Positions 1 to 64,000 of a DNA stretch of 64,000 nt are shown piece by piece. The notes beneath the pieces were generated by a model. It was given only the letters and a program-made list of their open reading frames with translations. It was not told the origin of the DNA and made no database searches. Position 1 is the stretch's first letter; each line of letters opens with the position of its first letter. The position numbers were made by a program, and so were the translations under genes. The stretch is from Acidimicrobiales bacterium (GTDB lineage: Bacteria; Actinomycetota; Acidimicrobiia; Acidimicrobiales; Bog-793), in assembly GCA_035294085.1 (NCBI GenBank), contig DATGLP010000019.1, positions 1 through 64,000 on the forward strand, read 5' to 3'.

Positions 1-266
1 CAACGCTACGCCACGAACCCAGGCAGATCAACGATTCCACCCCATGTCGTGTGTCTACAGCTTTCGGCGCCGCCCGCGCCGTTCGCCCAGCTCGGAGGGC
101 CTATAGACCGGTCGACTTGCCTACGAGCTGCGGAACTCCGGATCGACGATCTTGGAACACCTCGCCGGCGGGTTGGCACGGTGAGGAGGAGGGAGCCACC
201 AGCGCGGCGTGGTCTCGTGTAGTACGCCGGCGCGACCAGCCGGTCCGAGGTCACGAGGCTCGGCGC
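1..266. other. No supported gene
   Basis: The left edge up to the pncB stop holds short open frames on both strands, but none has a recognisable motif, a convincing ribosome binding site or a promoter at the expected distance. I see no gene here. Confidence 0.5.
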
Positions 267-1667
267 TCAGCTCGAGCGAGCCTCGCCGCCCTCAGCGCGC
301 GCGATCGTCGGTTCGTGCGGCTCGTGCTCCGCGTCGAGCGTATGGACCAGCTCCTCGAGGCGGGTCGAGAGCGCCACGTGGTGCCGAGGTGGCTCGCGGA
401 GGTCCTTGAGCTGTTCGGGGAGCTCGCGCCACTCGCGCTCGAAGTGAGACCGAGCCTGCGCGAGGTCATGCGCTCCCGCACCCACGCGGACGCCATCGTG
501 CAGGACCGGAGCGAGCAGGGGTCGGACCCGGCCGGCCGGGGGAGGTTCGTCGGCAAGCGCGAGGGTGTCGCCGGACCAGTCCTCGGCGCGCCAGACCTGC
601 TTCGGGCCGGGGTAGGTGACCTTGCCCGGTGACGTCTTGCGCACGGGCCTGCCGCGGAAGGCGACGAGCTTGTACGCGGTGTCCAGGACCGGAGCGTCGT
701 CGGAGACGCCAAGCGCGGCGCCGACGCCGAAGCCGTCGATCGGGGCGTGAGCTTCGTGAACGAGCTCGTCGATCCGGTACTCGTCGAGTCCTCCGCTCGC
801 GTAGATACGGACGCTGGCGAGACCCTCGTCATCGAGTCGTCGCCGTGCGTAACGGGCGAGCGTGGCCAGATCGCCTGAGTCGATCCGGATGCCTGCGACG
901 TTGACTCCTCGCGCTCTGGCCTCAGCGGCCACGGCCACCGCTCGCTCTATGCCGAGCACCGGGTCGTAGGTGTCGACGAGGAGCACCGCCGCATCCGCGA
1001 GCGCTCGGACGAAGATGCGGAATGCCTCCATCTCGTCCGGATGCGCCTGCACGAACGAGTGCGCCATCGTGCCTGCGGCCTCGAGCCCGTAGCGGAGGGC
1101 ACCGGCGACATTGCTGGTGGCGGGCAGGCCGACGAGCCTGCAGGACCGGGCGACGTGCATTCCGGCGTCGATGCCCTGAGTCCGGCGCAGGGCGAAGTCA
1201 GTAACGGCGCGGTCCCCAGCCGCGTGCCGAAGGCGGGCCGCCTTCGTGGCGAGGGTCGTCTGAAAGGTGATCTGGTTGAGCAGGAACGTCTCGGCGAGCT
1301 GGGCGGTGGCGATCGGCGCGTCGACCTCGAGAATCGGCTCCTGGGAGAAGACGATCGTTCCTTCCGGAACGGCGCGCACGGTTCCGTGGAAGCGCAGGTC
1401 GGCCAGCCAGTCGAGGAACTCGTCGCCAAAGATGCCGAGGCGGTCGATCGCCGCGAGCTCGGCCGGGCCGAAGTGGAGGTGCTCGAGCCAGTCGAGCGCG
1501 GCGTCGAGGCCAGCGGCGACGAGGTAGCCTCGGCTCGCAGGGAGGGCTCGTACGAAGAGGCTGAACGTCGCCGGTTCCCCGGCAATGCCCTCTCGCCGGT
1601 AGACGTCGGCCATCGTGAGCTCGTAGAGATCGACGAGCAGGGCCCGTGAGACCGCGTCGTCGGTCAT
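267..1667 (-). CDS. pncB: Nicotinate phosphoribosyltransferase
   Basis: About 466 aa. Converts nicotinate and PRPP (with ATP) to nicotinate mononucleotide, the entry step of NAD salvage in the cytosol. The N-terminus (LLVDLYELTMADVYRREG) is the family signature. Central stretches FALRRTQGID and TSNVAGALRYG, the HSFVQAHPDE segment, and the barrel segment IRIDSGDLATLARYARR followed by YASGGLDEY match the class with the conserved PRPP and substrate pocket. The open frame extends 21 codons further upstream, but the family start is at MTDDAVSRALL, so 1667 was chosen. No clear ribosome binding site is visible for this start. It stands alone: the nearest gene, hicA, lies over 550 bases upstream on the same strand. 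Confidence 0.93.
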   Translation of the reverse strand: MTDDAVSRALLVDLYELTMADVYRREGIAGEPATFSLFVRALPASRGYLVAAGLDAALDWLEHLHFGPAELAAIDRLGIFGDEFLDWLADLRFHGTVRAVPEGTIVFSQEPILEVDAPIATAQLAETFLLNQITFQTTLATKAARLRHAAGDRAVTDFALRRTQGIDAGMHVARSCRLVGLPATSNVAGALRYGLEAAGTMAHSFVQAHPDEMEAFRIFVRALADAAVLLVDTYDPVLGIERAVAVAAEARARGVNVAGIRIDSGDLATLARYARRRLDDEGLASVRIYASGGLDEYRIDELVHEAHAPIDGFGVGAALGVSDDAPVLDTAYKLVAFRGRPVRKTSPGKVTYPGPKQVWRAEDWSGDTLALADEPPPAGRVRPLLAPVLHDGVRVGAGAHDLAQARSHFEREWRELPEQLKDLREPPRHHVALSTRLEELVHTLDAEHEPHEPTIARAEGGEARSS

Positions 1668-2236
1668 GTCATCGGTGGGCGATCCCGCAGTGCATGGAGG
1701 CATCCTGCCGCGTCGCAGGGAGGGGGGCAAAGGAACGAGCGTGCCAGCTGTTGCGGCCGCTGCCTGGATGGGAGCGAGCCTCGATCCGCTCCGCAGCGGC
1801 CGGTGCCGGTACCGGGCGACACGGCTGCGCGGCTTCGCGCCGAGGCGGCGAGACGACTGTCTACCCGGGTCCCTCGAGTCTCACGTACGAGGATCGTCGA
1901 GCCTCGACTCCCATGTGCAGCCGCTGCGCTGCTGCAGGCTGGCCGACGCATCGTGGGTCGCCGCAACCCTCGAGGGCGCCACGCCGCACCACTCGGCTCG
2001 TGCGTGACTGCTGGCGCGGATGGCGTCCGCACCACACTGCGGCCAGGCCGGCCGCGCTGCGGAAGGAGGCACTGGGCGGCACCGCCGCGTCGGCTGTCGC
2101 GGGCAGCCGCGATCGCGGCCGCGGCGCCCCCGGCCTCCCAGAATACGAACTTCGGTCCGCTGGTGGAGGGGCCGGCCATCACCCTGGCCGGCCGGCACAC
2201 CAAAGTGCGCCGTGAGGGCTTCGCCGAGTGAGGGCG
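1668..2236. other. Intergenic stretch without a supported gene
   Basis: About 570 bases between hicA and pncB. Open frames exist on both strands but are arginine/alanine-rich and low complexity, as expected by chance in very G+C-rich DNA. The only structure I can point to is the strong inverted repeat at 2170-2193. A degraded gene cannot be excluded. Confidence 0.5.
2170..2193 (-). terminator. Putative hairpin terminator after hicA
   Basis: A perfect 9-bp inverted repeat, GGCCGGCCA / TGGCCGGCC, with a 6-base loop, 44-67 bases past the hicA stop in its direction of transcription. No T-tract follows, which is common for hairpin terminators in high-G+C actinobacteria. It could also be a protein binding site. 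Confidence 0.4.
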
Positions 2237-2455
2237 TCAGAGGACGGCGAAGAACTCCGCTGGCGTGAGACCGGCCTGTCTGAGCACCGAGTGGAGGGTG
2301 CCGGTCGCACGCTCCCGATGCATCGGCACGATGACCGTTCGATCGCCGCCTCGGAGCTTGACGTGGCTGCCTCGCTGACTCACCTGCACGAAACCGGCCT
2401 TGGACAACGCCGCGATGACGTCGCCACCACCGACGACCGGCAGTGCCGGGCTCAC
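2237..2455 (-). CDS. hicA: HicA-family mRNA interferase toxin
   Basis: 72 aa. HicA toxins are double-stranded-RNA-binding-fold ribonucleases that cleave mRNA and are neutralised by HicB. The sequence shows the family pattern: LPVVGGGDVIAALSKAGF, then the catalytic histidine in QRGSHVKLR, then VIVPMHRERATGTLHSVLRQAGL. The start is GTG at 2455, which overlaps the stop of the hicB reading frame by four bases (GTGA), the usual coupled arrangement. The toxin frame is intact, whereas the upstream antitoxin is frameshifted (see hicB). With an open frame continuing upstream, a longer start is formally possible but would simply read hicB out of frame. Confidence 0.85.
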   Translation of the reverse strand: MSPALPVVGGGDVIAALSKAGFVQVSQRGSHVKLRGGDRTVIVPMHRERATGTLHSVLRQAGLTPAEFFAVL

Positions 2456-2662
2456 GCGGACAGCTGGACCGTGGCGATGATCGGAGGTGCGACGACCTCG
2501 GGCATGGTCTCGTCCTCGATGTACAGCTCGAGCGCTTCCCGAAGATTGGCGAGAGCCTCGTCGACCGTGCGTCCCTGGCTGGCCACCTCGACCTCCAGGG
2601 CGCGCGCCGACGTACCACCCGTCTTCATGCGTGACCCCTGCCGTGAACTGCACGAGAACCAC
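2452..2662 (-). pseudogene. hicB: HicB-family antitoxin, frameshifted
   Basis: The antitoxin is split between two frames. GTG at 2662 opens VLVQFTAGVTHEDGWYV, the normal HicB N-terminus. The frame then runs out of register and the rest (ARALEVEVASQGRTVDEALA, then LREALELYIEDE and PEVVAPPIIATV) continues in the next frame to the stop at 2452. Removing one G from the GTCGGCGCGCGCC run near 2605-2613 restores a normal full-length HicB of about 70 aa. The second frame has its own ATG at 2628 and could give a 58-aa truncated protein lacking the first strand of the fold. Either a real mutation or a sequencing error in a G/C run. Family HicB neutralises HicA and autorepresses the operon. Confidence 0.8.
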
Positions 2663-2679
2663 TCTACGGCGTAGTGGTT
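2657..2679. promoter_or_regulatory. Palindrome over the hicB start, possible operator
   Basis: AACCACT and AGTGGTT are separated by nine bases, with an inner CTAC/GTAG pair. The repeat overlaps the hicB GTG start at 2660-2662. HicB-type antitoxins autoregulate, so an operator here is plausible; it could instead be an mRNA hairpin. No binding data. Confidence 0.4.
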
Positions 2680-2724
2680 CGCGCCGTGGAAGGTCCGACC
2701 CGATGAAGACGCTGGTAGCGGATG

Positions 2725-2800
2725 TGGCGCCCCCGGCAGGATTCGAACCTGCGACCGACTGCTTAGAAGGCAGCTGCTCTCTCCGCTGAGCTACGGGGGC
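2725..2800 (-). tRNA. tRNA-Arg (anticodon TCT)
   Basis: Full cloverleaf on the minus strand: acceptor GCCCCCG pairs with CGGGGGC, D-arm GCTC/GAGC, anticodon loop CTTCTAA giving TCT, T-arm with GGTTCGAATCC. Discriminator G is followed by an encoded CCA (2725-2727). Reads the AGA codon, which is rare in a genome this G+C-rich. Confidence 0.96.
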
Positions 2801-3191
2801 TGATGCAGCTACTCTGGCACGTTCTGCTCAAGGTTGGCAGCGGCCGGATCGCGCGCCGGGCTGCCTATCGCTGGTGGCTGACCAGGTCCGCGCAGCCTGC
2901 TGGGCGCAGCGTGTGACCTCGACCACTGATCGCGCGGTACGTTGCTCCGCCATCCGCAGGGCACGGCCGTATCGAGCGGCCACTCGTTCGGTCGACGCTC
3001 GGCAGCCGCCCCGTGCGCGCGAGGGTCTGCCGGGGGTCCCGAGTCCCTTCGGATCCTGCGCGTCGTGTGCCTGGCCTGGGGCTCCGGCCAGGGCGGTCTT
3101 GGCGCGCCGCGGCCTGTCGTGCGCGCTCGGGTGCGCCGCTCGCGCGGTGTGCCATGCTGGGAGCGCGTGAGGGGCTCGTGCCCTCCTGCGC
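2801..3191. other. Intergenic stretch between tRNA genes
   Basis: About 390 bases separating tRNA-Arg (-) from tRNA-His (+). No convincing protein gene. It contains a 7-bp inverted repeat (CCTGGCC at 3070-3076 with GGCCAGG at 3086-3092), and CATGCT at 3153-3158 could be the -10 box for tRNA-His. Confidence 0.45.
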
Positions 3192-3266
3192 GGTGGCCGT
3201 AGCTCAGCTGGTTAGAGCGCCAGGTTGTGGCCCTGGAGGTCGGGGGTTCAAGTCCCCTCGGTCACC
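3192..3266 (+). tRNA. tRNA-His (anticodon GTG)
   Basis: Cloverleaf with anticodon stem CCAGG/CCTGG and loop TTGTGGC, anticodon GTG. The acceptor has eight pairs (GGTGGCCG with CGGTCACC) because of the extra 5' G(-1) opposite C73 that is specific to tRNA-His. CCA is not encoded; the bases after C73 are CGA. Confidence 0.96.
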
Positions 3267-3311
3267 CGAGCATCGCGCCGCTGGCCGATGACGGTGTCGG
3301 CGGCCAGACAG

Positions 3312-3317
3312 TAGGAT
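3312..3317 (+). promoter_or_regulatory. -10 element for tRNA-Lys
   Basis: TAGGAT, ending nine bases before the mature tRNA-Lys 5' end, so transcription would begin at or within a few bases of the tRNA. No clear -35 box. Confidence 0.4.
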
Positions 3318-3326
3318 GCCGCCCAA

Positions 3327-3403
3327 GCGCCTCTAGCTCAATTTGGCAGAGCAACGGACTCTTAATCCGCTGGTTCTGGGTTCGAGTCCCAGGGGGCGCA
3401 CCA
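3327..3403 (+). tRNA. tRNA-Lys (anticodon CTT)
   Basis: Cloverleaf with acceptor GCGCCTC/GGGGCGC (one T-G wobble), D-arm GCTC/GAGC, anticodon stem ACGGA/TCCGC with loop CTCTTAA giving CTT, and T-arm GGGTTCGAGTCCC. Discriminator A and CCA (3401-3403) are encoded. Reads AAG. Confidence 0.96.
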
Positions 3404-4087
3404 CAACGACAGCGAACGCCGTCGCAACCCTGGCAGGAGCGGGGGCCGCTGGGCCGGTCGGCCCTGCCCTGGGGCGTGGGCTGTGGCCTGGTGCGCGGCC
3501 TCCGTCAGAGACGGGAGCGTCTCTCGAGCATCCGGAGGCCGGCGGACGACCCGTGGCAGACTCGAGCCCGGTCGGCCTTGGCGGCAACGCCGGGTGGCGG
3601 CGTGCGCGCGTGGCGGTGGTGGTCAAGCCTTCCGGATGGGACTCGCTCGGCCCAGCGCCGAAGCCGCCCGTCGCGTCACCGCTGCGTGGGGAGCAGGTGT
3701 GGCGAGCCTGGGTGGCACGCCACCGGAAGGACCTGCGAGTGCGCTTCGTCGAGTGGCACTCGCGCGTCTCGATCGGCGTCGGCCGGGTGGCCGGGACGAT
3801 TCCCGTCCGCAGGCACCCGGGTGCGCAAGGACCACGTCGTGACCGTCGTGGTCGACGAGGAGGAGGAGATCGTGGCGCGAGGCGCGACGGGACCTGGCGC
3901 GCCGCCCGGAGGCGGGACGCCGCCGAGCGACAGGGCGCCCGCACGGGCAGCTGGTGGACCGACGCTCCCGTGAGCCCGCGTCGGCCAACGGAGGCGCGCC
4001 AATGGAGGCTCGAACGCCGAAGAGGCCTTCGGCGGCCCGCGCTGTTTCAGGGTTTGGCGCCGCTCGCCTCGACGGGCCGTCGGCCGG
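3404..4087. other. Gene-poor stretch after tRNA-Lys
   Basis: About 680 bases with several overlapping open frames but no recognisable protein. Two fragments in adjacent plus-strand frames look less random than the rest: RKDLRVRFVEWHSRVSIGVG near 3727-3786 and RKDHVVTVVVDEEEEIVARG near 3823-3882. They could be pieces of a decayed gene next to a tRNA, a common integration target, but I recognise no family and see no direct-repeat attachment site. Confidence 0.4.
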
Positions 4088-4369
4088 TCAGGTTGCAGGA
4101 ACGCGCCAGCCGTAGCCTTCGGCGATCTCCCGGCAGGTCGGGCACAGGGGGTAGCGCTTCGGATCGTGCCTCGGCACCCAGACCTTGCCACAGAGCGCTC
4201 GGACGGCAGTGCCGTTCACGATGCCTTCCACGACCGTCGGGCCCGCCGGGATGAAGGCTCCCTCGTCCCGCTGGAAGCCCTCCAGGACGATGTGCGTCAG
4301 CCGCTCATGGTCCCCGTCGAGGTCCGGACTGGCCACTGACGAGAACGGCGTTGCCTGGACTTCCGTCAC
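4088..4369 (-). CDS. DUF3039 family protein
   Basis: 93 aa, cytosolic, function unknown. Actinobacterial DUF3039 proteins share the core seen here: DGDHERLTHIVLE, then VVEGIVNGTAVRALCGKVWVP, then DPKRYPLCPTCREI. The three cysteines (one in ALCGK, two in CPTC) suggest a small zinc-binding fold. The GTG at 4369 was chosen because GGAGG sits a few bases upstream; two in-frame ATGs at 4390 and 4396 would add 7-9 residues. It is divergently oriented to the small membrane protein at 4451. Confidence 0.85.
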   Translation of the reverse strand: MTEVQATPFSSVASPDLDGDHERLTHIVLEGFQRDEGAFIPAGPTVVEGIVNGTAVRALCGKVWVPRHDPKRYPLCPTCREIAEGYGWRVPAT

Positions 4370-4450
4370 CGCACCTCCACCCGTTCGCATCGCCATTGTC
4401 GCGCGCGCGCCCGAGGTGACGTCGGCGCGCGCAGGCGCGAGACTGCGCCG

Positions 4451-4714
4451 GTGCTCTTCCTCGTCGTCGCCATCCTCGTGTCGGGGCTCGTGATCGGGGC
4501 GCTCGGACGGCTCGTCGTCCCTGGCCCGAACCCGATGGGCGTCGTCCAGACGATCCTCGTCGGCCTTGCCGGATCGCTCCTCGGCGGTCTCGTCGGCAGG
4601 CTCGTCTTTGGGCTGCGCTACCGCTACTCGTTCGGGCTCGCGCTCGTCCTGTCCGTGCTTGCCACGGCTCTCCTCGTCTACCTGCTCCAGCGACCGCGCA
4701 GGCGGGTCGGCTAG
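4451..4714 (+). CDS. GlsB/YeaQ/YmgE-type small membrane protein
   Basis: 87 aa with three predicted membrane segments (residues about 2-20, 29-50 and 57-78) and a basic C-terminal tail PRRRVG. The glycine-rich pattern IGALGRLVVPGPNPMG, then TILVGLAGSLLGG, is that of the transglycosylase-associated/GlsB family, small envelope proteins often linked to stress. No enzymatic activity is established for the family. GTG start; a GAGACT hexamer at 4439-4444 lies six bases upstream, fitting the leaderless promoter pattern seen elsewhere in the window. Confidence 0.75.
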   Translation: MLFLVVAILVSGLVIGALGRLVVPGPNPMGVVQTILVGLAGSLLGGLVGRLVFGLRYRYSFGLALVLSVLATALLVYLLQRPRRRVG

Positions 4715-4736
4715 GCGAGCCGCATCGGGAGGTCTC

Positions 4737-6581
4737 CTACCGGTCGCCCGCCTCGCGAGGCGGCGCGCCGAGCGCCGCCCGGCTCGCGGCGAGCGCGCTG
4801 CGCACGACCTGTTCGGAGGGGTTCTCGCGGGCGAGCAGCTGCTCACGGGCCGCCTGCAGCTCCCGGAGCCAGGGCGAAGGCTCGCGCTCGAGGACACGCG
4901 ATCCGACGGAGCGTGTCCGTGCCCAGGTGCACCGCAGCTCGTCCTCGGCACGGCTCAAGGCCACGTAGAGGAGGCGCCGCTCCTCGGCGACGGCGGTTGC
5001 GGTGGTCGCACGCGCGATCGGTACGAGGCCGGCCTCGAGCCCGGTCACGAACACGATCGGCCACTCGAGGCCCTTGGCGCGGTGGAAGGTGGTCACGTCG
5101 ACGGCGTTCGTCGAGCTCGCGCTCGGCTCGGCGCGCAGCGTGCAGCGCAAGAAGGCCTGGAATCCGTCGGGGCCAGGGGTGGGGTCGAGGGCGAGGTAGT
5201 CGCTGGCCAGCCGGACGAGCAGGTCGAGGTCTGTCGCGCGCTCGCCGTCGGCGAGGTCGTAGCCGGTGACGGTGCCAGGTGCTTCGTCGGAGCGGGCAGC
5301 TGCGACGACGTCGTCGATCCATGCCGCCACGACCGCCGGTCCACCACTGTGGGGCAGCCAGCCCAAGGCTTCCACCACGGCCGGACGGCTCAGGAAGGCG
5401 GCGCCCGGGGCGCTACGCACCGGTATGCCGGCGGCCTGCAGGGCCTCGGCGAGCAGGACGAGCTGCGCATTGGTGCGTGCGAGGACCGCTACGTTGCGCC
5501 AGGTCTGGCCCGGCCCACACCGGCGGCGGATCGCTGTCGCGACGCTCGCGCCCTCGCTCGCGTCGGAGGGCAGGGCCGAGATCTCGGGCACGGGGCCGTC
5601 GGGCCGCAGGGCGGCCGTTGACGGCTCCCCCGCAGACGGCCCGCCACCGAGCACCGCACGTGCGAACGCGACGATCTGAGGGGTGGAGCGGTAGTTGGCC
5701 TCGAGACGGATCACGCGAGCAGCACGGAATCGCGTCGCGAACCCGGCCACTGCACTCGGATCCGCGCCGTTCCAGCCGTAGATGGACTGGCGCGGGTCGC
5801 CGACCGCGCACAGGTCCTGCCGTCCGCCGAGCCATGCCTCCAGCAGCGCGAGCTGGGCGGCGTTCGCGTCCTGCAGCTCGTCGACGAAGAAGTGCCGGAA
5901 CTGCCAGCGCTGGAGCGCCGCCGCGTCCGCATCGCCGCCGATGAGCTCCGCGAGGCGAACGAGGAGGTCGTCGAAGTCGAGCAGGCGTCGCCGGCGCTTC
6001 TCCTGCTCGTAGCGGGCGAAGGTCTCGGCGACGACCTCGAGTGGTGCGAGGGGAGCGCGCTCGGCTGCTCTGGCGGCGGCGACGTACTCGTGGGGGCCGA
6101 TCCGCCTGGCCTTCGACCACTCGATCTCGTGCGCGAGCGACGCCGTGAGTTCACGCGCCGCCGATGGCGGTCGAGATCGGTCGCGCCGAGGTGCGGGCCG
6201 GGTCGGGGCGAGCAGCTCGGCGAGGAGCTCGGTCCTGGAGGCGAGGACCCGTGGCGCAGCCTCGCCGCGCTCGAGCGCTCGCCGCCGGAGCTGGGCGAGC
6301 GCGACGGCGTGGAACGTCCCCGCGGTAATCGGCGCGCGCAGGCCCAGGCGAGCGAGTCGGTCCCGTAGCTCGGCGGCGGCCTTGCGCGTGAACGTGAGGG
6401 CGAGGACGTGCGCTGGCGCCGCATCGCCACGGGCGATACGCCAGGCGATCCGCCGGGTGAGCACGCGGGTCTTACCCGAACCGGCCCCAGCGAGCACGAG
6501 GAGAGGCGTGTCGGAGCAGGTGATCGCCTCCAGCTGGAGCGCGTCGCAGCCCGTGAGGAGGCGTGTCGACCACTCGTCCAC
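4737..6581 (-). CDS. UvrD/Rep-family ATP-dependent DNA helicase
   Basis: 614 aa superfamily 1A 3'-5' DNA helicase. Visible motifs in order: Q-motif region near residue 15, Walker A GAGSGKT (32-38), LTFTRKAA motif Ia, motif II HFFVDELQD, motif III AVGDPRQSIYGWNG, motif IV RLEANYRST, motif V DVTTFHRAKGLEWP, motif VI LLYVALSRAEDE. It is shorter than UvrD/PcrA (about 700 aa) and lacks an HRDC or nuclease extension, so it is best described as a UvrD-like helicase rather than UvrD itself. Likely role in DNA repair or replication restart. GTG start, seven bases after TACGGT (6589-6594). Faces the small membrane gene tail to tail, 22 bases apart. Confidence 0.9.
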   Translation of the reverse strand: MDEWSTRLLTGCDALQLEAITCSDTPLLVLAGAGSGKTRVLTRRIAWRIARGDAAPAHVLALTFTRKAAAELRDRLARLGLRAPITAGTFHAVALAQLRRRALERGEAAPRVLASRTELLAELLAPTRPAPRRDRSRPPSAARELTASLAHEIEWSKARRIGPHEYVAAARAAERAPLAPLEVVAETFARYEQEKRRRRLLDFDDLLVRLAELIGGDADAAALQRWQFRHFFVDELQDANAAQLALLEAWLGGRQDLCAVGDPRQSIYGWNGADPSAVAGFATRFRAARVIRLEANYRSTPQIVAFARAVLGGGPSAGEPSTAALRPDGPVPEISALPSDASEGASVATAIRRRCGPGQTWRNVAVLARTNAQLVLLAEALQAAGIPVRSAPGAAFLSRPAVVEALGWLPHSGGPAVVAAWIDDVVAAARSDEAPGTVTGYDLADGERATDLDLLVRLASDYLALDPTPGPDGFQAFLRCTLRAEPSASSTNAVDVTTFHRAKGLEWPIVFVTGLEAGLVPIARATTATAVAEERRLLYVALSRAEDELRCTWARTRSVGSRVLEREPSPWLRELQAAREQLLARENPSEQVVRSALAASRAALGAPPREAGDR

Positions 6582-6588
6582 GGTCGGA

Positions 6589-6594
6589 ACCGTA
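6589..6594 (-). promoter_or_regulatory. -10 box, helicase gene (leaderless)
   Basis: TACGGT on the minus strand, seven bases before the GTG start at 6581. Transcription would start at or next to the initiation codon. Confidence 0.5.
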
Positions 6595-6636
6595 CTGCGC
6601 CGCCGTTTCCGGAGCTGATTCGGCGGGCGCGCGCGT

Positions 6637-6642
6637 TAGCGT
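6637..6642 (+). promoter_or_regulatory. -10 box, hydrolase operon (leaderless)
   Basis: TAGCGT, six bases before GTG 6649, with no Shine-Dalgarno sequence between. Divergent from the helicase -10 box about 45 bases away. Confidence 0.5.
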
Positions 6643-6648
6643 CGGCGC

Positions 6649-7416
6649 GTGCTCAGCGCCTACGCCAAGGGCCGCGTCTTCGGCGAACGCCACGGCACGG
6701 GGACGCCCGGCGTCCTTGCCCTCCACGGCTGGGGTCGCTCGCACCGAGACTTCAGCGCGGTCCTGGGCCAGGTAGGGAGCGCCGGAGACCCCTTCGACGG
6801 CCGGGCGATCGACGCCCTCGCCGTCGACCTCCCGGGCTTCGGGGCGGCTCCGCCCCCTCCGGCCGTGTGGGGCACCGCCGACTACGCCGACTTCCTCCTA
6901 CCCCTGCTCGACGAGATCGAGGGGCGCGTCGTCGTGTGCGGTCACTCCTTCGGCGGCCTCGTCGCCGCCCAGCTCGCCGCCCGCCACCCGGATCGGCTCA
7001 GCGGGCTAGTCCTCACCGGTGCTCCGCTGCTGCGTCCCGGTGGCCAGCGCCGTCGCCCACCGCTGCGGTACCGGGTGGTGCGCCGACTGGCCGAGCTCGG
7101 TCTTCTCGGCGAGGACCGGCTGGAGGCCTCCCGGCGTCGGCACGGCTCGCGCGACTATCGCGAGGCGACGGGGATCATGCGGCAGGTGCTCGTTCGCAGG
7201 CTCCAGGAGAGCTACGACGACCTGCTGGACCGCATCGACCTGCCGGTCGAGCTCGTGTGGGGCGACCGCGACACGGCGGCGCCCGTCAGTACCGCCTACG
7301 CGCTGGCATCCCGCCTGCGCCGGGCGCACCTCGTCGTCCTCGAGGGCGTCGGGCACCTCGTGCCGACGAGCGCTCCGGCGGCGCTGCGGGAGGCGATCGC
7401 ACGGCTGACGACGTGA
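6649..7416 (+). CDS. Alpha/beta hydrolase
   Basis: 255 aa alpha/beta-fold hydrolase. The oxyanion-hole segment LALHGWGRSHRDF (about 23-35), nucleophile elbow GHSFGG (98-103, Ser100), acid loop VWGDRDTAAP and C-terminal histidine in GVGHLVPTSAP form a complete catalytic triad. Substrate unknown; such enzymes range from esterases to peptidases. It is the first gene of a long plus-strand run and its stop overlaps the GTG of the MurF-like gene by four bases (GTGA), so the two are translationally coupled. That coupling hints at a cell-wall substrate, but this is inference only. Confidence 0.85.
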   Translation: MLSAYAKGRVFGERHGTGTPGVLALHGWGRSHRDFSAVLGQVGSAGDPFDGRAIDALAVDLPGFGAAPPPPAVWGTADYADFLLPLLDEIEGRVVVCGHSFGGLVAAQLAARHPDRLSGLVLTGAPLLRPGGQRRRPPLRYRVVRRLAELGLLGEDRLEASRRRHGSRDYREATGIMRQVLVRRLQESYDDLLDRIDLPVELVWGDRDTAAPVSTAYALASRLRRAHLVVLEGVGHLVPTSAPAALREAIARLTT

Positions 7417-9005
7417 GCGTTCTCGCAGCCGTCGCGCTGGCCGCGGGGCTTGCCGCGACGGGGCTCGCCAGCGTGCGGTGGCTGCGCGTCGCGCAGCGGG
7501 AGCACTACCTCGCCGGTGCCGTCACCCGGTTCGCCAGTCGCTGGTGGCGGTGCGACGCGGCGCACGCCGTCGCGCTGCTCGCCGCGCTCGCGGGCGCGAG
7601 CGCAGCGGTGGTGACCCCAGGCGCGGGCCTCGTGAGCGCCGTCGTAGCGGCCTCCGGGCCGCGCGGGCTCACGCTGCGGGGACGGACCGGGAAGCTCGTC
7701 TGGACCGCCCGCCTGCGTCGGCTCGCCGCGGTCCTCGCGCTGCTCGTCTCGGCGGCGGTCGGTGGCGCCGGTGCCGTCGCCGGGCTCGGCGGGTCCGCAG
7801 CCGCGGCCGCGCTGTCCGCCATCCTCACGCCGACGCTCCTCGACGCCGCGCTCGCGATCGTCGCTCCCTACGAGGCGCGCGTCCTGCGGCGGTTCGTCTC
7901 GTCGGCCAGGCGCCGCCTGGAGCTCGTCCGGCCGACGATCGTCGGGATCACCGGCTCCTACGGGAAGACGACGACGAAGGGCTACGTCGCTCACCTCCTC
8001 GCCGGGCGCTACACGGTGGTCCGAAGCCCCCGCAGCTTCAACAACCAGGCCGGGCTCGCCCGAACCGTGAACGAGCTGCTGGTCCCGGGCACGGACGTGC
8101 TCGTCGCCGAGATGGGCGCCTACGGGCCGGGGGAGATCGCGGCGCTGTGCGAGTGGCTGCCGCCGAAGGTCGCGGTGATCACCGCCATCGGACCGGTGCA
8201 CCTCGAGCGCTTCAAGAGCCTGCGGCGGACGCTCGCAGCCAAGGCCGAGATCACGACTCGGGCGGACACCGTCGTCGTGAACGTCGACGACGACCTCCTC
8301 GCGGAGCTGGCGCGCCAGCTCGAGGGGGAGGGGCGGCGCGTGCTGCGGTGCTCGGCCCGCGACGAGCAGGCCGACGTCTGCGTCCTCGTGACGGGTCCTT
8401 CCTGGTCGGTGCGCGTCGCTGGGTGCCAGTGCGCCGAGGTCGCCTTCCCCGGCGATCGCGAGCCAGGCAGCGCGACCAACGTCGCCTGCGCCGTCGGCGT
8501 CGCGCTCGCGCTCGGCGTCCCCCTGCAGGAGATCGCGCAGCGCCTGCCGAACCTGCCGGTGGCGGAGAGTCGCCTCCAGGTCGCCGGCGGCGGCGAGGGC
8601 CCCGTCGTGCTCGACGACACGTTCAACGCGAACCCGGCGGGCGCGGCGCTCGCGCTGCGACGCCTGACCGAGATCGGCCGGCGCCTCGGGGGGCGGATGG
8701 TCGTGGTGACGCCGGGGATGGTGGAGCTCGGGCCGATCCAGGCGCGCGAGAACGCGGCCTTCGCTCGATCGGCTGCCGCCGTGGCGACGGACCTCGTCAT
8801 CGTCGGCGCGACGAACCGCAGGGCGCTGCTCGCTGGCGCGAGGAGCGCCCAGGCGGGACGCGGCGAGCGGGCGGACGGGCCGTCGGCCGCACCGGCCATC
8901 GTGACCGTGCCGAACCGCGAGGCCGCGGTCGCCTGGGTGCGCGCCGCGCTCACGGCGGGCGACGTGGTGCTCTACGAGAACGACCTCCCGGACCACTACC
9001 CGTAG
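7413..9005 (+). CDS. Membrane-anchored MurF-like Mur ligase
   Basis: 530 aa. Residues 1-160 are hydrophobic with about four membrane segments (roughly 3-20, 50-80, 103-125, 130-152) and contain REHYLAGAVTRF, a motif typical of this subgroup. The Mur ligase ATP domain follows: P-loop GITGSYGKTTTK (178-189), then SFNNQAGLARTVNE, the magnesium/glutamate region LVAEMGAYGPGEI, VITAIGPVHLERF, and a C-terminal domain with VLDDTFNANPAGA and VVVTPGMVELG. Soluble MurF adds D-Ala-D-Ala to UDP-MurNAc-tripeptide; here the UDP-MurNAc-binding N-domain is replaced by membrane helices, so the acceptor may be lipid-linked or different. Coupled to the hydrolase upstream; Ddl lies downstream. Confidence 0.85.
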   Translation: MSVLAAVALAAGLAATGLASVRWLRVAQREHYLAGAVTRFASRWWRCDAAHAVALLAALAGASAAVVTPGAGLVSAVVAASGPRGLTLRGRTGKLVWTARLRRLAAVLALLVSAAVGGAGAVAGLGGSAAAAALSAILTPTLLDAALAIVAPYEARVLRRFVSSARRRLELVRPTIVGITGSYGKTTTKGYVAHLLAGRYTVVRSPRSFNNQAGLARTVNELLVPGTDVLVAEMGAYGPGEIAALCEWLPPKVAVITAIGPVHLERFKSLRRTLAAKAEITTRADTVVVNVDDDLLAELARQLEGEGRRVLRCSARDEQADVCVLVTGPSWSVRVAGCQCAEVAFPGDREPGSATNVACAVGVALALGVPLQEIAQRLPNLPVAESRLQVAGGGEGPVVLDDTFNANPAGAALALRRLTEIGRRLGGRMVVVTPGMVELGPIQARENAAFARSAAAVATDLVIVGATNRRALLAGARSAQAGRGERADGPSAAPAIVTVPNREAAVAWVRAALTAGDVVLYENDLPDHYP

Positions 9006-9035
9006 GCCATCGCGGCCCCGGTGCGGCTCGCGACG

Positions 9036-9041
9036 TAGCAT
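9036..9041 (+). promoter_or_regulatory. -10 box upstream of ddl
   Basis: TAGCAT, seven bases before a GTG at 9049. Would give either a leaderless small protein or a ddl mRNA with a 5' leader of about 320 bases. Confidence 0.45.
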
Positions 9042-9048
9042 GCGAGCC

Positions 9049-9303
9049 GTGTCGCGGCCGGGGGAGTGGGACGGGCAGGGGCGCCGCGCTCCTGCACCGG
9101 CGGGGGGAGCTCCCGGCGGATGGCTTCCGTGGGCCGCGCGACGTGGTGGCGAGTGGAGGGCGTCGAACGTGACGGCCGTCTCGGCCGGGGGGAGGTCCTC
9201 GGGGCAGGCCGGCCACCGGGACGCCACCGAGCGCGTTCGGACCGTCAGGGCACGACGGCGGCGCTGGCTGGCCGCCGGCGTGCCGGAGCGGGCACGACGG
9301 TAG
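9049..9303 (+). CDS. Possible small leaderless protein
   Basis: 84 codons from GTG 9049 to TGA 9303, rich in Arg, Gly and Ala, ending RRRRWLAAGVPERARR. The only support is its position seven bases after a TAGCAT -10 box, the same geometry as confirmed genes nearby. No family recognised. It may be an untranslated leader of ddl. Confidence 0.2.
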   Translation: MSRPGEWDGQGRRAPAPAGGAPGGWLPWAARRGGEWRASNVTAVSAGGRSSGQAGHRDATERVRTVRARRRRWLAAGVPERARR

Positions 9304-9368
9304 GCACGAGCGGGGAGGAGGACGGGGCGCGACGGCCGCGTGGCGGGCGGCGCGCTCGTGAGCGTGCG

Positions 9369-10502
9369 ATGGACGGAACGCAGGCGATGCGGGTCGCGGT
9401 GCTCTTCGGAGGGCCCTCCCCCGAGCACGACGTGTCAATCCTCACCGGCCTCCAGGCTGCGCGGGCCCTCGTCCAGGTCCCTGGTGTCACCGAGCGGCGC
9501 ACGCTGTACTGGGCGAAGACGGGCGCGTTCTACGAGGTGTCGGCCGACCTCGAGGCGGGCGCGTTCGCCGAGGGTGTCCCGACCGGTGCACGACCGCTGG
9601 ACCTGCGCCTCGGGCCCGAGGGCGGCTTCTTCCGGCGGCGGGGCGGTCTGCTCGGGTCGAGCGGTCGCGTCGAGATCGACGCGGTCCTCGTCTGCTGCCA
9701 CGGCGGTCCCGGGGAGGACGGAACGCTGCAGGGCGCGCTCGACCTCGCCGGTCTCGCCTACACCGGACCGAGCGCGGCGGGCGCGGCGCTCGGCATGGAC
9801 AAGCTGGCGTCTGCCGCGCTGCTGCGGGCTGCGGGCCTCCCGACCCTGCCACGCCTCCTCGTGACCCCGAATTCGAAGGAGCCCGGGTTTGCCGGCCCCT
9901 ACATCCTGAAGCCTCGCTACGGCGGGTCCTCCATCGGCATCGAGGTGGTGGCGGACTTCGGCACCGCGCTCGCTCGCCTCGAGGCGAGCGTGCACTTCCG
10001 CCGCGGGGCCGTTCTCGAGCCCTACCGGCCGGAGCTCTACGACCTCCAGGTGGCGGTGAGGACATGGCCCGCGCTCGAGCTGTCGGCCATCGAGCGTCCG
10101 CTCCGGCGGAGCGCGGGCGCGGAGATCCTCGGCTACGCGGACAAGTACGCCGGCGGCGAGGGGATGCTGCGCGCGCCGCGCGAGCTGCCTGCCCGGATCG
10201 CGTCGCAGCTCGCCGAGCGCGTGCGGGCGCTCGCGGGTGAGGCAGCCGCCGTGCTCGGCGCGCGCGGCGTGAGCCGGGTCGACTTCCTCTCCGACGGCGA
10301 GGAGCTCTTCGTGAACGAGATCAATACCATCCCAGGCTCGCTGTCCCGGCACCTGTTCATCGACCCCGAGGTGTCCTTCGGCGAGCTCCTGGCCGGCCTG
10401 CTCGCCGAGGCACGGGCCTGCCCCGCGGCAGCGCTCTCGTCGGCTGGCGCAGACGGGAGCGTGCTGCGCAGCGCGGGGAGCATCGCCGCGAAGCTCTCCT
10501 GA
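9369..10502 (+). CDS. ddl: D-alanine--D-alanine ligase
   Basis: 377 aa ATP-grasp enzyme that joins two D-alanines for peptidoglycan. N-domain LFGGPSPEHDVSILTG; central ILKPRYGGSSIGI nucleotide-binding segment; GYADKYAGG, where the KY pair corresponds to the tyrosine/lysine environment of D-Ala-D-Ala (not vancomycin-type) ligases; C-domain RVDFLSDGEELFVNEINTIPGS with the metal-binding Glu/Asn residues. ATG 9369 chosen; ATG 9387 (MRVAVLFGG) is equally possible. Sits after a MurF-like ligase, so the pair could make and use D-Ala-D-Ala, away from a standard dcw cluster. Confidence 0.93.
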   Translation: MDGTQAMRVAVLFGGPSPEHDVSILTGLQAARALVQVPGVTERRTLYWAKTGAFYEVSADLEAGAFAEGVPTGARPLDLRLGPEGGFFRRRGGLLGSSGRVEIDAVLVCCHGGPGEDGTLQGALDLAGLAYTGPSAAGAALGMDKLASAALLRAAGLPTLPRLLVTPNSKEPGFAGPYILKPRYGGSSIGIEVVADFGTALARLEASVHFRRGAVLEPYRPELYDLQVAVRTWPALELSAIERPLRRSAGAEILGYADKYAGGEGMLRAPRELPARIASQLAERVRALAGEAAAVLGARGVSRVDFLSDGEELFVNEINTIPGSLSRHLFIDPEVSFGELLAGLLAEARACPAAALSSAGADGSVLRSAGSIAAKLS

Positions 10503-10522
10503 GCTCGAGCGCACGCCGCGCG

Positions 10523-11167
10523 GTGCCGGTCTCGCCGCACCAGCTCGCCGACGACGAGGACGTGCTCCTCGACGAGGGGCCGCACTGGGTCGCGCTCGTC
10601 GCACCGGTCTCGCTCGGTGTCGCGCTCGTCGCGGGCACCGTCGCCCTCGCGCTCGAGTGGCGCAGCGCGCCGTCGTGGGTGGCGCCCGCGCTCGCTGCCG
10701 TGGGCGTCGCGAGCGGCGGCTTCGTGGCGCTGCGCTACGGGCAGTGGCGGGCGACCCGCCTCGTCGTCACGACGCGCCGCGTCCTCTATCGCCGGGGCCT
10801 CGTGCGCCGATCGGGTCGTGCCGTCCCCCTCGAGCGGGTCGGCGACATCCGGTTCCGCCAGGGCGCGATCGAGCGGATCGTCGGGGCGGGCGAGCTCACC
10901 GTCGAGTCGGTCGCCGATCGCGAAGCGGAGCCGTTCTCGCACGTGCGCCGGCCCGAGCAGGTCCAGGAGCTGATCAACCTGGCCGCGGCTCGCGGCGCCG
11001 CGCAGCGGCGGCCGGGGGTGGGCGAGGTGACCGCCGCGCTCGACCTCCTCGTGGCGCTGCACCAACGCGGCATCCTCACGGCCGAGGAGCTCGCCGCGAA
11101 ACGGGCGCAGCTCCTGGCGGGGCGGGATCGCAGGGGGCCCAGAGGCGGCAGCGGGCGCCCGCTGTAG
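10523..11167 (+). CDS. Membrane PH-domain (DUF304/bPH2) protein
   Basis: 214 aa. Two membrane helices (about 23-44 and 50-68) are followed by a bacterial PH domain: TRLVVTTRRVLYRRGLVRRSGRAVPLERVGDIRF, ending around residue 150. The C-terminal 40 residues (LDLLVALHQRGILTAEELAAKRAQLL) form a short helical SHOCT-like motif. Function unknown; such proteins are envelope-associated. GTG start, 20 bases after ddl. Its stop codon lies inside the -10 box of rimO. Confidence 0.8.
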   Translation: MPVSPHQLADDEDVLLDEGPHWVALVAPVSLGVALVAGTVALALEWRSAPSWVAPALAAVGVASGGFVALRYGQWRATRLVVTTRRVLYRRGLVRRSGRAVPLERVGDIRFRQGAIERIVGAGELTVESVADREAEPFSHVRRPEQVQELINLAAARGAAQRRPGVGEVTAALDLLVALHQRGILTAEELAAKRAQLLAGRDRRGPRGGSGRPL

Positions 11168-11170
11168 GCT
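11165..11170 (+). promoter_or_regulatory. -10 box, rimO (leaderless)
   Basis: TAGGCT, six bases before the rimO GTG at 11177. The TAG is also the stop codon of the PH-domain gene. Confidence 0.5.
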
Positions 11171-11176
11171 CGCGCC

Positions 11177-12460
11177 GTGGCCGTGCGGTACTGGATCGAG
11201 ACCCTCGGCTGCCCGAAGAACCAGGTCGACTCCGACAAGCTGGCCGGCTCGCTCGACTCCCAGGGCTACCGGCCGGCCCGGGACGTGACCGCGGCCGACG
11301 TCGTCGTCGTAAACACCTGCGCGTTCATCGAGGCCGCCCGGGAGGAGTCGATCGAGACGATCCTCGCCGTGGCGTCCGCGAAGCGCCCCGGTGCCCGCCT
11401 GGTCGTGACCGGCTGCCTCGCCGCGCGCGCCGGGGCGCAGCTCGCCGACGCCCTGCCGGAGGTCGACCTCGTGCTCGACGTCGGCGTCCCCGTTCCCCTC
11501 GGTCCGAGGCCGCGCGCTCGCCGCGGCGTTGAGCGAGCCGGCTTCGACCTGCTCGAGCTGCCACGTCCGAGACCGCGCGCCCCGTGGGCGTACGTGAAGG
11601 TGGCCGAGGGCTGCGACCGCCGGTGCGGCTTCTGCGCCATCCCGTCCTTTCGCGGTCCGCAGCGGTCCCGCCCGCCCGAGGCGATCCTCGCCGAGGTGGA
11701 GCAGCTCGGCGTCCGAGAGGTGGTGCTCGTGGCCCAGGACCTCGCCTCCTACGGCCGGGACCGAGGGGCAGCGGGCGCGCTGCTCCCCCTCGTCGCCGAG
11801 GTCGCACGTCGCGTCGAGCGGGTCCGCCTCCTCTACCTCTACCCGGCCTCGGTGAGCGACGAGCTCATCGACGCGGTGGTGGCGACGGGCGTTCCGTACT
11901 TCGACCTCTCGCTGCAGCACGCCTCCCGGCGTCTGCTGCGTCGCATGCGGCGCTACGGGAGCGCCGAGCGCTTCCTCGAGCGGATCGCCGCGATCCGGCG
12001 TGCCGCGCCGGATGCGGCGCTGCGCTCGTCGTTCATCGTCGGCTACCCCGGCGAGACGGAGGAGGACCACGACGTGCTCCTCGAGTTCCTCGCAGCGGCC
12101 CAGCTCGACTGGGCCGGCTTCTTCCGCTTCTCTCCCGAGGAGGGAACCCTCGCCGCCACGCTCCCTGACCAGGTCCCCGAGGACGTGGCCCTCGAGCGCC
12201 TGCGCGAGTGCGGCGAGCTCCAGGACGCGATCACCACCGAGCGTCGCCAGAGGCTCGTGGGATCGACCTGCGAGGTGCTCGTCGACGCCCCCGGCATCGG
12301 TCGCAGCCACCGAGAGGCGCCCGAGATCGACGGTGTCGTGCGCCTGCCGCCGAGGCTTCGACGAGGCAGCCTGCACGAGGTCGCCATCGCGGCCGCCGAG
12401 GGCCCCGACCTCATCGCCACGGGGGCACGGCCACGGGGCCGAGGCGATGAGTGGCGATGA
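11177..12460 (+). CDS. rimO: Ribosomal protein S12 methylthiotransferase
   Basis: 427 aa. RimO uses two 4Fe-4S clusters and S-adenosylmethionine to add a methylthio group to the conserved aspartate of ribosomal protein S12. N-terminal UPF0004 cysteines C12 (TLGCPKNQ), C48 (NTCAF) and C80 (TGCLA); radical-SAM motif CDRRCGFC (C146, C150, C153) followed by AIPSFRGPQRSR, the RimO rather than MiaB form; C-terminal TRAM-like domain. GTG start with a -10 box six bases upstream. Heads a rimO-pgsA-cinA string, an order common in actinobacteria near recA. The last codon overlaps pgsA (ATGA). Confidence 0.95.
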   Translation: MAVRYWIETLGCPKNQVDSDKLAGSLDSQGYRPARDVTAADVVVVNTCAFIEAAREESIETILAVASAKRPGARLVVTGCLAARAGAQLADALPEVDLVLDVGVPVPLGPRPRARRGVERAGFDLLELPRPRPRAPWAYVKVAEGCDRRCGFCAIPSFRGPQRSRPPEAILAEVEQLGVREVVLVAQDLASYGRDRGAAGALLPLVAEVARRVERVRLLYLYPASVSDELIDAVVATGVPYFDLSLQHASRRLLRRMRRYGSAERFLERIAAIRRAAPDAALRSSFIVGYPGETEEDHDVLLEFLAAAQLDWAGFFRFSPEEGTLAATLPDQVPEDVALERLRECGELQDAITTERRQRLVGSTCEVLVDAPGIGRSHREAPEIDGVVRLPPRLRRGSLHEVAIAAAEGPDLIATGARPRGRGDEWR

Positions 12461-13068
12461 GTGAGGAGAGCGGCAAGGCCTTCGGGCCGAGCGCCATCGC
12501 GACGCCAGCGAACGCCCTCACGCTCGGCCGGCTCGTCGTGTCGCCGCTCTTCGCGCTGCTCGTGGGCGCGATCGGCTCGACCTCCTGGCTGCTGTGGGCG
12601 CTGTGGTGCGTGCTCGTGCTGTCCGACGGGCTCGACGGGTACGTGGCACGCTGGCACGGCACGACGCGCTCTGGCGCCTTCCTCGACCCGCTCGCCGACA
12701 AGTTCCTCGTGCTCGGGGCGCTCGCCGCGCTCGCCGTCGTCGGAACGTTCGCGTGGCTGCCGGTCGCGCTCATCGCGTTCCGCGAGGTCGCGATGAGCGC
12801 CTACCGCTTCCGCGCCGGCCGGCGTGGGGTGTCGGTGCCGGCGCGGCGGCTGGCGAAGGCGAAGACGGTCGTCCAGGACCTCGCGGTGGGCCTGGCGATC
12901 CTGCCGCCCCTCGGCACCGCGCATCCGAGCGCCGCTCGCACGACGCTGTGGGTGGCCGTCGCCCTCACCCTCGTGAGCGGGATCGAGTACGTCCTCGACG
13001 CCCGGCGACAGCTGCGGGGCGCCCGCCCCGGCACGGCACGGGTGCTCACCGGCGGCTCGCCGCGCTGA
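12457..13068 (+). CDS. pgsA: CDP-diacylglycerol--glycerol-3-phosphate 3-phosphatidyltransferase
   Basis: 203 aa integral membrane enzyme that makes phosphatidylglycerophosphate. The CDP-alcohol phosphotransferase signature spans residues about 57-81 (DGLDGYVAR, then GAFLDPLADK) with the metal-binding aspartates D57, D60, D77 and D81. Hydrophobic helices occur before and after it. ATG 12457 overlaps the rimO stop; a GTG six bases upstream (12451) is an alternative. Coupled position between rimO and cinA favours the glycerophosphate enzyme over other CDP-alcohol transferases; the inositol-phosphate paralog is at 34968. Confidence 0.93.
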   Translation: MSEESGKAFGPSAIATPANALTLGRLVVSPLFALLVGAIGSTSWLLWALWCVLVLSDGLDGYVARWHGTTRSGAFLDPLADKFLVLGALAALAVVGTFAWLPVALIAFREVAMSAYRFRAGRRGVSVPARRLAKAKTVVQDLAVGLAILPPLGTAHPSAARTTLWVAVALTLVSGIEYVLDARRQLRGARPGTARVLTGGSPR

Positions 13069-13076
13069 GGGTCGAC

Positions 13077-14336
13077 GTGCGCGTCGAGATCGTGGCGGTC
13101 GGGTCGGAGCTGCTGCTCGGCCAGAGCGTCGACACGAACTCGACCGTCATTGCCGCGCACCTCGCCGAGGCGGGGATCGACTGCCAGTTCCAGGTGCGCG
13201 TCGGGGACAACGTCGAGCGCATCGCGATGGCCCTGCGCGCCGCGCTGGCGCGCGCCGACGCGGTCGTGGTCTGCGGTGGCCTCGGCCCCACGCAGGACGA
13301 CGTGACGCGCGAGGCCATCGCGGCGGTGATGGGGGTGGAGCTGCGCGAGGACCGTGACGCCGCCGCCCTGGTCCGCGCGGCGTTCGCGCGGCGCGGCCGG
13401 GCCATGGCGGCGAGCAACCTCCGCCAGGCCCTCGTGCCCGTGGGCGCGTCCATCATCCCGCAGCGCCTCGGCACGGCGCCCGGCCTCGTCTGCCCCGTCG
13501 GCGACCGCGTCGTCTACGCGCTCCCCGGTGTGCCGCGGGAGCTCGAGGAGATGCTCGAGCGAGCGGTGCTCCCCGACCTCCGCCGCCGCGCCGGCTCGGC
13601 CGCGGTGATCTTGAGCAGGACCCTGCGCACGGCCGGGCTCGCGGAGTCCGTGCTCGCCGAGATCCTCGAGCCACGGTTCCGGGCGCTCGAGGCATCCGGG
13701 CCTGGCGCGGTGACGATCGCCTTCCTCGCGAGCGGCGTCGAGGGGATCAAGGTGCGCCTCACCGTGAAGGCGCCGAACCAGGTCGAAGCGGCGAGAGCGC
13801 TCGACGCCGAGGAGGAGGAGGTGCGTCGCCTCCTCGGCGACGCGGTCTTCGGCGTCGACGACGAGACGATGGAGGCCGCGGTCGGCAAGCTCCTGCGCGA
13901 AGGCGGGAGGATGCTCGCGCTCGCCGAGTCCTTCACCGGCGGGCTCATGGCGTCGCGGGTAGTGGCGCTCGCGGGTGCGAGCGAGTGGTTCGCCGGTGGC
14001 GTCGTGACCTACGCCAGCGAGGCGAAGCGACGGGTGCTCGAGATCGAGGTCGACGGCGTCGTCTCCGGCCGGACGGCGGCGGCGATGGCCGAGGCGGTCC
14101 GCTCGCTCTTCGGCGCGGATGTCGGGCTGGCCACGACCGGCGTCGCGGGGCCGGACCGTCTGGAGGGCCGGCTGCCGGGAACGGCGTTCGTCGGGATCGC
14201 CCTCGACGGGGAGCCCGCCGAGGCGCTCGAGCTGTCGCTCCCGGGGGATCGGGAGCAGGTGCGAGGGCTCGGGACCCTCAGCGCCTTCGATGCCCTGCGG
14301 CGACGCCTCCTCACCCGGGCGCGCCGGACAGCCTGA
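13077..14336 (+). CDS. cinA: CinA-family protein (nicotinamide-nucleotide amidohydrolase)
   Basis: 419 aa with both CinA domains. The N-terminal MoCF/COG1058 domain ([47 protein letters not shown]) is an ADP-ribose pyrophosphatase-like domain. The C-terminal CinA domain ([33 protein letters not shown]) carries NMN deamidase activity in characterised homologs. GTG start nine bases after the pgsA stop. The 3' end overlaps the convergent macro-domain gene by 26 bases. Both proteins act on NAD breakdown products, which may not be coincidental. Confidence 0.93.
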
Positions 14337-14829
14337 CGGCGGCTTCGAGAACCCTCCGGGCTTCGTCGTCGAAGGCGACGAGGCGGGCGAGCCGAACGGC
14401 CGTCGGCGTCGTCCGCAGCGTCTGGACCGCGACCGCCGCCGCGGCGTCCGGCGGGTAGCCGTAGGCGCCGGTGGAGATCGCCGGGAAGGCGATGGAGGTC
14501 GCCCCGACCTCGTCGGCGAGCTGGAGGCAGCGTCGGTAGCAGGACGCGAGTAGCTCCGGCTCGCCGTGACGCCCGTCGCGGTAGACGGGGCCGACGGCGT
14601 GCGCGATGTAGCGCGCCGGGAGCCGGAAGCCCGGCGTCAGCTTCGCATCGCCCACCGCGCACCCACCGAGGGCGGCGCACGCGGCGCGCAGCTCGGCCCA
14701 TCCCGCGGCACGGTGGATGGCCCCGTCCACGCCACCGCCGCCGGCGAGCCGCGGGTTCGCGGCGTTGACGACGACGTCGACGTGCTCGCGGGTGATGTCG
14801 CCGAGCACGACCTCGAGGCGCAGCGCCAC
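14311..14829 (-). CDS. Macro-domain protein (ADP-ribose binding/hydrolysing)
   Basis: 172 aa single macro domain. [21 protein letters not shown], the glycine loop [27 protein letters not shown] and [14 protein letters not shown] are all typical of the MacroD/YmdB group, which removes O-acetyl- or protein-linked ADP-ribose. GTG start, six bases after GAGACT. Shares its last 26 bases with the end of cinA on the other strand. Confidence 0.9.
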
Positions 14830-14869
14830 GGGACCAGTCTCGCGCCGCCTCGCCGAGCGCGCGGCGGGC

Positions 14870-14890
14870 GCGCCCTCGCGGCGAGGGCGC
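14870..14890 (-). terminator. Hairpin terminator
   Basis: Perfect 9-bp inverted repeat GCGCCCTCG / CGAGGGCGC with a 3-base loop, 11 bases past the stop of the small PH-like gene. No T-tract. It separates that gene from the macro-domain gene on the same strand. Confidence 0.5.
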
Positions 14891-14900
14891 CCGGCGGGGA

Positions 14901-15212
14901 TCAGGTGAGGTGGGCCCTCAGGATCGCCTCGACCGCGTCGGGATCGTCAGGCGTGATGACCGGCGTGATCGTCCGCCCGACGTCGACGTAGAGCGCGGTG
15001 GACTTGGCCGGCCGGCGTGGGTCGAGGTTCCACCAGTGCACGAGGTCGCCCGAGCCCCAGATGCGCCAGCGGCCGGAGAGCCCGGTGAGCGGCCGCCTCG
15101 TGACGGCGCGGATCCTCCGGTAGGGGATCGTCTTGGCCGCACCCCAGAGGTAGTACCAGCGGATGGTGAGGGCCTGGTCGTCGCACGCGATGCGGCCGTC
15201 GTCGTAGAGCAC
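14901..15212 (-). CDS. Small PH-like domain protein
   Basis: 103 aa, no membrane segment. The pattern [20 protein letters not shown], then [20 protein letters not shown], a [17 protein letters not shown] stretch and [15 protein letters not shown] resembles bacterial PH-like proteins of unknown function. GTG start chosen because GATACT (15219-15224) lies six bases upstream and no ribosome binding site is seen. Divergent from recA; the SOS box is 80 bases away, so co-regulation with recA is possible but unproven. Confidence 0.65.
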
Positions 15213-15218
15213 CGCGCA

Positions 15219-15224
15219 AGTATC
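15219..15224 (-). promoter_or_regulatory. -10 box, small PH-like gene (leaderless)
   Basis: GATACT on the minus strand, six bases before GTG 15212. Confidence 0.45.
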
Positions 15225-15292
15225 GCCGACCGGTCGAACGCGCGCGCTGGTCGCCAGGGTGGGGCGCAGCAGGGGTCGTGGGCATCCACCAA

Positions 15293-15306
15293 CGAACAGG
15301 TGTTCG
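15293..15306 (+). promoter_or_regulatory. SOS box (LexA operator) of recA
   Basis: CGAACAGGTGTTCG matches the Gram-positive/actinobacterial LexA site CGAAC-N4-GTTCG with perfect 5-bp arms. It lies just upstream of the recA -10 box, so LexA binding would block RNA polymerase. Confidence 0.9.
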
Positions 15307-15310
15307 GAAC

Positions 15311-15316
15311 TACAGT
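15311..15316 (+). promoter_or_regulatory. recA -10 box
   Basis: TACAGT five bases after the SOS box. Transcription would start near 15323, leaving a leader of about 100 bases before the recA ATG. Confidence 0.55.
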
Positions 15317-15422
15317 CACGTGAGTACCCGTGGCGGCGCGCGGGGAGGCGATACAGCCACTCCCTATCGTCTCGGGGCCAAGCGCAGGCTGCCGGTTGCC
15401 GGCTGGAGAGGGAGCGAGGGGA

Positions 15423-16472
15423 ATGGAGCGAGACAAGGCGCTCGAGGCGGCGCTCGGCCAGATCGAGCGGCAGTTCGGCAAGGGCTCGGTCATGCGCATG
15501 GGCGAGCACCTCTCGATGGCGATCGAGTCGATCTCGACCGGGGCGATGTCGCTCGACCTCGCGCTCGGCGTGGGCGGCCTGCCGCGTGGCCGGATCGTCG
15601 AGGTGTACGGCCCCGAGTCCTCGGGGAAGTCGACCCTCGCCCTCCACGTGGTGGCGGAGGCGCAGCGGAACGGCGGCATCTGCGCCTACATCGACGCAGA
15701 GCACGCCATGGACCCGGTCTACGCGAAGGCCATCGGCGTCGACATCGACGAGCTGCTCATCTCCCAGCCGGACACCGGTGAGCAGGCGCTCGAGATCGCC
15801 GAGCTGCTGGTGCGCTCGGGCGCGATCGACGTCCTCGTGGTGGACTCGGTGGCCGCGCTGACGCCACGTGCCGAGATCGAAGGCGAGATGGGGGACAGCC
15901 ACGTCGGCCTGCAGGCGAGGCTGATGTCCCAGGCGTTGCGCAAGCTGACCGCCGCGCTGTCGAAGTCGAAGACGATCGCGCTGTTCATCAACCAGCTCCG
16001 GGAGAAGATCGGCGTCGTCTACGGCTCGCCGGAGGTGACCCCGGGTGGCCGGGCCCTCAAGTTCTACGCCTCGGTGCGCCTCGAGATCCGCCGAGCCGAG
16101 CAGATCAAGGACGGCACCGAGGTCATCGGGAGCAGGACGCGGGTGAAGATCGTGAAGAACAAGTGCGCCCCGCCCTTCCGCCAGGCGGAGTTCGACATCA
16201 TGTACGGCAAGGGGATCAGCCGCGAGGGCTCGATCCTCGACGTCGCCGTCGACCTCGGCATCGTGAAGAAGTCCGGCGCCTGGTACACGTACGAGGGTGA
16301 GCAGCTCGGGCAGGGACGCGAGAACGCGAAGCAGTTCCTGCGCGAGACCCCGGAGCTGATGGTCGACCTGGACCAGCGGATCCGCAGGGAGGTAGCCGAC
16401 AAGCTCGGTATCGACGTCCCCCTCGGGGCCGGAATCGGTGACGACGAGCCGATCACCCTCGCCGAGGACTGA
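15423..16472 (+). CDS. recA: Recombinase RecA
   Basis: 349 aa. Polymerises on single-stranded DNA, drives strand exchange and triggers LexA self-cleavage. Walker [10 protein letters not shown], then [18 protein letters not shown], Walker B-like [23 protein letters not shown]2 loop [21 protein letters not shown], and C-terminal [21 protein letters not shown] are all canonical. ATG 15423 follows GCGAGGGGA, a good ribosome binding site; an in-frame GTG at 15330 would add 31 atypical residues. Controlled by the SOS box at 15293. No recX follows; the next gene converges eight bases away. Confidence 0.98.
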
Positions 16473-16480
16473 TCCGATCC

Positions 16481-17083
16481 TCAGCGCGGGATCGAGGTGT
16501 GCTTGAACTCGTTGAGCTCGGTGTGTGACGTGAGCAGGTCGAGCACCCGATCGATCGTGGCGCGGGCCTCCTCCCCGCTGCGCGGACGGCTGAGCAGGCG
16601 GACGAACGCCGCCTGCTCGCCGGCGATGAAGGTCGGCACGCCGAAGACCGCGTGCGAGGCCACGAGGCCTCGGTGCTCCGTCGCGAGCAGGTCGTAGGGC
16701 CAACCCGCGTCGAGCTCCGCGAAGACGGCGTCAGCGTCCGCTCCCCCCTCCTTCAGCGCGGCGCGAGCCGTCTCCTCCTCGCGCAGGTCGCGGCCGTGCT
16801 CGTGGCGCGCCACGAAGAAGGCGGTGTGGACCGCGAGGAAACGGTCCGGAAAGCGCTCGCGCACGACGAGGGCCGCCGCCTGCGCCACGAGCTCGTTGCG
16901 CTTGCTCGGGTCGTCGAAGACGCTCAGGCCGCCTTCGGGGACGTGCACCTCGGGCAGGCTGAAGGCCCGGAAGGTGACCTCGTAGGGCGCTCCGGCCCGC
17001 ATCGCGGCGACGACGTGCTCGCTGGCATTGCGCGCGAATGGGCAGCGGTAGTCGAATGCAACGGAGAACGAGCGAGTGGTCAT
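16481..17083 (-). CDS. DsbA-family (FrnE-like) oxidoreductase-fold protein
   Basis: 200 aa thioredoxin-fold protein of the DsbA/FrnE/HCCA isomerase group. The N-terminal strand SVAFDYRCPFARNASEHV carries the active-site position, but it reads CPFA, so only one cysteine (C14) of the usual CxxC is present. Helical insertion around residues 60-150 and the cis-proline segment GVPTFIAGEQA (about 167-177) are as expected. A single-cysteine form suggests a glutathione-S-transferase-like, isomerase or mycothiol-dependent role rather than disulfide formation. ATG 17083 overlaps head-on with the start of the GNAT gene. Confidence 0.8.
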   Translation of the reverse strand: MTTRSFSVAFDYRCPFARNASEHVVAAMRAGAPYEVTFRAFSLPEVHVPEGGLSVFDDPSKRNELVAQAAALVVRERFPDRFLAVHTAFFVARHEHGRDLREEETARAALKEGGADADAVFAELDAGWPYDLLATEHRGLVASHAVFGVPTFIAGEQAAFVRLLSRPRSGEEARATIDRVLDLLTSHTELNEFKHTSIPR

Positions 17084-17720
17084 GCAACGATCAACTCCGG
17101 CACCCGCCGAGAGATTCCCCGCGGCGTCCGGCGTGCGGCGGGCCCGTCCCGGCGACGTCGCGCCGATCGCCGCGTCCTTGGCCCGGGCGTTCGCGCACGA
17201 CCCGGTCGCGTGCTACCTCTTCCCCGCCGCGGCGCGTCGCGAGGCCAGCCTGCGCCGATTCTTCGCGCTGCAGCTTCGGCACCACTACCTGCCCCGCGGC
17301 GAGGTCTTCACGACCGCCGAGCGAGACGCGGCCGCCCTGTGGATGCCGCCGAGCGCGGCGCCGCCGGACCTGGCCCGGCAGCTGGCCGACGTCCTCCTCC
17401 TCGCCCCCGTGCTGCGAGGGCGGCTGCTCGCTGCCCGCCAGCTGGCGCGGCTGCTGGCCGCGCACCACCCCGAAGCCCGTCACTACTACCTCGGGACGCT
17501 CGGGACCGACCCGCGCCGCCAGGGCGAAGGTCGTGGCTCGGCGCTGCTGCAGCCGGTGCTCGAGGCCTGCGATCGCTCGGGGACCGAGGCCTACCTCGAG
17601 TGCTCTCGTGCCGGAACCGTCCCCTTCTACGTCCGCCACGGCTTCCGCGTCACGGCGCAGGTGACGGCGCCGGCGGGCGGCCCGACGCTGTGGCTGATGG
17701 CACGCCGGCCACGGGCCTGA
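17082..17720 (+). CDS. GNAT-family N-acetyltransferase
   Basis: 212 aa. GNAT fold: N-terminal VRRARPGDVAPIAASLARAF, acetyl-CoA-binding motif YLGTLGTDPRRQGEGRGSALLQPVL and C-terminal AYLECSRAGTVPFYVRHGF. Substrate unknown; the shape resembles actinobacterial puromycin N-acetyltransferase-like proteins, with a small-molecule rather than protein target likely. The start is uncertain: ATG 17082 (whose codon shares bases with the divergent DsbA-like start), GTG 17076 or GTG 17133. Its last 71 bases overlap the convergent LysR gene. Confidence 0.8.
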   Translation: MQRSTPAPAERFPAASGVRRARPGDVAPIAASLARAFAHDPVACYLFPAAARREASLRRFFALQLRHHYLPRGEVFTTAERDAAALWMPPSAAPPDLARQLADVLLLAPVLRGRLLAARQLARLLAAHHPEARHYYLGTLGTDPRRQGEGRGSALLQPVLEACDRSGTEAYLECSRAGTVPFYVRHGFRVTAQVTAPAGGPTLWLMARRPRA

Positions 17721-18672
17721 GCCCGACCGCGGGCGGCTCGTGCCGGGCGCGCCCGACCTCGGTTGGGATCGGTCGGACGCCGGGTGGGGTGCGGCCCGGG
17801 TCGAGGACGACCTCGGTCAGGATGTCGAGCACCGCGCGCACGGGCGCGCCGGGCATGCCGCGGCGGCGCTGGGCGAAGCCGACGAGGCGCGGGGCGAGGC
17901 CCTCCACGGGAACGAGCGTCCAGCGCTCGCGCAGGCCCGGTGTCATCGCGCCGGAGGGAAGGATCGAGAAGCCGGAGCCCTCGAAGGTGAGCGAGGCGAT
18001 CAGCCGGAGGCTGTCCATCTCGGCTCGCGGTCGGAGGGTGACGCCGGCGGCGCGAGTGAGGGCGTCGAGGTCGTCCCGGTAGGCGCTGCCCCGCGTCGGC
18101 AGCAGCAGGGGCAGGCGAGCGAGGTCGGCGAGGCTGACTCGATCGGCCGCGGCGAGAGGGTGGTCGCTCGGCAGGACGAGGCCGAGGTCCTCCTCGAAGA
18201 GCGGCACCGTGCGCACCTCGGTACCCGAGGCGGGCAGGGCCAGCACGCCGATGTCGACCTGCCCGCTCGCCAGCTGGCTGTCGAGGCCGAGCGTCGTCGC
18301 CTCGATGAAGACGAGGTGGAGGTGAGGGTGGCGGAGAGGGACGAGGTCGAGCAGCCCGGGCACGAGCCAGCGAGCAGCGGTCCCGATGGCGCCGAGGCGC
18401 ACGGTTCCGATGACCTCGTGGCTCAGGGCCGTGACGTCCGAGCTCATCGCGTCGAGCTCGCCGATCACGCGGCGCGCTCGCGCGACGACGAGCTCGCCCG
18501 CCTCGGTGAGCTCGCCGGTGGCGCGATCGACGAGCGAGGTTCCGAGCTCTACCTCGAGCTTCTTCACGTGCGTCGAGATGTTCGACTGGACCGTGGCGAG
18601 GGCGTCAGCGGCTGCAGAGAACGACCCGTGCTCCGCGATGGCGACGATGGCGTTCAGCTGCCGGAGGTCCAT
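17650..18672 (-). CDS. LysR-family transcriptional regulator
   Basis: 340 aa. N-terminal winged helix-turn-helix MDLRQLNAIVAIAEHGSFSA followed by ATVQSNISTHVKKLEVELGT, then a periplasmic-binding-like effector domain (GTVRLGAIGTAARWLVPGLL; QVDIGVLALP). The last 45 residues are a proline/alanine-rich tail that overlaps the GNAT gene and is not part of the fold. ATG 18672 is the family start, although the frame is open 17 codons upstream. The upstream region carries GATAGCAAATATC and, divergently, the promoter of a 6C RNA; LysR regulators often control such divergent neighbours. Confidence 0.92.
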   Translation of the reverse strand: MDLRQLNAIVAIAEHGSFSAAADALATVQSNISTHVKKLEVELGTSLVDRATGELTEAGELVVARARRVIGELDAMSSDVTALSHEVIGTVRLGAIGTAARWLVPGLLDLVPLRHPHLHLVFIEATTLGLDSQLASGQVDIGVLALPASGTEVRTVPLFEEDLGLVLPSDHPLAAADRVSLADLARLPLLLPTRGSAYRDDLDALTRAAGVTLRPRAEMDSLRLIASLTFEGSGFSILPSGAMTPGLRERWTLVPVEGLAPRLVGFAQRRRGMPGAPVRAVLDILTEVVLDPGRTPPGVRPIPTEVGRARHEPPAVGLRPVAGVPSATASGRPPAPSPAP

Positions 18673-18682
18673 CGCTAAAGAC

Positions 18683-18695
18683 GATAGCAAATATC
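18683..18695. promoter_or_regulatory. Possible LysR-type binding site
   Basis: GATAGCAAATATC, an A+T-rich interrupted palindrome (GATA / TATC) with the T-N11-A character of LysR boxes, in the LysR / 6C RNA divergent region. Unusually A+T-rich for this genome. Confidence 0.35.
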
Positions 18696-18707
18696 TACCG
18701 AAACTGT

Positions 18708-18736
18708 TTGACTGATGGGCCACCAGGGCAGATACT
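18708..18736 (+). promoter_or_regulatory. Sigma-70-type promoter of 6C RNA
   Basis: TTGACT (18708-18713), a 17-base spacer, and GATACT (18731-18736). It is the best two-box promoter in the window; transcription would begin near 18743. Confidence 0.75.
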
Positions 18737-18742
18737 GGTGTC

Positions 18743-18828
18743 AGACCGCAGGCGACATCGGATCCCCCCTCCGATACCTGGCGGGATGACAGGAAGGAGC
18801 CGGATCCCCCCTCCGGCTCCTTCTTCGC
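18743..18828 (+). ncRNA. 6C RNA
   Basis: Two consecutive hairpins, each with a loop of T followed by six cytosines: stem ATCGGA/TCCGAT (18757-18775) and stem AAGGAGCCGGA/TCCGGCTCCTT (18794-18822). This is the definition of the actinobacterial 6C RNA motif, a small regulatory RNA known from Streptomyces and mycobacteria whose C-rich loops are thought to pair with G-rich ribosome binding sites of target mRNAs. A strong promoter precedes it, and the second hairpin with TTCTT doubles as terminator. The 5' end is estimated from the promoter. It is divergent from a LysR gene. Confidence 0.88.
18794..18825 (+). terminator. Terminator hairpin of 6C RNA
   Basis: 11-bp perfect stem with a 7-base loop followed by CTT. 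It can also serve the plsC transcript arriving from the other strand. Confidence 0.7.
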
Positions 18829-18883
18829 GTCTCGGACCGGAACCTAGCCGTCGCGGACCAGGGCGTGTCAAGCCGTGGCTCGA

Positions 18884-19804
18884 TCACCAGGGCTTGGCCG
18901 ACCCGCGGGGCTGTCTCGGCCGGTCGCGGCGCGCGCTCTCTGCGAGCGCCCAGGCGCGCCGCCACGCAGCGGCCTGCGGTCCGCGGAACGCCGGGGTCGT
19001 GCCGCGCGCGGCGCGCCGACGTGCCGACCACCAGTCGCTCTCGGCCTCGTCCGCCAGCGCCGCGACGGCCGCCTCGATGCGTGCCGCGAAGCGCCGGGCG
19101 TCCTCCTCACGGCCGCCTGGTGTCGGGGCGAGCGGCGAGAGCGGGGACCCGAAGCGGACCTCGACCGTTCCTGGACGCAGCGTGCCCCGGCCCTTGGGCA
19201 GGAGCGGTCGCACCCCCTTCAGGTGGATCGGGACGACGGGCACGCCGCAGCGCTTCGCGAGGTAGGCAGCGCCGCCGCGGAACTCCTGGCCCCAGCCGTC
19301 GGGGCTGCGACCTCCCTCCGGGAAGATGACGAGGCTCCAGCCCTCGCCGAGCAGCTCGGCGGCGAGGTCGGCGCTCCTGCGGTTCACCTTCGTGCGCTCC
19401 ATCGGGATGGTCCCGAGCAGCAGCGGCCACAGGCGTGCCTTCCAGGCCCGGTCGAAGAAGTAGTCGGCGGCCGCTGCCACGACGGCGCGATGGCGGAAGC
19501 GGGCCGGGAGCGCGCTGAGCACGATCGCGGTGTCGAGGTGGCTCGTGTGGTTCGCGGCGAAGATGACCGGGGCGCGCAGCGCCGCGAGGTGCTCGCTGCC
19601 GAGGACCTTCGGTCGGGTCGCGAGGTAGGTGAGGGGACGGGTCACGTTGTCGAGGAGGAGCGCGCGAACGAACCGAGCTGGCGGGCGGCGGCTCCACGCG
19701 GTGTCGTAGTCGACGCCGAGGTCGCGGCGCACGGGCGGGCGGGGCACGGTGCCGGGCCACGGGGGCCGGCGCACCACCGCCTCGACGCGGGCGGGGACGC
19801 GCAT
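18884..19804 (-). CDS. 1-acyl-sn-glycerol-3-phosphate acyltransferase (PlsC family)
   Basis: 306 aa. PlsC-type acyltransferase: motif I NHTSHLDTA (HX4D), motif II region GTIPMERTKVNRRS, motif III VIFPEGGRSPDGWGQ and motif IV VPVVPIHLKG. It transfers an acyl chain to a lysolipid or related alcohol at the membrane. Longer N- and C-terminal extensions than classical PlsC. ATG 19804 lies two bases after the LarA-like stop, last in the five-gene operon starting at 25724. Its company (reductase, alcohol dehydrogenase) suggests a specialised lipid, not general phosphatidate synthesis. Confidence 0.88.
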   Translation of the reverse strand: MRVPARVEAVVRRPPWPGTVPRPPVRRDLGVDYDTAWSRRPPARFVRALLLDNVTRPLTYLATRPKVLGSEHLAALRAPVIFAANHTSHLDTAIVLSALPARFRHRAVVAAAADYFFDRAWKARLWPLLLGTIPMERTKVNRRSADLAAELLGEGWSLVIFPEGGRSPDGWGQEFRGGAAYLAKRCGVPVVPIHLKGVRPLLPKGRGTLRPGTVEVRFGSPLSPLAPTPGGREEDARRFAARIEAAVAALADEAESDWWSARRRAARGTTPAFRGPQAAAWRRAWALAESARRDRPRQPRGSAKPW

Positions 19805-19806
19805 GG

Positions 19807-21396
19807 TCACGTCACGTCGGCGAGGAAGAGCGGCGGCAGGTGCAGGTGGGTGATCGAGGGGTCGCGCCCGACGACGTCCTCCGCCATCTCGAGCGCGTCG
19901 GCGAGCGTGCTCGCGGGCTTGAAGCCCAGGCGGCGGACTGCCCGGCGGTCCCCGCCGACGACGATGACCTGCCCGAGGTGCTCGAGCGCGTGCGCGCACC
20001 AGTACCACATGTAGAAGGGGTGGACCCCGTGGTAGGCGTAGGACGTCCGGTACAGGTGGATGTACCACTCGTCGCGGGCGTAGGACTCCTCGAACTTCGA
20101 CTCGATCTCGAGCGGATCGGTCGTCTCGGCTAGCACCTGCTCGAAGAAGTCGATGTAGCTCGGGTGGTGCACCGGGTGGAACGCCCACGGGGTCGGGTGC
20201 GACAGGATGGCCACCCCGCCCTCGCGCACGACGGGGCGGTTGCGGTAGAGGTTGAAGAAGTACCCGAGGCCGAGGCAGGCGACGAGGATCGGGTTCATGA
20301 TCGAGTTGACGTTGTAGGGGCAGATGTAGGGGAGCCCCATAGTGACGACGTCGGTCTGGCCGCTGACGGGCACGAGCTGCTGGGCGTGGACGTTGGCGAG
20401 GGTCCGCTCGTGCACCGCCTCGACCTCGCCGGCCTGCACGGACGCGAGGGCGTGCGGGGCCCGGATCGCCTGGAAGATCTGACGGGCGAGCGCGGGAGGG
20501 GTCCGGTCGAGCGCCGCCTTCGTCGCGCTGAAGCCGGCACGGTCCACGAAGCGCCACTCCCACTCCCGTCGCTGGAGGAAGCCGAACTGCGCGGGGAACG
20601 TGTCGGTGTTGAGCGTCGTCTCGATCTGGAAGACGCGAACGCCGGCCTGCTTGATCAGACGGCCCATTCGCCAGTTCGAGTGGTGCAGCTCGGAACGGTG
20701 GAGGTCCATGAAGGAGCGGCTGTGCTGCATCGTCCGGACGTTGTGGTGGTGGCGCAGCGACCGGTAGCTGGCGAGCCCGGTGGCGACCGACTTGTGGCCG
20801 CCGTCCATCGCGACGAGGTTGATGTTGACGTACACGAGGAGGTCGCTCTCCGCGGCGCGCCGGTTGATCTCGACGTCCTCGCCCGCCTCGGTCGTGCCGA
20901 GGTGCACGAGGTTCGCCGGGTCCTCGGCGTCGTGCTGCAGGAGCAGGCCGTTCGGGGCGAACGCGTCGAAGATGCGGCTGCCGAGCGCGTGGCGGAGCTC
21001 GTCGTCGGTCATGCGCCGGTGCAGTGCGAGCGCGGCGATGAGGACGACGTCGTCGACGCCGGCCGCTGCCGCCTGGTCGAGGACCGCCTCGATGACGAGC
21101 TGGCGCACGTCCGGCGCCCGCATCGGGGGGAGCGGGAGCGAGACGTCGTCGAAGGCGATCGTGAGGCGCATCCCGGGGTGCAGGAGGGCGGACAGCGGGG
21201 GGGAGTCGCCGAGCGGGTGCTCGAGCGCCTCCCGGATCGCGGCGGCTGGGTCGCGCAGGGGGGCGACGGGCTCGGGCGGGTAGATGACCCGCGAGCCGAC
21301 GGGGAGGCGCTCGAGGCGGAAGCCCTCCCCGTGCCAGAACAGCACGGGGGGCGTCGAGCGGTCGACCTCGAGGACGAACCCCGGCCTCGGGCTCAC
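19807..21396 (-). CDS. LarA-like (lactate racemase domain, DUF2088) protein
   Basis: 529 aa. The N-terminal half follows the LarA pattern: LTIAFDDVSLPLPPMRAPDV, DDVVLIAALALHRRMTDDEL, LGTTEAGEDVEINRRAAESD, and a histidine-bearing MDGGHKSVATG segment corresponding to the metal-pincer region. LarA enzymes are racemases/epimerases using a nickel-pincer nucleotide made by LarB, LarC and LarE, none of which is in the window. The C-terminal half (VVTMGLPYICPYNVNSIMN, then FHPVHHPSYIDFFEQVL) has several histidines. Substrate unknown. GTG 21396 overlaps the alcohol dehydrogenase stop (GTGA). Confidence 0.75.
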   Translation of the reverse strand: MSPRPGFVLEVDRSTPPVLFWHGEGFRLERLPVGSRVIYPPEPVAPLRDPAAAIREALEHPLGDSPPLSALLHPGMRLTIAFDDVSLPLPPMRAPDVRQLVIEAVLDQAAAAGVDDVVLIAALALHRRMTDDELRHALGSRIFDAFAPNGLLLQHDAEDPANLVHLGTTEAGEDVEINRRAAESDLLVYVNINLVAMDGGHKSVATGLASYRSLRHHHNVRTMQHSRSFMDLHRSELHHSNWRMGRLIKQAGVRVFQIETTLNTDTFPAQFGFLQRREWEWRFVDRAGFSATKAALDRTPPALARQIFQAIRAPHALASVQAGEVEAVHERTLANVHAQQLVPVSGQTDVVTMGLPYICPYNVNSIMNPILVACLGLGYFFNLYRNRPVVREGGVAILSHPTPWAFHPVHHPSYIDFFEQVLAETTDPLEIESKFEESYARDEWYIHLYRTSYAYHGVHPFYMWYWCAHALEHLGQVIVVGGDRRAVRRLGFKPASTLADALEMAEDVVGRDPSITHLHLPPLFLADVT

Positions 21397-22658
21397 GTCC
21401 TGCCCTCTCCTTCCTCGGTGCCGATCGGGTCGGCGGTCGCGCTCCACCATCTCGTCGCCGCGTCGCGCCGCAGGTCGAACGCGACCTTCACCGCGCCGCG
21501 CCGACCGGCGTTCGCCGCGTGGCGAATGGCCTCCTCGTAGCGCTCAAGAGGGTAGCGGGCCGAGACGAGGCGGCCGAGGTCTGCCGCCTCGACGAGCTCG
21601 AGCGCGAGCTGGAAGGTGGGGCGCTCGTCGCCGGCCAGCTGCTCGGTGCCGTAGGCGTAGGTGCCCGAGAGCGTCACCTCGCGCTGCCACAGCGGCGCGA
21701 GGTCGACGTGCACCGACCCCGGCATGCCGACGAGGACGATGCGCCCCCCGGGCCGGACGACGGCGAGGCAGGCCGCGATCGACTCCGCGCTCGCCACGCA
21801 GTCGAGGACGACGTCCGCCCCGCCGGCGAGTCGCCGGACGCCACCGCTGCGACCGGCGAGGGCGAGGGAACCGGTGGACCGGCGGACCGCTCGGGCCAGC
21901 TCGCCGGGCTCGACGACGGCATCGGCGCCGAGCTGGTCGGCGAGCGAGCGCTGCACGGGGTGCTTGGCCACCGCGAGGAGGCTGGCGGGCAGGCTGAGCT
22001 GCCGGAGCGCTGCGACCGTGAGCAGGCCAAGCGTCCCCGCTCCGAGGACGACGACGTGCTCGCCCGGGGCGACGCGCGCGGCGAGCGCGGCGTGGATGGC
22101 ACACGCGGTCGGCTCGACGAGCACGGCGTCCTCGTCGCTCAGGTGGTCCGGCACGAGGTGGAGCTGGCTCTCGTGGGCGACGAGCTCCTCGGACCACCCG
22201 CCCCCGGTGTCGGCGCAGTACCCGGTCTGCAGGCCCGGCCGCAGGTGGCCGAACGCGATCCGCTCGCAGCGGCCTCGTCGTCCCGCGGCGCAGGCGCGGC
22301 ACGGCGGGTCGAGGCCGCGGACGACGCAGGACAGGACCGGCTCGAGGACGACGCGGCGGCCCGCGTCCGGACCGTCGAGGAGGTCGGCGACGACCTCGTG
22401 GCCGGGCACGAACGGGAAGCTGACGATCGGTTCGAAGTAGCGCGAGCTCGCGCCGTCGAGTGTCGTGAGGTCCGAGCCGCAGATGCCCGCGAGCCGTGGC
22501 CGCAGCCGCCGCCAGGAAGGTCCGAGCGGGCGCGGGGGGTCGACGTCGGCGAGCCGCAGCGGACCGATCCCGATGCCAGCTCCGGCGCCGGCGAGCGCAG
22601 CAGCGGCGCGTGCCGCGGCGAAGCGGTGGACGTGTCGTTCGACGAGGAGGGCCTTCAT
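21393..22658 (-). CDS. Zinc-containing alcohol dehydrogenase family protein
   Basis: 421 aa medium-chain dehydrogenase/reductase. Catalytic zinc ligands in LAGICGSD and PGHEVVADL; structural-zinc cysteines in CVVRGLDPPCRACAAGRRGRC; Rossmann segment VVVLGAGTLGLLTVAAL; VRPGGRIVLVGMPG. Residues 1-50 include an alanine/glycine-rich insertion unusual for the family. Likely oxidises or reduces an alcohol/aldehyde intermediate of the operon. ATG 22658 overlaps the reductase/HAD stop by four bases (ATGA). Confidence 0.88.
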   Translation of the reverse strand: MKALLVERHVHRFAAARAAAALAGAGAGIGIGPLRLADVDPPRPLGPSWRRLRPRLAGICGSDLTTLDGASSRYFEPIVSFPFVPGHEVVADLLDGPDAGRRVVLEPVLSCVVRGLDPPCRACAAGRRGRCERIAFGHLRPGLQTGYCADTGGGWSEELVAHESQLHLVPDHLSDEDAVLVEPTACAIHAALAARVAPGEHVVVLGAGTLGLLTVAALRQLSLPASLLAVAKHPVQRSLADQLGADAVVEPGELARAVRRSTGSLALAGRSGGVRRLAGGADVVLDCVASAESIAACLAVVRPGGRIVLVGMPGSVHVDLAPLWQREVTLSGTYAYGTEQLAGDERPTFQLALELVEAADLGRLVSARYPLERYEEAIRHAANAGRRGAVKVAFDLRRDAATRWWSATADPIGTEEGEGRT

Positions 22659-25039
22659 GCTCGTGCCGCTGGACCGAGCTGGGTGGCGCTCGGCGGCTCC
22701 GTGCGCGGCCCGGTGCGGCGCGTCGCGACCGCGAGCGGGCGCCACGGGCCCCCGGGGGCGCGTCCCCACCGCTCGATCGGCCAGCCGCGCCGTCGGGCGA
22801 TCGCGGCGAGCTTCGGCTCGGGGTTCACCGCCACGGGGTGGCCCGCGGCCTCGAGCATCGGCAGGTCGCTCGTCGAGTCCGCGTACGCGACGGTCTCGGC
22901 GAGCGAGAGACCGAACGACGCCGACCAGCGCTCCATGAGCAGGGCTCGGGCCTCACCGGTCGGCGGCGTGGAGGCGAGCTCGCCGGTGAAGCGGCCGTCG
23001 CGCACCTCGAGGCGTGCGCAGACGATCTCGTCGAACAGCGGCGCGAGCGGCGCGACGACGAAGTCCAGGGCCCCGGTGATGAGCAGCGTCCTGTGGCCGA
23101 GCTGCCGGTGGGTGCGCAGGCGCTCGATCGCGCCCGGGAAGCACCGGAGCAGGAGGAGGTCGCTGAACAGCTCCCAGGCGTCGGCGCGCACGCGCGCCTC
23201 GGGCGCGCCCTCGTAGCGGCGGTAGAAGGCGCGCAGGAAGTCGGTGCGGTCGCGCCGGTCGACGGCGAGCAGTCTCGGGCCCTCGGCGATCAGCTGGGCG
23301 GCGAGCTGCGCGCGGCGCAGGAGGGGGAGGTGGCGCGTCGCGAGCCAGGCGTAGGACTCGACGACGTTGGAGGCCACGAGCGTCTGCTCGAGGTCGAACA
23401 CGGCGCAGCGCGGCGCCTCGGTGAGGACCGATCGGCGCGCCCGCTCCTCCCGGCTCGGCGATCGTCGTGGCGCCGGCGAGGTGCGGACCCGAGCGTGCTC
23501 GACGACCGAGGGCAGGTGGACGTCGCGGACGTAGGACGGCCAATCGATGACCGCGGGGTCGAAGCAGAAGGCTTGCTGGTCGGCGTCGTCGAGCGAGCGG
23601 TAGAGGGCGAGGGCGTTGTCGATCCGAAAGCGTGCCTCGGTCTCGGTGTAGCTCCCGTAGAGCTCGACGTAGCCGAGCGCACGCTCGGCCAGCTCGCGGC
23701 GCTCCTCGAGGGACGAGGCGCGCTCGGCGAGCTCGCCGCGGATCGGCAGGACGTTCACGACGCGCTCGGCGCCGCGCAGCGCACTCACGGCTCGCTTGAG
23801 CTCGCCCTGCACCTTGCCGCGGCCGGGGAAGGACCACTTCGGTACGACGATCGGCTGGCCCCTGCCGTCGTAGAGCGGGTGCTCGGTGAACCACCGCTCG
23901 CACAGGTCGACGAGCGTCCCGTACCGGAGGGGGTTGCGCACGCCCGAGGCGATCTGGATGATCTCCGGTTCCCCCGGGCGCGGCCCGCGCGCGGCGACGG
24001 CGATGATTCCGGCCGCGACGAGGTCGACCGGGATGACGTCGATGACGCCCTCGGGGACACCCGGGAACTGGCGGAGCAGACCGCGGGCGTAGGAGATGAT
24101 CACGGGCTCGGCCATCCGGAAGCCTCGGATCCAGCCCGGTCGGGGCTCGGCGAGGGCCGACTCCACGATCGACGGGCGCACGATGGTGACGGGGAGGTCC
24201 CCACGGCTCTCGCAGAGGGCGACCTCGCCGAGCGACTTCGTGAAGGCGTAGGCGTCCGGCCAGCCGAGCGCCTGGGCGCGGGCTCGGCCCAGCTCGACGA
24301 GGCGGTCGGCGACCCACGCCTCCCGCAGGCGCTCGGTGCGCTCGGCGAGGAGCGCCGTACCGGCGGCCCCGAGCTCGGCGCGCGCCTCGCGCCGGAAGCG
24401 TGCGAGGAGGGCAGGCGCCCTGCTCTCGGCGTCGGCGTCGGCCCGGGCGCGCCGGGCCGCGGCGACCTCGGCTCGCCACTCGGGCAGGGCCAGGTAGCGG
24501 CTCGCCTGCACGGGCTCCTCGGCTGCGTCGCCATGGTGCGCGCTGTTCACGTAGGCGGTGGACACCGCGACGAGGTGCGGGAGCGCCGAGCCGGCGCGTT
24601 CGGTCGTGAGGTCCAGGAGCGTCCTGGCGACGCGTGCCGGCCCGAGGAGGTTGACCTCGACGGCGCTGTCGAGCGGCGCGTCGAAGCTCACCGTGGCAGC
24701 GGAGTGGATGACGACGTCGCAGGCGGCGAGCTGGCGGCGACCGGCGTCGTCCAGGCCGAGGCCCTCGCTTGCGACGTCGCCGGCGACCGCGACCACCCGT
24801 CGCGTCACCTCGTCGTCGAATCGCTCGCCGAGCTCGGCGCGCAGGCGGTCGAAGCAGTCGTTCCGCAGGATCTCGCGACGGAGGCGCTCGGTCGCGTCGG
24901 CCCGGCGCCCCGGGCGGACGAGGAGGAGGAGCTGGCACCCGGGGACGGCGCGAAGGAGTCGCTCGACGAGGGCCGTCCCGAGGAAGCCCGTCGCACCGGT
25001 GATCGCGATGCGCCGCCCGGCGAGCCGATCAGCGATCAC
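22655..25039 (-). CDS. Acyl-CoA-reductase-like SDR fused to HAD-IB phosphatase domain
   Basis: 794 aa two-domain protein. Residues about 8-500 are an extended short-chain dehydrogenase of the male-sterility/fatty acyl-CoA reductase type: ITGATGFLG (13-21), HSAATVSFD, catalytic Y264AFTK268, and a C-terminal acyl-carrier region. Residues 543-760 are a HAD-IB (phosphoserine-phosphatase-like) domain with FDLEQTL (548-554), LLITGALD and YADSTSDLPML. The second aspartate of DxDxT is Glu551 and the usual motif III lysine is not evident, so phosphatase activity is uncertain. Such fusions occur in lipid pathways. GTG start, 64 bases after the membrane gene. Confidence 0.85.
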   Translation of the reverse strand: MIADRLAGRRIAITGATGFLGTALVERLLRAVPGCQLLLLVRPGRRADATERLRREILRNDCFDRLRAELGERFDDEVTRRVVAVAGDVASEGLGLDDAGRRQLAACDVVIHSAATVSFDAPLDSAVEVNLLGPARVARTLLDLTTERAGSALPHLVAVSTAYVNSAHHGDAAEEPVQASRYLALPEWRAEVAAARRARADADAESRAPALLARFRREARAELGAAGTALLAERTERLREAWVADRLVELGRARAQALGWPDAYAFTKSLGEVALCESRGDLPVTIVRPSIVESALAEPRPGWIRGFRMAEPVIISYARGLLRQFPGVPEGVIDVIPVDLVAAGIIAVAARGPRPGEPEIIQIASGVRNPLRYGTLVDLCERWFTEHPLYDGRGQPIVVPKWSFPGRGKVQGELKRAVSALRGAERVVNVLPIRGELAERASSLEERRELAERALGYVELYGSYTETEARFRIDNALALYRSLDDADQQAFCFDPAVIDWPSYVRDVHLPSVVEHARVRTSPAPRRSPSREERARRSVLTEAPRCAVFDLEQTLVASNVVESYAWLATRHLPLLRRAQLAAQLIAEGPRLLAVDRRDRTDFLRAFYRRYEGAPEARVRADAWELFSDLLLLRCFPGAIERLRTHRQLGHRTLLITGALDFVVAPLAPLFDEIVCARLEVRDGRFTGELASTPPTGEARALLMERWSASFGLSLAETVAYADSTSDLPMLEAAGHPVAVNPEPKLAAIARRRGWPIERWGRAPGGPWRPLAVATRRTGPRTEPPSATQLGPAARA

Positions 25040-25103
25040 GGCACGCTGGCGGCGGGCGCCCAGGCGCCTCGGCGCGGGCCCGTCGCGTCGTTGCGCCCGG
25101 GCT

Positions 25104-25724
25104 TCACCGCTTCCTCGCCGCGGTCGGCCGGCGGCGGGGCGGCGTGTAGCGCTTCGAGGCCCTCGGCGGGCCCGCGGCTCGTGCCGGTCGGCGCGTCGCC
25201 GCTGCCGGCGCCGCCGCGCCCGCCTGCTGGCGCTGTCGCGCCATGACCCGCATGATGAGCCACCCGCCGTAGAGGAGGAACAGGATCCCGAGGGTGTTGC
25301 GCCCCGTGATCGCCTCCATGCCCGTCATGAAGCTGGCGAAGCCGAGCAGGGCACGGCGCCGGAGGAGGAGGCCGACGAGCATCAGCGCCGTCACGAGCGA
25401 GCCGGCGACGAGGAGGGTGTCGGCGTCGGCCCGGACCTGCGCCGAGGTGCTGCGGTGGTTCACGAGGTAGCCCGCGACGGTGAAGGCGATCGCGAGCGCG
25501 ACCGCGCCGGCGCCGAGGAGGCGCTCGCGACGGTCGAGGCCGTTCACGATCTCCTTCTCGCCGGCGGGCCGCGGTGAGGCCGGCCGGGGCGAACGGGGTC
25601 CGGGGCGCTGGTGCCACAGCCCGGTGGCGAGGGTGCGCAGGCGAGGGCGCGAGCGCGCCGGCGCGCCTGCACCCGGCGACGAGCCGTCGCTCGCTGCGGG
25701 CGCACCTGCCCCGTGCTCGGTCAC
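25104..25724 (-). CDS. Membrane protein of unknown function
   Basis: 206 aa. A disordered proline/alanine-rich N-terminus (1-58) is followed by about four membrane segments between residues 68 and 165 (LGAGAVALAIAFTVAGYLV; LLVAGSLVTALMLVGLLL; GILFLLYGGWLIMRVM) and a basic C-tail rich in Arg/Pro. No family recognised. GTG 25724 is seven bases after TAGCCT and so likely leaderless. It is the first gene of the operon leading to the reductase/HAD fusion, alcohol dehydrogenase, LarA-like protein and PlsC. Confidence 0.7.
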   Translation of the reverse strand: MTEHGAGAPAASDGSSPGAGAPARSRPRLRTLATGLWHQRPGPRSPRPASPRPAGEKEIVNGLDRRERLLGAGAVALAIAFTVAGYLVNHRSTSAQVRADADTLLVAGSLVTALMLVGLLLRRRALLGFASFMTGMEAITGRNTLGILFLLYGGWLIMRVMARQRQQAGAAAPAAATRRPARAAGPPRASKRYTPPRRRPTAARKR

Positions 25725-25731
25725 GCGCAAG

Positions 25732-25737
25732 AGGCTA
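25732..25737 (-). promoter_or_regulatory. -10 box of the five-gene lipid operon (leaderless)
   Basis: TAGCCT on the minus strand, seven bases before GTG 25724. Confidence 0.5.
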
Positions 25738-25921
25738 GTGGCCGCTCGCGCGCCTCGGGCGAGCCCCGCCCTTCGGACGAGCGTCACCGGATCGGGCTCT
25801 CCTCCCCACCGGGCTTCGCGCGGTTGCGGCCGAGACCGCTCGATGGGAGACTGGCCTGGTCGCCGGCCGCGGCCCGACGCTCGCAGCGGGGTGAGCTCGG
25901 TGGGCGGCGTGGGCGTCGAGC

Positions 25922-25995
25922 GGGCGCTTGGCTCAGGTGGTTAGAGCGCAGCCTTCACACGGCTGAGGTCACAGGTTCGAGTCCTGTAGCGCCCA
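25922..25995 (+). tRNA. tRNA-Val (anticodon CAC)
   Basis: Acceptor GGGCGCT/AGCGCCC, D-arm GCTC/GAGC, anticodon stem CAGCC/GGCTG with loop TTCACAC giving CAC, T-arm ACAGG/CCTGT, discriminator A. CCA is not encoded. Reads GTG. Confidence 0.96.
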
Positions 25996-26046
25996 CGGGA
26001 GCGACACGGCGCCGGGCGAGGGATCGGGAGGAGGGCGCGCACGACG

Positions 26047-26352
26047 GTGGAGTTCCTCGTGCACATCACCGTGAACTGGCCGCCCGACGGCGACGAGGAC
26101 ACGAAGGCGAGGCTCGTCGACGAGGAGGCGGCCCGCGCCAAGGTCCTCGCCGAGGCGGGCGTCATCGAACGCCTCTGGCGGATCCCCGGCCGCTGGGCGA
26201 ACGTCGGGGTGTGGCGTGCCGACGACGCGACGCGGCTGCACGAGGCGATCTCGTCGCTCCCGCTCTACCCGTGGCTGTCGGTGCGGGTCGTGCCCCTCGC
26301 CCGGCACCCCTCGGACCCCGTCGCCTGGGGCGGGCGCGAGGCGGCCGGCTAG
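26047..26352 (+). CDS. Muconolactone Delta-isomerase family protein
   Basis: 101 aa, the usual length of the family. MEFLVHITVNWPP, DEEAARAKVLAEAGVIERLWRIPGRWANVGVW, and SSLPLYPWLSVRVVPLARHPSDP match the CatC ferredoxin-like fold that isomerises muconolactone in the beta-ketoadipate pathway. No other aromatic-degradation gene is nearby, so the actual substrate is open. GTG 26047 has GGGAGGAGG upstream. Stands alone between tRNA-Val and a 350-base gap. Confidence 0.85.
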   Translation: MEFLVHITVNWPPDGDEDTKARLVDEEAARAKVLAEAGVIERLWRIPGRWANVGVWRADDATRLHEAISSLPLYPWLSVRVVPLARHPSDPVAWGGREAAG

Positions 26353-26706
26353 GCGCCGGCGCCGACTGGCGTCTCGCGCCGGGCGCTCGTCGCGACGAGG
26401 TCGCCCTTCGGCCGCCCCGGCGGGCGAGCGTCGGCGCAGCGGTCGTCGTGTCCCCGGACCTGGCACCGCCCGAGCCGCGACCGAATCCACGGCACAGGCG
26501 CCCACCCGCCTCGGACGACGGCGGGCGGGCCAGACCCTGCCGACCGGCGCGCGGCGCTCGATCCGCGGCGCGTCGCGAGTACCACCGTCGCCCTCGACCC
26601 CCTCGCGGTCAACGAGCCGAGCATCGTCGCCGCGGCGGTGCCGACCGCCGCGCGGCGCGTGGCGCCACGGTCGGCGCGAGGGCAGGGTCTCCGCGAGGCG
26701 GCGGCC
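26353..26706. other. Intergenic stretch without a supported gene
   Basis: About 350 bases between the isomerase-like gene and the end of arfB. Open frames are low-complexity Arg/Ala-rich and show no motif. I see no RNA gene or repeat. Confidence 0.45.
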
Positions 26707-27114
26707 TCATCCCGTCGGAGCCCCATCGAGGGCGGGTGGGCGCCTGGCGCGCTTCTTCGCCGCCTGGCGCCGCTTCGCGTCGAGGCGCCGCTCGGCAGCC
26801 GCAGCTGGGGGGACGGTCGGCCGTCGGGGGGCGTGCTCGCGCAGCGCGAGCGCCAGCCGCTGCGCGAGGCGCTCCCGCGCGAGCGCGCGGTTGCGCTGCT
26901 GGGAGCGCTGCGAGCTCACGACGACCCGGGCCACCGGTCCGAGCCGCTCGAGGAGCCTCGCCTTCTGGCGCGGCCCGAGGTGCCGGGAGGACGCGACATC
27001 GAAGCGGAGATCGACGCGGGTCCTCGTCCGGTTGGCGTGCTGGCCACCTGGTCCGCCGCTCGTGGAGAAGCGCCACTGCAGCTCCTCCGCCGGGATGGTC
27101 AGGCGCCGATTCAC
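26707..27114 (-). CDS. arfB: Peptidyl-tRNA hydrolase ArfB (ribosome rescue)
   Basis: 135 aa. ArfB (YaeJ) hydrolyses peptidyl-tRNA on ribosomes stalled at mRNA ends. The release-factor GGQ motif is present in RFSTSGGPGGQHANRTRTRV (residues 23-25), followed by VDLRFDVASS and RVVVSSQRSQQRNRALARERL. The basic C-terminal tail that plugs the mRNA channel is visible (RRLDAKRRQAAKKRARRPP). GTG 27114 was chosen at VNRRLTIPAEEL with GAGGAA upstream; the open frame continues to a codon inside the palindrome at 27211-27225. Confidence 0.9.
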   Translation of the reverse strand: MNRRLTIPAEELQWRFSTSGGPGGQHANRTRTRVDLRFDVASSRHLGPRQKARLLERLGPVARVVVSSQRSQQRNRALARERLAQRLALALREHAPRRPTVPPAAAAERRLDAKRRQAAKKRARRPPALDGAPTG

Positions 27115-27210
27115 GCGGAGGTCTTCCTCGTGCGCCGCGGTGCGCTCGGACCTCGCGCCGGGCGCGTCGGGACCATCGACCTGGCGCCGAGTCCCTAACA
27201 CTTCCATCGC

Positions 27211-27225
27211 AATCCTCACAGGATT
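27211..27225. promoter_or_regulatory. Palindrome between arfB and gtrA-like gene
   Basis: AATCCT-CAC-AGGATT, a perfect 6-bp inverted repeat in an unusually A+T-rich patch between divergent genes. Possible operator; the cognate regulator is unknown. Confidence 0.4.
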
Positions 27226-27254
27226 CCATCAGAGTGACGCGTGAGGATGGCTTC

Positions 27255-27896
27255 GTGGCGCTCGCGATCTCCGAGGACGGCGACGACGTCGAAGATCGCG
27301 TCGCGCGCCGGCGCGCCGGGCCGGTGGTGTGGTCGCTGCCCTCGGTCGCGACCGTGCGCCGGGTGGCACGCTACTTCCTGACCTCCGTCGCCGCCCTCGC
27401 GATCAGCGAGATCACGCTCCTCGCGCTCGTCGACGCCCGCCTCCAGCCGACGGTAGCGGCCCTGCTCGCGAACCTGGCGGGCGCCCTCCCCTCCTACCTC
27501 CTGTCGCGCTACTGGATCTGGGCCGAGGCCGACCGCCGGCGGCCGCTGCGCCAGATCGTGCTCTACTGGGTGGTCTCGGTCGTGAGCATGGGGATCTCGA
27601 GCGTTGCGACCGGTGAGCTCGCCCGCCTCGCGCCGGCCAGCCGGCTCGCGCACCTCGTCGTCGTCGGGACGATCTTCCTCGGCGTGAGCTTCGTGCTGTG
27701 GGTGGCGAAGTACCTCGTCTACGAGGCGGCGATCTTCATCCGGCCAGCCCCCGCGCGCCGCAGGGTGGCCGCGGCCGAGAGCGAGGGCGCAAGGTGGCAG
27801 GCGGGCGGCGCCGCGCTCGAGGGTGGCGCAGGCCCGGCGCACGAGGACGCCATCGCCGTCGCTGCCTGGCAGGCCGGGCACCGGCGGCGATCGTAG
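27255..27896 (+). CDS. GtrA-like membrane protein
   Basis: 213 aa with four membrane helices (about 41-60, 65-87, 100-120, 132-155) in the GtrA pattern: VRRVARYFLTSVAALAISEI, ANLAGALPSYLLSRYWIWAEA, LGVSFVLWVAKYLVYEAAIF. GtrA proteins are flippase-like partners of glycosyltransferases in polysaccharide or lipid-linked sugar transfer. A 55-residue Ala/Gly-rich tail follows. GTG 27255 has GAGG eight bases upstream; GTG 27234 (+7 residues) is the alternative. Divergent from arfB. Confidence 0.82.
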   Translation: MALAISEDGDDVEDRVARRRAGPVVWSLPSVATVRRVARYFLTSVAALAISEITLLALVDARLQPTVAALLANLAGALPSYLLSRYWIWAEADRRRPLRQIVLYWVVSVVSMGISSVATGELARLAPASRLAHLVVVGTIFLGVSFVLWVAKYLVYEAAIFIRPAPARRRVAAAESEGARWQAGGAALEGGAGPAHEDAIAVAAWQAGHRRRS

Positions 27897-27904
27897 GCGC
27901 GGGC

Positions 27905-28552
27905 TCAGCTCCCGAAGCGCGCGCTGGCGAGGACCTCGCCGTTGGCTGCGAGGAGCCGCGCCGAGGCCAGCGCGGCGACGGGCACGGGCAGCGGGGCGCT
28001 CCAGGCGCCGGCCCCGGCCGCGAGCCAGAACCGCCCGACGTCGATGGCGCGCCCGTCTCGGGTCGTGACCTCGCAGGTGACGTAACCGGCGGCGCGGAGG
28101 TTGGAGACGGCCACGAGCAGCGCCCCGGGCGCGGCGAGCGCCTCGCCGCGCCCCGAACCCGCGGCGCCGAACGCGGCGAGGCGGGCGCCCGGCGCGAGTC
28201 CCGGCGTGCTCGCGGCGCCGAGGAAGCGGCCGGCCGCCACGCCCCCGGCCGCGAGCGCGGCGGCGGCCACGGCGGCGAGGGCGGCGCGGCGCGCCGTGGG
28301 ACGCCGGCGCGGGCGCGCGACGCCGAGGCGCTCGAAGACGCGGACCTCGAAGCCGACCGGGGGCTCGAGCTCGGGAGCGCCCTCGAGGACGCGGTCGGCG
28401 CTGCGGCTGAGCGCCTCGAGGGTGGTCGCGCACGCCCGGCAGTGCTCGACGTGCGCGAGCACCGCCGCGCGGGCGCGCCCGGTGAGCAGGCCGAGGGCGG
28501 CGAGCGCGAGGTCGTCCTCGATCTCCCGGCAACGCTCGCGCCCGTCAGCCAT
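27905..28552 (-). CDS. Anti-sigma factor (zinc-binding, RskA-like)
   Basis: 215 aa. An N-terminal ZAS domain with HVEHCRAC (H34, C38, C41) binds the cognate sigma factor; one membrane helix (about 88-110, very alanine-rich) follows, then an extracytoplasmic domain ending ANGEVLASARFG, as in SigK anti-sigma (RskA) proteins. It should hold the ECF sigma factor encoded 36 bases upstream and release it on regulated proteolysis. Last gene of the secreted protein/sigma/anti-sigma operon. Confidence 0.88.
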   Translation of the reverse strand: MADGRERCREIEDDLALAALGLLTGRARAAVLAHVEHCRACATTLEALSRSADRVLEGAPELEPPVGFEVRVFERLGVARPRRRPTARRAALAAVAAAALAAGGVAAGRFLGAASTPGLAPGARLAAFGAAGSGRGEALAAPGALLVAVSNLRAAGYVTCEVTTRDGRAIDVGRFWLAAGAGAWSAPLPVPVAALASARLLAANGEVLASARFGS

Positions 28553-28588
28553 GGCACACCGCAGGTGGCCTCGTGCTCCTCGGCCGCC

Positions 28589-29176
28589 TCACGGCTCGTC
28601 GTCCTGGGCATCGAGGAGCGCGCGGAGCCTCGCGAGGGCGAGGCGGATCCGCGACTTCGCCGTGCCGAGCGGGATCTGCTCGAGCGCCGCCACCTCCGGA
28701 GCGCTGAGGCCGAGCCAGGCGGCGAGGACGAGCGCCCGGCGCTGGTCGCCCGGCAGCCCCGCGAGTGCGCTGCGCAGGCCGGCGAGGGTTTCGACGGCCG
28801 GGGGGTGGTCCTCGGCCGCCGGGGCGTGGGCGACGAGCGCGACGAGCTCGTCGGTTGCCGTGGGCGCGTCGTGGCGCGCACGGCGCCGGTCGAGGGCGAG
28901 GTTGCGGGTGATCGTGAGCACCCACGCGGACGCCGGCGCCCGGCGCGGGTCGTAGACCGCGGCGTGGCGCCAGGCGCGCACCATCGCCTCCTGCGCCACG
29001 TCCTCGGCGAGGTCGACGTCTCGCAGGATGCCGTAGGCGAGGCCGAAGACGCGCCGCTGGTAGCGGCGGACGAACTCGATCGTCGCGGCCTCGTCACCGG
29101 TGGCCATCCCCGCGAGGAGGGCCTCGTCGGAGAGGGACGCGGCCTTCGCACGCCCGCCGAGGGCGAGCGCACGCAC
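28589..29176 (-). CDS. ECF RNA polymerase sigma factor (SigK-like)
   Basis: 195 aa. Region 2: FVRRYQRRVFGLAYGILRDV, then DLAEDVAQEAMVRAWRHA and AWVLTITRNLALDRRRA; region 4: LPGDQRRALVLAAWLGLSAP, then EVAALEQIPLGTAKSRIR. Arrangement with an RskA-type anti-sigma places it in the SigK (ECF19-like) group, which answers envelope or redox signals. GTG 29176 lies 19 bases after the stop of the secreted-protein gene and is preceded by no better start. Confidence 0.9.
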   Translation of the reverse strand: MRALALGGRAKAASLSDEALLAGMATGDEAATIEFVRRYQRRVFGLAYGILRDVDLAEDVAQEAMVRAWRHAAVYDPRRAPASAWVLTITRNLALDRRRARHDAPTATDELVALVAHAPAAEDHPPAVETLAGLRSALAGLPGDQRRALVLAAWLGLSAPEVAALEQIPLGTAKSRIRLALARLRALLDAQDDEP

Positions 29177-29195
29177 GGTCGCGGGCGAGAGGCGC

Positions 29196-29756
29196 TCAGT
29201 ACCCGTAGGCGCTCGAGGTCGTCGTGGTCGAGCGCGGGCGCTTCGGACGCGGCGCGGCCGTCGCTGCGTTGCCCGGGTGGACGACGGTCCAGAGGTGGGC
29301 GTAGCCCTGGCCTCGCGCCTGCCCGGGCTTCGTGTCGCCGGCGTAGCGGTACAGCGGGATGCCGTTGTAGGTGACCTGGAGGCGCCCGTCGCGGCGGATG
29401 GTCCCGAGTCCGCGCACCCCCCGGCCGACCGGCCTGGTCTCGCCCTTGGGGAGCAGCAGCGGCGGCCAGAGGCTCGCGCACGCCCCCGTGCAGCGGCTCG
29501 TGTCCCGGGCGTCTCGCAGGTAGTGGTAGAGGGTGAAGCCGCGCGCGTCGACGAGCACCGTGCCGAGCTTGCCACGGCGCGCGAGCGCTACGGTGACCGG
29601 CGCGCGAACCGACCGGTGCACGGGCGGCCTCCTCGTGCTCGCGGCGCTCGGCAGGGCGGGACCGAGGGCGACGAGGGCGCCGGCCGCCACGACGAGCGCG
29701 ACGGGCGGGCGGTGCTGTCTCGTGGGCCGCAGGGTCGGGGTGGTCGTCGATGCCAT
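29196..29756 (-). CDS. Secreted protein with YxFWYxxD-type repeats
   Basis: 186 aa. Signal peptide or membrane anchor at residues about 18-40 (VALVVAAGALVALGPALPSA) without a lipobox cysteine. Two secreted-repeat units of the PF03640 kind follow: FTLYHYLRDARDTSRCTGAC, then SLWPP, and IPLYRYAGDTKPGQARGQGY, then HLWTVV. A cysteine pair in the first could form a disulfide. A Ser/Thr/Pro tail ends the protein. ATG 29756 has GGAGG upstream. First gene of the sigma/anti-sigma operon, so it may be the sensed or target envelope protein. Confidence 0.8.
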   Translation of the reverse strand: MASTTTPTLRPTRQHRPPVALVVAAGALVALGPALPSAASTRRPPVHRSVRAPVTVALARRGKLGTVLVDARGFTLYHYLRDARDTSRCTGACASLWPPLLLPKGETRPVGRGVRGLGTIRRDGRLQVTYNGIPLYRYAGDTKPGQARGQGYAHLWTVVHPGNAATAAPRPKRPRSTTTTSSAYGY

Positions 29757-29851
29757 GCAGGCCTCCTCGTGCCAGGGTGTCCCCAGTACTACGACGCAGG
29801 GGGCGCTCGGGATCATCGCCCGGTCAGACTGGCGCCGGCCGCGCGCCCCGG

Positions 29852-29857
29852 TAGGCT
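29852..29857 (+). promoter_or_regulatory. -10 box, peroxiredoxin gene (leaderless)
   Basis: TAGGCT, six bases before GTG 29864. Confidence 0.5.
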
Positions 29858-29863
29858 CCCGAC

Positions 29864-30328
29864 GTGCGCACCGGCGAGGTGGTCCCCGCGTTCGAGCTCG
29901 CCGACCAGCACGGCAGGCTCCGGAGCCTCGACGAGCTCGTGCGGAAGGGTCCGGTCGTGCTCTTCTTCTACCTCGCGGCGCTGACGCCTGGCTGCACGGC
30001 CGAGGCCTGCCACTTCCGGGACCTGGTCGAGCGCTTCGGCGCCGTCGGCGCCGAGCCCGTCGGCATCAGCCCGGATCCCGTCGAGCGCCTTCGCCGCTTC
30101 GCCGAGGTGCACGGGATCCACTTCCCGCTGCTGTCGGACCCCGACGGCGCGGTCGCCGCAGCGCTCGGGGCGCGCCGGCCCATCGGCGTCGGGCCGCTGC
30201 GGACGAGGCGCATGACGTTCGTCATCGGCACGGACCGACGGGTCCTCGGCGTGATCCGATCCGAGCTGCGCACGGCGCTCCACGCCGATCGCGCCCTCGA
30301 GGTGCTCGGCGCGGCCGTGCGGCGCTGA
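29864..30328 (+). CDS. Peroxiredoxin (BCP/PrxQ type)
   Basis: 154 aa. Reduces hydroperoxides with a peroxidatic cysteine C44 in LTPGCTAEACHFRD and a resolving cysteine C49 five residues later, the PrxQ arrangement. Thioredoxin-fold signatures VVLFFYLAA, EPVGISPDPVERLRRFAEVH, FPLLSDPDG and TFVIGTDRRVLGVI are present. GTG start, leaderless geometry. Divergent from the secreted protein/sigma operon; mycothiol synthesis gene mshC follows 130 bases later. Confidence 0.92.
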   Translation: MRTGEVVPAFELADQHGRLRSLDELVRKGPVVLFFYLAALTPGCTAEACHFRDLVERFGAVGAEPVGISPDPVERLRRFAEVHGIHFPLLSDPDGAVAAALGARRPIGVGPLRTRRMTFVIGTDRRVLGVIRSELRTALHADRALEVLGAAVRR

Positions 30329-30411
30329 GCTCGCCACGGTGGCGATCGGGTCGTGCGCCCTCCCCGGGTCCGCCGCCGGGGCGGATGTGGAAGGGTAGGG
30401 GTGTGCCCGTC

Positions 30412-30440
30412 GCCTGCGGATGTCTCCTAGCCTGCGGATG
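30412..30440 (+). repeat. Direct repeat at the mshC promoter
   Basis: GCCTGCGGATG occurs at 30412-30422 and 30430-30440, an 18-base period, flanking and overlapping the TAGCCT -10 box at 30428-30433. Could be a regulator binding site. Confidence 0.5.
30428..30433 (+). promoter_or_regulatory. -10 box upstream of mshC
   Basis: TAGCCT seven bases before GTG 30441, which opens a six-codon frame ending on the mshC ATG. The transcript would start near 30440. Confidence 0.45.
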
Positions 30441-30461
30441 GTGAGGTCACCCCGGCGATGA
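30441..30461 (+). other. Possible six-codon leaderless upstream ORF
   Basis: GTG AGG TCA CCC CGG CGA TGA; its TGA overlaps the mshC start as ATGA. Leaderless uORFs coupled to the main gene are known in actinobacteria. It may instead be only the mshC ribosome-binding region (GTGAGG). Confidence 0.35.
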
Positions 30462-31576
30462 CCATGCGCCTGTACGACACGGCCCGGCGCGCGGTGGTGC
30501 CGTTCACCCCGGGGCCAGTCGTGACCATGTACACCTGCGGCATCACGCCGTACGACGCGGCGCACCTCGGCCACGCAGCGACCTACCTCGCGTACGACAT
30601 CCTCCAGCGGCGGCTGCGCGACCTCGGGCACACGACGCGCTGCGTCCGCAACATCACCGACGTGGACGACGACATCCTGCGGAAGGCCCGGAGCCTCGGC
30701 GTGCACTACCTCGACCTGGCCGCCGAGCAGATCGGACGCTTCGACGAGCACATGCGCGCCCTCAAGCTGCTGCCGGCCTCGGCCGAGCCGCGGGCGACCT
30801 CGGCGATCGCGGACATCCTCAGCTTCGTCGGCAAGGTCCTCGACGCCGGCCACGCCTACCGGTCCGGCGGGTCGGTGTACTTCGACGTCTCCGCCTTCCC
30901 ACGCTTCGGCCAGGTGAGTCACCTCACCCGGGACGAGATGCTGGCGCTCGCTGCGGAGCGGGGCGGCAACGTCGACGACCCCAACAAGGACGACCCGCTC
31001 GACTTCGTCCTCTGGCAGCCGTCGCTCCCCGACGAGCCGGCCTGGTCCTCGCGCTACGGGGACGGGCGTCCGGGGTGGCACATCGAGTGCTCGGCGCTCG
31101 CCATCCGGGAGCTCGGCACGACGATCGACCTGCACGGCGGGGGCGAGGACCTGATCTTCCCGCACCACGAGTGCGAGGCCGCCCAGTCGGAGGCTGCGAC
31201 CGGGGCACGCTTCGTCCGGCACTGGATGCACGTCGGGATGGTGCGCCTCGACGGGGAGAAGATGTCGAAGTCGCTCGGGAACCTGGTGTTCGTCGGCGAC
31301 CTCCTGAAGGAGCACGAGCCCGACGCGATCCGGCTCGCGCTCGTGAGCCAGCACTACCGCTCGTCGTGGGACTGGGACGAGCGGCTGCTGGTGGACGCGG
31401 CCCGGCGCCTCGCGGCCTGGCGCCGCGCCGGCCACGGGCACGGCGCGCTCGACGCGGTGCGCGACCGCCTCGACGACGACCTCGACGTGCCCGGGGCCAT
31501 CGCCGCGATCGACGACGCAGTCGCCCGCGGCGACGGCGTCTCGGACGCCGCGGGGCTCCTCGGCATCGAGCTGTGA
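30458..31576 (+). CDS. mshC: L-cysteine:glucosaminyl-inositol ligase (mycothiol synthesis)
   Basis: 372 aa cysteinyl-tRNA-synthetase-like enzyme that ligates cysteine to GlcN-inositol in mycothiol biosynthesis. The hallmark MYTCGITPYDAAHLGHAATY distinguishes it from CysRS (which has CGPTVYD and HIGNAR). Also RNITDVDDDILRKA, zinc ligands around WHIECSALA and PHHECEAAQSE, and KMSKSLGN. It lacks the anticodon-binding domain of CysRS. ATG 30458; ATG 30464 is close by. Its presence strongly supports an actinobacterial host. Confidence 0.93.
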   Translation: MTMRLYDTARRAVVPFTPGPVVTMYTCGITPYDAAHLGHAATYLAYDILQRRLRDLGHTTRCVRNITDVDDDILRKARSLGVHYLDLAAEQIGRFDEHMRALKLLPASAEPRATSAIADILSFVGKVLDAGHAYRSGGSVYFDVSAFPRFGQVSHLTRDEMLALAAERGGNVDDPNKDDPLDFVLWQPSLPDEPAWSSRYGDGRPGWHIECSALAIRELGTTIDLHGGGEDLIFPHHECEAAQSEAATGARFVRHWMHVGMVRLDGEKMSKSLGNLVFVGDLLKEHEPDAIRLALVSQHYRSSWDWDERLLVDAARRLAAWRRAGHGHGALDAVRDRLDDDLDVPGAIAAIDDAVARGDGVSDAAGLLGIEL

Positions 31577-31617
31577 GACGAGCAGGCCGAGTCCCGGGGC
31601 AGCGGGTGGCCGGCCGG

Positions 31618-31623
31618 TAGGCT
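31618..31623 (+). promoter_or_regulatory. -10 box, thrS
   Basis: TAGGCT; predicted start near 31630 leaves a leader of about 33 bases containing AGAGGAG before GTG 31663, so thrS has a conventional leader. Confidence 0.4.
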
Positions 31624-31662
31624 CTGGCGATCGACCGTCCGACGACCAGAGGAGCTGCGTCC

Positions 31663-33675
31663 GTGCCTCGAGACGATGCGGGAGCCGTATCCGTGCGGCT
31701 CCCCGACGGGTCTCGCCGCACCCTGCCAGCGGGAGCGACCGCCGCCGACCTCGCCACCTCGCTCGGGCCCGAGCTCGCCCGTGACGCCGTCGCCGCTGAG
31801 GTGGACGGGGAGCTCGTCGACCTCGGGCGTCCCCTCGTCGACGGGGCCCAGGTGCGCCTCGTCGTCGCCGGCAGCGAGGAGGGCCGGGAGGTGCTGCGCC
31901 ACTCGACCGCGCACGTCCTCGCCCAGGCCGTCCTGCGGCTCTACCCGGGGGCCCGCTACGCGATCGGCCCGCCGATCGAGGACGGCTTCTACTACGACTT
32001 CGAGCTGCCCGGAGGGCGGCACTTCTCGGACGACGACCTGCCGCGCATCGAGGCGGAGATGCGCTCGATCATCGGGGAGGCCCAGCCGTTCGTGCGGGAG
32101 GAGCGGTCGATCGACGAGGGACTCGCCCTCTTCGCCGATCAGCCCTTCAAGCGGGAGATCATCGAGCAGGTCGCCGAAGCCGCCGGGCGCGTGGACCCCG
32201 AGCTCGCGCACGAGGTCGCGGCGGGGACGGTGACGACGTACCGGAACTCGGAGACCTTCGTCGACCTGTGCCGCGGACCGCACGTTCCCTCGACGGACCG
32301 ACTCGGGCACTTCGCGCTCACGCGGGTGGCGGGTGCCTACTGGCGGGGCGACGAGCGCCGTCCCCAGCTGCAGCGGATCTACGGCACGGCCTTCGAGTCC
32401 GCCGAGGCGCTGGCGGAGCACCTGCGCCGGCTCGAGGAGGCGGAGCGGCGCGACCACCGTCGCCTCGGCGCCGAGCTCGACCTCTTCTCGTTCCCCGAGG
32501 AGATCGGCTCGGGCCTCGCCGTGTTCCACCCGAAGGGCGGCCTCGTCCGGCGCATCATGGAGGACTACGCGCGACAGCGCCACGTCGACGCGGGCTACGC
32601 CTTCGTCAACACGCCCCACGTGACGAAGTCGGACCTGTTCGAGACCTCCGGGCACCTCGAGTGGTTCGCCGAGGGGATCTTCCCGCCGATGGAGCTCGAC
32701 GGGCAGCACCGGTACTACCTCAAGCCGATGAACTGCCCCTTCCACATCCTCATCTACGCGAGTCGGCAGCGCTCCTACCGGGAGCTGCCGCTCCGCCTCT
32801 TCGAGTTCGGGACGGTCTACCGCTACGAGAAGTCCGGGGTCGTGCACGGCCTCACCCGCGTGCGGGGCATGACGCAGGACGACGCGCACATCTTCTGCGC
32901 GCGCGCCGACCTCGCCGACGAGCTGCGCTCGCTGCTCGCCTTCGTCCTCGACGTGCTGCGCGACTTCGGCCTCGAGGACTTCCACCTCGAGCTGTCGACC
33001 CGCCCGCCGGACAAGGCGGTCGGGAGCCACGAGGAGTGGGAGGAGGCGACGGAGGCGCTGCGGGCGGCGGGCGAGGCGATGGGCCTCGAGCTCGTCCTCG
33101 ACGAGGGCGGCGGCGCCTTCTACGGTCCGAAGATCTCCGTCCAGGCGCGCGACGCCATCGGGCGCAGCTGGCAGCTCTCCACGGTGCAGCTCGACTTCCA
33201 GCTGCCCCAGCGCTTCGACCTCGCCTACGTGGGCCCGGACAACGCCCGGCATCGCCCGGTGATGATCCACCGGGCGCTGTTCGGGTCGGTCGAACGCTTC
33301 TTCGCGGTCCTGCTCGAGCACTACGCGGGCGCCTTCCCGACGTGGCTCGCGCCGGTGCAGGCGCGCGTCCTGCCGGTGCGCGACGACCACGGTCCGTACG
33401 CGGCCGAGGTCGCGTCCGCGCTCGCCGCTGCAGGGTTGCGGGCAGAGGTGGACCCCGCGAGCGAACCCGTGGGGGCGCGGATCCGGCGCGGCCGGCTGGA
33501 GCGCCTGCCGTACCTCCTCGTCGTCGGCGACGACGACGTGGCCGGGAAGACCGTCGGGGTGAACGCCCGCGGCGCGGCCGCCCCCGAGCGGGACGTCCCA
33601 CTCGCGACCTTCGTCGAGCGCCTCGCGGAGGAAGTCGCCGCGAAGTCCTCGCCCGAGGCGGTGAGACGCCGGTGA
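31663..33675 (+). CDS. thrS: Threonyl-tRNA synthetase
   Basis: 670 aa class II synthetase. N-terminal TGS domain (VSVRLPDGSRRTLPAGATAA), editing domain HSTAHVLAQAV with the second half DLCRGPHVPSTD, catalytic core KPMNCPFHILIY (zinc Cys), RVRGMTQDDAHIFC, and C-terminal anticodon-binding domain from about residue 560. GTG 31663 with GGAG at a good distance. The stop overlaps the HIT gene start (GTGA). It heads a run thrS-HIT-PIP synthase-PatA-PimA whose order matches mycobacteria. Confidence 0.97.
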   Translation: MPRDDAGAVSVRLPDGSRRTLPAGATAADLATSLGPELARDAVAAEVDGELVDLGRPLVDGAQVRLVVAGSEEGREVLRHSTAHVLAQAVLRLYPGARYAIGPPIEDGFYYDFELPGGRHFSDDDLPRIEAEMRSIIGEAQPFVREERSIDEGLALFADQPFKREIIEQVAEAAGRVDPELAHEVAAGTVTTYRNSETFVDLCRGPHVPSTDRLGHFALTRVAGAYWRGDERRPQLQRIYGTAFESAEALAEHLRRLEEAERRDHRRLGAELDLFSFPEEIGSGLAVFHPKGGLVRRIMEDYARQRHVDAGYAFVNTPHVTKSDLFETSGHLEWFAEGIFPPMELDGQHRYYLKPMNCPFHILIYASRQRSYRELPLRLFEFGTVYRYEKSGVVHGLTRVRGMTQDDAHIFCARADLADELRSLLAFVLDVLRDFGLEDFHLELSTRPPDKAVGSHEEWEEATEALRAAGEAMGLELVLDEGGGAFYGPKISVQARDAIGRSWQLSTVQLDFQLPQRFDLAYVGPDNARHRPVMIHRALFGSVERFFAVLLEHYAGAFPTWLAPVQARVLPVRDDHGPYAAEVASALAAAGLRAEVDPASEPVGARIRRGRLERLPYLLVVGDDDVAGKTVGVNARGAAAPERDVPLATFVERLAEEVAAKSSPEAVRRR

Positions 33676-34190
33676 CCCTCGAGCAGCTCTGGGCGGGCTG
33701 GCGCGCCGGCTACGTGGCGTCCGTCACGGCAGGGGAAGGCGCACGGGACGACGAGGGGCTGTCGCGCTGCGTCTTCTGCCGGATCATCGGCTCGGACGAG
33801 CCGGACTCGACGCGCCACGTCGTCTGCGAGCGCGCCGACGCGCTCGCGCTGCTGAACGCCTACCCCTACGCGAGCGGCCACCTGCTCGTGATGCCCCGCC
33901 GCCACGTCTCGGACCTTGCCGGGCTCGGGGAGGGCGAGGCCAGCGCGCTCTGGGCGCTCGTGCGCGACGCGCTCGAGGCGCTCGAGAAGGCGTACCACCC
34001 GGACGGCTACAACATCGGCGCCAACCTCGGGCGTGCGGCCGGCGCCGGGATCCCCGAGCACCTCCACTTCCACGTCGTCCCGCGCTGGCTCGGCGACACG
34101 AACTTCATGACGACGGTCGCCTCCGTACGGGTGATGCCCGAGGCGCTGTCGGAGAGCTGGTCGAAGCTGCGGGCCGCATGGCCGTCGTGA
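33672..34190 (+). CDS. HIT-domain nucleotide hydrolase/phosphorylase
   Basis: 172 aa. Histidine triad H130-L-H132-F-H134 in IPEHLHFHVVPRW, preceded by CVFCRI (33-38), AYPYASGHLLVMPRRHVSDL and YNIGANLGRAAGAG. The same gene in mycobacteria (next to thrS and pgsA1) is an Ap4A phosphorylase, a plausible role here: removal of diadenosine polyphosphates made by aminoacyl-tRNA synthetases such as its coupled neighbour ThrS. GTG 33672 overlaps the thrS stop. Confidence 0.9.
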   Translation: MTLEQLWAGWRAGYVASVTAGEGARDDEGLSRCVFCRIIGSDEPDSTRHVVCERADALALLNAYPYASGHLLVMPRRHVSDLAGLGEGEASALWALVRDALEALEKAYHPDGYNIGANLGRAAGAGIPEHLHFHVVPRWLGDTNFMTTVASVRVMPEALSESWSKLRAAWPS

Positions 34191-34915
34191 GGCTCCCCTT
34201 CGGCGGGTACCTCGGTGCGCTGCGCGCCGACCTCACCCGGATCGCGACCGCCGCGGCGGGCCGTCTCGACGCGCCGGTGCCGACGTGCCCCGGCTGGGAC
34301 GTCGCCGAGCTGGCGCGCCACCTCGCCGCCGTCTACGGGCGCTGGCTCGTCCAGGTGGAGGCTGCCGACCCCTCGCGCCGGCACGAGGCACCGGCGCTCG
34401 GGGTCGGGGATCCCCTCGCGCTCCTCGAGGAACAGTCGGGTCGGCTGCTCGCGGCGCTCGAGGCAGCGGGGGAGGAGGCGCCCTGCTGGAACTGGACGGG
34501 GGAGGAGCCCACGACCGGCTGGCTCGCCCGGCGGCTGGCACACGAGACGTCCATCCACCGCGTCGACGCCGAGCTCGCAACGGGCCCGGTCAGCCCGATC
34601 GAGCGCTCCCTCGCGCTCGACGGGGTCGCCGAGCGGCTGGAGCTGCTCGCGGCACCGGGCTACGGCGACCGCCTCGCCCGAGACTCGCTCGGCGGGCGCC
34701 TGTGCCTCCAGTGCGCCGACGCCGAGGCGGCCTGGGTCGTGGAGGTCGATCGCCGTCGGCTCCGGTTCTCGGCTGGCAGCGGGCCGGCGGCGGCGACGGT
34801 CCGCGGACCGGCCTCGGCGCTCGATCGGTTCGTCTGGAACCGCCTCGGGCTCGAGGCGCTCGAGCTGCGCGGCGATCCGTCCGTCGCGGCCGCGTTCTCG
34901 TCGCTGCCTGGCTGA
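34178..34915 (+). CDS. Mycothiol-dependent maleylpyruvate isomerase-like protein
   Basis: 245 aa. MDMPI/DinB-like four-helix bundle: PTCPGWDVAELARHLAAVYG near residues 36-55 gives the first metal-binding histidine and HETSIHRVDAELA (about 125-137) the other two. The C-terminal SCP2-like domain follows. Family members bind zinc and use mycothiol as thiol cofactor; with mshC nearby this is consistent, though the substrate is unknown. The start overlaps the end of the HIT gene by 13 bases. Confidence 0.85.
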   Translation: MAVVRLPFGGYLGALRADLTRIATAAAGRLDAPVPTCPGWDVAELARHLAAVYGRWLVQVEAADPSRRHEAPALGVGDPLALLEEQSGRLLAALEAAGEEAPCWNWTGEEPTTGWLARRLAHETSIHRVDAELATGPVSPIERSLALDGVAERLELLAAPGYGDRLARDSLGGRLCLQCADAEAAWVVEVDRRRLRFSAGSGPAAATVRGPASALDRFVWNRLGLEALELRGDPSVAAAFSSLPG

Positions 34916-34955
34916 GACGGCGGCGATCGGTGCCAGAGCGAGCCTCGTCCTCTGG

Positions 34956-34961
34956 TAGCCT
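34956..34961 (+). promoter_or_regulatory. -10 box, PIP synthase operon (leaderless)
   Basis: TAGCCT, six bases before ATG 34968. Confidence 0.5.
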
Positions 34962-34967
34962 CGGGCG

Positions 34968-35798
34968 ATGATCGACGGTCGGCGCGCCGGACGCGACGCC
35001 GAGCCGGGGGCGGCGAGGCGCCTCGCCACCCGGTTCTCGCTCGGTCCGCTGCTCGTGCGCCTCGGCGTGCCCGCCGACGCCGTCACGGTCCTCGGCGTCG
35101 TGCTCGCCGCGGGCAACGCCGTGCTGATCGGCCGGGGCGACTTCTACCCCGCGGTCGCCCTCGTCATCGTCGGCGGCCTCATGGACACCCTCGACGGCAG
35201 CGTCGCGAAGGCAGCCGGGACGGCCTCGAGCCGGGGCGCCTTCTTCGACTCGGTGGCGGACCGCGTCGCGGACGCGCTGCTGTTCGGAGCCGTCGCCTAC
35301 TACCTCGTCGGCCACGGCGACCCGCGCCTCGCGCTCGTGCCGGTGGCGATCCTCGCCGTCAGCTCGATCATCTCCTACGAGCGCGCGAAGGCGGAGTCGC
35401 TCGGGCTGAGCGCGAGGGGCGGGCTGATGGAGCGTGCCGAGCGCCTGATCCTGCTCGGCATCGCGCTCTTCTTCCACGTCGTCCTGCTCCCGCTGCTGTG
35501 GGTGCTGCTCGGCCTGTCGTCGGCGACGGCCGCCGGGCGCTTCTGGCGGGTGTGGCGCCAGGCGAGCGGCCGACAGGTCGGCGAGCGTGCGCCGTGGCAC
35601 GAGCACGGCCTCACCGTCTGGCGGGCGGCCCCGCGCCGGCCCGGCGGGCGCCGCGCCCGGCGCTCGCGCGAGCCGCTCGCGAGGAAGCTGCGGGGCGTGC
35701 TGGCGAGCGACTGGGAGCGCGTCGGCGAACGCCGCCGGGCGAACGGGCGGCAGCGCAGCGAGCGCGCGCTGCGTCGCCGGCTCGGCGAGCGCCACTGA
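34968..35798 (+). CDS. Phosphatidylinositol phosphate synthase (CDP-alcohol phosphotransferase)
   Basis: 276 aa membrane enzyme. The signature LMDTLDGSVAKAAGTASSRG, then AFFDSVADRVAD, supplies the four aspartates (D73, D76, D94, D98) that bind CDP-diacylglycerol and metal. A C-terminal basic tail (residues about 200-276, rich in Arg) is longer than usual. In mycobacteria the gene between the HIT protein and PatA (pgsA1) makes phosphatidylinositol phosphate from CDP-diacylglycerol and inositol phosphate; the same neighbours here support that role over phosphatidylglycerophosphate synthase. Leaderless ATG start. Confidence 0.88.
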   Translation: MIDGRRAGRDAEPGAARRLATRFSLGPLLVRLGVPADAVTVLGVVLAAGNAVLIGRGDFYPAVALVIVGGLMDTLDGSVAKAAGTASSRGAFFDSVADRVADALLFGAVAYYLVGHGDPRLALVPVAILAVSSIISYERAKAESLGLSARGGLMERAERLILLGIALFFHVVLLPLLWVLLGLSSATAAGRFWRVWRQASGRQVGERAPWHEHGLTVWRAAPRRPGGRRARRSREPLARKLRGVLASDWERVGERRRANGRQRSERALRRRLGERH

Positions 35799-35825
35799 GC
35801 GCGCCGAGCGCTCGCGCGACACCCG

Positions 35826-36707
35826 ATGCGCCCGAGGACCGCGTTCCTCCTCTACCGGGGCTCGGCGGACGTGATCCGTGCACTGCCGGGCCCCGTCGCG
35901 GGCGCACTGGCCGACGCGGTCGGCGGCCTCGGCGCCCTCTCGCCGCGCCGGCGCGCCGTCGTCACGGAGAACCTCCGGCGCGTGCTCGGGCCGACGGCGC
36001 GGCCGTCGACGCTGCGTCGTACGGTGCGTCGGGCCTTCCGGGCCTACGGGCGCTACTGGGTGGACGCGGCCCGCCTGAGGAGCGACGCCACCCGCCTGCT
36101 CGCGGGCTTCGAGTACGAGGGCGCCGAGATCCTCGAGAAGGCCGCCGGCGAGCGTCGAGGCGTCATCCTCGCCCTGCCGCACGTCGGCTGCTGGGAGGTC
36201 GGCGGTGCCTGGTGTGCGCGCAACGGCTTCCCGCTCACGACCGTCGCCGAGCCGGCGAGCTCGAGGGAGCTGTTCGACTGGTTCGTGGCCGAGCGCGAGG
36301 CGATCGGGCTGCGCGTCCTGCTCCTCGACCGCGCCGCCGCGCCCGAGCTCCTCGCCACGCTGCGTCGCGGGCAGGTCGTCGCGCTCCTCGCCGACCGCGA
36401 CGTCGCCGGTGACGGCGTCGAGGTCGAGTTCTTCGGGTCGACGACGCGCGTCCCTGGCGGTCCGGCCCTCCTCGCGCTGCGAACCGGCGCCCTGCTCGTG
36501 CCGACCGCCATCTACCACGGCCCGGGTGGGCGCCACCACGCCGTGCTCCGCCCGCCGCTCGAGGTCGCCCGCCGTGCGTCGCTGCGGGAGGACGTCGCGC
36601 GCCTGACCCAGGAGCTGACGCGCGAGCTCGAGGTGCTCATCGCTCGCCGTCCGGAGCAGTGGCACGTCTTCCAGCCGAACTGGCCGGGTGACCCACCCGC
36701 CGCCTAG
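35826..36707 (+). CDS. Phosphatidylinositol mannoside acyltransferase (PatA-like)
   Basis: 293 aa member of the HtrB/lauroyl acyltransferase family. HX4E motif H119VGCWE124, then LFDWFVAEREAIGLRVLLLD, VVALLADRDVAGDGVEVEFFG and C-terminal RPEQWHVFQPNWPGD. In mycobacteria PatA acylates the mannose of PIM1/PIM2 at the inner face of the membrane; the flanking PIP synthase and PimA genes make that assignment likely. ATG 35826. Confidence 0.88.
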   Translation: MRPRTAFLLYRGSADVIRALPGPVAGALADAVGGLGALSPRRRAVVTENLRRVLGPTARPSTLRRTVRRAFRAYGRYWVDAARLRSDATRLLAGFEYEGAEILEKAAGERRGVILALPHVGCWEVGGAWCARNGFPLTTVAEPASSRELFDWFVAEREAIGLRVLLLDRAAAPELLATLRRGQVVALLADRDVAGDGVEVEFFGSTTRVPGGPALLALRTGALLVPTAIYHGPGGRHHAVLRPPLEVARRASLREDVARLTQELTRELEVLIARRPEQWHVFQPNWPGDPPAA

Positions 36708-36709
36708 CG

Positions 36710-37795
36710 ATGCGCGTGGCCCTCGTCGCTCCCTACGACCTCGCCGTGCCGGGTGGGGTGCAGGCGCAGGTCCTCGGCCTCGCCCGCGCCCTCGTGGGCC
36801 TCGGGGCCGAGGCGGCCGTGCTCGCCCCGGGTACCCCCGGTCCCCGCTCGGCCGCCGGACTGCGTCTCGAAGGCGCGGGGCGCTCGCTGGCCCTGCCCGC
36901 CAACGGGTCCCGCGCCCCGGTCGCGCTCGGCCCGGGCGCGCTGGCGCGCACCCGGCGCTTCCTCGCCTCCTTCGACCCCGACGTCGTCCACGTCCACGAG
37001 CCCTTCGTGCCGGGCCCGGCGCTCGCGAGCCTGATCGTCGCGAGGGTTCCGGTCGTGGCCACCTTCCACCGGGCGGGTGCCGGCGCCGGGTACCGGCTCG
37101 CGGGGCTGGCGCTGCGACGTCTCCTGGGGCGCCTCGACGACGTGGTCGCCGTGTCCGAGGCGGCACGCGAGACGCTCCTCGCCGTCGTCGGCCCGGGCGC
37201 CGGGCGCTGCTCGATCGAGCCGAACGGAGTCGACCTCGAGCGCTTCGTGGCCGCCGTCCCCGCGGCACGGGCGGCCCCGGTGGTGTGCTTCGTGGGGCGC
37301 CACGAGCAGCGCAAGGGGCTCGCCGTCCTGCTCGAGGCGTTCGCGAGCCTCGAGATCGAGGCGCGCTGCTGGGTCGTCGGCACCGGCCCGCTCAGCGCGC
37401 CCCTGCGAGCCCGCTACGGGGCCGACCCCCGCGTCGAGTGGCTCGGCGTGCTCGGGGATGCCGAGCTCGCCAGCCACCTCGCCGCAGCCGACGTCCTCGC
37501 CGCGCCCTCGCTCGGCGGCGAGTCCTTCGGCGTCGTCCTCCTCGAGGCGATGGCGGCGGGGGCCGCGGTCGTCGCGAGCGACCTCCCCGGCTACCGAGAC
37601 GCCGCGGGCGACGCCGCGTGCTACGTCCCGCCTGGGGACGCCCGCTGCCTCGCGGCGGCGCTTCGCAGCCTGCTCACCGACCGGTCCCGGCGCGAGCACC
37701 TCGTCGCGGCCGGGCACCGCCGGGTGGCGCCGCGGGGGTTCCCCGCACTGGCGCAGCGCTACCTCGCGCGCTACGAGGCGGCCCGGCGTCGCTGA
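36710..37795 (+). CDS. pimA: Phosphatidylinositol alpha-mannosyltransferase
   Basis: 361 aa GT4 glycosyltransferase. MRVALVAPYDLAVPGGVQAQ with the GGVQ loop that contacts GDP-mannose; HVHEPFVPG, FHRAGAG (catalytic-region H120), CFVGRHEQRKGLAVLLEA and the EX7E motif E271SFGVVLLE279. PimA transfers mannose from GDP-mannose to phosphatidylinositol, the first step of PIM synthesis. ATG is two bases after the patA stop. Confidence 0.9.
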   Translation: MRVALVAPYDLAVPGGVQAQVLGLARALVGLGAEAAVLAPGTPGPRSAAGLRLEGAGRSLALPANGSRAPVALGPGALARTRRFLASFDPDVVHVHEPFVPGPALASLIVARVPVVATFHRAGAGAGYRLAGLALRRLLGRLDDVVAVSEAARETLLAVVGPGAGRCSIEPNGVDLERFVAAVPAARAAPVVCFVGRHEQRKGLAVLLEAFASLEIEARCWVVGTGPLSAPLRARYGADPRVEWLGVLGDAELASHLAAADVLAAPSLGGESFGVVLLEAMAAGAAVVASDLPGYRDAAGDAACYVPPGDARCLAAALRSLLTDRSRREHLVAAGHRRVAPRGFPALAQRYLARYEAARRR

Positions 37796-37835
37796 GCGGG
37801 CTCCGGCGGGGAGGGCTCGTCGACCCCCGACCTCC

Positions 37836-37841
37836 TACACT
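37836..37841 (+). promoter_or_regulatory. -10 box, M48 protease gene (leaderless)
   Basis: TACACT, seven bases before ATG 37849. Confidence 0.45.
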
Positions 37842-37848
37842 CGGGGCG

Positions 37849-38682
37849 ATGGCGCGTTCGACGGCGAGACCGAGCGCGGCGCGTGCGCCGCAGCCGGCGC
37901 GAGCGGCTCCGGCGCCGGGCCGGCGGGTGAGGCCCGCTCCGGCGCGCGCCGCGGCGCTCGCGCCGCTCGCGCTCGTCGCGCTCGGGGCGGCGTTCGCCGG
38001 TGCTGGCATCGTCGCGCCCGGCCTCGCGCTCGCGGCGGCGGGCGGCGTCATCGGCGTCGCGAACTGGTACCTCGGCGCGCCTGGGCGGCTCGCGGCCCGC
38101 CTCGGGGCCATCCCGGCCGACCCGCTGCGCCACGCCCGACTGCGCAACGTCGTCGAGGGGCTGTGTGTCGTCCTCGGGCTGCCCGTGCCGGCGCTGCGCG
38201 TCCTCGAAGACGCCTCACGCAACGCCATCGTGCTCGGTCCGAGCGCGAGGCGAGCGGTGCTCGTGTGCACGACGGGGCTGCTCGAGTCGGTGGACCGCAT
38301 GGCGCTCGAGGGGCTCGTGGCACACGAGCTCGCCCACGTGAAGAGCGGGGACGTCGCCCGGGCCGCGGCGGCGACGATCAGCTGCGGCGTCCTCGCGGCG
38401 GTGCTGCCGTCCGCGGGACGCGTCGTCGCTCGCCTCGCGGGACCGGCGCGCGAGGCGCTCGCGGACCTCGACGCCGTGAGGGTGACGCGCTACCCACCCG
38501 GGCTGATCGCGGCGCTCGAGGCGGTGTCGAGCGCAGGGAGCGCGCGGCCGCGCCTGTCGCCGTCGCTCGCGCGCCTCACCGGAGCGCTGTGGTTCTCGCC
38601 GCTCGCCGAGTCCTTCGGGCCCCGGCCGCGGCCCGGTACGCTCGACGTGGACCTGCGGCTCGCCGCCCTGCGCGAGCTGTGA
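37849..38682 (+). CDS. M48-family zinc metalloprotease
   Basis: 277 aa. After a disordered Ala/Pro/Arg N-terminus, two hydrophobic segments lie at about 35-72. The zinc motif is HELAH (159-163) in ALEGLVAHELAHVKSGD, with the third ligand glutamate in AREALADLDAVRVTRYP. This is the HtpX/Ste24 fold, membrane-associated proteases for envelope protein quality control. Leaderless-type start, between pimA and yebC. Confidence 0.85.
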   Translation: MARSTARPSAARAPQPARAAPAPGRRVRPAPARAAALAPLALVALGAAFAGAGIVAPGLALAAAGGVIGVANWYLGAPGRLAARLGAIPADPLRHARLRNVVEGLCVVLGLPVPALRVLEDASRNAIVLGPSARRAVLVCTTGLLESVDRMALEGLVAHELAHVKSGDVARAAAATISCGVLAAVLPSAGRVVARLAGPAREALADLDAVRVTRYPPGLIAALEAVSSAGSARPRLSPSLARLTGALWFSPLAESFGPRPRPGTLDVDLRLAALREL

Positions 38683-38761
38683 GCAGGCCGCGGCCCGTCG
38701 GCGCGGGCGCACGGTGCGGGCGTCGGGCGAGGCCGTCTCGGATGGACGAGGAGGGTGGAAG

Positions 38762-39511
38762 GTGTCCGGCCACTCGAAGTGGGCGACGACCAAGCACCAG
38801 AAGGGTGCCAAGGACCGGGCCCGGGGCAAGCTGTTCGCCAAGCTGATCCGCCAGGTGGAGGTGGCTGCTCGCGAGGGCGGCGGCGACCTCGCGGCGAACG
38901 CGACGCTGCGCACGATGTTCCAGAAGGCCCGCGACGCATCGGTCCCCCTCGAGACCATCGAGCGCGCCGTGAAGCGGGGGACGGGCGAGCTCGAGGGCGT
39001 GCGGTACGAGGCCGTCACCTACGAGGGGTACGCGCCCGAGGGGGTGGCGGTCATGGTGGAGTGCCTGACCGACAACCGCAACCGCACCGGGGCGGAGATC
39101 CGGTCGCTCTTCTCGCGCAACGGCGGCTCGATGGCCCAGCCGGGGGCCGTGTCGTGGCAGTTCCAGCGCCGCGGCATCGTCGTCGTGGCGCGCACGGCCG
39201 CCGAGGACGAGCTCATGGCGATCGCGATGGAGGCGGGAGCGGAGGACCTGCGCGACGACGGCGCGGCGTGGACCGTGCTCTGCGCGCCCCAGGACCTGCA
39301 CGCCGTGCGCGAGGCCCTCGAGGCCGGTGGCCTCGCGGTCGAGAGCGCGGAGGTGTCGCTCGTCCCCACGACGCTCGTCGCGGTGAACGACCCGGCGGGC
39401 GCGCGTCGAGTCCTCCACCTGCTCGAGCTCCTCGACGAGCACGACGACGTGCAGAACGTCGTCTCCAACTTCGACATCCCCGACGCGGTGCTCGAGCAGG
39501 TGAGCGCCTGA
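38762..39511 (+). CDS. YebC/PmpR-family protein
   Basis: 249 aa. Canonical VSGHSKWATTKHQKGAKDRA N-terminus, EGYAPEGVAVMVECLTDNRN, and DDVQNVVSNFDIPD C-terminus. Family members act as transcription regulators or, as shown for some, ribosome-associated factors that help translate proline-rich stretches. GTG 38762 follows GGAGGGTGG; an in-frame GTG at 38714 is less likely. Directly upstream of ruvCAB, the standard bacterial order. Confidence 0.94.
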   Translation: MSGHSKWATTKHQKGAKDRARGKLFAKLIRQVEVAAREGGGDLAANATLRTMFQKARDASVPLETIERAVKRGTGELEGVRYEAVTYEGYAPEGVAVMVECLTDNRNRTGAEIRSLFSRNGGSMAQPGAVSWQFQRRGIVVVARTAAEDELMAIAMEAGAEDLRDDGAAWTVLCAPQDLHAVREALEAGGLAVESAEVSLVPTTLVAVNDPAGARRVLHLLELLDEHDDVQNVVSNFDIPDAVLEQVSA

Positions 39512-39558
39512 GGCGGCCGCTGCCGCTGGGGATCCACCAGCCCGGCGGGGCTCCCGAG

Positions 39559-39564
39559 TAGCAT
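39559..39564 (+). promoter_or_regulatory. -10 box, ruvCAB (leaderless)
   Basis: TAGCAT, seven bases before the ruvC GTG at 39572. No SOS box is visible at this promoter. Confidence 0.45.
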
Positions 39565-39571
39565 CGAACGC

Positions 39572-40063
39572 GTGTTTGTCCTCGGCATCGACCCCGGTCT
39601 GTCGCGCTGCGGCTACGGCTGCGTCGCCGACGACGGCGGGCGCGAGCAGGTCGTCGCCGCGGGCGTGATCACGACCGAGCCTGCCGATCCGGTGCCGTCG
39701 CGCCTCGCGACGCTGCGGCGCGAGCTGGCCGAGCTCCTCGCCGAGCTGCGTCCCGCAGCCGTCGTCGTCGAGCGGGTGCTCTTCCAGACGAACGCGCGCA
39801 CCGCCATGGCGGTCGGCCAGGCGAGCGGCGTGGCGCTCCTCAGCGCGGCGGAGGCCGGCTGCGGTGTCGCGGAGTACAGCGCGAACGAGGTGAAGCTGGC
39901 GGTCGCCGGCTACGGCGCCGCCCCCAAGGAGCAGGTCCAGGCGATGGTGGCGCGCCTTCTCGGCTTGGCGGCCGCGCCACGTCCGCCGGACGTCGCCGAC
40001 GCCCTCGCGCTGGCGCTCTGCCACCTCGCGGCCGGCCGCGCGGGACGGGTCGCGAGGCCGTGA
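39572..40063 (+). CDS. ruvC: Holliday junction resolvase RuvC
   Basis: 163 aa. Cuts Holliday junctions symmetrically. Catalytic acids: Asp6 in [14 protein letters not shown], Glu in [18 protein letters not shown], and the pair in [18 protein letters not shown] start with a -10 box seven bases upstream. Its stop overlaps the ruvA GTG (GTGA). Confidence 0.96.
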
Positions 40064-40668
40064 TCGCGGCGCTGCGCGGGCGACTCGTCGCGCTCGAGCC
40101 GAGCGGGGAGAGCGCGGTGTCCCTCGTGCTCGACGTGAACGGCGTCGGCTACGCGGTCACGGTCGGCGCCCGGCAGGCGGCCGCGCTCGCGCCGGTCGGG
40201 CAGTGCGTGGAGCTCGCCGTGCACACGCACGTGCGCGAGGGCGCGATCGCGCTCTACGGCTTCGCCGACCACGCCGAGCGGCGGTGCTTCGAGGTCCTGC
40301 TCGGCGCCCACGGGGTCGGTCCTGCGCTCGCGCTCGCGATCCTGTCGGTGCACACGCCGGCGACGCTCGCGCGCGCCGTCGCCGAGGGGGACCTCGACGC
40401 CCTCACGCTCGTGCCGGGGGTGGGGAGGAAGACGGCGCAGCGCCTCGTCGTCGACCTCGCGAGCAGGATGGGGGCGGTGAGCGGCCGGGAGCCGGTGCCG
40501 GTGGGGCACGGGGGCGACGACGCGGCCCGTGCCGACGTGCGCGAGGCGCTCGCGGCGCTCGGCTACGCGCCCGACGAGGTGCGCGCCGCGCTGGCGAGCC
40601 TGCCGGAGGCGGGGACGACCGAGGAGCTCCTGCGGCGGGCGCTCGCCGCGCTCGCGCCGGCGCGATGA
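40060..40668 (+). CDS. ruvA: Holliday junction DNA helicase subunit RuvA
   Basis: 202 aa. N-terminal OB domain ([30 protein letters not shown]), two helix-hairpin-helix motifs ([28 protein letters not shown]) and a C-terminal UBA-like domain that contacts RuvB ([18 protein letters not shown]). Binds the junction and loads RuvB. Overlaps both neighbours by four bases. Confidence 0.96.
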
Positions 40669-41756
40669 GCCCGCGGCGCGAGCTCGACCTGGACGGCTCC
40701 CGGGCCGTCGCGGCGGGCGCGAGCCCGGCCGAGGCGGCGCTCGAGGCGGGGCTCCGCCCGGCACGCCTGCGCGACTTCGTGGGCCAGGAGGCGCTGAAGG
40801 AGCACCTCGCCATCGTCCTCGAGGCGGCGCGCCGGCGGGAGCAGCCGGTCGACCACCTCCTGTTCGCCGGGCCGCCGGGGCTCGGCAAGACGACGCTCGC
40901 CGGCATCGTGGCGGGGGAGATGGGCGCGGGGCTGCGGGTCACCTCGGGGCCGGCCCTCCAGCGCGGCGGCGACCTCGCGGCGATCCTCACCGGCCTGCAG
41001 CCCGGTGACGTGCTCTTCATCGACGAGATCCACCGCCTCAACCGCGCGGTGGAGGAGGTCCTGTACCCGGCGATGGAGGACCGCCAGATCGACGTGGTCA
41101 TCGGCAAGGGGCCGACCGCGCGTTCGGTCCGCCTGGACCTGCCGCCGTTCACGCTCGTCGGGGCGACGACGCGCACCGGGCTCGTCACCGGGCCGCTCCG
41201 GGACCGCTTCGGGTTCGTGGCGCGCCTCGAGCTGTACACGCCGGCGGAGCTCGAGGCGATCGTGCGGCGCACCGGGCGGCTCCTCGCGGTCGAGTGCTCG
41301 AGCGAGGGTGCCGCCGAGATCGCTCGGCGCTCGCGCGGGACCCCGCGCCTCGCCATCCGCCTGCTCCGGCGAGTGAGGGACTTCGTCGAGGTCCGCGGCG
41401 AGGGGATCATCACCTTGGAGGCGGCGCGGGAGGGGTGCGACCTGTTCGGGGTCGACGAGCTCGGCCTCGACCGGCTCGACCGGCGCCTCCTCGAGGCCCT
41501 GTGCGTCGGCTTCGGGGGCAGGCCGGTCGGTCTCACGACGCTCGCGATGCAGGTGGGCGAGGAGCCGGAGACGATCGAGGACGTCTACGAGCCGTACCTC
41601 GTGCAGGCGGGCCTCGTGATGCGCACGCCCCGTGGGCGCGTCGCGGCGCCCGCCGCCTACGCGCACCTCGGCCTCGAGCCGCCGCCGCCGGCCCGCCAGC
41701 GGGCCGAGCCGGGCGCGTCGCTCTTCGACGCCGACGTCCCCGCCGCGACGAGCTGA
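40665..41756 (+). CDS. ruvB: Holliday junction branch-migration ATPase RuvB
   Basis: 363 aa AAA+ motor. [18 protein letters not shown], Walker [14 protein letters not shown], Walker [13 protein letters not shown], sensor 1 [20 protein letters not shown], arginine finger region, and C-terminal winged helix ([20 protein letters not shown]). ATG 40665 overlaps the ruvA stop. Confidence 0.97.
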
Positions 41757-41793
41757 GCGGCGGCGTCGCGCGTCGCGGCGGCGAGGTCGCGGC

Positions 41794-41799
41794 TACAGT
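41794..41799 (+). promoter_or_regulatory. -10 box upstream of yajC-secDF
   Basis: TACAGT, with a facing ACTGT at 41808-41812 forming a short inverted repeat. It precedes a leader of about 30 bases ahead of ATG 41833. Confidence 0.35.
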
Positions 41800-41832
41800 C
41801 GTCGGTTACTGTCCTCGAGAGACGGGTAACCC

Positions 41833-42303
41833 ATGCATCTCCATTCCGCCGCCGTCCCGTCGGTGCTGCACGTGCTGGTCCTCGCCACGACGAAGAAGAC
41901 CACCACGACGTCGGGCGCGTCCTCGCTCCTGTTCATCCTCGTCCTCCTCGCGCTCGGCGCCTACCTCTTCCTGCGCCCCCAGCGCAAGCGGATGCGCGCC
42001 CAGCAGCAGGCGCAGCAGGACGTCCGCGTCGGTGACGAGGTGATCACGGCGTCGGGCATCGTCGGGCGCGTCCAGGCGATGCGCGACGACCGGGTCGACA
42101 TCGAGGTCGCGCCGGGCACGACGATCACCGTGGTGCGGCGCATGCTCGGCACCCGGGCGCCGAGCCAGAGCTTCGACGAGCCGCCTGGCCCCAACGGGTC
42201 GGCGCCGCCCGCCGAGGCCGGGTTGTCCGTCGGCCTGCGCGAGGAGGGATCGTCGTCGGCTGACGGCGGGGACGGCGCGGCGGCCTCGGGGGGCTCCAGC
42301 TAG
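41833..42303 (+). CDS. yajC: Preprotein translocase subunit YajC
   Basis: 156 aa. One membrane helix (about 29-47, SSLLFILVLLALGAYLFL) followed by RPQRKRMRAQQQAQQDVRVG and DEVITASGIVGRVQAM, the YajC core, then an acidic/glycine-rich tail. Accessory subunit of SecYEG with SecD and SecF. The stop abuts the secD GTG. Confidence 0.93.
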   Translation: MHLHSAAVPSVLHVLVLATTKKTTTTSGASSLLFILVLLALGAYLFLRPQRKRMRAQQQAQQDVRVGDEVITASGIVGRVQAMRDDRVDIEVAPGTTITVVRRMLGTRAPSQSFDEPPGPNGSAPPAEAGLSVGLREEGSSSADGGDGAAASGGSS

Positions 42304-43815
42304 GTGCGTCGCTCGCTCCTCGCGAGCGTGGTGGCGAGCACGCTCGCCTGCCTGGGGATGCTCGGCGCGGCCGTGGGCCTCGGCTGGTCGCCCCACCTCG
42401 GGCTCGACCTCGAGGGCGGGCTCTCGGTCGTCTTCCGTCCGGCGCGTGCGGTCTCGAACGCGACGCTCCAGACGGTGGTCAACATCATGTCCGAGCGCGT
42501 CAACGCGCTCGGCGTGTCGCAGCCGAACATCACGACCCAGGGCAAGGACGTCGTCGTCCAGCTCCCCGGCGTGAAGGACGCCTCGCAGATCCTCGCCGAG
42601 ATCGGCACGACCGCGCAGCTCTTCTTCCGGCCGGTGCTGTGCGGGGCGCCGCCGTACTCGCCGCCGCGCGGCCCGCGCGGCACGCCGGCGAAGGTCGCCT
42701 ACCGGGTCCCGCCGACCTGCTCGGCTCCCTACCGCTACACCTCGGCGTACTACGACACGGCGACGCAGAACTACAACATCCCGAGCCAGTACGCCGAGGA
42801 CCCCTCCTACGCCGCCTACCCCTCGACGCCGCCGGGAAGCGATCAGCGCTACGAGCACGAGAACGTCATCTTCCCTACGAACGGGCAGGGCTTCGCTCGG
42901 CGCTACGTACTCGGGCCCGTGCTCGCCAAGGGCACGATCATCAAGAGCGCGTACCCCTCCCTCGACAGCCAGACGGGCCAGTGGGTCGTCGTCTTCAACC
43001 TCACGCCGCAGGGCAGCACGGTCTTCAACCGCATCGCCTCGACCTACTACCAGCAGCTCGTGGCGAACGACCTCGACGGCCGGATCATCTCCGCCCCGGT
43101 GATCCAGTCGACGAACTTCCCCGGCTCGGGCCAGATCTCGGGCAGCTTCACCCAGCAGAGCGCGACGACGCTCGCGCTGCAGCTGCAGTACGGGGCGCTG
43201 CCGGTCCAGCTCAACCGCCAGACGGTGACGACCGTGTCCCCGAGCCTCGGCAAGTCGTCGCTGCGCGCCGGCCTGCTCGCCGGTCTGCTCGGCCTGCTGC
43301 TCGTGATGGGCTACACGATCTTCTACTACCGGGCGCTCGGCATCGTCGTCGTGCTCGGCCTCCTGACGACGGCCGCGTTCCTCTACGGGTTCATCGCGCT
43401 GCTCTCCAACTCCTCCCTCGGCCTCACGCTCGACCTGTCCGGCGTGACCGGCCTCATCGTCTCGGTCGGGATCACCGTCGACTCCTACATCGTCTACTTC
43501 GAACGCCTGAAGGACGAGGTGCGCGCTGGCCGTTCGGTGCGAGCCTCGGTGGATCGCGGGTTCAAGAGCGCGTTCCGCACGATCCTGTCGGCCGACGCCG
43601 TCTCGTTCATCGGCGCGCTCGTGCTCTGGCTCCTGTCGGTCGGCGCGGTACGGGGCTTCGCCTTCATGCTCGGCCTGTCGACGCTGGTCGACGTCGCGAC
43701 CGCCTACGCCTTCACCCGACCCCTCGTCATCCTCCTCGGACGGAACCGGCTGTTCACCTCGGCCCGCCACCTCGGCGTGGCCCGCGGCCTCGGGGCGCTC
43801 CCGGAGGCAGCGTGA
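42304..43815 (+). CDS. secD: Protein translocase subunit SecD
   Basis: 503 aa. First helix at 5-25, then LGLDLEGGLSVVF (the D-LxGG signature), large extracytoplasmic P1 region (about 40-300), and five C-terminal membrane helices with GLIVSVGITVDSYIVYFERLKDE. Uses proton motive force to pull secreted proteins. GTG immediately after yajC; the stop overlaps secF by four bases. Confidence 0.96.
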   Translation: MRRSLLASVVASTLACLGMLGAAVGLGWSPHLGLDLEGGLSVVFRPARAVSNATLQTVVNIMSERVNALGVSQPNITTQGKDVVVQLPGVKDASQILAEIGTTAQLFFRPVLCGAPPYSPPRGPRGTPAKVAYRVPPTCSAPYRYTSAYYDTATQNYNIPSQYAEDPSYAAYPSTPPGSDQRYEHENVIFPTNGQGFARRYVLGPVLAKGTIIKSAYPSLDSQTGQWVVVFNLTPQGSTVFNRIASTYYQQLVANDLDGRIISAPVIQSTNFPGSGQISGSFTQQSATTLALQLQYGALPVQLNRQTVTTVSPSLGKSSLRAGLLAGLLGLLLVMGYTIFYYRALGIVVVLGLLTTAAFLYGFIALLSNSSLGLTLDLSGVTGLIVSVGITVDSYIVYFERLKDEVRAGRSVRASVDRGFKSAFRTILSADAVSFIGALVLWLLSVGAVRGFAFMLGLSTLVDVATAYAFTRPLVILLGRNRLFTSARHLGVARGLGALPEAA

Positions 43816-45296
43816 GCTCCGGGCGTATCCGCCCTGGCTCCGCCGCGGCCCGGCGACAGGCGTCCGCCGAAGCGGCGACGGCTCCTCCGCCGGACGAGGC
43901 CGAGGCCCGCGAGGTGGCGTCGACCGAGACGGCGACCGCTCGTCCGCCGGTCGAGGCGGACGAGGCCGGGGCCCGCGAGGCGGCGGGCGCCGAGCCGGCG
44001 CTGCCGCACACGGCAGCGCCGGAGGCGCGCGATCGCCCGCCCGCTCAGCCGGAGGTGACCGGTGGCGCCGAGGCGCGCCGGTTCGGTCCCTTCGGCCGCC
44101 TCTACCACGGCCAGACGACCTTCCGGTTCGTGCGCCGCTGGCGGTGGTGGTTCGCCTTCTCCGCGCTGGTGATCCTCGCCGGCATCGGCTCGCTCGCCGG
44201 GCGGGGGCTCAACCTCGGCATCGAGTTCGTCGGCGGGACCGCCTGGACGGTGCAGTCTCGCACGCTCACGGTGTCGGCGACCCAGGCGGCGCTCGAGCCC
44301 CTCGGCCTCGGTGGCTCGACCGTCACGGTCCTCGGGTCGAACGCGACCGGCTCGCGCTCGGTGGAGGTGCAGGCGAAGCTGCCGAAGGGGCAGGGCTCGG
44401 CGCTGTCGAGCAGCCAGGCGAACCGCGTGTCTCGGGTGCTCGCCCGCCTCGCGCACACCTCGGTGGCGAACGTGAGCGTCGAGTCGGTCGGGCCCTCGTG
44501 GGGCGGCGAGATCACGCGCAAGGCGGTCACCGCGCTCATCGTCTTCTTCGTGCTCATCGCGCTCTACATCTCGATCTTCTTCGAGTGGCGCATGGCGCTG
44601 TCCGCGATCGTGGCCGTCGCGCACGACATCCTCGTCACGGTCGGGATCTACTCCCTGTCCGGCTTCGAGGTGACCCCCGACACCGTGGTCGCCTTCCTCA
44701 CGATCCTCGGCTACTCGCTCTACGACACGATCGTCGTGTTCGACCGGGTGCGCGACAACGTGAAGGCGCTCGGCGGTTCGAACCGACTGAGCTTCACCGA
44801 CCTCGTCGACCTGTCGATGAACCAGACGCTCGCCCGCTCGCTCAACACCTCGCTCGTCGCCATCCTCCCGATCCTCTCGGTGCTGCTCATCGGGGCGCAG
44901 CTGCTCGGTGCGAAGACGCTGCAGTACTTCGGCCTCGCCCTCCTCGTCGGCCTGGCGACGGGCGCCTACTCGTCGATCTTCATCGCCTCGCCGCTCACGG
45001 CGCTGCTCAAAGAGCGCGAGCAGCGCTGGCGCATCGTGCGGGAGCGCATCGCGCAGCGGGGCGGGGCGCCGTCGCGGCTGTCGCCGGCCGCCGTCGCGGC
45101 CGGGGTCCTCGGGGAGGGAAGCGCTCCTGGGCGTCGGCGGGTCGCGCCCGGCGGCACGGCGCCCGGCCGCATCCGCCCCGGCTCGGCGTCGGGCAACGGC
45201 GAGGAGGCCGCGGCGCTCGAGCCCACCTCCGCCCTGCGCTCACCCGGTCAGCGGCGCCCGCCCGCACGCGCCCGCCGTCGCGGAGGCCGGCGCTGA
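43812..45296 (+). CDS. secF: Protein translocase subunit SecF with long terminal extensions
   Basis: 494 aa, versus about 300-400 in most bacteria. The SecF core spans residues about 95-420: FRFVRRWRWWFAFSALVILA, GIEFVGGTAWTV, RKAVTALIVFFVLIALYISI, and LGYSLYDTIVVFDRVRDN. A 90-residue Ala/Pro/Glu-rich N-terminal extension and an 80-residue basic C-terminal extension flank it, and both contain GRIRPGSA (near residues 4-11 and 452-459). The GTG overlaps the secD stop. The extensions probably stay on the cytosolic side. Confidence 0.94.
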   Translation: MSSGRIRPGSAAARRQASAEAATAPPPDEAEAREVASTETATARPPVEADEAGAREAAGAEPALPHTAAPEARDRPPAQPEVTGGAEARRFGPFGRLYHGQTTFRFVRRWRWWFAFSALVILAGIGSLAGRGLNLGIEFVGGTAWTVQSRTLTVSATQAALEPLGLGGSTVTVLGSNATGSRSVEVQAKLPKGQGSALSSSQANRVSRVLARLAHTSVANVSVESVGPSWGGEITRKAVTALIVFFVLIALYISIFFEWRMALSAIVAVAHDILVTVGIYSLSGFEVTPDTVVAFLTILGYSLYDTIVVFDRVRDNVKALGGSNRLSFTDLVDLSMNQTLARSLNTSLVAILPILSVLLIGAQLLGAKTLQYFGLALLVGLATGAYSSIFIASPLTALLKEREQRWRIVRERIAQRGGAPSRLSPAAVAAGVLGEGSAPGRRRVAPGGTAPGRIRPGSASGNGEEAAALEPTSALRSPGQRRPPARARRRGGRR

Positions 45297-46479
45297 TCGA
45301 CCTCAGAGCGGCGCGACGCGACCCGGAGGCCTTCCGCGCCGCCCTCGCGCGCAAGGGCGCCGCCGCGGCCTTCGACGAGCTGCTGGCGGCGGACGCGCGC
45401 TGGCGCGAGGCGATGGCGCGCGCCGAGGCGCTCCGGCACGCGACGCGGCCGAAGGGTCGCCCGAGCGAGGCGGAGCAGCGCGCCCTGCGGGCCGCGAAGG
45501 AGGAGCTGCAGGCGCTCGAGGAAGAGCTCGCGCGCCACGCGAGGCGACGCAACGACCTCCTCGCCCGCGTCCCGAACCCGCCGGATCCGACCGTGCCCGA
45601 TGGCGAGCGCGAGGAGGACGCGCTCGAGCTGCGCCGGGTCGGGGAGCCCCCGTCCTTCTCGTTCGCCGTGCGCGACCACCTCGAGCTCGGCGGCTTCGAC
45701 ACCGAGCGCGCCGCTCGGGTGTCCGGTGCTCGCTTCGCGTACCGCGTCGGTCCCGTCGCGCTCGTCGAGCTCGCGCTCTACCGCTTCGCGCTCGACCGCC
45801 TCGTCCAGGCGGGCTTCGTGCCGGTGCTCCCGCCGGTCCTCGTGCGCGAGGCGGCGATGTACGGCACGGGCTTCCTGCCGACCGAGGCGTCGAACCTCTA
45901 CCGGGTCGAGGCGGACGATCTCTACCTCACGGGCACGTCGGAGGTCGCGCTCGCCGCCTACCACGCGGGTGAGGTCCTCGCCGAGGAGGACCTCCCGCTG
46001 CGCTACGCGGGCTACTCGACCTGCTTCCGGCGCGAGGCGGGCGCGGCCGGCCGCGACACCCGGGGGATCTTCCGGGTCCACCAGTTCGACAAGGTGGAGA
46101 TGTTCGTCTTCACGACGCCCGAGCGCTCCCGCGAGGAGCACGAGGCCATCCTCGCCCTCGAGGAGTCGCTCGCCGGCGCGCTCGGCCTCGCCTACCGCGT
46201 CGTCGTCACCGCGGCCGGCGACCTCGGCCCCGCCGCGGCGAAGAAGTACGACCTCGAGGCGTGGATCCCGAGCCAGGGCCGCTACCGGGAGATCACCTCC
46301 TGCTCGAACACGACGGACTTCCAGGCTCGCCGCCTCGAGGTGCGCATGCGGCGCGGCGGCGGGCTCGTGCACCCGCACACCTTGAACGGCACGGCGATGA
46401 CCGCCCGCTTCCTCGTCGCCCTGCTCGAGCAGCGCCAGGAGCCCGACGGAGCCGTCGAGCTCCCCGAGGTCCTCCTGCC

Positions 46480-49476
<2,997 letters not shown>

Positions 49477-49538
49477 GGGTCACTCCTACGCCCTCGCAGG
49501 GGTCGCGCGCAACTGGCGGGCGCGCCGCAGGGCGCGTG

Positions 49539-49544
49539 TACACT
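49539..49544 (+). promoter_or_regulatory. -10 box, gltBD
   Basis: TACACT; predicted transcript start near 49551, leaving a leader of about 60 bases before ATG 49612. Lies between the divergent thiO and gltB genes. Confidence 0.4.
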
Positions 49545-49611
49545 GACGGCACCGGGCCAACGGCGTCCCGGTGGCGAAGCCGCAGGGCGCGGCACGACGA
49601 CGAGGGACGCG

Positions 49612-52600
49612 ATGGACGGGAGCTCCACCACCGGTCTGTACGACGCGCGCTTCGAGCACGACGCGTGCGGCGTGGCGTTCGTCGCCGACCTGCGACGGGG
49701 GCCGAGCCACCGCATCGTCGAGCTCGCGCTCGACGCGCTCGAGAACCTCGCGCACCGCGGCGCGTTCGGCGCCGATCCCGAGACGGGCGACGGCGCGGGG
49801 ATCCTCCTGCAGCTCCCGCACCGCTTCTTCGCCGAGGTCGCCGGCGTGGACCTCCCCGAACCCGGGCGCTACGCGAGCGGGATCGCCTTCCTGCCGCGCG
49901 AGCCCGACGGTGCCGCGCGAGCGCGCGCCGCCATCGGCGAGCTCGCCAGCGAGGAGGGCCTGCGCGTCCTCGGCTGGCGGCCGGTCCCCGTCGAGCTCGA
50001 CGTGGCCGGTCCTGGCGCGCGGCGCGTCGCGCCGAGCTTCTGGCAGGCCTTCGTCGCCCCGGACCCCGACGGCCCGCACGCGAAGGCCGCGGGCCTCGCG
50101 CTCGAGCGCCTGGCGTTCGTGCTGCGAAAGCGTGCCGAGCGCACCGTCGCCGGCTGCTACTTCCCCTCGCTGTCGACGAGGACCTTCGTCTACAAGGGGA
50201 TGCTCGCGACCGAGCAGCTGCGCCGCTTCTTCCCGGACATCTCCGACCCTCGCGTCGAGAGCGCCCTCGCGCTCGTGCACTCGCGCTTCTCGACGAACAC
50301 CTTCCCGTCCTGGCCGCTCGCGCACCCCTACCGGCTCATCGCCCACAACGGGGAGATCAACACGATCGGCGGCAACCGCAACTGGATGCGGGCGCGCGAG
50401 GCCCTGCTGCGGAGCCGCCTCATCCCCGGCGACCTCGAGCGGATCTGCCCGATCCTGACCCCGGGGGCGAGCGACTCGGCCTCCTTCGACGAGGCGCTCG
50501 AGCTCCTGCACCTCGGCGGGCGGTCGATCGCGCACGCGATCCTCATGATGATCCCCGAGGCGTGGGAGAACGACGCCGAGATGTCTCCGTCGCTGCGGGC
50601 CTTCTACGAGTACCACGGCTGCCTCATGGAGCCGTGGGACGGGCCGGCGGCGGTCGCCTTCACCGACGGCACCGTCATCGGCGCGCTGCTCGATCGCAAC
50701 GGCCTGCGCCCGGCGCGCTACTGGGTCACCGACGACGGCCTCGTCGTGCTCGCGTCCGAGGTCGGCGTGCTCGACGTCGGGTCCGAGCACGTGGTCGCGA
50801 AGGGGCGCCTCCAGCCGGGGCGCATGTTCCTCGTGGACACCGCCGAAGGCCGCATCGTCGACGACGCGGAGGTCAAGGAGACCCTCGCGGCCGCCCACCC
50901 CTACGGCGAGTGGCTCGAGCGCGGCCTCGTGCGCCTCGCGGACCTGCCGCCACGGCGCGTCCTCGTGCCCCAGCACGGGTCGCTCGTCCCCCAGCAGCGC
51001 CTCTTCGGCTACAGCGCGGAGGACCTGCGCCTCATCCTCGCGCCGATGGCGATGAGCCGGGCCGAGCCGGTCGGCTCGATGGGCTCGGACACCCCCGTCG
51101 CGGTGCTCTCGGACCGCCCGCGCCTGCTGTTCGACTACTTCACCCAGCTGTTCGCCCAGGTGACGAACCCGCCGCTCGACGCCATTCGCGAGGAGCTCGT
51201 CACGTCGCTCGCGGGCACGATCGGGGCAGAGGGCAACCTGCTCGAGCCCGGGCCGGAGTCGTGCCGCCAGATCGTGCTCGAGCAGCCGGTCATCGACAAC
51301 GACGCGCTCGCCAAGCTCCTCTACGTCAACGAGCACGGGGAGACGCCCGCCTTCCGCTCCTTCGTCGTCGACGGCCTCTTCGAGGTGGGCGGCGGCGGCG
51401 CCGCGCTCGAGGCCGCGCTCGAGCGGATCTGCGACGAGGTGCTCGCCGCCATCGAGGGCGGTGCGAACGTCGTCGTGCTGTCGGACCGGCACGCGAACGC
51501 CGAGCTCGCGCCGATCCCGTCGCTGCTGCTCACCTCGGCGGTGCACCACCACCTCGTGCGAGCCCGGGCGCGCACGCGCGCCGGCCTCGTCGTCGAGTCG
51601 GGCGACGCCCGGGAGGTGCACCACCTCGCGCTCCTGATCGGCTACGGCGCCGCGGCCGTCAACCCCTACCTCGCCATCGAGACGGTCGCCGACCTCGCGC
51701 GCCGGGGCGAGCTCGCCGGCGAGAGCGAGCGGCGCGCCGTGCAGCACTACCTCAAGGCGGCGAGCAAGGGGATCTTGAAGGTGATGTCGAAGATGGGCAT
51801 CTCGACGATCGCCTCCTACACGGGCGCCCAGGTCTTCGAGGCGATCGGCCTCGACGAGGGGCTCGTCGAGCGGTACTTCACGGGGACGACGAGCCGCCTC
51901 GGCGGTATCGGCCTCGAGGAGATCGCGGCGGAGGTGGCCAGGCGCCACGCCCTGGCCTTCCACGCCTCGCCGGGACGTCTCGCGCACCGCGAGCTCGAGG
52001 TGGGCGGCGAGTACCAGTGGCGGCGCGAGGGCGAGTACCACCTCTTCAACCCGAGGACGGTCTTCAAGCTCCAGCACGCGACGCGCGCGAAGCGCTACGA
52101 GATCTTCAAGGAGTACACGCGCCTCGTCGACGACCAGTCCGAGCGCCTGGCGACGCTGCGCGGGCTGCTCCGGCTGCGGACCGGCCCGGACGCGCCGCGC
52201 CCGCCGGTGCCCCTCGAGGAGGTCGAGCCGGTCGAGTCGATCGTGCGGCGCTTCGCCACGGGCGCCATGTCCTACGGCTCGATCTCCGCCGAGGCGCACG
52301 AGACGCTCGCGATCGCGATGAACCGCCTCGGCGGCAAGTCGAACACGGGCGAGGGCGGCGAGGACCCGGCGCGCTACGTCCCCGACCCCAACGGCGACTC
52401 GCGGCGCAGCGCGATCAAGCAGGTGGCTTCCGGGCGCTTCGGCGTGACGAGCGAGTACCTCGTGAACGCGGACGACCTGCAGATCAAGATGGCCCAGGGG
52501 GCCAAGCCCGGCGAGGGGGGCCAGCTCCCGGGCCACAAGGTCTACCCGTGGATCGCCGCGACCCGCTACTCGACGCCGGGCGTCGGCCTCATCTCGCCGC

Positions 52601-54171
52601 CGCCGCACCACGACATCTACTCGATCGAGGACCTCGCCCAGCTGATCTACGACCTGAAGAACGCCAACCCCGCGGCGCGCGTCCACGTGAAGCTCGTCGC
52701 CGAGGTGGGGGTCGGGACCGTGGCGGCCGGCGTGGCGAAGGCGCACGCCGACGTCGTCCTCATCTCCGGCCACGACGGCGGGACGGGCGCGGCGCCCCTC
52801 ACCTCCATCAAGCACGCCGGTGCCCCCTGGGAGCTCGGCCTCGCCGAGACGCAGCAGACCCTCGTGCGCAACGGGCTGCGGGACCGCATCGTCGTGCAGG
52901 TCGACGGCCAGATGAAGACCGGGCGCGACGTCGTCGTCGCGGCCCTGCTCGGCGCCGAGGAGTTCGGCTTCGCGACGGCCCCCCTCGTCGTGTCGGGCTG
53001 CGTCATGATGCGCGTCTGCCACCTCGACACCTGCCCGGTCGGCATCGCCACGCAGAACCCGGAGCTGCGCCGGCGCTTCACGGGGCGGCCGGAGTTCGTG
53101 GAGAACTTCTTCACCTTCATCGCCGAGGAGGTGCGCGAGCACCTCGCCGCGCTCGGCTTCCGCTCGCTCGAGGAGGCCGTCGGCCACGTCGAGTGCCTCG
53201 ACGTGGCCCGGGCCCTCGACCACTACAAGGCGTCCGGCCTCGACCTCACGCCGCTGCTCGCCCCGGCCGAGTCGGTGCACGGCCCGTGCGCGCTCCACCG
53301 GGTCCGCCCCCAGGAGCACGGCCTTGAGCGCGCGCTCGACAACGAGCTCATCGCCGCGTCGCGCGAGGCCCTCGAGCGCGGCGCGCCGGTCGAGATCGAG
53401 CGCCCCGTGCGCAACGTGCACCGGACGATCGGGACGATGCTCGGCCACGAGGTGACGCGCCGGTACGGGGCGAAGGGGCTGCCGGACGGCACGATCCGCA
53501 TCCGCCTCACCGGCTCGGCGGGCCAGAGCCTCGGCGCGTTCCTCCCGAGAGGGATCGAGATCACGCTCTTCGGCGACGCGAACGACTACGTGGCCAAGGG
53601 CCTCTCGGGCGGCCGGGTCGTCCTCCGCCCGCCCGTCGGCTCCCCCTTTGCCCCCGAGGAGAACATCATCGCGGGCAACGTCTGCGCCTACGGGGCGACG
53701 GCCGGCGAGCTGTTCGTCTCGGGCCGGGTGGGGGAGCGCTTCTGCGTGCGCAACTCCGGGGCGACGGCGGTCGTCGAGGGCGTCGGCGACCACGGCTGCG
53801 AGTACATGACGGGCGGCACCGTCGTCGTCCTCGGGCGCACGGGGCGGAACTTCGCGGCGGGGATGTCGGGCGGCATCGCCTACGTCTACGACCCCGACGG
53901 GGCGTTCCCGAGCCGGGTGAACCGGGAGATGGTCTTCCTCGAGCCGCTCGACGAGGAGGACGAAGAGGTCGTCTCCTCGCTCCTCCACGCGCACCTCGAG
54001 CGCACCGGCTCGCCGCTCGCCAGCCGCCTCGTCGCCGGCGGGCGGGAGGTGCTCGGTCGCTTCGTCAAGGTGATGCCGAAGGACTACCGCCGCGTCCTCG
54101 AGGCGACGAGCCTGGCGATCGAGCGGGGGATGTCCGTCGAGGACGCCATCATGGCGGCCGCCCATGGCTGA
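49612..54171 (+). CDS. gltB: Glutamate synthase, large (alpha) subunit
   Basis: 1519 aa. Converts glutamine plus 2-oxoglutarate to two glutamates with electrons from GltD. N-terminal class II glutamine amidotransferase with the catalytic cysteine exposed after propeptide removal in [14 protein letters not shown], then [15 protein letters not shown]; central domain; FMN/synthase domain ([50 protein letters not shown]); 3Fe-4S cysteines in [21 protein letters not shown]-terminal beta-helix domain. ATG 49612. Overlaps gltD by eight bases. Confidence 0.97.
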
Positions 54172-55669
54172 CCCCCGCGGCTTCCTCAAGGTCGGGCGCG
54201 AGGGCCCCGAGCGGCGCCCGGTGGCCGAGCGGGTGCGCGACTGGCGCGAGGTCTACCGCCCGTTCCCGAAGGACAAGCTGCGCGCCCAGGCGTCGCGCTG
54301 CATGGACTGCGGGATCCCCTTCTGCCACGAGGGCTGCCCGCTCGGGAACCTCATCCCGGACTGGAACGACCTCACCTGGCGCGACCGCCTCGACGACGCG
54401 AGCGAGCGCCTGCACGCGACGAACAACTTCCCGGAGTTCACCGGACGGCTCTGCCCGGCACCCTGCGAGGCGGCCTGCGTCCTCGGCATCGCCTCGGACC
54501 CCGTCACGATCAAGCAGGTCGAGTACGAGCTCGCCGAGTGGGCCGCGGGCCGCGGCCTCGCACCGGTCGTCCCGAGCGCTCCGACCGGTCGCTCCGTCGC
54601 CGTCGTCGGCTCCGGCCCCGCCGGGCTCGCGGCCGCCCAGCAGCTCACCCGGGCGGGCCACCGCGTGGTGGTCTTCGAGCGCGCCGAGCGCATCGGCGGC
54701 CTCCTGCGCTACGGCGTCCCGGAGTTCAAGCTCGAGAAGGCGGTCATCGACCGGCGCCTCGCCCAGATGGTGGCGGAGGGCACCGAGCTGCGGGTGCGGA
54801 CGGCGGTCGGCGAGGGGGCCCGCGGCGAGGTCCCCGGTGCCGCGGCGGCCGACGCCACCGTCGTGCCCGCCGAGCGCCTCGTCGAGTCCTTCGACGCGGT
54901 CGTGCTCGCCATCGGCGCGACGCGCCCGCGCGACCTCGCGGTCCCGGGGCGCCAGCTTCGTGGCGTGCACTTCGCCATGGAGTACCTGAAGGGGGCGAAC
55001 CTCACCTGCGAGGGCACCCGCGAGACGCCGCCGATCAGCGCGGCGGGCCGCCACGTCGTCATCATCGGAGGCGGCGACACCGGCGCCGACTGTCTCGGCA
55101 CGGTCCACCGCCAGGGCGCGGCGTCGGTGCACCAGCTCGAGATCCTCCCCGAGCCGCCGACGACCCGGCCGCCCGAGACCCCGTGGCCGACCTGGCCGGC
55201 GATCCTGCGCCTCGCCGCCGCCCACGAGGAGGGCGGCGAGCGGCTCTACTCGGTCGCCACCTCGGAGCTCGTCGACGACGGGACGGGGGCGGTCGGCGCG
55301 CTGCGGGCCGAGCGCGTCGAGCGCCAGGTCGTGGACGGCCGACCGGCGTTCGTGCCGGTTCCCGGCGGCGCGCTGGAGCTGCGAGCCGAGCTCGTCCTGC
55401 TCGCGCTCGGCTTCCTCGGTCCCGAGCGGACCGGGGTGGTGGCCGAGCTCGGCCTCGAGCTCGACGAGCGCGGCACCATCGCCGTCGACGGCTCGTTCAT
55501 GACGAGCCGGCCGGGCGTGTTCGCCTGCGGTGACGCGGCGCGCGGCCAGAGCCTCGTCGTCTGGGCGATCGCCGAGGGCCGCTCGGCCGCGGCCGCGGTC
55601 GATCGCTACCTCACGGGATCGAGCGACCTCCCCGCGCCGCTGCGTCCGGGGGCGCGCGCGCTGGCATGA
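54164..55669 (+). CDS. gltD: Glutamate synthase, small (beta) subunit
   Basis: 501 aa. Supplies NADPH electrons to GltB. N-terminal 4Fe-4S cysteines in [20 protein letters not shown] and [20 protein letters not shown]-binding [25 protein letters not shown]-binding [22 protein letters not shown]-terminal [19 protein letters not shown]. Full length for the family. The stop overlaps the next small gene (ATGA). Confidence 0.96.
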
Positions 55670-55863
55670 GCGAGGGCGAGCTCGCCGCGATCGTCGGCGA
55701 GCTGCGCGCGCTCAGCGAGCGCCTCGACGACGTCGCCCTCGACGCCCTGCGCCGTGCGGCCGAGGCCGGCGCGACGGCTCGGCCACCGCTCGAGCGGCGC
55801 GTCACCCGGGCGCGCCACGCCATCGAGCGCGCGATCGCGCTGCTCGGCGGCGAGGAGGCCTGA
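55666..55863 (+). CDS. Small protein of unknown function
   Basis: 65 aa, soluble, almost entirely helical by composition (ELAAIVGELRALSERLDDVA; ARHAIERAIALLGG). No family recognised. Its ATG overlaps the gltD stop, so it is co-translated with glutamate synthase; a role with it is possible but unproven. Confidence 0.6.
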   Translation: MSEGELAAIVGELRALSERLDDVALDALRRAAEAGATARPPLERRVTRARHAIERAIALLGGEEA

Positions 55864-55906
55864 GGCGGTCCTCGCCTCAGCGGCCGCGTGCGGCCATGAT
55901 GTCGAC

Positions 55907-56257
55907 ATGGACAAGCACGAGCACGACGAGCGGCCCTGGGGTTCCTACACCGTCCTCGACGACGCCCCCGACCACAAGGTGAAGCGCATCACCGTGCGGC
56001 CGGGCGAACGCCTCAGCTACCAGCGGCACGCGAGGCGCTCGGAGCACTGGTTCGTCGTTCGCGGGCGGGGCACGGTCACCCTCGACGGCGCCGAGCACGC
56101 CGTCGGGCCCGGCTCGGCGATCGACGTCCCGGCGGGCACCGCCCACCGCGTCGCCAACGGGGGGGAGGACGACCTCGTCTTCGTCGAGGTCCAGCACGGG
56201 GAGTACTTCGGCGAGGACGACATCGTGCGGCTCGAGGACGACTACGGCCGCGGCTGA
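55907..56257 (+). CDS. Cupin, mannose-6-phosphate isomerase type II-like
   Basis: 116 aa single cupin. RPWGSYTVLDDAPDHKVKRI, VRPGERLSYQRHARRSEHWF, VVRGRGTVTLDG and GSAIDVPAGTAHRVANGGED correspond to the C-terminal cupin of ManC/AlgA enzymes (phosphomannose isomerase II). Metal ligands H (QRH, SEH) and the late histidine (AHRV) are present. As a stand-alone domain it could provide mannose-6-phosphate for GDP-mannose, which PimA needs. ATG is six bases after CATGAT, a possible leaderless promoter. Overlaps the LOG gene end by 16 bases, convergent. Confidence 0.82.
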   Translation: MDKHEHDERPWGSYTVLDDAPDHKVKRITVRPGERLSYQRHARRSEHWFVVRGRGTVTLDGAEHAVGPGSAIDVPAGTAHRVANGGEDDLVFVEVQHGEYFGEDDIVRLEDDYGRG

Positions 56258-57363
56258 CGGCCGCCGCTGCCCGCCGCGCCGCCGGGCGGCTGCACGAGGG
56301 CGTTGAGGGCGTCGATGAGCTGGCGGAGCCGGCCGTGGTGGGCACGGTCGAACTCGAGGGCGATCCGCTCGAGCTCGAGGTGGTCGCCGTCCGCCCGCTC
56401 GGCCGGCAGCGGCGGCGTCCGCCAGATCCCCCGCGGCGAGCAGATGTCGGCGAACGCCTCGGACAGCATGGCGAGCTCCTCGTCGTCGGGGGCCTTGCGC
56501 AGGCGGATGACCATCACGCGCTCGACGAAGCGGCGCGAGTGGTAGTTGGCGTGGAACCCGGTCAGCTCGGCGATCGCCTCGTCGACGTCGTCGGTGATGC
56601 GGTAGAGGGCGCTGTCGAGCAGGTCCGCGAGGCCGCGGGCGTACACCTGGGTCTGGACGAAGGACTCCCACGCCTTCCAGTAGGAGTCGCCGGGGGGGTC
56701 CATGAGGACGATCGGCGCCGGCTCGGCCTTGCCGGTCTGGAGCAAGGTCAGCAGCTCGAAGCACTCGTCGAGGGTGCCGAAGCCGCCGGGGAGGACGAGG
56801 AAGCCGGTCGACTCCTTCATGAGCATCAGCTTGCGGGTGAAGAAGTACTTCATCTCGACGAGCTTCTCGTCGTCCGCGATCCACGAGTTCGGCTCGGACT
56901 CGAAGGGCAGGCGGATGTTGACGCCGATGGTCATGTGCCGCCCGGCCCCTTCGTTGCCCGCGGCCATGATGCCGGGGCCGGCGCCGGTGACGACCATCCA
57001 ACCGGCCGCCGCCATCCGCCGGGCGAGCTCGCGCGCGAGCGTGTAGAGGCGGTCCGTCGGCGCGGCGCGCGCCGAGCCGAACAGGGTGACCTTCGGCACG
57101 TCCCGGTAGGGAGCGAACATCTTGAAGGCCTCGCTCATCTCGGCGAGCGCCGAGCGAGCGATCTTCAGGTCGAGGCGGTCCGCGTCGGCGTGGACGAGGT
57201 CGAGCGCGGCGAGGAGCAGCGAGCGCAGGACGTCGCGGTTGCGGCGCACACCCGTCGAGTCGAGGAGCGCCTCGACGAGCGCAGGCCGGTCGATCGGCGC
57301 CGCGACCTCCCGGCGGACGATCGGCTCGCCGCGCTCGCCGGGCGAGCTTCGTCGCTCGCTCAC
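56242..57363 (-). CDS. LOG-family nucleotide phosphoribohydrolase
   Basis: 373 aa. The LOG/TIGR00730 Rossmann domain shows VTLFGSARAAPTD, VVTGAGPGIMAAGNEGAG, MKYFFTRKLMLMKESTG, and the signature LPGGFGTLDECFE. LOG enzymes cleave the N-glycosidic bond of nucleoside monophosphates, releasing base and ribose 5-phosphate. Long N-terminal (about 95 aa) and C-terminal (about 60 aa) extensions place it among the larger LOG proteins. GTG 57363 overlaps the pgl stop, so it is the last coupled gene of the pentose phosphate operon. Confidence 0.85.
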   Translation of the reverse strand: MSERRSSPGERGEPIVRREVAAPIDRPALVEALLDSTGVRRNRDVLRSLLLAALDLVHADADRLDLKIARSALAEMSEAFKMFAPYRDVPKVTLFGSARAAPTDRLYTLARELARRMAAAGWMVVTGAGPGIMAAGNEGAGRHMTIGVNIRLPFESEPNSWIADDEKLVEMKYFFTRKLMLMKESTGFLVLPGGFGTLDECFELLTLLQTGKAEPAPIVLMDPPGDSYWKAWESFVQTQVYARGLADLLDSALYRITDDVDEAIAELTGFHANYHSRRFVERVMVIRLRKAPDDEELAMLSEAFADICSPRGIWRTPPLPAERADGDHLELERIALEFDRAHHGRLRQLIDALNALVQPPGGAAGSGGRQPRP

Positions 57364-58064
57364 CGCCCCGCCGCCGTGTGCAGGCCGGCGGCCGCCTCGG
57401 CGCTCACGAGCCACACGACCCGGTGCGCGCTGACCCGCGCTGCGGGGAGGTCCTCGCCGCCAGCCACCGCCGCGAGCGCGGGCGCGCGCGAGGGCTCGAT
57501 CACGGTGAAGACCACGAGTCCGCAGCGCGCGATCGCGCCGAGGGTGAGGCTGAGGCGCGAGAAGCGGTTCGTGCCGCTCGGGTCCTCGTTCGCCACGACG
57601 AGGCGTTCCGGCGGCGCGTCGAGGCCGGCCGAGCCCGGGAAGAGCGACGCGGTGTGTCCGTCGGGCCCGAGCCCGAGCTGGAGGAGGTCGGGTAGTCCGT
57701 GCGCGCGAAGGAGCGCCTCGTAGGCCGCGGGCCCGGCCTCGCACGACATCGGGTGGAACCCGGCCAGCTCGCCGACGTGGGCGCCGAGGGACCGACGGAC
57801 GAGCTCGGCGTTGGCATCGGGGGACGTCGGCTCGACGCAGCGCTCGTCGGCGAAGTAGCACGCCACGCGCGACCAGGGGAGGGGCTCGCGGGCGAGGCGC
57901 TCGAAGCACGCCCGCCCCGACTGGCCGCCCGAGCAGCCGAGGCGGAACGGTCGGCCGTCCTCGCGCCTGGCGAGGACGGCCGCGCACTCCTCGCGCACGA
58001 GCCGGGCGAACGCGTCGGGCACGTCGTCCACGACGCGCCACTCGCCTCGGGCAGGGGTGCTCAC
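57360..58064 (-). CDS. pgl: 6-Phosphogluconolactonase
   Basis: 234 aa SugarP isomerase-fold enzyme hydrolysing 6-phosphogluconolactone. RLGCSGGQSGRACFERLA, VACYFADERCVEPTSPDAN, and LGLGPDGHTASLFPGS with the catalytic histidine are the DevB-family signatures. GTG 58064 overlaps the zwf stop (GTGA). Confidence 0.93.
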   Translation of the reverse strand: MSTPARGEWRVVDDVPDAFARLVREECAAVLARREDGRPFRLGCSGGQSGRACFERLAREPLPWSRVACYFADERCVEPTSPDANAELVRRSLGAHVGELAGFHPMSCEAGPAAYEALLRAHGLPDLLQLGLGPDGHTASLFPGSAGLDAPPERLVVANEDPSGTNRFSRLSLTLGAIARCGLVVFTVIEPSRAPALAAVAGGEDLPAARVSAHRVVWLVSAEAAAGLHTAAGR

Positions 58065-59605
58065 GGGTTGCGCCAGTGACGGCCGGTCGACTCGATGAGG
58101 CGGTCGGCCTCGACGGGACCGTAGGTCCCCGCGACGTAGCGGGAGAGGGGGACGTCGTCGCCGGCGAAGGCCGCCTGGAGGGGGGCGACGATCTTCCAGG
58201 CCTGCTCGACCTCGTCGCTTCGGATGAAGAGCATCGGGTCGCCGGTCATCGCATCGAGGAGGAGGCGCTCGTAGGCGTCCTGGGGCGGGCCGGGGAAGGC
58301 GTCCTGGTAGGAGAAGGCCATCTCGACGCTTCGCACCTCGAAGCTCGGACCGGGCACCTTCGCGCCGAACGACAGGGTGACGCCCTCGTCGGGCTGGATC
58401 CGCAGCGTCAGCGCGTCCGGTCGCAGCCCCCGGGTGAGGCGGCCGGCGAACGCGAGGTGCGGCGGCCGCTGGAAGGTCATCGTCACCTGCGTCGCGCGCT
58501 TGCGGAGCCGCTTGCCCGTGCGCACGAAGATCGGGACGCCCGCCCAGCGCCAGTTCTCCACCGCGAGCTCCATCGCGACGTAGGTCTCGGTGCGCGAGGC
58601 GGGGTCGACCCCCTCCTCCTCCCGGTAGCCGGGCACGGGCTGGCCGTCGATCGAGCCGGCCACGTACTGCGCGCGCACGGCGCGCGTCGCCTCCTCCTCG
58701 GGGGAGGGAATGACGACGGCGCGCAGCAGCTTCACCTTCTCGTCGCGGATCGCGGCCGCATCCATGGTGGTCGGTGGCTCCATCAAGGTGAGCGACAGCA
58801 CCTGCATGACGTGGTTCTGCACGATGTCGCGCAGTGCGCCGGCGCTCTCGTAGAAGGCGCCGCGGTGCTCGACGCCGAGCGACTCGGCGACCGTCACCTG
58901 GACGTGGTCGACGTAGCGACGGTTCCAGATCGGCTCGAAGATGGCGTTCGCGAAGCGGAGCGCGAGGACGTTCTGGACCGTCTCCTTGCCCATGTAGTGG
59001 TCGATCCGGAAGATCTGCTCCTCGTCGAAGTGCTCGTGGAGGGCGGCATCGAGTTCGCGGGCGCTCGCCAGGTCGAGGCCGAAGGGCTTCTCGACGACGA
59101 GGCGCGCGAAGCTGCCGCCGGGTCCCGGTCTGCTCGCGCCGTGGCGCGCCAGCCCGGCGGCGACGGCCGCGAACTGCGAGGGAACCGTGGCGAGGTAGTA
59201 GACGCGGTTGCCCGAGGTCCCCACCGACGCGTCGAGCTCGCCGAGCAGGGCGGCCAGGCGAGCGAAGGTGGCGTCGTCCCCGTAGTCGCCCTGCAGGTAG
59301 CGGAAGCGGTCGACGAGGTGGCGCCAGCGCGCGCCGTTCGGCTCCTCGGCCGCGTCGAGACATGCCTTGCGGAAGTCGTCGTCGCTCATCGGCGAGCGCG
59401 CCACGCCGACGACGCACAGGCGCGTCGGCAGCGCGTCGCGCTCGGCGAGCTTGGCGAGCGCCGGGAGGATCTTCCGATGGGCGAGGTCGCCGGAGGCGCC
59501 GAAGACGACGAGGACGAGCGGGTCCGGGCGACGTGCCGACGCAGGACCGCCCGGCCCGCCGGCGCGCGCGCCCTCCTCGCCCGCCACGGGCGCGTCCGCG
59601 GTCAC
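58061..59605 (-). CDS. zwf: Glucose-6-phosphate dehydrogenase
   Basis: 514 aa. Oxidises glucose-6-phosphate to the lactone, making NADPH. N-terminal VVFGASGDLAHRKILPAL cofactor loop; VVEKPFGLD; substrate site RIDHYMGKETVQNVLALRFA; VAESLGVEHRGAFYESAGAL; VRTGKRL. The first 28 residues are an Ala/Gly/Pro-rich extension. GTG 59605 overlaps the gnd stop. Confidence 0.97.
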   Translation of the reverse strand: MTADAPVAGEEGARAGGPGGPASARRPDPLVLVVFGASGDLAHRKILPALAKLAERDALPTRLCVVGVARSPMSDDDFRKACLDAAEEPNGARWRHLVDRFRYLQGDYGDDATFARLAALLGELDASVGTSGNRVYYLATVPSQFAAVAAGLARHGASRPGPGGSFARLVVEKPFGLDLASARELDAALHEHFDEEQIFRIDHYMGKETVQNVLALRFANAIFEPIWNRRYVDHVQVTVAESLGVEHRGAFYESAGALRDIVQNHVMQVLSLTLMEPPTTMDAAAIRDEKVKLLRAVVIPSPEEEATRAVRAQYVAGSIDGQPVPGYREEEGVDPASRTETYVAMELAVENWRWAGVPIFVRTGKRLRKRATQVTMTFQRPPHLAFAGRLTRGLRPDALTLRIQPDEGVTLSFGAKVPGPSFEVRSVEMAFSYQDAFPGPPQDAYERLLLDAMTGDPMLFIRSDEVEQAWKIVAPLQAAFAGDDVPLSRYVAGTYGPVEADRLIESTGRHWRNP

Positions 59606-60513
59606 TGGCCAGCCTCGCGACGGACGACGGCGTGCCCGCCGAACTGGTTGCGCAGCGCGGCGAGCAGACGCGCCCCGAACGAGTCGCGCTGGCGCGACTC
59701 GAAGCGCCGGTAGAGGGAGGCGGTGATGACCGGCGCCGGCACGCCGCGTGCGACCGCCTCCTCGACGGTCCAGCGTCCCTCGCCGGAGTCCTCGACGACG
59801 CCCTCGATCGACTCGAAGCCGGCGCCGGGGCGCAGCGCCGCCTCGGTGAGATCGAGGAGCCAGGAGCGTACGACCGAGCCGTAGCGCCAGATCGAGGCGA
59901 TCTCGTGGAGGTCGAGGTCGAACTCGCTCGCCGCGGCCATGAGCTCGAAGCCCTCGGCGTAGGCCTGCATCAGGCCGTACTCGATCCCGTTGTGCACCAT
60001 CTTCACGAAGTGGCCGGCGCCGACGGGACCGACGTGGGCGTAGCCGCCCTCGGGGGCGAGCGCGCGGAAGACGGGCTCGGCGAGGGCGACCGCCTCGTCG
60101 CTGCCGCCGACCATGAGGCAGTAGCCCTCCTCCAGGCCCCACACGCCGCCGGACGTGCCCGCGTCGACGAAGTGGATCGCGCGTGCCGAGAGCGTCGCGG
60201 CGTAGGCCGCGGCCGTCTTGTAGTTCGAGTTGCCGCCGTCCACGACGACGTCGCCCGCCTCGAGGAGGTCGGCGAGGGCTGCCACGGTGTCGTCGGTCGG
60301 TTGGCCGGCGGGCACCATCACCCAGACGAGGCGGGGCCGGGGGAGCCTGGCGGCGAGCTCGGCGAGGCTCGCGACGGTCGGCACCCCCTTCGCCTCGAGC
60401 GCCTGGCGCGCCGGGGCACCGAGGTCGTAGCCGAGCACGTCGTGGCCGTGGCCGACGAGGCGCAGCGACATGTTCGCACCCATCCGTCCGAGGCCGACCA
60501 TCCCGACGTGCAT
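59602..60513 (-). CDS. gnd: 6-Phosphogluconate dehydrogenase (short, YqeC-type)
   Basis: 303 aa, the short decarboxylating class (canonical Gnd is about 470 aa). N-terminal MVGLGRMGANMSLRLVGHGH, VWVMVPAGQPTDDTV, VDGGNSNYK, DAGTSGGVWGLEEGYCLMVG, and the catalytic lysine in HFVKMVHNGIEYGLMQAY. Produces ribulose-5-phosphate, CO2 and reduced cofactor; short forms are often NAD-preferring. ATG 60513, 15 bases after pgi. Confidence 0.94.
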   Translation of the reverse strand: MHVGMVGLGRMGANMSLRLVGHGHDVLGYDLGAPARQALEAKGVPTVASLAELAARLPRPRLVWVMVPAGQPTDDTVAALADLLEAGDVVVDGGNSNYKTAAAYAATLSARAIHFVDAGTSGGVWGLEEGYCLMVGGSDEAVALAEPVFRALAPEGGYAHVGPVGAGHFVKMVHNGIEYGLMQAYAEGFELMAAASEFDLDLHEIASIWRYGSVVRSWLLDLTEAALRPGAGFESIEGVVEDSGEGRWTVEEAVARGVPAPVITASLYRRFESRQRDSFGARLLAALRNQFGGHAVVRREAGQ

Positions 60514-60528
60514 CTGATCCCCTCCCGC

Positions 60529-61911
60529 TCAGGCGAGCTCGCCGGGGTCGCTCGCCGCGACGCGCAGCACCCGGCGCCCGTGGTGCACGAGGCTCTGGTA
60601 GTCGCCGATCGCCTGGGCGTCGATCAGGGTCGCGAAGTCGTAGGGGCGACCGGGGATCGGCACACGCTCGGCGTGTGCGCGCGCGACGACCTGGAGCGCG
60701 ACGACGCTGTCCGGGCCACCCTTGTGGAGCTGACCCGTCGAGTGCAAGAAGCGCGGGCCGTAGCCCGCGGTCACCGCGAGGCCACCGTGGCGGTCCCGGA
60801 TCGCCCGGCGTGCCGCCTCGAGGCGCTCCTCGCTGCCGTAGGGGAGGTACGCCTGGATGGCGACGTAGTCGCCAGGACGCAGTGTGGCAGCGAGGAAGTC
60901 CTCGACGTCGGCCACCTCGGCCGCCGGCGGCGGCTCGAGGGGGAGCTTCGCGAGCACGGCGCTCGTGTTGGCCTTGGACTCCGCGACGTTCGGCTCGTCG
61001 AAGGGGTCGATCCGGAGAACGTGCCCCGCGACGGCGGTCGCCACCTCGAAGCGGGCGAAGGCACCTCCGAGCTCGTGGGCCGCGTCGAAGCTGACGGGAA
61101 GGTGGAAGCGGTCGTCGCCGTCCTCGTCGTCGCTCGTGGGGACGGGCACGATGCCTCGGCCCTGCTTGCCCGTCGACTCGGCGATGAGCTGCTCGACCCA
61201 CAGCCCGAACGGGCGCGCCCGCTCGTCGGTCCTTATCGTCGCCTTGTCGCGCCCCTCGAGTGCGGCGTCGGCCATCGCGAGGCCGAGCTCGACCGCCTCC
61301 AGGCGGTCGATGTCGAGGGCGCGACCGCACAGCTCGGCGACGTCGTAGCCGGCCAGTGCGGCCGGGACGAGGCCGAAGTAGCTGAGGACCGAGTAGCGAC
61401 CCCCGATGTCGGGACGGTTGACGAAGATCCGGTTGACCCCGAGGGAGTCGGCTTCGCGGGCGAGGGGGGTCCCGGGGTCGGTGATGACCGCGTAGCGACG
61501 CAGGTCGCGAAGACGCTGGCGCGCCGCGGCGAAGAGGACCTCGGTCTCGAGGGTCGTCCCGGACTTCGAGGAGACGAGGACGAAGGCGTCCTCGATCGGC
61601 GTCGCGGCGACGGTGTCGGGATCGGTCGTGTCGCACACGACGATCCTCCGGCCGCGCCACTCCGCGAAGGCCTCGGCGAAGGCGCCGAGGACGGCGGGGC
61701 CGAGCGACGATCCGCCCATGCCGAGGAGGACGACCCGGTCCTGGTCGATCGTCTCCGCCCAGCGACGCAGCTCGCGAGCCTCGCGCTCCATCTCCCGGGC
61801 AACCTCGAGCCAGCCGAGCCGGTCGCGAGAGACGTTCCCCGGCGGCCAGAGGGTGGCGTCGTGCGCCTCGAGGCGTCGCAGCAGCTCTCGCGGGTCGCGT
61901 CCGGTCACCAC
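60529..61911 (-). CDS. pgi: Glucose-6-phosphate isomerase (short form)
   Basis: 460 aa SIS-domain isomerase, shorter than the 550-aa common form and like the Pgi half of actinobacterial transaldolase-Pgi fusions. VVLLGMGGSSLGPAVLGAF, SSKSGTTLETEVLF, VITDPGTPLAREA, GGRYSVLSYFGLVPAALAG, QLIAESTGKQGRG and HSTGQLHKGGPDS are present. Start GTG 61911 or 61908; both begin shortly after the tal stop at 61920. Here tal and pgi are separate but adjacent genes, as if a fusion had split or not yet formed. Confidence 0.92.
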   Translation of the reverse strand: MVTGRDPRELLRRLEAHDATLWPPGNVSRDRLGWLEVAREMEREARELRRWAETIDQDRVVLLGMGGSSLGPAVLGAFAEAFAEWRGRRIVVCDTTDPDTVAATPIEDAFVLVSSKSGTTLETEVLFAAARQRLRDLRRYAVITDPGTPLAREADSLGVNRIFVNRPDIGGRYSVLSYFGLVPAALAGYDVAELCGRALDIDRLEAVELGLAMADAALEGRDKATIRTDERARPFGLWVEQLIAESTGKQGRGIVPVPTSDDEDGDDRFHLPVSFDAAHELGGAFARFEVATAVAGHVLRIDPFDEPNVAESKANTSAVLAKLPLEPPPAAEVADVEDFLAATLRPGDYVAIQAYLPYGSEERLEAARRAIRDRHGGLAVTAGYGPRFLHSTGQLHKGGPDSVVALQVVARAHAERVPIPGRPYDFATLIDAQAIGDYQSLVHHGRRVLRVAASDPGELA

Positions 61912-61919
61912 GGGCGCTC

Positions 61920-63050
61920 TCAGCTCCGAGCGCCGAGGGCTGCGGCCTTCGCCCGGAGGTCGTCGAGGAGCCCGTCGAAGGACTTCGCGAAGGCGGCGAC
62001 ACCCTCCTGCTCGAGGAGGTCGGTGATCTCTCGCAGGTCGAGGCCGAGGGCACCGGCCTCGGCGAGGGCGGCGTGCGCCGCCGGGAGGTCCGTGTCCACC
62101 GTGCGCTCGACGGTCCCGTGGTCGAGGAAGGCCTCGAGGGTGGCGAGGGGCATCGTGTTCACCGTGTCGGGGCCGATGAGGCCGTCGACGTAGAGCAGGT
62201 CGGGGTAGGCGGGGTTCTTCGTCGAGGTCGACGCCCACAGCGGGCGCTGCACGCGCGCGCCCCGCCCTGCCAGGTCGGCGAAGGCCGGCGCGTCGAAGGC
62301 GTGTCGGAACAGCTCGTAGGCGGCGCGTGCCTGGGCGAGGGCGACGGTGCCCCGGAGCGCGTGAGCACGGCGCGCCGTCTCCTCGTCTGCGCTTGCGGCG
62401 ACGGCCTCGAGCCGCCGGTCGACCTCGGTGTCGACCCGGCTCACGAAGAAGGAGGCGACCGAGGCGACGCGGCCCGGGTCGCCGCCCGCCGCGACGAGGC
62501 GCCGCAGGCCGGCGAGGTAGGCGTCGATCACGGCGTGGTAGCGCTCGAGGGAGAAGATCAGCGTCACGTTGGTGCTGCGCCCCTCGGCGATCATCTCCTC
62601 GATGGCCGGTATCCCCTCGGGCGTCGCCGGGATCTTGACGAGCAGGTTCGGCCGGCCGATGCGCTCGTGGAGCCGGCGCGCCGCCGCGATCGTGCCGGCG
62701 GTGTCGTGCGCCAGGTCCGGCGCCACCTCGACCGAGACGAAGCCGTCCGTGCCGCCCGAGGCGTCGTAGAGCGGGCGGAAGGCGTCGAGCGCCCCGACGA
62801 CGTCCTCGATGACGAGCTCCCAGTAGACGTCCTCGACCGGCACGCCGGCGCGTACGAGCCGCTCGAACTGCTCGTCGTAGTCGCTGCCTCCCTCGATCGC
62901 CTTCGCCATGATCGTCGGGTTCGACGTGACCCCCCGGACGCCCTGGTCGATGAGTCGGGCGAGCTCGCCGCTCGTCAGGTAGCTGCGCTTCAGGTCGTCG
63001 ATCCAGGCGCTCTGGCCGCAGCGCTCGTACAGATCGTGGAGCTTCGTCAT
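61920..63050 (-). CDS. tal: Transaldolase
   Basis: 376 aa TIM-barrel enzyme of the non-oxidative pentose phosphate pathway. GVRGVTSNPTIMAKAIEG, Schiff-base lysine in NLLVKIPATPEGIPAIEEMI, NVTLIFSLERYHAVIDAYL, and RPLWASTSTKNPAYPDLLYV. ATG 63050 follows GAGGGAGAGG, and TACGCT (63084-63089) is the probable -10 box, so this is the first gene of tal-pgi-gnd-zwf-pgl-LOG. Confidence 0.95.
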   Translation of the reverse strand: MTKLHDLYERCGQSAWIDDLKRSYLTSGELARLIDQGVRGVTSNPTIMAKAIEGGSDYDEQFERLVRAGVPVEDVYWELVIEDVVGALDAFRPLYDASGGTDGFVSVEVAPDLAHDTAGTIAAARRLHERIGRPNLLVKIPATPEGIPAIEEMIAEGRSTNVTLIFSLERYHAVIDAYLAGLRRLVAAGGDPGRVASVASFFVSRVDTEVDRRLEAVAASADEETARRAHALRGTVALAQARAAYELFRHAFDAPAFADLAGRGARVQRPLWASTSTKNPAYPDLLYVDGLIGPDTVNTMPLATLEAFLDHGTVERTVDTDLPAAHAALAEAGALGLDLREITDLLEQEGVAAFAKSFDGLLDDLRAKAAALGARS

Positions 63051-63083
63051 CGCGGACCTCTCCCTCGCGTCATGCCGGGGACG

Positions 63084-63089
63084 AGCGTA
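63084..63089 (-). promoter_or_regulatory. -10 box, pentose phosphate operon
   Basis: TACGCT on the minus strand; the transcript would start near 63077 with a short leader carrying the GAGGGAGAGG ribosome binding site of tal. Confidence 0.4.
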
Positions 63090-63126
63090 GGGCGGCGCCG
63101 CCTCGCGGCGGTGTCGCCGGAGGGCC

Positions 63127-63882
63127 TCAGCGAGGCGCGGCGGCCCCGACGAGGCCCGACACGAGGCGGGGCTGCTCGAGGCGGACGCTCGCCGAGCGCA
63201 GCGCCACGAGCAGGCGGATCGCCCACCACCCGGGGTCGAGCTCCCCGCGCCGGTGCGCGAGGCGGGCGGTCGTCGGCGCGGCGTGGTGGTTGTTGTGGAG
63301 GCCCTCGCCCCCGGTGAGCCAGGCGAGCCACTGGTTGTTGCCCGCCGTGTTGTCGTAGGTCCTCTTGCCGCGCACGTGGCCGATGGCGTTGATCGCGGCG
63401 TTCAGCATGAGGTAGGCGACAGCGTGCACGCCGGCCGCGAGCAGCCCGTAGGCCCAGCCGAGGCTCAGGCACAGGACGGCGATGCCGATGCCGAGGCCGA
63501 GGAAGGCGTGGTCGAACAGGAACCGGTCGAGGCGGTCGCGGGGCACGTCTCGCGCGTACAGGCCCACGGTCTCGCCGTCGCGCGCCGCGCGCCGGTAGAG
63601 GACGGGGTTGCCGAGCTGCACCTTCCAGAATCCGAGGAGCACCGGGGAGTGCGGGTCCCCCTCGACGTCGGTGAAGGCGTGGTGGCGGCGGTGCACGGCC
63701 GCCCACTCGCGCGGCTTGATCCCGGTCGTCACCCAGATGACGAAGCGGAAGGCGAACCTCGCCCACGGGGCGAGCCGCAGGGCGCGGTGCGCCACGGTGC
63801 GGTGCAGGTAGACGGTCGTGGCGAAGAGCGCGACCTCGCACACGGCGCAACCGACGAGGACGGCGAGGAGGGCCTCGGGCAC
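63127..63882 (-). CDS. Membrane fatty-acid desaturase (acyl-CoA Delta9 type)
   Basis: 251 aa with about four membrane helices. Three histidine boxes bind the di-iron centre: H27RTVAH32, H64RRHH68 and H196NNHH200. IKPREWAAVHRRHHAFTDVEGDPHSP is the usual surrounding sequence of acyl-CoA/acyl-lipid desaturases. Introduces a cis double bond into long acyl chains. GTG 63882 lies six bases after TAACGT with no ribosome binding site, hence probably leaderless. It is separate from the tal operon by about 75 bases. Confidence 0.92.
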   Translation of the reverse strand: MPEALLAVLVGCAVCEVALFATTVYLHRTVAHRALRLAPWARFAFRFVIWVTTGIKPREWAAVHRRHHAFTDVEGDPHSPVLLGFWKVQLGNPVLYRRAARDGETVGLYARDVPRDRLDRFLFDHAFLGLGIGIAVLCLSLGWAYGLLAAGVHAVAYLMLNAAINAIGHVRGKRTYDNTAGNNQWLAWLTGGEGLHNNHHAAPTTARLAHRRGELDPGWWAIRLLVALRSASVRLEQPRLVSGLVGAAAPR

Positions 63883-63888
63883 GCGGGC

Positions 63889-63894
63889 ACGTTA
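63889..63894 (-). promoter_or_regulatory. -10 box, desaturase gene (leaderless)
   Basis: TAACGT on the minus strand, six bases before GTG 63882. Confidence 0.45.
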
Positions 63895-63968
63895 GCAGGT
63901 CGACATCCGAGCGGCCGCGGTCGGCGCCTGCGCCGCCCGCGTCCGGGCACCGGGGTCGCCGTGCGTTG

Positions 63969-64000
63969 TAGCCTGCGGCCAGCCGTGCGGCGAGGGAGGA
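63969..64000 (+). promoter_or_regulatory. Promoter and ribosome binding site of a gene beyond the right edge
   Basis: TAGCCT (63969-63974) followed by a short leader ending GAGGGAGGA at the last base. The start codon must lie just outside the window; the product is unknown. Confidence 0.45.

Follow-up and report, generated by a model that had tools for sequence, protein, structure and literature searches.

The stretch of DNA shown above raises the question of what is encoded by a short intergenic region in which two cytosine-loop hairpins face a LysR-type regulator gene, and whether the regulator and the putative RNA belong together. The features of the region within the window (the whole stretch of 64,000 nucleotides that was analysed) are collected in table 1.

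Table 1. Features of the intergenic region and of the divergent regulator gene, with the evidence for each (positions are those of the window).
Feature	Position	Strand	Description	Evidence
LysR-type regulator gene	17650-18672	−	340 aa, ATG at 18672 (MDLRQLNAIVAIAEHGSFSAAADALATVQSN...)	Pfam HTH_1 and LysR_substrate
Palindromic box GATAGCAAATATC	18683-18695		GAT-N7-ATC, proposed LysR recognition site	conserved spacing; kept in orphan RNA copies
Conserved block A-N-CTGTTTGACNGAT	18702-18716	+	−35 hexamer with conserved flanks, proposed second (activation) LysR contact	position-specific conservation, 61 loci
RNA promoter	18708-18736	+	TTGACT (18708-18713), 17 nt, GATACT (18731-18736)	sequence, conservation, promoter scan
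C-loop small RNA	18743-18828	+	outer stem and hairpin 1, then hairpin 2	fold, covariance model, covariation
Hairpin 1	18757-18775	+	ATCGGA-TCCCCCC-TCCGAT, nested in the stems of the 5′ domain	fold, covariation
Hairpin 2	18791-18825	+	AGGAAGGAGCCGGA-TCCCCCC-TCCGGCTCCTTCTT, terminator-like	fold, covariation

Direct reading of the sequence between 18740 and 18828 confirmed the two hairpins reported by the first-pass annotation, both loops consisting of exactly one T followed by six C (UCCCCCC in the RNA). The 93-nt segment 18740-18832 folds with −48.8 kcal/mol (z = −4.8), a value matched by none of 200 shuffles, and the 13-mer GGATCCCCCCTCC occurs twice in the 64 kb, both times inside the RNA, against 0.33 occurrences expected with one mismatch allowed. 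The RNA is about 86 nt long, with a strong hairpin at its 3′ end, if its start is taken at position 18743, which is an estimate (about 7 nt past the −10 hexamer). The promoter that had been attributed to it was also borne out, being the sole sigma-70-like promoter in the 301 bases scanned (18600-18900; shuffle mean, 0.0). The claim that the RNA ends in a terminator stood only in part: hairpin 2 is terminator-like, but a strict U-tract is absent after it (UUCUUCGCGU) and the terminator scan gave it no score. Clearer T-tracts are found in the RNAs of relatives, e.g. at loci L057 and L065. The gene 3′ of the RNA encodes an acyltransferase (18884-19807, minus strand) and is convergent, so that the RNA stands alone, with no close gene on its own strand. 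Beside the acyltransferase gene lies that of an NPN-dependent hydroxyacid isomerase of the LarAH14/15/16 family (19807-21450, minus strand; NF052592, 903 bits).

The RNA belongs to a family that is not included in Rfam 15. BLASTN with the intergenic block found matches in 32 of 60 relatives, and a covariance model of the RNA alone (R1) was built from 24 sequences with a structure written by hand, because MAFFT plus RNAalifold alone recovered only hairpin 2. In the 81 matches realigned with R1, all 26 base pairs are changed on both sides and 91.4% of the cells pair, with a covariation score of 0.516 (shuffled, 0.178; at most 0.116 with the partner slid), the count of covarying pairs being inflated by the fitting of the alignment to the model. 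The changes on both sides of hairpin 2 were also seen by RNAalifold without the help of R1, and in relatives 99.6% of the cells are paired over its 12 covarying pairs. Single sequences of relatives fold unaided into the same two-domain plan; the stem sequences vary freely and the C-runs persist, the number of C-loop hairpins being one, three or four in some of them. The structure of the RNA, together with its covariation, can thus be regarded as demonstrated at the level of sequence comparison.

It had been proposed that the element fits the actinobacterial 6C RNA, which is correct for the architecture but finds no support in the Rfam model. With 6C RNA (RF01066), which includes mycobacterial B11 (about 90-100 nt, two stem-loops with loops of six or more C, the last one terminator-like), it shares the descriptive feature of two stem-loops with at least six C, kept in most relatives; it differs in its stem sequences and in an extra outer stem (AGAC/GUCU plus CAGG/CCUG). 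The search with the RF01066 covariance model, suggested as a check together with the original claim, gave no match in the window or in its own genome, none in the segment 18600-18900 at E up to 10 and, with the limit set at E of 5, none in 19 loci from relatives, membership being defined by a gathering score of 47 bits. Across 296 genomes of the class Acidimicrobiia, RF01066 matched in two, both of family f31 and below the cut-off, and R1 in 41, with no overlap. The two former matches, the only RF01066-like ones in the class, scored 46.2 and 39.8 bits (L072 and L073, in G221 and G259, respectively), and neither locus has the LysR gene or the box. Membership of the Rfam 6C family was rejected, as there was no match at any threshold, and the RNA is termed 6C-like here.

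That it is nevertheless a true, highly diverged 6C RNA missed by the model appears possible, if somewhat doubtful, and would concern its ancestry only, being compatible with the explanation favoured below. The common plan of two stem-loops with at least six C and a terminator hairpin in about 90 nt speaks for it, as does a HAD-IB gene that neighbours this RNA in relatives and 6C RNA in several mycobacteria. However, besides the failure of RF01066 to match, the HAD gene is situated on the opposite side and differs in orientation, for which reason this synteny was rejected as a proof of homology, and the 32 RF01066 loci contain no LysR relative, no box and no LysR-box promoter. The known 6C RNA of mycobacteria and of S. 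coelicolor lies one gene from Ms1 RNA (PMC9569102, PMC6582537); the Rfam scan of the whole window returned tRNAs only, and Ms1 may be too diverged for detection.

The assignment of the divergent gene to the LysR family is sound (PF00126, 63.9 bits; PF03466, 139.4 bits). Its start was set at the ATG of table 1 because relatives are conserved from residue 1, and a longer frame from a GTG at 18723 was rejected, the extension not being conserved. Profile matches to LysR-type structures (OxyR, CbbR-like, NtcB, BenM and CysB) extend over the full length, the best being to OxyR-type chains (E of 2e-41). No curated NCBIfam equivalog reached its cut-off (the best, CynR, 127.8 of 277 bits), and no named ortholog can be given. 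The protein contains no cysteine, which excludes a thiol switch of the OxyR type.

The palindromic box is separated by 10 nt from the LysR ATG downstream of it and by 12 nt from the −35 hexamer on its other side, its centre being at about −54 relative to the estimated RNA start. The GAT and ATC arms do not vary in a set of 61 loci, as their presence was the criterion for inclusion; the other conserved positions of the box region, which played no part in the choice of loci, are A −2, A/G 3, C 5, A 6 and T 9 (numbering relative to the initial G), and the conservation of A-N-CTGTTTGACNGAT extends beyond the −35 hexamer on both sides. Such a pattern would fit a LysR tetramer that contacts both a recognition and an activation site.

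The adjacency of regulator and RNA was examined in relatives from three starting points. Among the non-self R1 loci that were fetched, 18 of 29 have a divergent LysR gene whose product is 42-70% identical to that of the window and aligned from the first residue. A search with the LysR protein led to 80 named loci, all from Acidimicrobiales or, by title, from broadly named actinobacterial metagenome-assembled genomes. The GAT-N7-ATC box was present in 71 of them, at least two C-loop hairpins in 65 and both in 62 (shuffled loci: 2.1, 3.9 and 0.15, respectively), while the 3′ flank of the LysR gene, taken as a control, yielded the box in 1 and hairpins in 2 of 76 cases. In 60 of the 80, exactly 10 nt lie between the box and the start of the LysR gene; R1 matches occur in 72, in two cases at a distance of about 2.4 kb from the LysR gene, the R1 seeds partly overlapping these loci; four loci (L163, L165, L182 and L183) have neither box nor RNA. 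Finally, of 397 genomes of the order, 98 contained the promoter pattern GAT-N7-ATC-N9-TGYTKGACNGAT and none the reversed control. At 48 distinct promoter sites, which include copies fetched as extras so that the proportions are not those of a random sample, LysR is divergent in 29, the distance being exactly 11 nt in 28 cases, and two or more C-loop hairpins follow in 33. The family is thus present in about a seventh (R1) to a quarter (promoter) of the sampled genomes.

A divergent LysR gene with a conserved inverted repeat between it and the RNA, by which a divergent LysR-sRNA pair is recognized, is accordingly present, and the comparison of loci establishes that the link to LysR, first suspected from the window, is real and order-wide. 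The convergence of searches begun from different points lends support to a LysR-sRNA switch. Just 3′ of the RNA, and in the same orientation, about 36 of the 80 loci have a HAD-IB phosphatase gene (motif FDLDRTLLxGASGP; named relatives, L119-L176).

Taken together, the locus is probably a conserved LysR-sRNA switch of the Acidimicrobiales, in which LysR would act as its own repressor and as activator of the RNA, whose C-loops would block G-rich ribosome-binding sites. We infer that LysR would bind the GAT-N7-ATC palindrome between the genes, reaching over the −35 hexamer of the RNA promoter. The LysR gene appears to be nearly leaderless and the box falls within its own promoter region, so that binding would limit LysR itself. 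LysR proteins usually activate from upstream of −35, and the box would be in the position for activation toward the RNA. A small molecule bound to LysR would be the signal that turns the RNA on, and the RNA would act in trans, lowering the translation of mRNAs through pairing of its cytosine loops with their G-rich ribosome-binding regions. In Acidimicrobiales this last step is suggested by the resemblance to B11. In M. abscessus, either loop of B11/6C represses through pairing to a G-tract of the eccB4 5′ UTR, as documented by compensatory mutations (PMC10470900), and the seed of B11/6C in M. marinum is the terminator loop (PMC12395582). A crude scan of the window's gene starts for G-runs mostly listed unconvincing frames.

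Precedents for such an arrangement are the OxyR-OxyS and GcvA-GcvB pairs, in which a LysR-type protein acts from an inverted-repeat site between the two genes as repressor of its own gene and as activator of the divergently transcribed sRNA (PMC5002191), a combination of autoregulation and RNA control that is proposed likewise for the LysR of the window. They differ in that they belong to Gammaproteobacteria, another phylum, and involve another type of RNA; in the pair of the window, the intergenic region is short, with a single clear palindrome, and the regulator lacks cysteine.

With its fair −35 and −10 hexamers, the RNA promoter could also be active without LysR, or be repressed by it. Repression by LysR, e.g. 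with the RNA off until a ligand releases it, would be in keeping with these recognizable hexamers and with the overlap of the conserved block with the −35 hexamer, where bound protein could block RNA polymerase; it is considered unlikely because the palindrome lies upstream of −35, the typical place for LysR activation, and because, in divergent LysR-sRNA pairs already described, the RNA is activated (PMC5002191). Still less probable is a cis-acting role of the RNA, as leader or attenuator of a downstream gene (the HAD-IB phosphatase of many relatives), which LysR would regulate through the RNA. The HAD-like gene shortly downstream in part of the loci and the lack of a strict U-tract after the last hairpin agree with this reading, but 43 of the 80 loci show no HAD motif in up to 2.2 kb of sequence, there are tandem RNA copies and copies at a distance from HAD genes, and for the window this reading was rejected, the next gene being convergent.

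The preferred reading, a switch acting on the RNA, depends on the box belonging to the RNA promoter, and RNA copies without an adjacent LysR gene are informative in this respect. In these copies a GAT-N7-ATC box is found nine nt before TGTTTGAC or its variant: GATGGGYGCCATC in G003 and G021, GATGGTAGATATC and GATGCTGAATATC in two tandem copies of G008 (the second seen only as a promoter, as the contig ends), GATTGAAGCTATC in G030, GATGGGAGATATC at the second RNA copy of G278 and GATGCTGTTTATC in G330. L029, L030, L033, L050 and the second copy of L128 were found by RNA or promoter sequence, the box not being used. The LysR ortholog, clearly separated from paralogs (above 250 versus below 175 bits), persists in G003, G021 and G330, about 2.4 kb from the RNA in the first two and on another contig in the third, with no box upstream of it in any of the three. 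The box thus stays with the orphan RNA copies and is missing from the LysR genes that lie apart from the RNA, and the comparison of the loci assigns it to the RNA promoter. It is highly improbable that GATA...TATC is merely the −10 region of the LysR gene promoter, kept for LysR transcription and unrelated to the RNA, as its distance of 10 nt from the LysR start and an arm resembling a −10 (TATCGT on the LysR strand) might suggest, since the whole palindrome recurs at the same spacing in the orphan RNA copies, on the strength of which this reading was rejected, is missing from the separated LysR genes and also precedes small-protein genes that have no neighbouring LysR. G030 (68% complete) has a LysR paralog only, and in G116 the RNA lacks the box and the genome lacks the LysR ortholog. 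In genus g35 (G049, G334; L215, L066, L217, L218), C-loop RNAs and the LysR ortholog are present with no recognizable box at either, and the operator may have changed.

The LysR had further been taken as a possibly dedicated regulator of the RNA. For the window's own genome (G000) this view holds at the level of the full promoter-plus-box motif, which has one site there, and a homology search found no member of the small-protein family described below, so that by motif the regulon consists of LysR plus the RNA. It does not extend to all relatives: in some genera the LysR-box promoter is also found before the genes of an unnamed protein family (131-157 aa), and in one case before a WhiB-family gene. 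The small proteins (L249-L256, L261, L262, L272, L275, L283, L285; core VEIDLNPYS..EIGLRP..Y) have no Pfam or NCBIfam match; the AlphaFold model (pLDDT 85) gave weak Bet v1/START-like hits in a structure search (E of 1.6e-3 or worse). A homology search independent of the promoter recovered further members, with the box upstream in L272, L283 and L285; the box of L275, also upstream of a small-protein gene, has one arm degraded, and L276-L278 keep TGTTGGACAGAT without a clear box. Upstream of the small-protein genes under this promoter, complementarity to the C-loop is at most 5 nt. It seems fairly likely that the core, conserved task of the LysR is to switch the 6C-like RNA, as an actinobacterial counterpart of OxyR-OxyS, with a regulon of RNA and a protein of about 140 residues in some genera.

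In the part of the literature covered, no LysR regulator of a 6C-type RNA was found described, the single paper in which both names occur having LysR only as part of LysRS, lysyl-tRNA synthetase, and the link of LysR to a 6C-like RNA is likely new. A 6C-type RNA has been connected with the GlxR network in Corynebacterium (PMC4046766); other reports on the control of these RNAs describe growth-phase dependence or no change. A co-conserved LysR with a defined palindrome is a candidate regulator of 6C-like RNA, and its ligand would be an entry point to the signal behind the RNA.

Two further sites of the LysR-box promoter were observed in relatives. At L257 (G705:C149) it precedes the WhiB-family gene (ATG at 1637; PF02467, E of 2e-10), and at L267/L075 (G032:C34) it stands before a 53-aa open reading frame (MAKTIEDLQDTETVEIVQSPVTGAKAV...) with a GGGAG ribosome-binding site.
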